Assembly: GCA_016291475.1 (NCBI GenBank)
Contig: JAEEXJ010000105.1
Span: 1-10,082, forward strand
Source: Lachnospiraceae bacterium
GTDB taxonomy: Bacteria; Bacillota_A; Clostridia; Lachnospirales; Lachnospiraceae
DNA: 10,082 bases
Direction: 5' to 3'
Shown here: positions 1 through 10,082 of the stretch, piece after piece
How the letters are laid out: each line of letters begins with the position of its first letter
How positions within the stretch are numbered: the stretch's first letter is position 1
The notes under the pieces: model-generated
What the model was told of the DNA's origin: nothing
Databases searched by the model: none
What the model saw: only the letters and a program-made list of their open reading frames with translations
Translations under genes and position numbers: made by a program

Positions 1-1148
1 CCCTCTACTCTTGCGAACATCTCTGCAGCCTCGAATACGGAAGTCTGCTCTACGCTGGTCGCTTCCATGTATCCGTCATGATACAGCTGGGAAAGAGTTG
101 AGCTCATGCCGTGGAAACGAAGGCCGCCTGCGTGGTTTGCTGAAGGGATGAAGCTGCTTCCGAGAGTGTACATCTTGGCAAGAGGACAGATCATTCCGGT
201 ATCGCAGAAATCGTAAGCAAAAGTTCCTCTTGTGAAGCTGGGACAAGATGCAGGCTCGACTGCAATGATACGGTAGTCAGCTTCTCCGCGAAGTTTCTCG
301 CCCATGAAAGGAGCAATAAGTCCTCCGAGATTTGATCCTCCGCCTGCACATCCTATGATGATATCCGGCTTTATTCCATACTTATCGAGCGCGGTCTTTG
401 TCTCAAGACCGATAACTGACTGATGAAGAAGAACCTGATTAAGTACGCTTCCGAGAACGTATCTGTATCCGGGATTCTTGGTAGCAACTTCAACCGCTTC
501 TGAAATAGCGCATCCGAGACTTCCGGTAGTTCCCGGGAACTCGGCAAGGATCTTTCTTCCAACCTCTGTAGTCTCGGAAGGAGAGGGAACAACAGACGCT
601 CCGTAAGTACGCATTACTTCACGACGGAAAGGCTTCTGCTCATAAGAAACCTTAACCATATATACCTTACAATCCAGTCCGAAATATGAACAAGCCATAG
701 AAAGAGCGGTTCCCCACTGACCCGCACCGGTCTCCGTGGTTACACCCTTAAGCCCCTGCTTCTTGGCATAATATGCCTGAGCAATGGCGGAATTAAGCTT
801 GTGGCTTCCGCTGGTGTTGTTTCCCTCGAACTTATAATAGATCTTGGCGGGAGTTCCCAGCTTCTCCTCAAGGCAGTATGCTCTGACAAGAGGTGAAGGT
901 CTGAACATCTTATAAAAGTTTCTGATCTCTTCGGGAATCTCGATAAAAGGAGTGGTATCATCCAGTTCCTGTGCAACAAGCTCCTCACAGAATATGGGAG
1001 AAAGTTCCTCTGCGGTAAGAGGCTTTCCTGTTCCGGGATTAAGAAGAGGAGCGGGTTTGTTTTTCATGTCTGCTCTGAGGTTATACCATGCCTTGGGCAT
1101 ATCCTCTTCGGACAGATAGATCTTGTAGGGAATTGTCTTGTCAGCCAT
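1..1148 (-). CDS. trpB: TrpB2-type tryptophan synthase beta chain (3' end cut by window)
   Basis: PLP enzyme that should condense indole with serine to give tryptophan in the cytoplasm. The first 382 residues are visible. The PLP lysine lies in NNTSGSHKLNSA (K117), followed by ETGAGQWGTA (139-148) and the phosphate-binding GCAGGGSN (266-273). The long N-terminal extension (YKIYLSEEDMPKAWYNL) is typical of the stand-alone TrpB2 subgroup, usually about 450 aa and not encoded beside trpA, so roughly 70 residues are missing off the left edge. The start is set by GGAG six bases upstream of ATG 1148. A tryptophan T-box leader lies directly upstream, which independently supports a role in tryptophan supply. 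No trpA or other trp gene is visible here. Subgroup assignment is from memory of the family; the fold and chemistry are secure. Confidence 0.93.
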   Translation of the reverse strand, partial: MADKTIPYKIYLSEEDMPKAWYNLRADMKNKPAPLLNPGTGKPLTAEELSPIFCEELVAQELDDTTPFIEIPEEIRNFYKMFRPSPLVRAYCLEEKLGTPAKIYYKFEGNNTSGSHKLNSAIAQAYYAKKQGLKGVTTETGAGQWGTALSMACSYFGLDCKVYMVKVSYEQKPFRREVMRTYGASVVPSPSETTEVGRKILAEFPGTTGSLGCAISEAVEVATKNPGYRYVLGSVLNQVLLHQSVIGLETKTALDKYGIKPDIIIGCAGGGSNLGGLIAPFMGEKLRGEADYRIIAVEPASCPSFTRGTFAYDFCDTGMICPLAKMYTLGSSFIPSANHAGGLRFHGMSSTLSQLYHDGYMEATSVEQTSVFEAAEMFARVE

Positions 1149-1199
1149 ATTTTTCTCCTTTCCTGGCTTGGAACCTGTCGGTTCCTTTTCGGGACAGGG

Positions 1200-1480
1200 A
1201 TAAAAAAATACCTGTCCCACAGTAATAGTTACTGCTGGGACAGGTAGAATGTTTACCTGCGGTGCCACCCGGCTTGGTGTGAACTCACACCCACTTAGCG
1301 CATACGACCATATGCCGAATTTGTTAACGGAGATTCACCTCCGTCTCTCATACTCCGCGTATCGCGTTTCTGATCGCCCTCAGAAGTCCATTCGGTTAAA
1401 ACACTTTTGCTCCGATCACACCATCCGAAGCTCTCTCTTAAAAGGAGGTCCTAACTTACTTACTCTTCCTCAACGGTTTA
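1200..1480 (-). promoter_or_regulatory. Tryptophan-specific T-box riboswitch leader
   Basis: The minus strand carries the T-box signature GGGTGGCACCGCAGG (1270-1256), the core of the antiterminator bulge that binds the uncharged tRNA 3' end. The segment CAGGTA just after it can pair with TACCTG at the foot of the terminator, giving the usual mutually exclusive antiterminator. Stem I elements are visible: AGTAAGTA near 1466-1459, the distal AGAGAG...GGTGTGA block near 1440-1417, and a specifier segment GAATGGAC in which TGG (1390-1388) is followed by a purine. UGG is the tryptophan codon, matching the downstream trpB. The bulge reads TGGC, whose C would pair with a G discriminator base, as expected for bacterial tRNA-Trp. 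Uncharged tRNA-Trp should permit read-through. The 5' boundary is estimated from the promoter. Confidence 0.93.
1201..1244 (-). terminator. Intrinsic terminator of the T-box leader
   Basis: On the minus strand CCTGTCCCA-G-CAGT, a seven-base loop, then ACTG-TGGGACAGG forms a 13-bp stem with one bulged G, followed by TATTTTTTTA. The 5' arm contains the bases used by the antiterminator, so this is the regulated terminator of the T-box. Confidence 0.93.
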
Positions 1481-1485
1481 TCTGA

Positions 1486-1514
1486 ATGTATCATAGTGAA
1501 AAATAAGATGTCAA
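1486..1514 (-). promoter_or_regulatory. Sigma-A promoter for the T-box/trpB transcript
   Basis: The -35 box TTGACA (1514-1509) is perfect. After a 17-base spacer comes TACATT (1491-1486), preceded by TG as an extended -10. The predicted transcript starts just before the T-box Stem I. It lies only 12 bp beyond the stop of the preceding membrane-protein gene. Confidence 0.7.
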
Positions 1515-1525
1515 GATGAGTTTTG

Positions 1526-2152
1526 CTATTCACCTTCTATAATTACAATTTCCTCCAAGTCCGGCCACACATCATACCAATCTATGCCATATGTTTCAGA
1601 GTCATTCATAAAACTTTCATTAGTCTCCAGTTTTCTAATTCCTTCCATAGATGATATCCATTGTATATAATATGGAGAACCCACACACAATCTATTATAT
1701 GTATGCAAACGATAGAAACCTTCATAATCTGGTTCTTCACAGGAAGCGTCAGAAGTATTATCCAATGTAAAAAGCCAAATCGGCTGATTCCCGGCTGCCA
1801 TGCCAATCAAAATTTCTGTATTTCCTTTTACAATATCAGCATTTTCTGTTATGGCATGTGATAATTTTCCAGTGTCATCCTCTGTCCAATTATCAACAAA
1901 AACAAATTCATACTGGGTTAAGTTATCACTAACTATTTTTCCTCGATATATGACTACGTCCCCTACTCTATTTATAATATTCTCGGAAAACTCATCATCC
2001 GTCTCTACCGGATCCATTTCATGCTGAATGAATCTTTCTATCTCTTCTTCTGTTTCTTTCTGATTTTCTTTATTTCGAATCAATAAGCAAATTATAGAGA
2101 TGACTAGTATAATTGTAATAAGAGAAATAAAAACAATTACAAATTTCTTCAC
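1526..2152 (-). CDS. Membrane-anchored protein of unknown function, 208 aa
   Basis: I do not recognise a family. The N-terminus (KKFVIVFISLITIILV..., about residues 3-26) is one hydrophobic helix preceded by two lysines and followed by RNKENQ, so the protein is probably anchored by a single helix or uncleaved signal with the rest outside the cell. Residues 30-50 are charged and acidic; the remainder is a soluble domain rich in Asp, Glu, Tyr and Trp without obvious catalytic motifs. The frame is open from ATG 2200, but the GTG at 2152 is the better start: GGGAG lies 11 bases upstream and the membrane segment then begins directly. Base composition is more AT-rich than the neighbours, which could reflect transfer. 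No terminator is visible before the trpB promoter downstream. Confidence 0.75.
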   Translation of the reverse strand: MKKFVIVFISLITIILVISIICLLIRNKENQKETEEEIERFIQHEMDPVETDDEFSENIINRVGDVVIYRGKIVSDNLTQYEFVFVDNWTEDDTGKLSHAITENADIVKGNTEILIGMAAGNQPIWLFTLDNTSDASCEEPDYEGFYRLHTYNRLCVGSPYYIQWISSMEGIRKLETNESFMNDSETYGIDWYDVWPDLEEIVIIEGE

Positions 2153-2238
2153 GTAAGATAATCTCCCTTTATAATTCGTAATATAACATATTCGTAACAC
2201 TAGTCCATTGGTTTGAAAAGCAGTTATAATCTACATAA

Positions 2239-2267
2239 TATATAAACGTATTCGTTTCCACTATCAA
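2239..2267 (-). promoter_or_regulatory. Promoter with internal palindrome, upstream of the membrane-anchored protein
   Basis: TTGATA (2267-2262), a 17-base spacer and TATATA (2244-2239) make a good sigma-A promoter about 85 bp before the GTG start at 2152. Inside the spacer lies the perfect inverted repeat AAACG-4-CGTTT (2244-2257), placed where a repressor would block polymerase. The operator reading is inference; the repeat is seen. Confidence 0.5.
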
Positions 2268-2281
2268 ATAGTAATCATAAT

Positions 2282-2625
2282 CTATTTAATTGTTATCGAT
2301 TTTGGATCTGCATCACTTATCCCATCTTCATCCGTATCAATCAAGACTGGACTGGTCCACGTCAAGTAATATTCCATGTAGTCCGACAGTCCATCCCCAT
2401 CTCTATCAGTCCCATCATCCGTGGTGTCCACACCATCGTCCCCATGATCATCATTCACGACTTCCATGGCGGAAGAATCATATATGGTGAGGGTGTCTCA
2501 TAAATGCTTGCATTCCACATATTTGGTATCTCACAGGTATATTTTAGATACATATACCAGTCACTTATAGTCTTACAACCAAGAAGGCGATAAACTGCCT
2601 ATTTAAAAAAAAGATTTTTTCTCAT
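2282..2625 (-). pseudogene. Broken remnant of a calcium-binding (TSP3-like) repeat gene
   Basis: An ATG at 2625 behind GGGAG opens a frame that stops after eight codons (MRKNLFFK, TAG 2601-2599). The same frame then continues open as AVYRLLGCKTISDWYMYLKY and on through a Trp/Tyr/Cys-rich stretch to about 2480. There the coding sense moves to another frame, running from about 2502 to the stop at 2282 and containing DRDGDGLSDYMEYYL and DTDEDGISDAD. Those are two copies of the D-x-D-x-D-G calcium-binding loop typical of thrombospondin type 3 repeats in surface proteins of Clostridia. At least one in-frame stop and one frameshift separate the pieces, and the repeat block ends abruptly in PKSITIK. 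A short intact gene starting at ATG 2467 cannot be excluded, but no ribosome binding site supports it. Confidence 0.5.
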
Positions 2626-2708
2626 ACACATACTCCCAAAGACAAAAACTGTACCCCAAAAGGTCACTGAATCAATAGTGACAAGAATATATTAATTTCA
2701 TATTCAGT

Positions 2709-2825
2709 TTAATCTGATGAGAATACTATTGGGATATGACCGGCATCCAAAAGAAGTCCTGTAATACAGGATAGAAAAACAGATTTAAGATTATCAGAAA
2801 AAATAGTCCCCATTGGTTTTATCAT
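2709..2825 (-). CDS. Possible 38-aa small protein, unknown
   Basis: ATG 2825 is preceded at good spacing by AAGGAG and starts a 38-codon frame (MIKPMGTIFSDNLKSVFLSC..., ending IPIVFSSD). The middle, about residues 15-28, is hydrophobic. I do not recognise a family. It may be a small membrane peptide, or one more decayed fragment, since it lies just upstream of a pseudogene. Its start codon sits in the 3' arm of a perfect hairpin (2815-2849). Support is limited to the ribosome binding site and open frame. Confidence 0.3.
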   Translation of the reverse strand: MIKPMGTIFSDNLKSVFLSCITGLLLDAGHIPIVFSSD

Positions 2826-2849
2826 AAATTATCTCCTTATGATAAAACC
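2815..2849 (-). repeat. Perfect 13-bp inverted repeat over a start codon
   Basis: GGTTTTATCATAA (2815-2827) is an exact inverted copy of TTATGATAAAACC (2837-2849), with a nine-base loop. On the minus strand the loop holds the ribosome binding site bases GGAG and the 3' arm holds the ATG of the 38-codon frame, so folding would hide that start codon. There is no tight U-run directly after the stem, so it is a poor terminator. Confidence 0.6.
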
Positions 2850-2923
2850 CCCTACCTCAATACGCCTCTTTAAGAATATCACTTTCAAAGTAATTTCTTC
2901 AATGACAGAATATTTAAGAATAT

Positions 2924-2962
2924 ATTAAAATGAGTCAGTAGGAACCGTCCCTACTGACTCAT
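2924..2962 (-). terminator. Strong intrinsic terminator after the 371-aa lipoprotein gene
   Basis: ATGAGTCAGTAGG (2930-2942) and CCTACTGACTCAT (2950-2962) form a perfect 13-bp stem with a seven-base loop, followed on the minus strand by TTTTAATAT. It begins four bases after the TAA of the lipoprotein gene and ends its transcript. Confidence 0.85.
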
Positions 2963-2966
2963 AGTC

Positions 2967-4082
2967 TTAGTATCTGTATTCAAATGGCGTTCCATCCGGG
3001 AATTCATGACAATAAACTATATTGTTCTCAGTGTCCAGACTGTCAAAGGCACACGGCCACAGTTCAGAGTATTTATCATCATCAGCGGAAAAATCCGTCT
3101 CATTATAACTGTAGTCATAATCATAAAACAGGAATGCACCTATCTGATAGGGATGAAGCCCTTCCTCAGCCCTGTATTCCGATGTCGTCAGAAAATCCCA
3201 AAGAAACAGATCTTCACCCTCATCTCTCAATGCCCATGTAGGATCGCAGTGATATCCCTGTCCGTCTAAAATGACGTATGTCCAGGAATGACCATCCTCC
3301 GATGAGTCAGTCGTTAATGCATCCACTCCGCACTGAAGAAGAAGATATGCGTATATTGAAGCGATTTCATTGCATATTCCACACTTTTTGGAAAACGCGC
3401 TGTAGACGCCTCCCTCATCAAGATCAATTCTGCCTGTTTCATATTTTTCATAATCGTACGTAAAATTATCTGCGATGTAAGTATACAGAGAGAGACACTT
3501 CTCAAAATCGGAATAATCGGTTTTGACACATTCATGAAGAATAGCCGTTATCTCCTCCTCAAATTTTAAACGTTTTTTATCAAACTCTTCTTTGGGTATG
3601 GCATAATATATATAACCCCTGCCATTTTCATAGAACAGTCCATCTCCATAGTAGGGACTGATGTTCACACAGGCAACAGGATATAGATTATTTAATGTAT
3701 AAGGATCAATAACCTGCCAATATGTCTCCTCATCGGGACACTCAAAAGAATCTTCTCCGGCGCGAATCGCATCTAGCATATTATAGAAAGCCTGCCAGAA
3801 TTTCTCATCACGGATCTCCGAAAGTTTTTCGGAATATACATAAGGGGTAAAAGAATAGTACTCGGATACAGAGTCTGTTTCTTCCGTCTCTGTGATATCA
3901 GACTCATCAATCTTGGATGTATCATCGCCTGTATCATCCTCATCCTCTTCAATTTCCTCAGATACTATTCGATCAATTGCGTGATTATCTTCTTCGGGAT
4001 ATCCTGTACCTCCTTTTGTCGCACAACCGGAAATCATGATCGCCGCTGCCAGAACCGCAGCTAAAGACTTGTAGAACTTCAT
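2967..4082 (-). CDS. Transglutaminase-like lipoprotein, 371 aa (paralogue A)
   Basis: Secreted lipoprotein with a transglutaminase/protease-like (papain-fold) domain. Signal peptide MKFYKSLAAVLAAAIM ends in the lipobox ISGC, so Cys20 should carry the lipid and anchor the protein to the outer face of the membrane. Residues 21-75 form an acidic, low-complexity linker. A helical region (80-200) precedes the catalytic core: Cys237 in KKCGIC, His265 in GHSW, Asp280 in HCDPTW, the triad in the family's usual order and spacing. The core Cys-His-Asp arrangement fits either a crosslinking/amidase or a peptidase-type activity; the substrate is unknown. The tail (about 310-371) is specific to this pair. 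The frame is open to 4124, but ATG 4082, with AAGGA upstream, gives a clean signal peptide and matches paralogue B. A terminator follows immediately. Confidence 0.9.
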   Translation of the reverse strand: MKFYKSLAAVLAAAIMISGCATKGGTGYPEEDNHAIDRIVSEEIEEDEDDTGDDTSKIDESDITETEETDSVSEYYSFTPYVYSEKLSEIRDEKFWQAFYNMLDAIRAGEDSFECPDEETYWQVIDPYTLNNLYPVACVNISPYYGDGLFYENGRGYIYYAIPKEEFDKKRLKFEEEITAILHECVKTDYSDFEKCLSLYTYIADNFTYDYEKYETGRIDLDEGGVYSAFSKKCGICNEIASIYAYLLLQCGVDALTTDSSEDGHSWTYVILDGQGYHCDPTWALRDEGEDLFLWDFLTTSEYRAEEGLHPYQIGAFLFYDYDYSYNETDFSADDDKYSELWPCAFDSLDTENNIVYCHEFPDGTPFEYRY

Positions 4083-4118
4083 CAATAAAACCATCCTTTT
4101 TTCATAATATGTACCCCT

Positions 4119-4160
4119 GTGCACCGATGCATAATATCACCGGTGCACTTTTATATACAA
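4119..4160 (-). promoter_or_regulatory. Candidate promoter overlapped by an inverted repeat, before paralogue A
   Basis: TTGTAT (4160-4155), an 18-base spacer and TATTAT (4136-4131), preceded by TG, form a plausible extended -10 promoter. The -10 sits in the loop of an 11-bp inverted repeat (arms 4119-4129 and 4138-4148, GTGCACCG on each side). One position pairs only as G.U on the minus strand. No U-run follows on that strand, so it does not look like a terminator for the fusion gene upstream. The layout TTGTA...TGATAYYATGC recurs before paralogue B. Promoter and operator roles are inference. Confidence 0.4.
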
Positions 4161-4199
4161 CAAATATTTCTTTAAGGTTTTATTGAGATTGAGGTTTTC

Positions 4200-5252
4200 T
4201 CATTTATTCAAAACATAGTCTATAAGTGTCATTTTATCATTCACCGGCTTTTCCTCACCTACTCTTACAAATCCGCATTTCTCATACAGATGACAATTAG
4301 CAGGCTCCTGAAGGATAGTTTCCAGCTTCCAAGTTTTTACATCCGGCAAAAGTTCAAATGCTTTTTGGATCGCTACATACCCTATTCCGCGGTTCTGATA
4401 TTCCGGAAGAACGAAGAGCGGACTGATAAAAGAAACCTCATGCTCATCGGGATCATTATGACCTATATTGATAACTCCGACTCTTGCTCCATCCAACAGG
4501 ATAAAATAGTACTTTCTGTTTGCGACGGTAAATCTTCTTCTGATCCTCTCGGTCGGTTCAATCGCAGGAGACCCTTCATCATGATATTTCTCATAAAGAG
4601 GCATAAAACTCTTTACCTGCATTTCATGAAGAATATCTATCTCGTGCTCTTTAACTTCATCCAGTTTGATCCTGTTCACCATATCCGCATTTCCTTTATC
4701 CTTAAGATTAAATCTTTCCTTTATCATTCGTGCTACTACATCCGGTTCGAGATTTGTATTATCTATCTTGATATAATTAGCAAAAGGGATCTCTCCGTCA
4801 TTGCTGACAATTCGGTATTTTGTCTCTTCCCTGAGCATTCTTCCCTCAGATGCAACGATATCTCTCTTGGATGCTTTATTCTTAAGCCTGTTTTCTGATT
4901 TGTTTCTTTCAAGTCTGACCGCTCTGTCTGCAACCAGTTCTACATAATATACCGTTCCTCCGGTAGCTTCGAATTTATCCGTAACGGATTTAACATAATC
5001 CCAATCTTCCTTCATGTCGAAAGCCCACATATAGGTAAAGATCATTCCCTGATAATTCGTTTTCAAAAATTCTTCGAAAACCACTTCACGAAGTCTGCTG
5101 ACAGCATCTCCTTCAAATTTGCCGAAGATCTCAAGCACGGGTTCGATCATCATATGATTGTGAAAGAGCCTGAAGTCAGTGATCTTCATAAGTTCCTGAC
5201 CGACTGTCATCTTTCCGACCGCACCGCTTCCTATTATCAGTATCAGATCCAT
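4200..5252 (-). CDS. Fusion of a P-loop kinase-like domain and a GNAT acetyltransferase, 350 aa
   Basis: Two domains in one chain. Residues 1-185 form a small P-loop NTPase resembling the shikimate/nucleoside-kinase-like AAA-family proteins: Walker A GSGAVGKM (8-15), then FHNHMMIEP (30-38), and a basic lid region RLERNKSENRLKNKASKR (113-130). Residues 192-350 are a GNAT N-acetyltransferase: FISPLFVLPEYQNRGIGY (275-292) carries the acetyl-CoA pyrophosphate loop, and CHLYEKCGF (320-328) is the typical final motif. So it probably phosphorylates one small molecule and acetylates something, possibly the same ligand; neither substrate can be named. The start is ATG 5252, seven bases after AAGGAGG; the in-frame ATG at 5258 lies too close to that site. 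The terminator of a 32-codon upstream frame abuts its ribosome binding site, suggesting attenuation or independent units. Confidence 0.88.
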   Translation of the reverse strand: MDLILIIGSGAVGKMTVGQELMKITDFRLFHNHMMIEPVLEIFGKFEGDAVSRLREVVFEEFLKTNYQGMIFTYMWAFDMKEDWDYVKSVTDKFEATGGTVYYVELVADRAVRLERNKSENRLKNKASKRDIVASEGRMLREETKYRIVSNDGEIPFANYIKIDNTNLEPDVVARMIKERFNLKDKGNADMVNRIKLDEVKEHEIDILHEMQVKSFMPLYEKYHDEGSPAIEPTERIRRRFTVANRKYYFILLDGARVGVINIGHNDPDEHEVSFISPLFVLPEYQNRGIGYVAIQKAFELLPDVKTWKLETILQEPANCHLYEKCGFVRVGEEKPVNDKMTLIDYVLNK

Positions 5253-5264
5253 AAACATACCTCC

Positions 5265-5304
5265 TTAATAAAATAACCGCCCATCCTGCAGGATAAGCGG
5301 TTAT
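5265..5304 (-). terminator. Intrinsic terminator/attenuator before the kinase-GNAT gene
   Basis: On the minus strand ATAACCGC-TT-ATCC, loop TGCA, GGAT-GG-GCGGTTAT pairs completely if the two central T-G positions are G.U wobbles; on the plus strand these would be A/C mismatches, so the structure is built for minus-strand RNA. TTTATT follows, then directly the AAGGAGG of the kinase-GNAT gene. It sits 31 bp after the stop of the 32-codon frame. Confidence 0.75.
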
Positions 5305-5334
5305 CATCTACATCTTGATATTGGAAAACTGCTC

Positions 5335-5433
5335 TTATCTGCTACCCGGATATTTACATACACCATTAAGACCATATACAGCGTACATGGAAATAATAGA
5401 AATGTATGAATATCTCATAGCGTTATTATTCAA
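5335..5433 (-). CDS. Putative 32-aa peptide or leader peptide
   Basis: TTG 5433 lies eight bases after GGAG (AAGGAG) and opens 32 codons to TAA at 5335. The product starts MNNNAMRYSYISIISMYAVY and ends GLNGVCKYPGSR: an aromatic and aliphatic centre, a single Cys26, and a basic C-terminus. An ATG at codon 6 (5418) is an alternative start with poorer spacing. Its own near-consensus promoter lies upstream and an intrinsic terminator follows, so it is a self-contained transcription unit. It may be a secreted or modified signalling peptide, a small membrane-active peptide, or a leader peptide whose translation controls read-through into the kinase-GNAT gene. No modification enzyme or exporter is adjacent. 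I do not recognise the family. Confidence 0.55.
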   Translation of the reverse strand: MNNNAMRYSYISIISMYAVYGLNGVCKYPGSR

Positions 5434-5461
5434 GAGTGTATCTCCTTAAAATATTATGGTG

Positions 5462-5490
5462 ATTTTATATCCGAGCTGAAAATATGTCAA
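5462..5490 (-). promoter_or_regulatory. Near-consensus sigma-A promoter for the 32-codon frame
   Basis: TTGACA (5490-5485), exactly 17 bases, then TAAAAT (5467-5462): a perfect -35 and a five-of-six -10. It is one of the two strongest promoters in the window and starts 26 bp after the stop of the upstream lipoprotein gene. The first gene downstream is the 32-aa frame, about 25 bp from the predicted start site. Confidence 0.8.
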
Positions 5491-5516
5491 TAGTTTATTA
5501 ATATACCTGTTGCGTT

Positions 5517-6620
5517 TCAGATATCATACTTGATCTCATACTTTTCATCCGTAAAAAAGTCCGTACAGAATAAAGTATTGTTTTCAATGTCTATACTGTC
5601 ATAGGTACTGCTCCAGGCAAGTAAGAACTTATCATCATCCGCGGGAAAAGAAATATTTTCAGGGAAATGTAAATCTACATCCAGATACAACGGTACATCC
5701 AACGTAGTCATATCGAATCCTTCATTTGTTCTGGCTTGTTCCGTTTCCATAAAATACCAAAGTCTTATCGGATCATCCTTTTCTGTAAGTCCCCATGTCG
5801 GATCACAATGGTATCCCTCACCGTTTATGGTTACATATGTCCATGCATGATATATGTCGTCATTACTCTGAATTTCCAATGCATCTACACCGCACTGAAG
5901 AAGCAGATATGCATATGCGGATCCGAGTTCACAGCATATTCCGGTTCTTTCTTTGATCGTATGATAAGTTGATCCTTCATTATCACGCATTGGATCTTCA
6001 TCATATTCATACGTGAAGTTGTAACACATATATTCATAAAGAGCCATACACTTTTCAAAATCGGAATAATCGGTTCTGACAGTCTGCCTCAATATTTCTT
6101 CGATGTCCTCTTCGAATTTGATTCTTCTATCCTCGAATTCTTCCTTGGATATGGCATACTCTATTCTTCCGATACCATTCTCATAGGCCGGTTTATCATC
6201 GCCGCTGTATTCTGTGATAAACATGCATGCAATCGGATAGAGATGATTCATGGTAATGCCATCTAACAGAAGATGATAGGTTTCTTCGTCACAGCATTCG
6301 AAAGTATCTTCTCCGCTTCGGATCGCATCTATCAGATTATATAATGATGACCAGTAGTTCTCATCGCGAATCTCGGATAATTTGCCTGAATATACGTGAG
6401 GTTCAAAAGAATAATATTCCGAAGCTATTTCTGTAACAGTTTCTTCCGCAACCTCGTAACCGGATTCCGATCCCGTCAAATCTTCTTCGCCTTTAATATG
6501 AGCGACAAATTCACGAGGTTGTGTTTTGACACTTTCCGGTTCGACGCTATCTGATTTGGCGCAACCGGTTAGCAAAACCGCTGCCGTTAAAAAGATTGAT
6601 ACTGCTTTGTAGAACTTCAT
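5517..6620 (-). CDS. Transglutaminase-like lipoprotein, 367 aa (paralogue B)
   Basis: Same architecture as the 371-aa protein on the other side of the kinase-GNAT gene. Signal peptide MKFYKAVSIFLTAAVL with lipobox LTGC (Cys20), an acidic linker to about residue 65, a helical stretch with the shared blocks LSEIRDE and TDYSDFEKC, then the catalytic core: Cys229 in RTGICC, His258 in YHAW, Asp273 in HCDPTW. The block AYLLLQCGVDALE is nearly identical in both. The triad is complete, so the protein should be an active papain-fold transglutaminase or peptidase on the outer membrane face; the substrate is unknown. The linker and the region around 205-220 (EDPMRDNEGS) differ most from paralogue A. ATG 6620 is chosen over the longer frame to 6695 because AAGGAAGG lies just upstream and the signal peptide starts there. 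Confidence 0.9.
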   Translation of the reverse strand: MKFYKAVSIFLTAAVLLTGCAKSDSVEPESVKTQPREFVAHIKGEEDLTGSESGYEVAEETVTEIASEYYSFEPHVYSGKLSEIRDENYWSSLYNLIDAIRSGEDTFECCDEETYHLLLDGITMNHLYPIACMFITEYSGDDKPAYENGIGRIEYAISKEEFEDRRIKFEEDIEEILRQTVRTDYSDFEKCMALYEYMCYNFTYEYDEDPMRDNEGSTYHTIKERTGICCELGSAYAYLLLQCGVDALEIQSNDDIYHAWTYVTINGEGYHCDPTWGLTEKDDPIRLWYFMETEQARTNEGFDMTTLDVPLYLDVDLHFPENISFPADDDKFLLAWSSTYDSIDIENNTLFCTDFFTDEKYEIKYDI

Positions 6621-6644
6621 AAAAAACACCTTCCTTACAAATAA

Positions 6645-6676
6645 ATAGCGAAGAATATCGGTGTATTCTTCGCTAT
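6645..6676 (-). terminator. Perfect 13-bp hairpin before paralogue B, terminator or leader element
   Basis: ATAGCGAAGAATA (6645-6657) and TATTCTTCGCTAT (6664-6676) are exact inverted copies around a six-base loop. On the minus strand TTATTTG follows, a weak U-tract, and then the AAGGAAGG ribosome binding site of the lipoprotein gene. It may end transcripts from the coiled-coil gene (stop at 6748) or act as a 5' leader stem of the lipoprotein message. Confidence 0.6.
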
Positions 6677-6693
6677 ACCACCAATACCTGTGC

Positions 6694-6722
6694 ATGGTAT
6701 CAGTTACTCTATTTAATTACAA
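6694..6722 (-). promoter_or_regulatory. Candidate promoter of paralogue B
   Basis: TTGTAA (6722-6717), 17 bases, then TACCAT (6699-6694), preceded by TG as an extended -10. The element order TTGTA...TGATACCATGCA, followed nearby by CACAGG, resembles the region before paralogue A and suggests that the duplication included the promoter. The -10 is weak, so the call is tentative. Confidence 0.4.
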
Positions 6723-6747
6723 TTGAGGCTTGTTTAAGATTTCTTTA

Positions 6748-7317
6748 TCATTCTTCTGAGACTTCCGGAATTTCTATATCCGGCAGTTCCCCTCCATATT
6801 CAGTATTATCGGCCACTTCCTGAGGATCAGGATATTCGGGTTTTTCTTCATCTTCCCAAAGCGATTTATGCTTTTCATGCTCCCTTTCCATTTGCTGAGC
6901 CATGGTCTGCATATTCTTAGCCATCTGATACATTTTATCATCGTATTCCATCAACTTCTTCTCATCGGTTAACGGAACAATATCACCCTTGGCCATCCTC
7001 CTGAAGACCGTCATGATCTTGCCCATGTTCTCCATCTCTTCAGCCATGGCATCGCCCTGCTGTTTGGAAACCTCCATATTAAAAACAGCCACTTCCTGTT
7101 CCACAAGCGAATCAAGAACCTTTTGATTCTCCTCGAATGCTTTTTGCGTTGCTTCTAGGGACAGTTCAAGTGATGCAGCCTGTTCAGAGAATTTTTTATC
7201 ACCTGTTGCTATATAACTGTTTTCTGCTTTTTCTTTACGTGAGATCAGATCGCGTGTCTGATCCACAAGCTCACGTCTGTTGGCATAATATATCGGCTTT
7301 GCTTCACCTATCTTCAT
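6748..7317 (-). CDS. Acidic coiled-coil protein of unknown function, 189 aa
   Basis: No signal peptide or membrane segment, so probably cytoplasmic. Residues about 8-85 are strongly helical with heptad-like spacing (YANRRELVDQTRDLISRKEK..., LELSLEATQKAFEENQKVLD), and about 90-155 continue helical with many Met residues (AEEMENMGKIMTVFRRMAKG). The segment FRRMAKGDIVPLTDEKKLME is like a block I associate with conserved hypothetical proteins of Lachnospiraceae; that is recollection, not a search. The C-terminal 35 residues are acidic and Pro-rich, likely disordered. GGAGG six bases before ATG 7317 fixes the start. It follows the sugar kinase gene after 68 bp. Its role is unknown; a structural or scaffold function would fit the coiled coil. 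Confidence 0.85.
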   Translation of the reverse strand: MKIGEAKPIYYANRRELVDQTRDLISRKEKAENSYIATGDKKFSEQAASLELSLEATQKAFEENQKVLDSLVEQEVAVFNMEVSKQQGDAMAEEMENMGKIMTVFRRMAKGDIVPLTDEKKLMEYDDKMYQMAKNMQTMAQQMEREHEKHKSLWEDEEKPEYPDPQEVADNTEYGGELPDIEIPEVSEE

Positions 7318-7385
7318 ATGATACCTCCGTGTATCAACAAAGAATTCCGTTTCATCTTATATATCGACTTACTTTACCGATTTTA

Positions 7386-8288
7386 TTACCTTCCGAGAAG
7401 TTTATTTACTTCTTCAAGTGTCGGAGGATTCAGAGGAAGTGGAAAGCGTGATATCGCTATAGCCGAGCAGGCACTTGCAAATCTTACAGTCTCTTCATCA
7501 TTCATCCCGTGTAAAAGTGCATAAACACATCCGGCTTTGAATGTATCACCGGCACCGAGTGTGGATTTTACCTCCACATCAAATGTTTTCATATAATGAA
7601 TTTCTTCATTTTTCCTTGCATAGAGCATCTCAGATCCGCCACGGGTTATTATGGTAAGTCCTTCTGCTTCTCCCTGCATCAGCTTCATGATCTCCTCCGA
7701 CTCCATTCCCTTGTAGCTGCCTTCCGTGCATTCTTTGGATACAACATTTATGGCTGCGTGTTTATGAAGATATGAATCATGTCTCGTGTCAATGGTCACG
7801 TATGGAATTCCGTGTTTAACGCATAGTTCTGCAGCAATCCGTGTTTCATCTCGGAAGAATGGATCGATCGCGGCTACTTTACTTGCCGTAATATCCTCTT
7901 CCTTAGGAATACTCCACCACCGCTTACCTTCGGAAAAAAGTGTTTGGAATCTGCCCATGGGAGAACGTACAAGTCCGGCTATAACAACATAATCCATTAC
8001 TCCGGGATCCTCTTCCCATATATGAACCGATGACAGATCTACCTTTTTATCCGCATAGAATTCCTTAAGCATGGGAGCAACTTCTCTTCCAAGCCAAGTT
8101 CCGTCCATTTTTACGGAGACCCCGAGAGAATCAAGAACCGTTGCAGCAGTTCCGGTTTCTCCTCCGGGAAGAAAATACTGTGCTCCTATTTCCGAATATT
8201 CATCCGGTTTTAAAAATCCATCTTTTAACAGAAAAGAATGAGTTCCGAGAATCTGGCCAAATAAATATACGTCCGATCTGTTTTCCAT
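7386..8288 (-). CDS. PfkB-family carbohydrate kinase, 300 aa
   Basis: ATP-dependent kinase of the ribokinase/PfkB superfamily, cytoplasmic. The C-terminal signature is KSTLGAGDTFKAG (241-253), with the anion hole GAG and catalytic base Asp248; the usual first residue Asp of DTxGAGD is replaced by Ser here. The N-terminal substrate region has the Gly pair in LPGGETGTAA (40-49), and SAIAISRFPLPLNPPTLEEV (275-294) ends the fold. Length is normal for the family. The substrate cannot be fixed from sequence; lying two genes after an alpha-galactosidase, a sugar or sugar derivative released from galactosides is an attractive guess. ATG 8288, eight bases after AAAGGA, is preferred to ATG 8297, which touches that site. 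The gene starts 26 bp after the SLH-like gene, consistent with an operon. Confidence 0.92.
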   Translation of the reverse strand: MENRSDVYLFGQILGTHSFLLKDGFLKPDEYSEIGAQYFLPGGETGTAATVLDSLGVSVKMDGTWLGREVAPMLKEFYADKKVDLSSVHIWEEDPGVMDYVVIAGLVRSPMGRFQTLFSEGKRWWSIPKEEDITASKVAAIDPFFRDETRIAAELCVKHGIPYVTIDTRHDSYLHKHAAINVVSKECTEGSYKGMESEEIMKLMQGEAEGLTIITRGGSEMLYARKNEEIHYMKTFDVEVKSTLGAGDTFKAGCVYALLHGMNDEETVRFASACSAIAISRFPLPLNPPTLEEVNKLLGR

Positions 8289-8314
8289 AAACTTCATCCT
8301 TTCTTACAAATATG

Positions 8315-8716
8315 TTATTTCATACAGATGATCTTGCTGATTGCTTCTTTAACTTCCTCTTCGGAGATTTCCGAATCGGAATCAAACAGCAATAATCCGT
8401 TCGGATATTCGTGCCCGTTCATAATCCCTCTGAGATAAACCTGAGCTATATGGTTGACGCATACTCTGCAATCATACAGGTCTTTTAAAACCGATGCGGG
8501 GGTAATATCTTCTATATCTCTGATACTCAATACATTTTTCATATACATATGAAGAATCCTTGCGGCATCTTTACGTGAAAGTGTTAACTCAGAGTGTTCT
8601 GATTCATATCCATCTATGATTCCGGATTGATGTGCCTTTTCAATACTGCCGGCTATTTTTTCTCCATATAAATAGTTTACGAACTCATCAAGTTTCACTG
8701 AGGAATTATTCTCCAT
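8315..8716 (-). CDS. Small cytosolic protein with degenerate SLH-like repeats, 133 aa
   Basis: No signal peptide. Two stretches resemble S-layer homology (SLH) repeats: residues 22-55 (SIEKAHQSGIIDGYESEHSE..., then LTLSRKDAARIL) and 75-125 (VLKDLYD..., HIAQVYLRGIMNGHEYPNG, then FDSDSEISEEEVKEAI). They follow the SLH order of helix, G-I-x-x-G turn, polar stretch, 'x-L-S-R-x-D-A-A' helix. True SLH proteins are exported and bind cell wall; this one lacks export signals and the usual three full repeats, so it may be a cytosolic relative. CRVC (83-86) is a possible metal or redox pair. The start overlaps the end of the alpha-galactosidase gene by 22 bp and has no clear ribosome binding site, so translation is probably coupled to that gene. 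The SLH relation is by eye and moderate. Confidence 0.78.
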   Translation of the reverse strand: MENNSSVKLDEFVNYLYGEKIAGSIEKAHQSGIIDGYESEHSELTLSRKDAARILHMYMKNVLSIRDIEDITPASVLKDLYDCRVCVNHIAQVYLRGIMNGHEYPNGLLLFDSDSEISEEEVKEAISKIICMK

Positions 8717-10082
8717 ACAACCGAGTCACATGCTTTTAATTCAGCCACTTCGAACTGTCCGCATTCGTTTGCGTATTCATCTCCGCTCCAAAGATCCTTT
8801 ACCGAATATGACGATGCATTTTCAAATACATCGGGATCTGTCATCTTACCGCGAAGAAATTTTATAATGAGATTTTTATCAATACAGATTTTCTCATGAG
8901 AATCTTCTGTATCGAGATTTATAAATGCAATCGCCACGCTTTTGTCCGAGAGAGGCTTTGCCAGTACATCAATTCGCTTATTATCGCGCAGATAGACCTT
9001 ATCGGGATTATCGCTTTCAAGTGTGGAGAAGATTCTCTTAGCCTGAACTCCCAGAGGATCCTGATTTAGATCTATCAGCTCTTTATTGGAGATGATCTTA
9101 TGTATAGGATCTCCTTTCTCAACTCGTCTCAGATCAAGTCCAAGCATAAGAGGAGAATTGAGCATACACCACATTGCCATATGACTCCTGCACATGGTTT
9201 CATCCAGTCCGGTCATTCCGATCATCATCATATCAGGATCATTCCACCCTTTGGTAAGTCCTGCATACTCGTCCATGATGACTGCTTTGTTATACTGATT
9301 TGTAACCCCTGTTGTATAATCCCCTGACCAGTTTGCATGTCCCGGATCTCCGTCGGATCCAACCTGGAAAGTAATATCGTTAAGTATCCTCCATGAATCA
9401 CCTACTTTGTATCCCCAATTCTGCGGCTGAGTCTTTCCCCATTCACAGATAGACAGTAATATATCCTTTCTCGGAGAACCGTTCCTGAAAGCTTCTTCAA
9501 ACCCTTTGACAAGTTCCGCGTATGAGCAAAGAGTATTCTCCTGTCGTCTGTGATTCATAAGACGTAAAACATTTTCACCTTTTTTCAATTTGATCTTTAT
9601 TACAGGTGACTGTATAAAAGTTGTTTTGTTTTCCGACTCGGGAAGGAGATCATCATAGTAATACTCGGCGTTTTCTCCTTCACCCATTGCAACCTGAAGC
9701 CAGCATCCCACGTCCGGTTCTCTTCCGGCCGCATACATAACGGTCAGATCCGCTTCACCTGCTTCATATGAGGATATATTAAATCTGAGTTCACTGCTTA
9801 AAATTCCTACAGGGGTATTATCAGGCCCCGTTCCATCGTATGTTCCTATTCCCTTTACGAAATCAACACCATCTTCTTCCGCAGTAAACGCTCCGTTTCC
9901 GAACAGCTCTCCGTCAGATACCGCATCATATGAAAGCTCCAAACCGCACCCTTTTATGCATATACTTTTTATAGCGGGAGCGTATGTATATTTTGCATTT
10001 TCGGAATTTGAGAACGTAGCGTTGTCCCAGAGGTAATAGCAATTGTCGACTTTGATAAAATCAATATCCCAATCTATATATG
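8695..10082 (-). CDS. GH27 alpha-galactosidase with inserted beta domain (5' end cut by window)
   Basis: Glycoside hydrolase family 27, hydrolysing terminal alpha-galactosyl (or alpha-N-acetylgalactosaminyl) residues by a retaining mechanism. The visible part is 461 residues and the frame runs off the right edge. DFIKVDNCY at the very start holds the nucleophile Asp (codon 10047-10045). SICEWG (fragment residues 210-215), GDSWRILNDI with the likely acid/base Asp (235) and GWNDPDMMMIG (278-288) follow the GH27 order, then a C-terminal beta domain ending SVVWRIIPQ. Between nucleophile and SICEWG about 160 residues are inserted (about 21-182), with SYEAGEADLTVMYAAGREPD and IKIKLKKGENVLRLMNH, resembling CBM35-like carbohydrate-binding sandwiches. 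The N-terminus is missing, so localisation is unknown. It heads the visible operon with the SLH-like protein and the PfkB kinase. Confidence 0.92.
   Translation of the reverse strand, partial: YIDWDIDFIKVDNCYYLWDNATFSNSENAKYTYAPAIKSICIKGCGLELSYDAVSDGELFGNGAFTAEEDGVDFVKGIGTYDGTGPDNTPVGILSSELRFNISSYEAGEADLTVMYAAGREPDVGCWLQVAMGEGENAEYYYDDLLPESENKTTFIQSPVIKIKLKKGENVLRLMNHRRQENTLCSYAELVKGFEEAFRNGSPRKDILLSICEWGKTQPQNWGYKVGDSWRILNDITFQVGSDGDPGHANWSGDYTTGVTNQYNKAVIMDEYAGLTKGWNDPDMMMIGMTGLDETMCRSHMAMWCMLNSPLMLGLDLRRVEKGDPIHKIISNKELIDLNQDPLGVQAKRIFSTLESDNPDKVYLRDNKRIDVLAKPLSDKSVAIAFINLDTEDSHEKICIDKNLIIKFLRGKMTDPDVFENASSYSVKDLWSGDEYANECGQFEVAELKACDSVVWRIIPQ

Follow-up and report, generated by a model that had tools for sequence, protein, structure and literature searches.

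The genomic locus

The window, that is, the whole 10,082-nucleotide stretch of DNA analysed here, encodes on its minus strand a kinase-GNAT fusion protein (4200-5258), flanked on either side by two paralogous transglutaminase-like proteins (2967-4124 and 5517-6695, minus strand), the second of which, paralogue B, lies upstream. The gap between paralogue B and the kinase-GNAT gene measures 258 bp (5259-5516), not the 264 bp given by an earlier sequence-only reading of this DNA, and holds the compact leader unit listed in Table 1, whose terminator sits directly before the Shine-Dalgarno (SD) sequence of the kinase-GNAT gene. Specifically, the near-consensus promoter with its 17-bp spacer, the AAGGAG ribosome binding site and the 32-codon frame described by that reading are all in place, the frame opening with a TTG start codon. 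Its G.U-compensated terminator stands in part: the hairpin is present, with 15 pairs including G.U, but the T tract (TTATTTTATT) is weak and a terminator scan made no call there.

Table 1. Features of the leader locus in the window (all on the minus strand)
Feature	Positions	Sequence or composition	Basis or note
Promoter	5462-5490	-35 TTGACA (5490-5485), 17-nt spacer, -10 TAAAAT (5467-5462)	11/12 consensus matches
Shine-Dalgarno of leader ORF	5442-5447	AAGGAG	Sequence
Helix P1, 5' strand (segment 1)	5447-5442 and 5436-5431	AAGGAG and start region CTCTTG	
Leader ORF	5335-5433	TTG start, 32 codons and TAA; peptide MNNNAMRYSYISIISMYAVYGLNGVCKYPGSR	
Putative antiterminator strand, core (segment 2)	5334-5342	GCAGATAAG; stop codon (5337-5335) inside	Complementarity and permutation
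Complement of segment 2	5297-5288	CTTATCCTGC	Complementary to GCAGATAAG
Intrinsic terminator	5272-5305	5' arm 5305-5291 (segment 3), loop TGCA, 3' arm 5286-5272 (segment 4)	
Kinase-GNAT gene (putative regulated gene)	4200-5258	352 aa	P-loop kinase-like N-terminal part and C-terminal GNAT domain (about 196-352)

Taken alone, the leader ORF is weak evidence, because ten ORFs of at least 20 aa overlap positions 5000-5700, the leader frame and both genes counted in. Six promoters with at least 9/12 matches were found near the leader against 4.9 expected by chance, and 24% of shuffled upstream sequences reach 9/12 if any spacer of 16-18 is allowed. The leader nevertheless rises above chance because it is conserved, with a promoter of at least 9/12 and a 17-nt spacer in 18 of the 20 leaders described below, and because its fold beats every shuffle: leader and terminator hairpin together reach -56.6 kcal/mol against -40.6 +/- 3.9 kcal/mol for shuffled sequence (z -4.16; 0/200 shuffles better). 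Additionally, a purine-rich stretch precedes the start codon in all 20 leaders. Against Rfam, nothing in the window scores up to the gathering threshold of a family, and neither does the leader at 26 further loci. Elsewhere in the window, a T-box leader (1233-1482, minus strand; 89.4 bits, E 2.7e-20) falls just below its gathering score of 93, and the gene downstream of it is presumably tryptophan-synthase-beta-like.

Distribution of the leader family

Peptide-profile, covariance-model and synteny searches bring the leaders of the window type to 20, the window included, in 12 genera of one family (g1, g5, g8, g66, g108, g124, g131, g137, g223, g233, g322 and g328, the window being counted in g1 with its nearest relative); three clear copies beyond these were found by the covariance model only. 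A leader was judged real by its open frame, its terminator and its downstream gene. Searching the nearest genus (31 genomes) for the peptide at E 0.1 gave eight genomes with a match, two of them due to chance and six real (G001, G029, G013, G017, G008 and the divergent G015), and a seventh leader (G016) was found by inspection upstream of its kinase-GNAT gene. Across the family, a first profile search (E 0.03) matched 19 of 397 genomes, seven judged real, and a second, better profile (E 0.02) matched 17 of 397, with 12 judged real and one locus (L116) left uninspected. At the level of the class, a peptide search at E 0.05 matched 27 of 391 genomes, at 28 places besides the G001 leader, and the eight places inspected were all judged chance.

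A pattern scan of genome contigs yielded 13 stretches, five of which are real leaders, each before a GNAT-containing gene; the other eight, whose frames run from 111 residues to 200 or more, were judged chance. The covariance model, run on 150 genomes of the family, gave 17 matches in 15 genomes, comprising six known leaders, three that are clear and new and eight that are weak (E 2e-5 to 4e-3), and it scores the G016 and G461 leaders, which lie outside the model, at E 3e-14 and 1e-12. No tblastn match at E 10 turned up for the G462 peptide in plasmids or phages, or for the window peptide in plasmids, and viral contigs gave 0 matches to the terminator pattern.

The carriers that bear names are Oliverpabstia intestinalis BSM-380-WT-5A, Lachnospiraceae bacterium P6A3 and three Lachnospiraceae MAGs. 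The Oliverpabstia leader peptide corresponds to a protein cluster on 531 contigs, for which the only name given is 'hypothetical protein', and one of seven protein clusters near it has a broken frame. A protein cluster on two contigs (P0127) carries a frame-broken form of the same peptide. Near the G165 leader, a cobalamin riboswitch lies at L092 2426-2615.

Genes behind the leader

A GNAT gene lies downstream of 15 of the 20 leaders. In ten it is the kinase-GNAT fusion (window, G001, G029, G013, G017, G008, G016, G035, G362 and G445, the last three assigned by N-terminal sequence and length), and in five it is a GNAT without the kinase part (G015; G462, with two GNAT stretches; G100; and G461 and G158, both assigned by sequence with no domain scan). 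The remaining leaders precede other genes: a SAM methyltransferase in G356, the same N-terminal sequence in G257 and its first residues near a contig end in G267; in G165 a protein that has no Pfam match on 180 residues and that we take to be phosphodiesterase-like; and in G038 a 134-aa protein of no recognised kind. Two further covariance-model copies give G035 three leaders in one genome, one of the extra copies standing before an oxidoreductase resembling pyrroline-5-carboxylate reductase and the other 358 nt before a gene that is presumably nucleoside-phosphorylase-like, and a copy in G142 precedes a relative of the G038 protein. The 134-138-aa protein thus appears behind the leader in two genera (L091 and L132), its L091 copy having no Pfam match. 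In G029 (L002), the kinase-GNAT gene is divided into one frame of 212 aa and another of 88 aa, and the leader ORF is open.

The upstream neighbour varies, being paralogue B in the window and G001 and a 189-aa gene in G029, G013, G017 and G008, so that the leader unit goes with the GNAT gene and not with the gene upstream. The terminator is the leader's own and the unit stays with the kinase-GNAT gene when the neighbour differs, which bears out the sequence-only reading where it offered a leader peptide as one option. Within the genus, 16 genomes have a kinase-GNAT or GNAT match at E 1e-20: seven carry the leader, three are cut by a contig end and six have none (G004, G014, G002, G006, G030 and G028), so that the enzyme also occurs where the switch is missing. 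As to the GNAT substrate, PaiA and SpeG were matched, and a streptothricin acetyltransferase weakly, none of them decisively.

Pairing between leader and terminator

The terminator begins 24-51 nt past the stop codon in 20/20 leaders, a count that is not independent, since the terminator had itself counted towards accepting a leader. Its 5' arm contains TATC in 19 of the 20 and TTGTC in G158, and its helix is 98.6% paired across 18 aligned leaders. In the second profile search, a terminator of the leader type follows ten of the 11 places at E <=1e-3, though it was absent from the query; six of the 11 places were in the profile, and the one remaining place, in G112, falls within an 864-aa frame and was left uninspected.

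The stop region of the leader can pair with the 5' arm of this terminator, and the strength of that pairing was measured by reshuffling which leader goes with which terminator in 15 divergent leaders, the window being kept and its five close genus relatives dropped. Own pairs sum to -194.3 kcal/mol against -146.4 +/- 8.9 kcal/mol for permuted ones, and to -152.5 against -121.1 +/- 7.0 kcal/mol with a shorter arm, with 0/20,000 permutations as good in either case. The competing helix P1, a candidate anti-antiterminator in which the start region pairs with the stop region, sums to -166.3 against -134.2 +/- 9.6 (8/20,000) and so shows co-evolution too. Three controls, which set the arm against the mid-ORF or the promoter region and the start region against the mid-ORF, are null (z 0.47, -0.02 and 0.87). 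An antiterminator that is mutually exclusive with the terminator is thereby found collectively, and the sequences indicate that the leader and the terminator 5' arm have co-evolved. This evidence is collective: against 500 dinucleotide shuffles each, the 5% level is passed by four of 20 single leaders with the short arm and seven with the longer one, the window itself fails it (matched by 132/500 and 65/500 shuffles, respectively), and the pairings of G165, G356 and G100 look like chance.

Folding calculations for RNA whose terminator 3' arm has yet to be made indicate how a ribosome might shift this balance. With the start region and first ten codons blocked, 6.0-11.9 arm bases pair with the stop region in 15/15 leaders, whereas with the stop region blocked only 0-1.9 arm bases are paired in 14 of the 15, the exception being G461 at 8.3; the window has 11.0 arm bases paired in the first case and 1.3 in the second. 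The naked RNA already favours the antiterminator (at least six arm bases) in 11 of 15 leaders, which makes P1 a weak competitor. From this calculation, which covers one stall position, the predicted OFF signal is therefore a ribosome at the stop codon, and the switch is predicted to be ON when a ribosome stalls before that point or, for most members, when the RNA carries none.

Probable translation of the frame, and its RNA hairpin

An SD sequence, a start codon and an open frame are found in 20/20 leaders. The sequence-only reading had asked beforehand whether the frame is broken in relatives; it is open in 15/15 divergent leaders, where the other two forward frames are open in 1/15 each and the antisense frames in 3, 3 and 1 of 15, a comparison biased in that leader ORFs had been picked as open. 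The 11 matches made by the covariance model only are a less biased check, because they were not, like the 15 ORFs, selected as open: all seven that exceed 180 nt have an SD, a start and 28-44 open codons (L132, L133, L134, L135, L141, L142 and L140, the last identical to L158; four of them belong to the weak rtcB group below), and the remaining four, all below 165 nt, have only 1-13-codon frames within the match. The leader frame thus looks translated, as a sensor rather than as a product.

The encoded peptide shows no excess of synonymous change: in six independent leader pairs, 20 single changes are synonymous where 17.3 would be expected (P 0.26, at low power), and codon positions 1-3 differ at 64, 47 and 64 sites. 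Within the genus, third positions at unpaired columns differ in 53/272 pairwise comparisons against 15/257 and 8/284 for the other two; these comparisons are not independent. Across 13 aligned peptides, G23 never varies and Y10 and V27 hardly do, and 11 of the peptides keep a cysteine at the same position. Of the single Cys and the GVCKYPGSR stretch that the sequence-only reading had singled out, the cysteine persists, but VCK occupies the motif position in only five of 15 divergent leaders.

The codons also take part in a hairpin that runs through the ORF. In window numbering, this hairpin joins codons 4-6 to the last codons, codon 10 to codons 26-27, and the stretch at codons ~15-17 to that around the [HY]G codons. 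Hairpin and terminator together have 91.3% of alignment cells paired, against 29-45% for slid structures, and both partners have changed in 59 cells, where shuffles give 19.3 +/- 5.3 (0/500), a count favoured by the fact that the structure was predicted from the same 18-sequence alignment (A5, which leaves out G016 and G461). The apparent conservation of the peptide may be owed largely to this hairpin. A register in which the whole ORF hairpin follows the codons breaks down in one helix, holding in 17/18 leaders for helix 1, 0/18 for helix 2 and 18/18 for helix 3.

A proposed attenuator and its alternatives

These data are compatible with a model in which a ribosome-mediated transcription attenuator controls the kinase-GNAT gene, which we consider very probable on the sequence evidence; the 32-aa frame is probably the sensing part of an attenuator for the GNAT enzyme rather than a free-standing peptide gene. 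Specifically, RNA polymerase would start near 5455 and produce a leader RNA carrying the 32-codon ORF. If the ORF is translated freely to its stop codon, the terminating ribosome would cover the antiterminator strand, the terminator would fold, and transcription would end before the kinase-GNAT gene. If the ribosome instead stalls within the ORF, the antiterminator strand would stay free and could pair with the terminator 5' arm during its synthesis, so that the resulting antiterminator would allow the kinase-GNAT gene to be transcribed. Function in cells and direction of the switch are what we infer from this model, and its trigger would be less a single compound than a general stalling of translation, such as ribosome-targeting drugs may cause.

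The nearest variant of this scheme is an arrest peptide, whose nascent chain (around HG[FL]..VC[KE], GVCK in the window) would bind a small molecule in the exit tunnel and stall the ribosome at a fixed codon, with the enzyme acting on that molecule. The kept G23, Y10, V27 and cysteine would suit such a peptide, as would the third-position skew within the genus and, in the window, G015 and G462, the 10-11 nt (judged by eye) that separate GTATGTAAA from the antiterminator strand. Yet there is no synonymous excess, some third-position changes in the genus swap N for K (by eye), the kept residues partly fall on paired codons, the VCK motif is mostly missing and G158 stops straight after V, and the downstream genes are unrelated, all of which leaves a compound-specific arrest rather unlikely. 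A stall caused by scarce charged tRNA for tyrosine or valine, as in trp-type leaders, appears very unlikely: tyrosine does account for 59 of 508 residues and occurs in 15/15 leaders, and valine for 52 of 508, but the commonest residue changes from leader to leader (Y, V, T, N, I or E) with none dominated by one, no gene for tyrosine or valine biosynthesis was seen behind the leaders, and TAC and GTA are complementary, so that the hairpin may account for part of the excess.

Two further readings dispense with the ribosome as a sensor. An untranslated structured RNA or ligand-binding riboswitch with an incidental ORF would agree with the covarying hairpin, the absence of a synonymous excess, the open antisense frames and the four short covariance-only matches that lack an ORF; the SD, start and open frame in every divergent leader and in every longer covariance-only match, and the absence at the leader of any Rfam match up to the gathering score, nevertheless make it highly improbable. 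The possibility that the unit is a free-standing small gene, as the sequence-only reading proposed with its 'self-contained peptide unit' for a signalling or modified peptide or a toxin, draws on its own promoter, SD and terminator. It fares worst: no clear amino-acid constraint is seen in a test of low power, the terminator stands between the ORF and the next gene in the 20 leaders, the antiterminator has co-evolved, the unit stays with the downstream gene, and seven larger frames of the window (the trpB-like frame and the 8695-10080 frame left out) contain no export or peptide-modification family, so that we regard such a gene as extremely improbable.

Comparison with known systems

Terminator/antiterminator switches before a gene are familiar from T-box and amino-acid leader attenuators, from which the present family departs: Rfam gives no T-box match at the leader, and no one codon dominates. 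Among switches that depend on an upstream ORF (uORF), the vmlR leader of B. subtilis comprises a uORF, an anti-antiterminator, an antiterminator and an intrinsic terminator; when a ribosome stalls on this uORF, which encodes the tripeptide MIN, the antiterminator can form, and mutation of the start codon nearly abolishes expression (PMC9226507). The logic proposed here is the same in that a stalled ribosome would lead to antitermination, here on sequence grounds; unlike in vmlR, the present ORFs span 27-42 codons, contain a covarying hairpin and end in a stop region that would itself be the antiterminator strand. The rli80-hflXr leader of Listeria monocytogenes has a 14-aa ORF whose peptide carries RLR, the macrolide-leader motif (PMC6310831). 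That system shares with ours a small ORF in the anti-antiterminator region, putative in our case, and a terminator/antiterminator choice, but the window has no +X+ triplet, and only two of 15 leaders have one (RYK and RLK). The E. coli toiL uORF of topAI responds to several classes of ribosome-targeting antibiotics and acts on the ribosome-binding site and on Rho-dependent termination, not on an intrinsic terminator (PMC12121999); it resembles the proposed role of the present leaders as a uORF that serves as a sensor and differs from them in that they have an intrinsic terminator.

In the accounts cited here, vmlR, hflXr and toiL each belong to one gene or operon, whereas the present leader family precedes several gene families. 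What would be new is one uORF attenuator family common to unrelated genes, with the stop region itself as the antiterminator. A literature search, judged mostly from titles and with subscription papers and preprints outside its scope, found no report of this family. If the attenuator reading is true, the downstream enzyme would serve stress or detoxification, and a drug- or stress-handling role would be suggested for the uncharacterised kinase-GNAT fusion. If, furthermore, the leader family is reused before several gene families, it would point to a set of genes that these bacteria of gut and rumen turn on in response to stalled ribosomes. The results also present a caution for small-ORF surveys, as attenuator leaders can pass for peptide genes.

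A possible distant form before rtcB

Six of the eight weak covariance matches (L133-L137 and L140) lie upstream of rtcB, identified by a Pfam search at the same place for four (G033, G113, G150 and G157) and by sequence only for two; L138 and L139 do not. A survey for rtcB found 38 places in 31 of 100 genomes. Among the 30 loci fetched, the covariance model matches eight at E <0.004, and 11 match the terminator pattern; one of the latter (L147) was dropped by eye, and the other ten have an SD-preceded ORF before the terminator, with another frame coming next behind the terminator in L167. Six of the 11 scanned rtcB loci contain tRNA genes, and these look like a tRNA-damage repair operon under attenuation. 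The link to rtcB fits a translation-stress trigger, while the homology of the two leader types is uncertain. On the widest view, the leaders would be portable translation sensors, set before GNATs, the kinase-GNAT, the methyltransferase and other genes, and in a distant form before rtcB RNA-ligase operons, in which tRNA genes are frequent, together forming an RNA-run ribosome-stalling regulon of Lachnospiraceae; we offer this tentatively, as a possibility less likely than not.

The six loci with tRNA genes (L157, L159, L160, L162, L163 and L168) share an arrangement of leader ORF and terminator followed by rtcB, with the tRNA genes before rtcB, after it or both. Those before rtcB are for Lys (L160 and L168), for Ser, Lys and Leu (L162) and for Ser, Lys, Trp and Leu (L163), and those after it are for Glu, Tyr, Ser and Arg.
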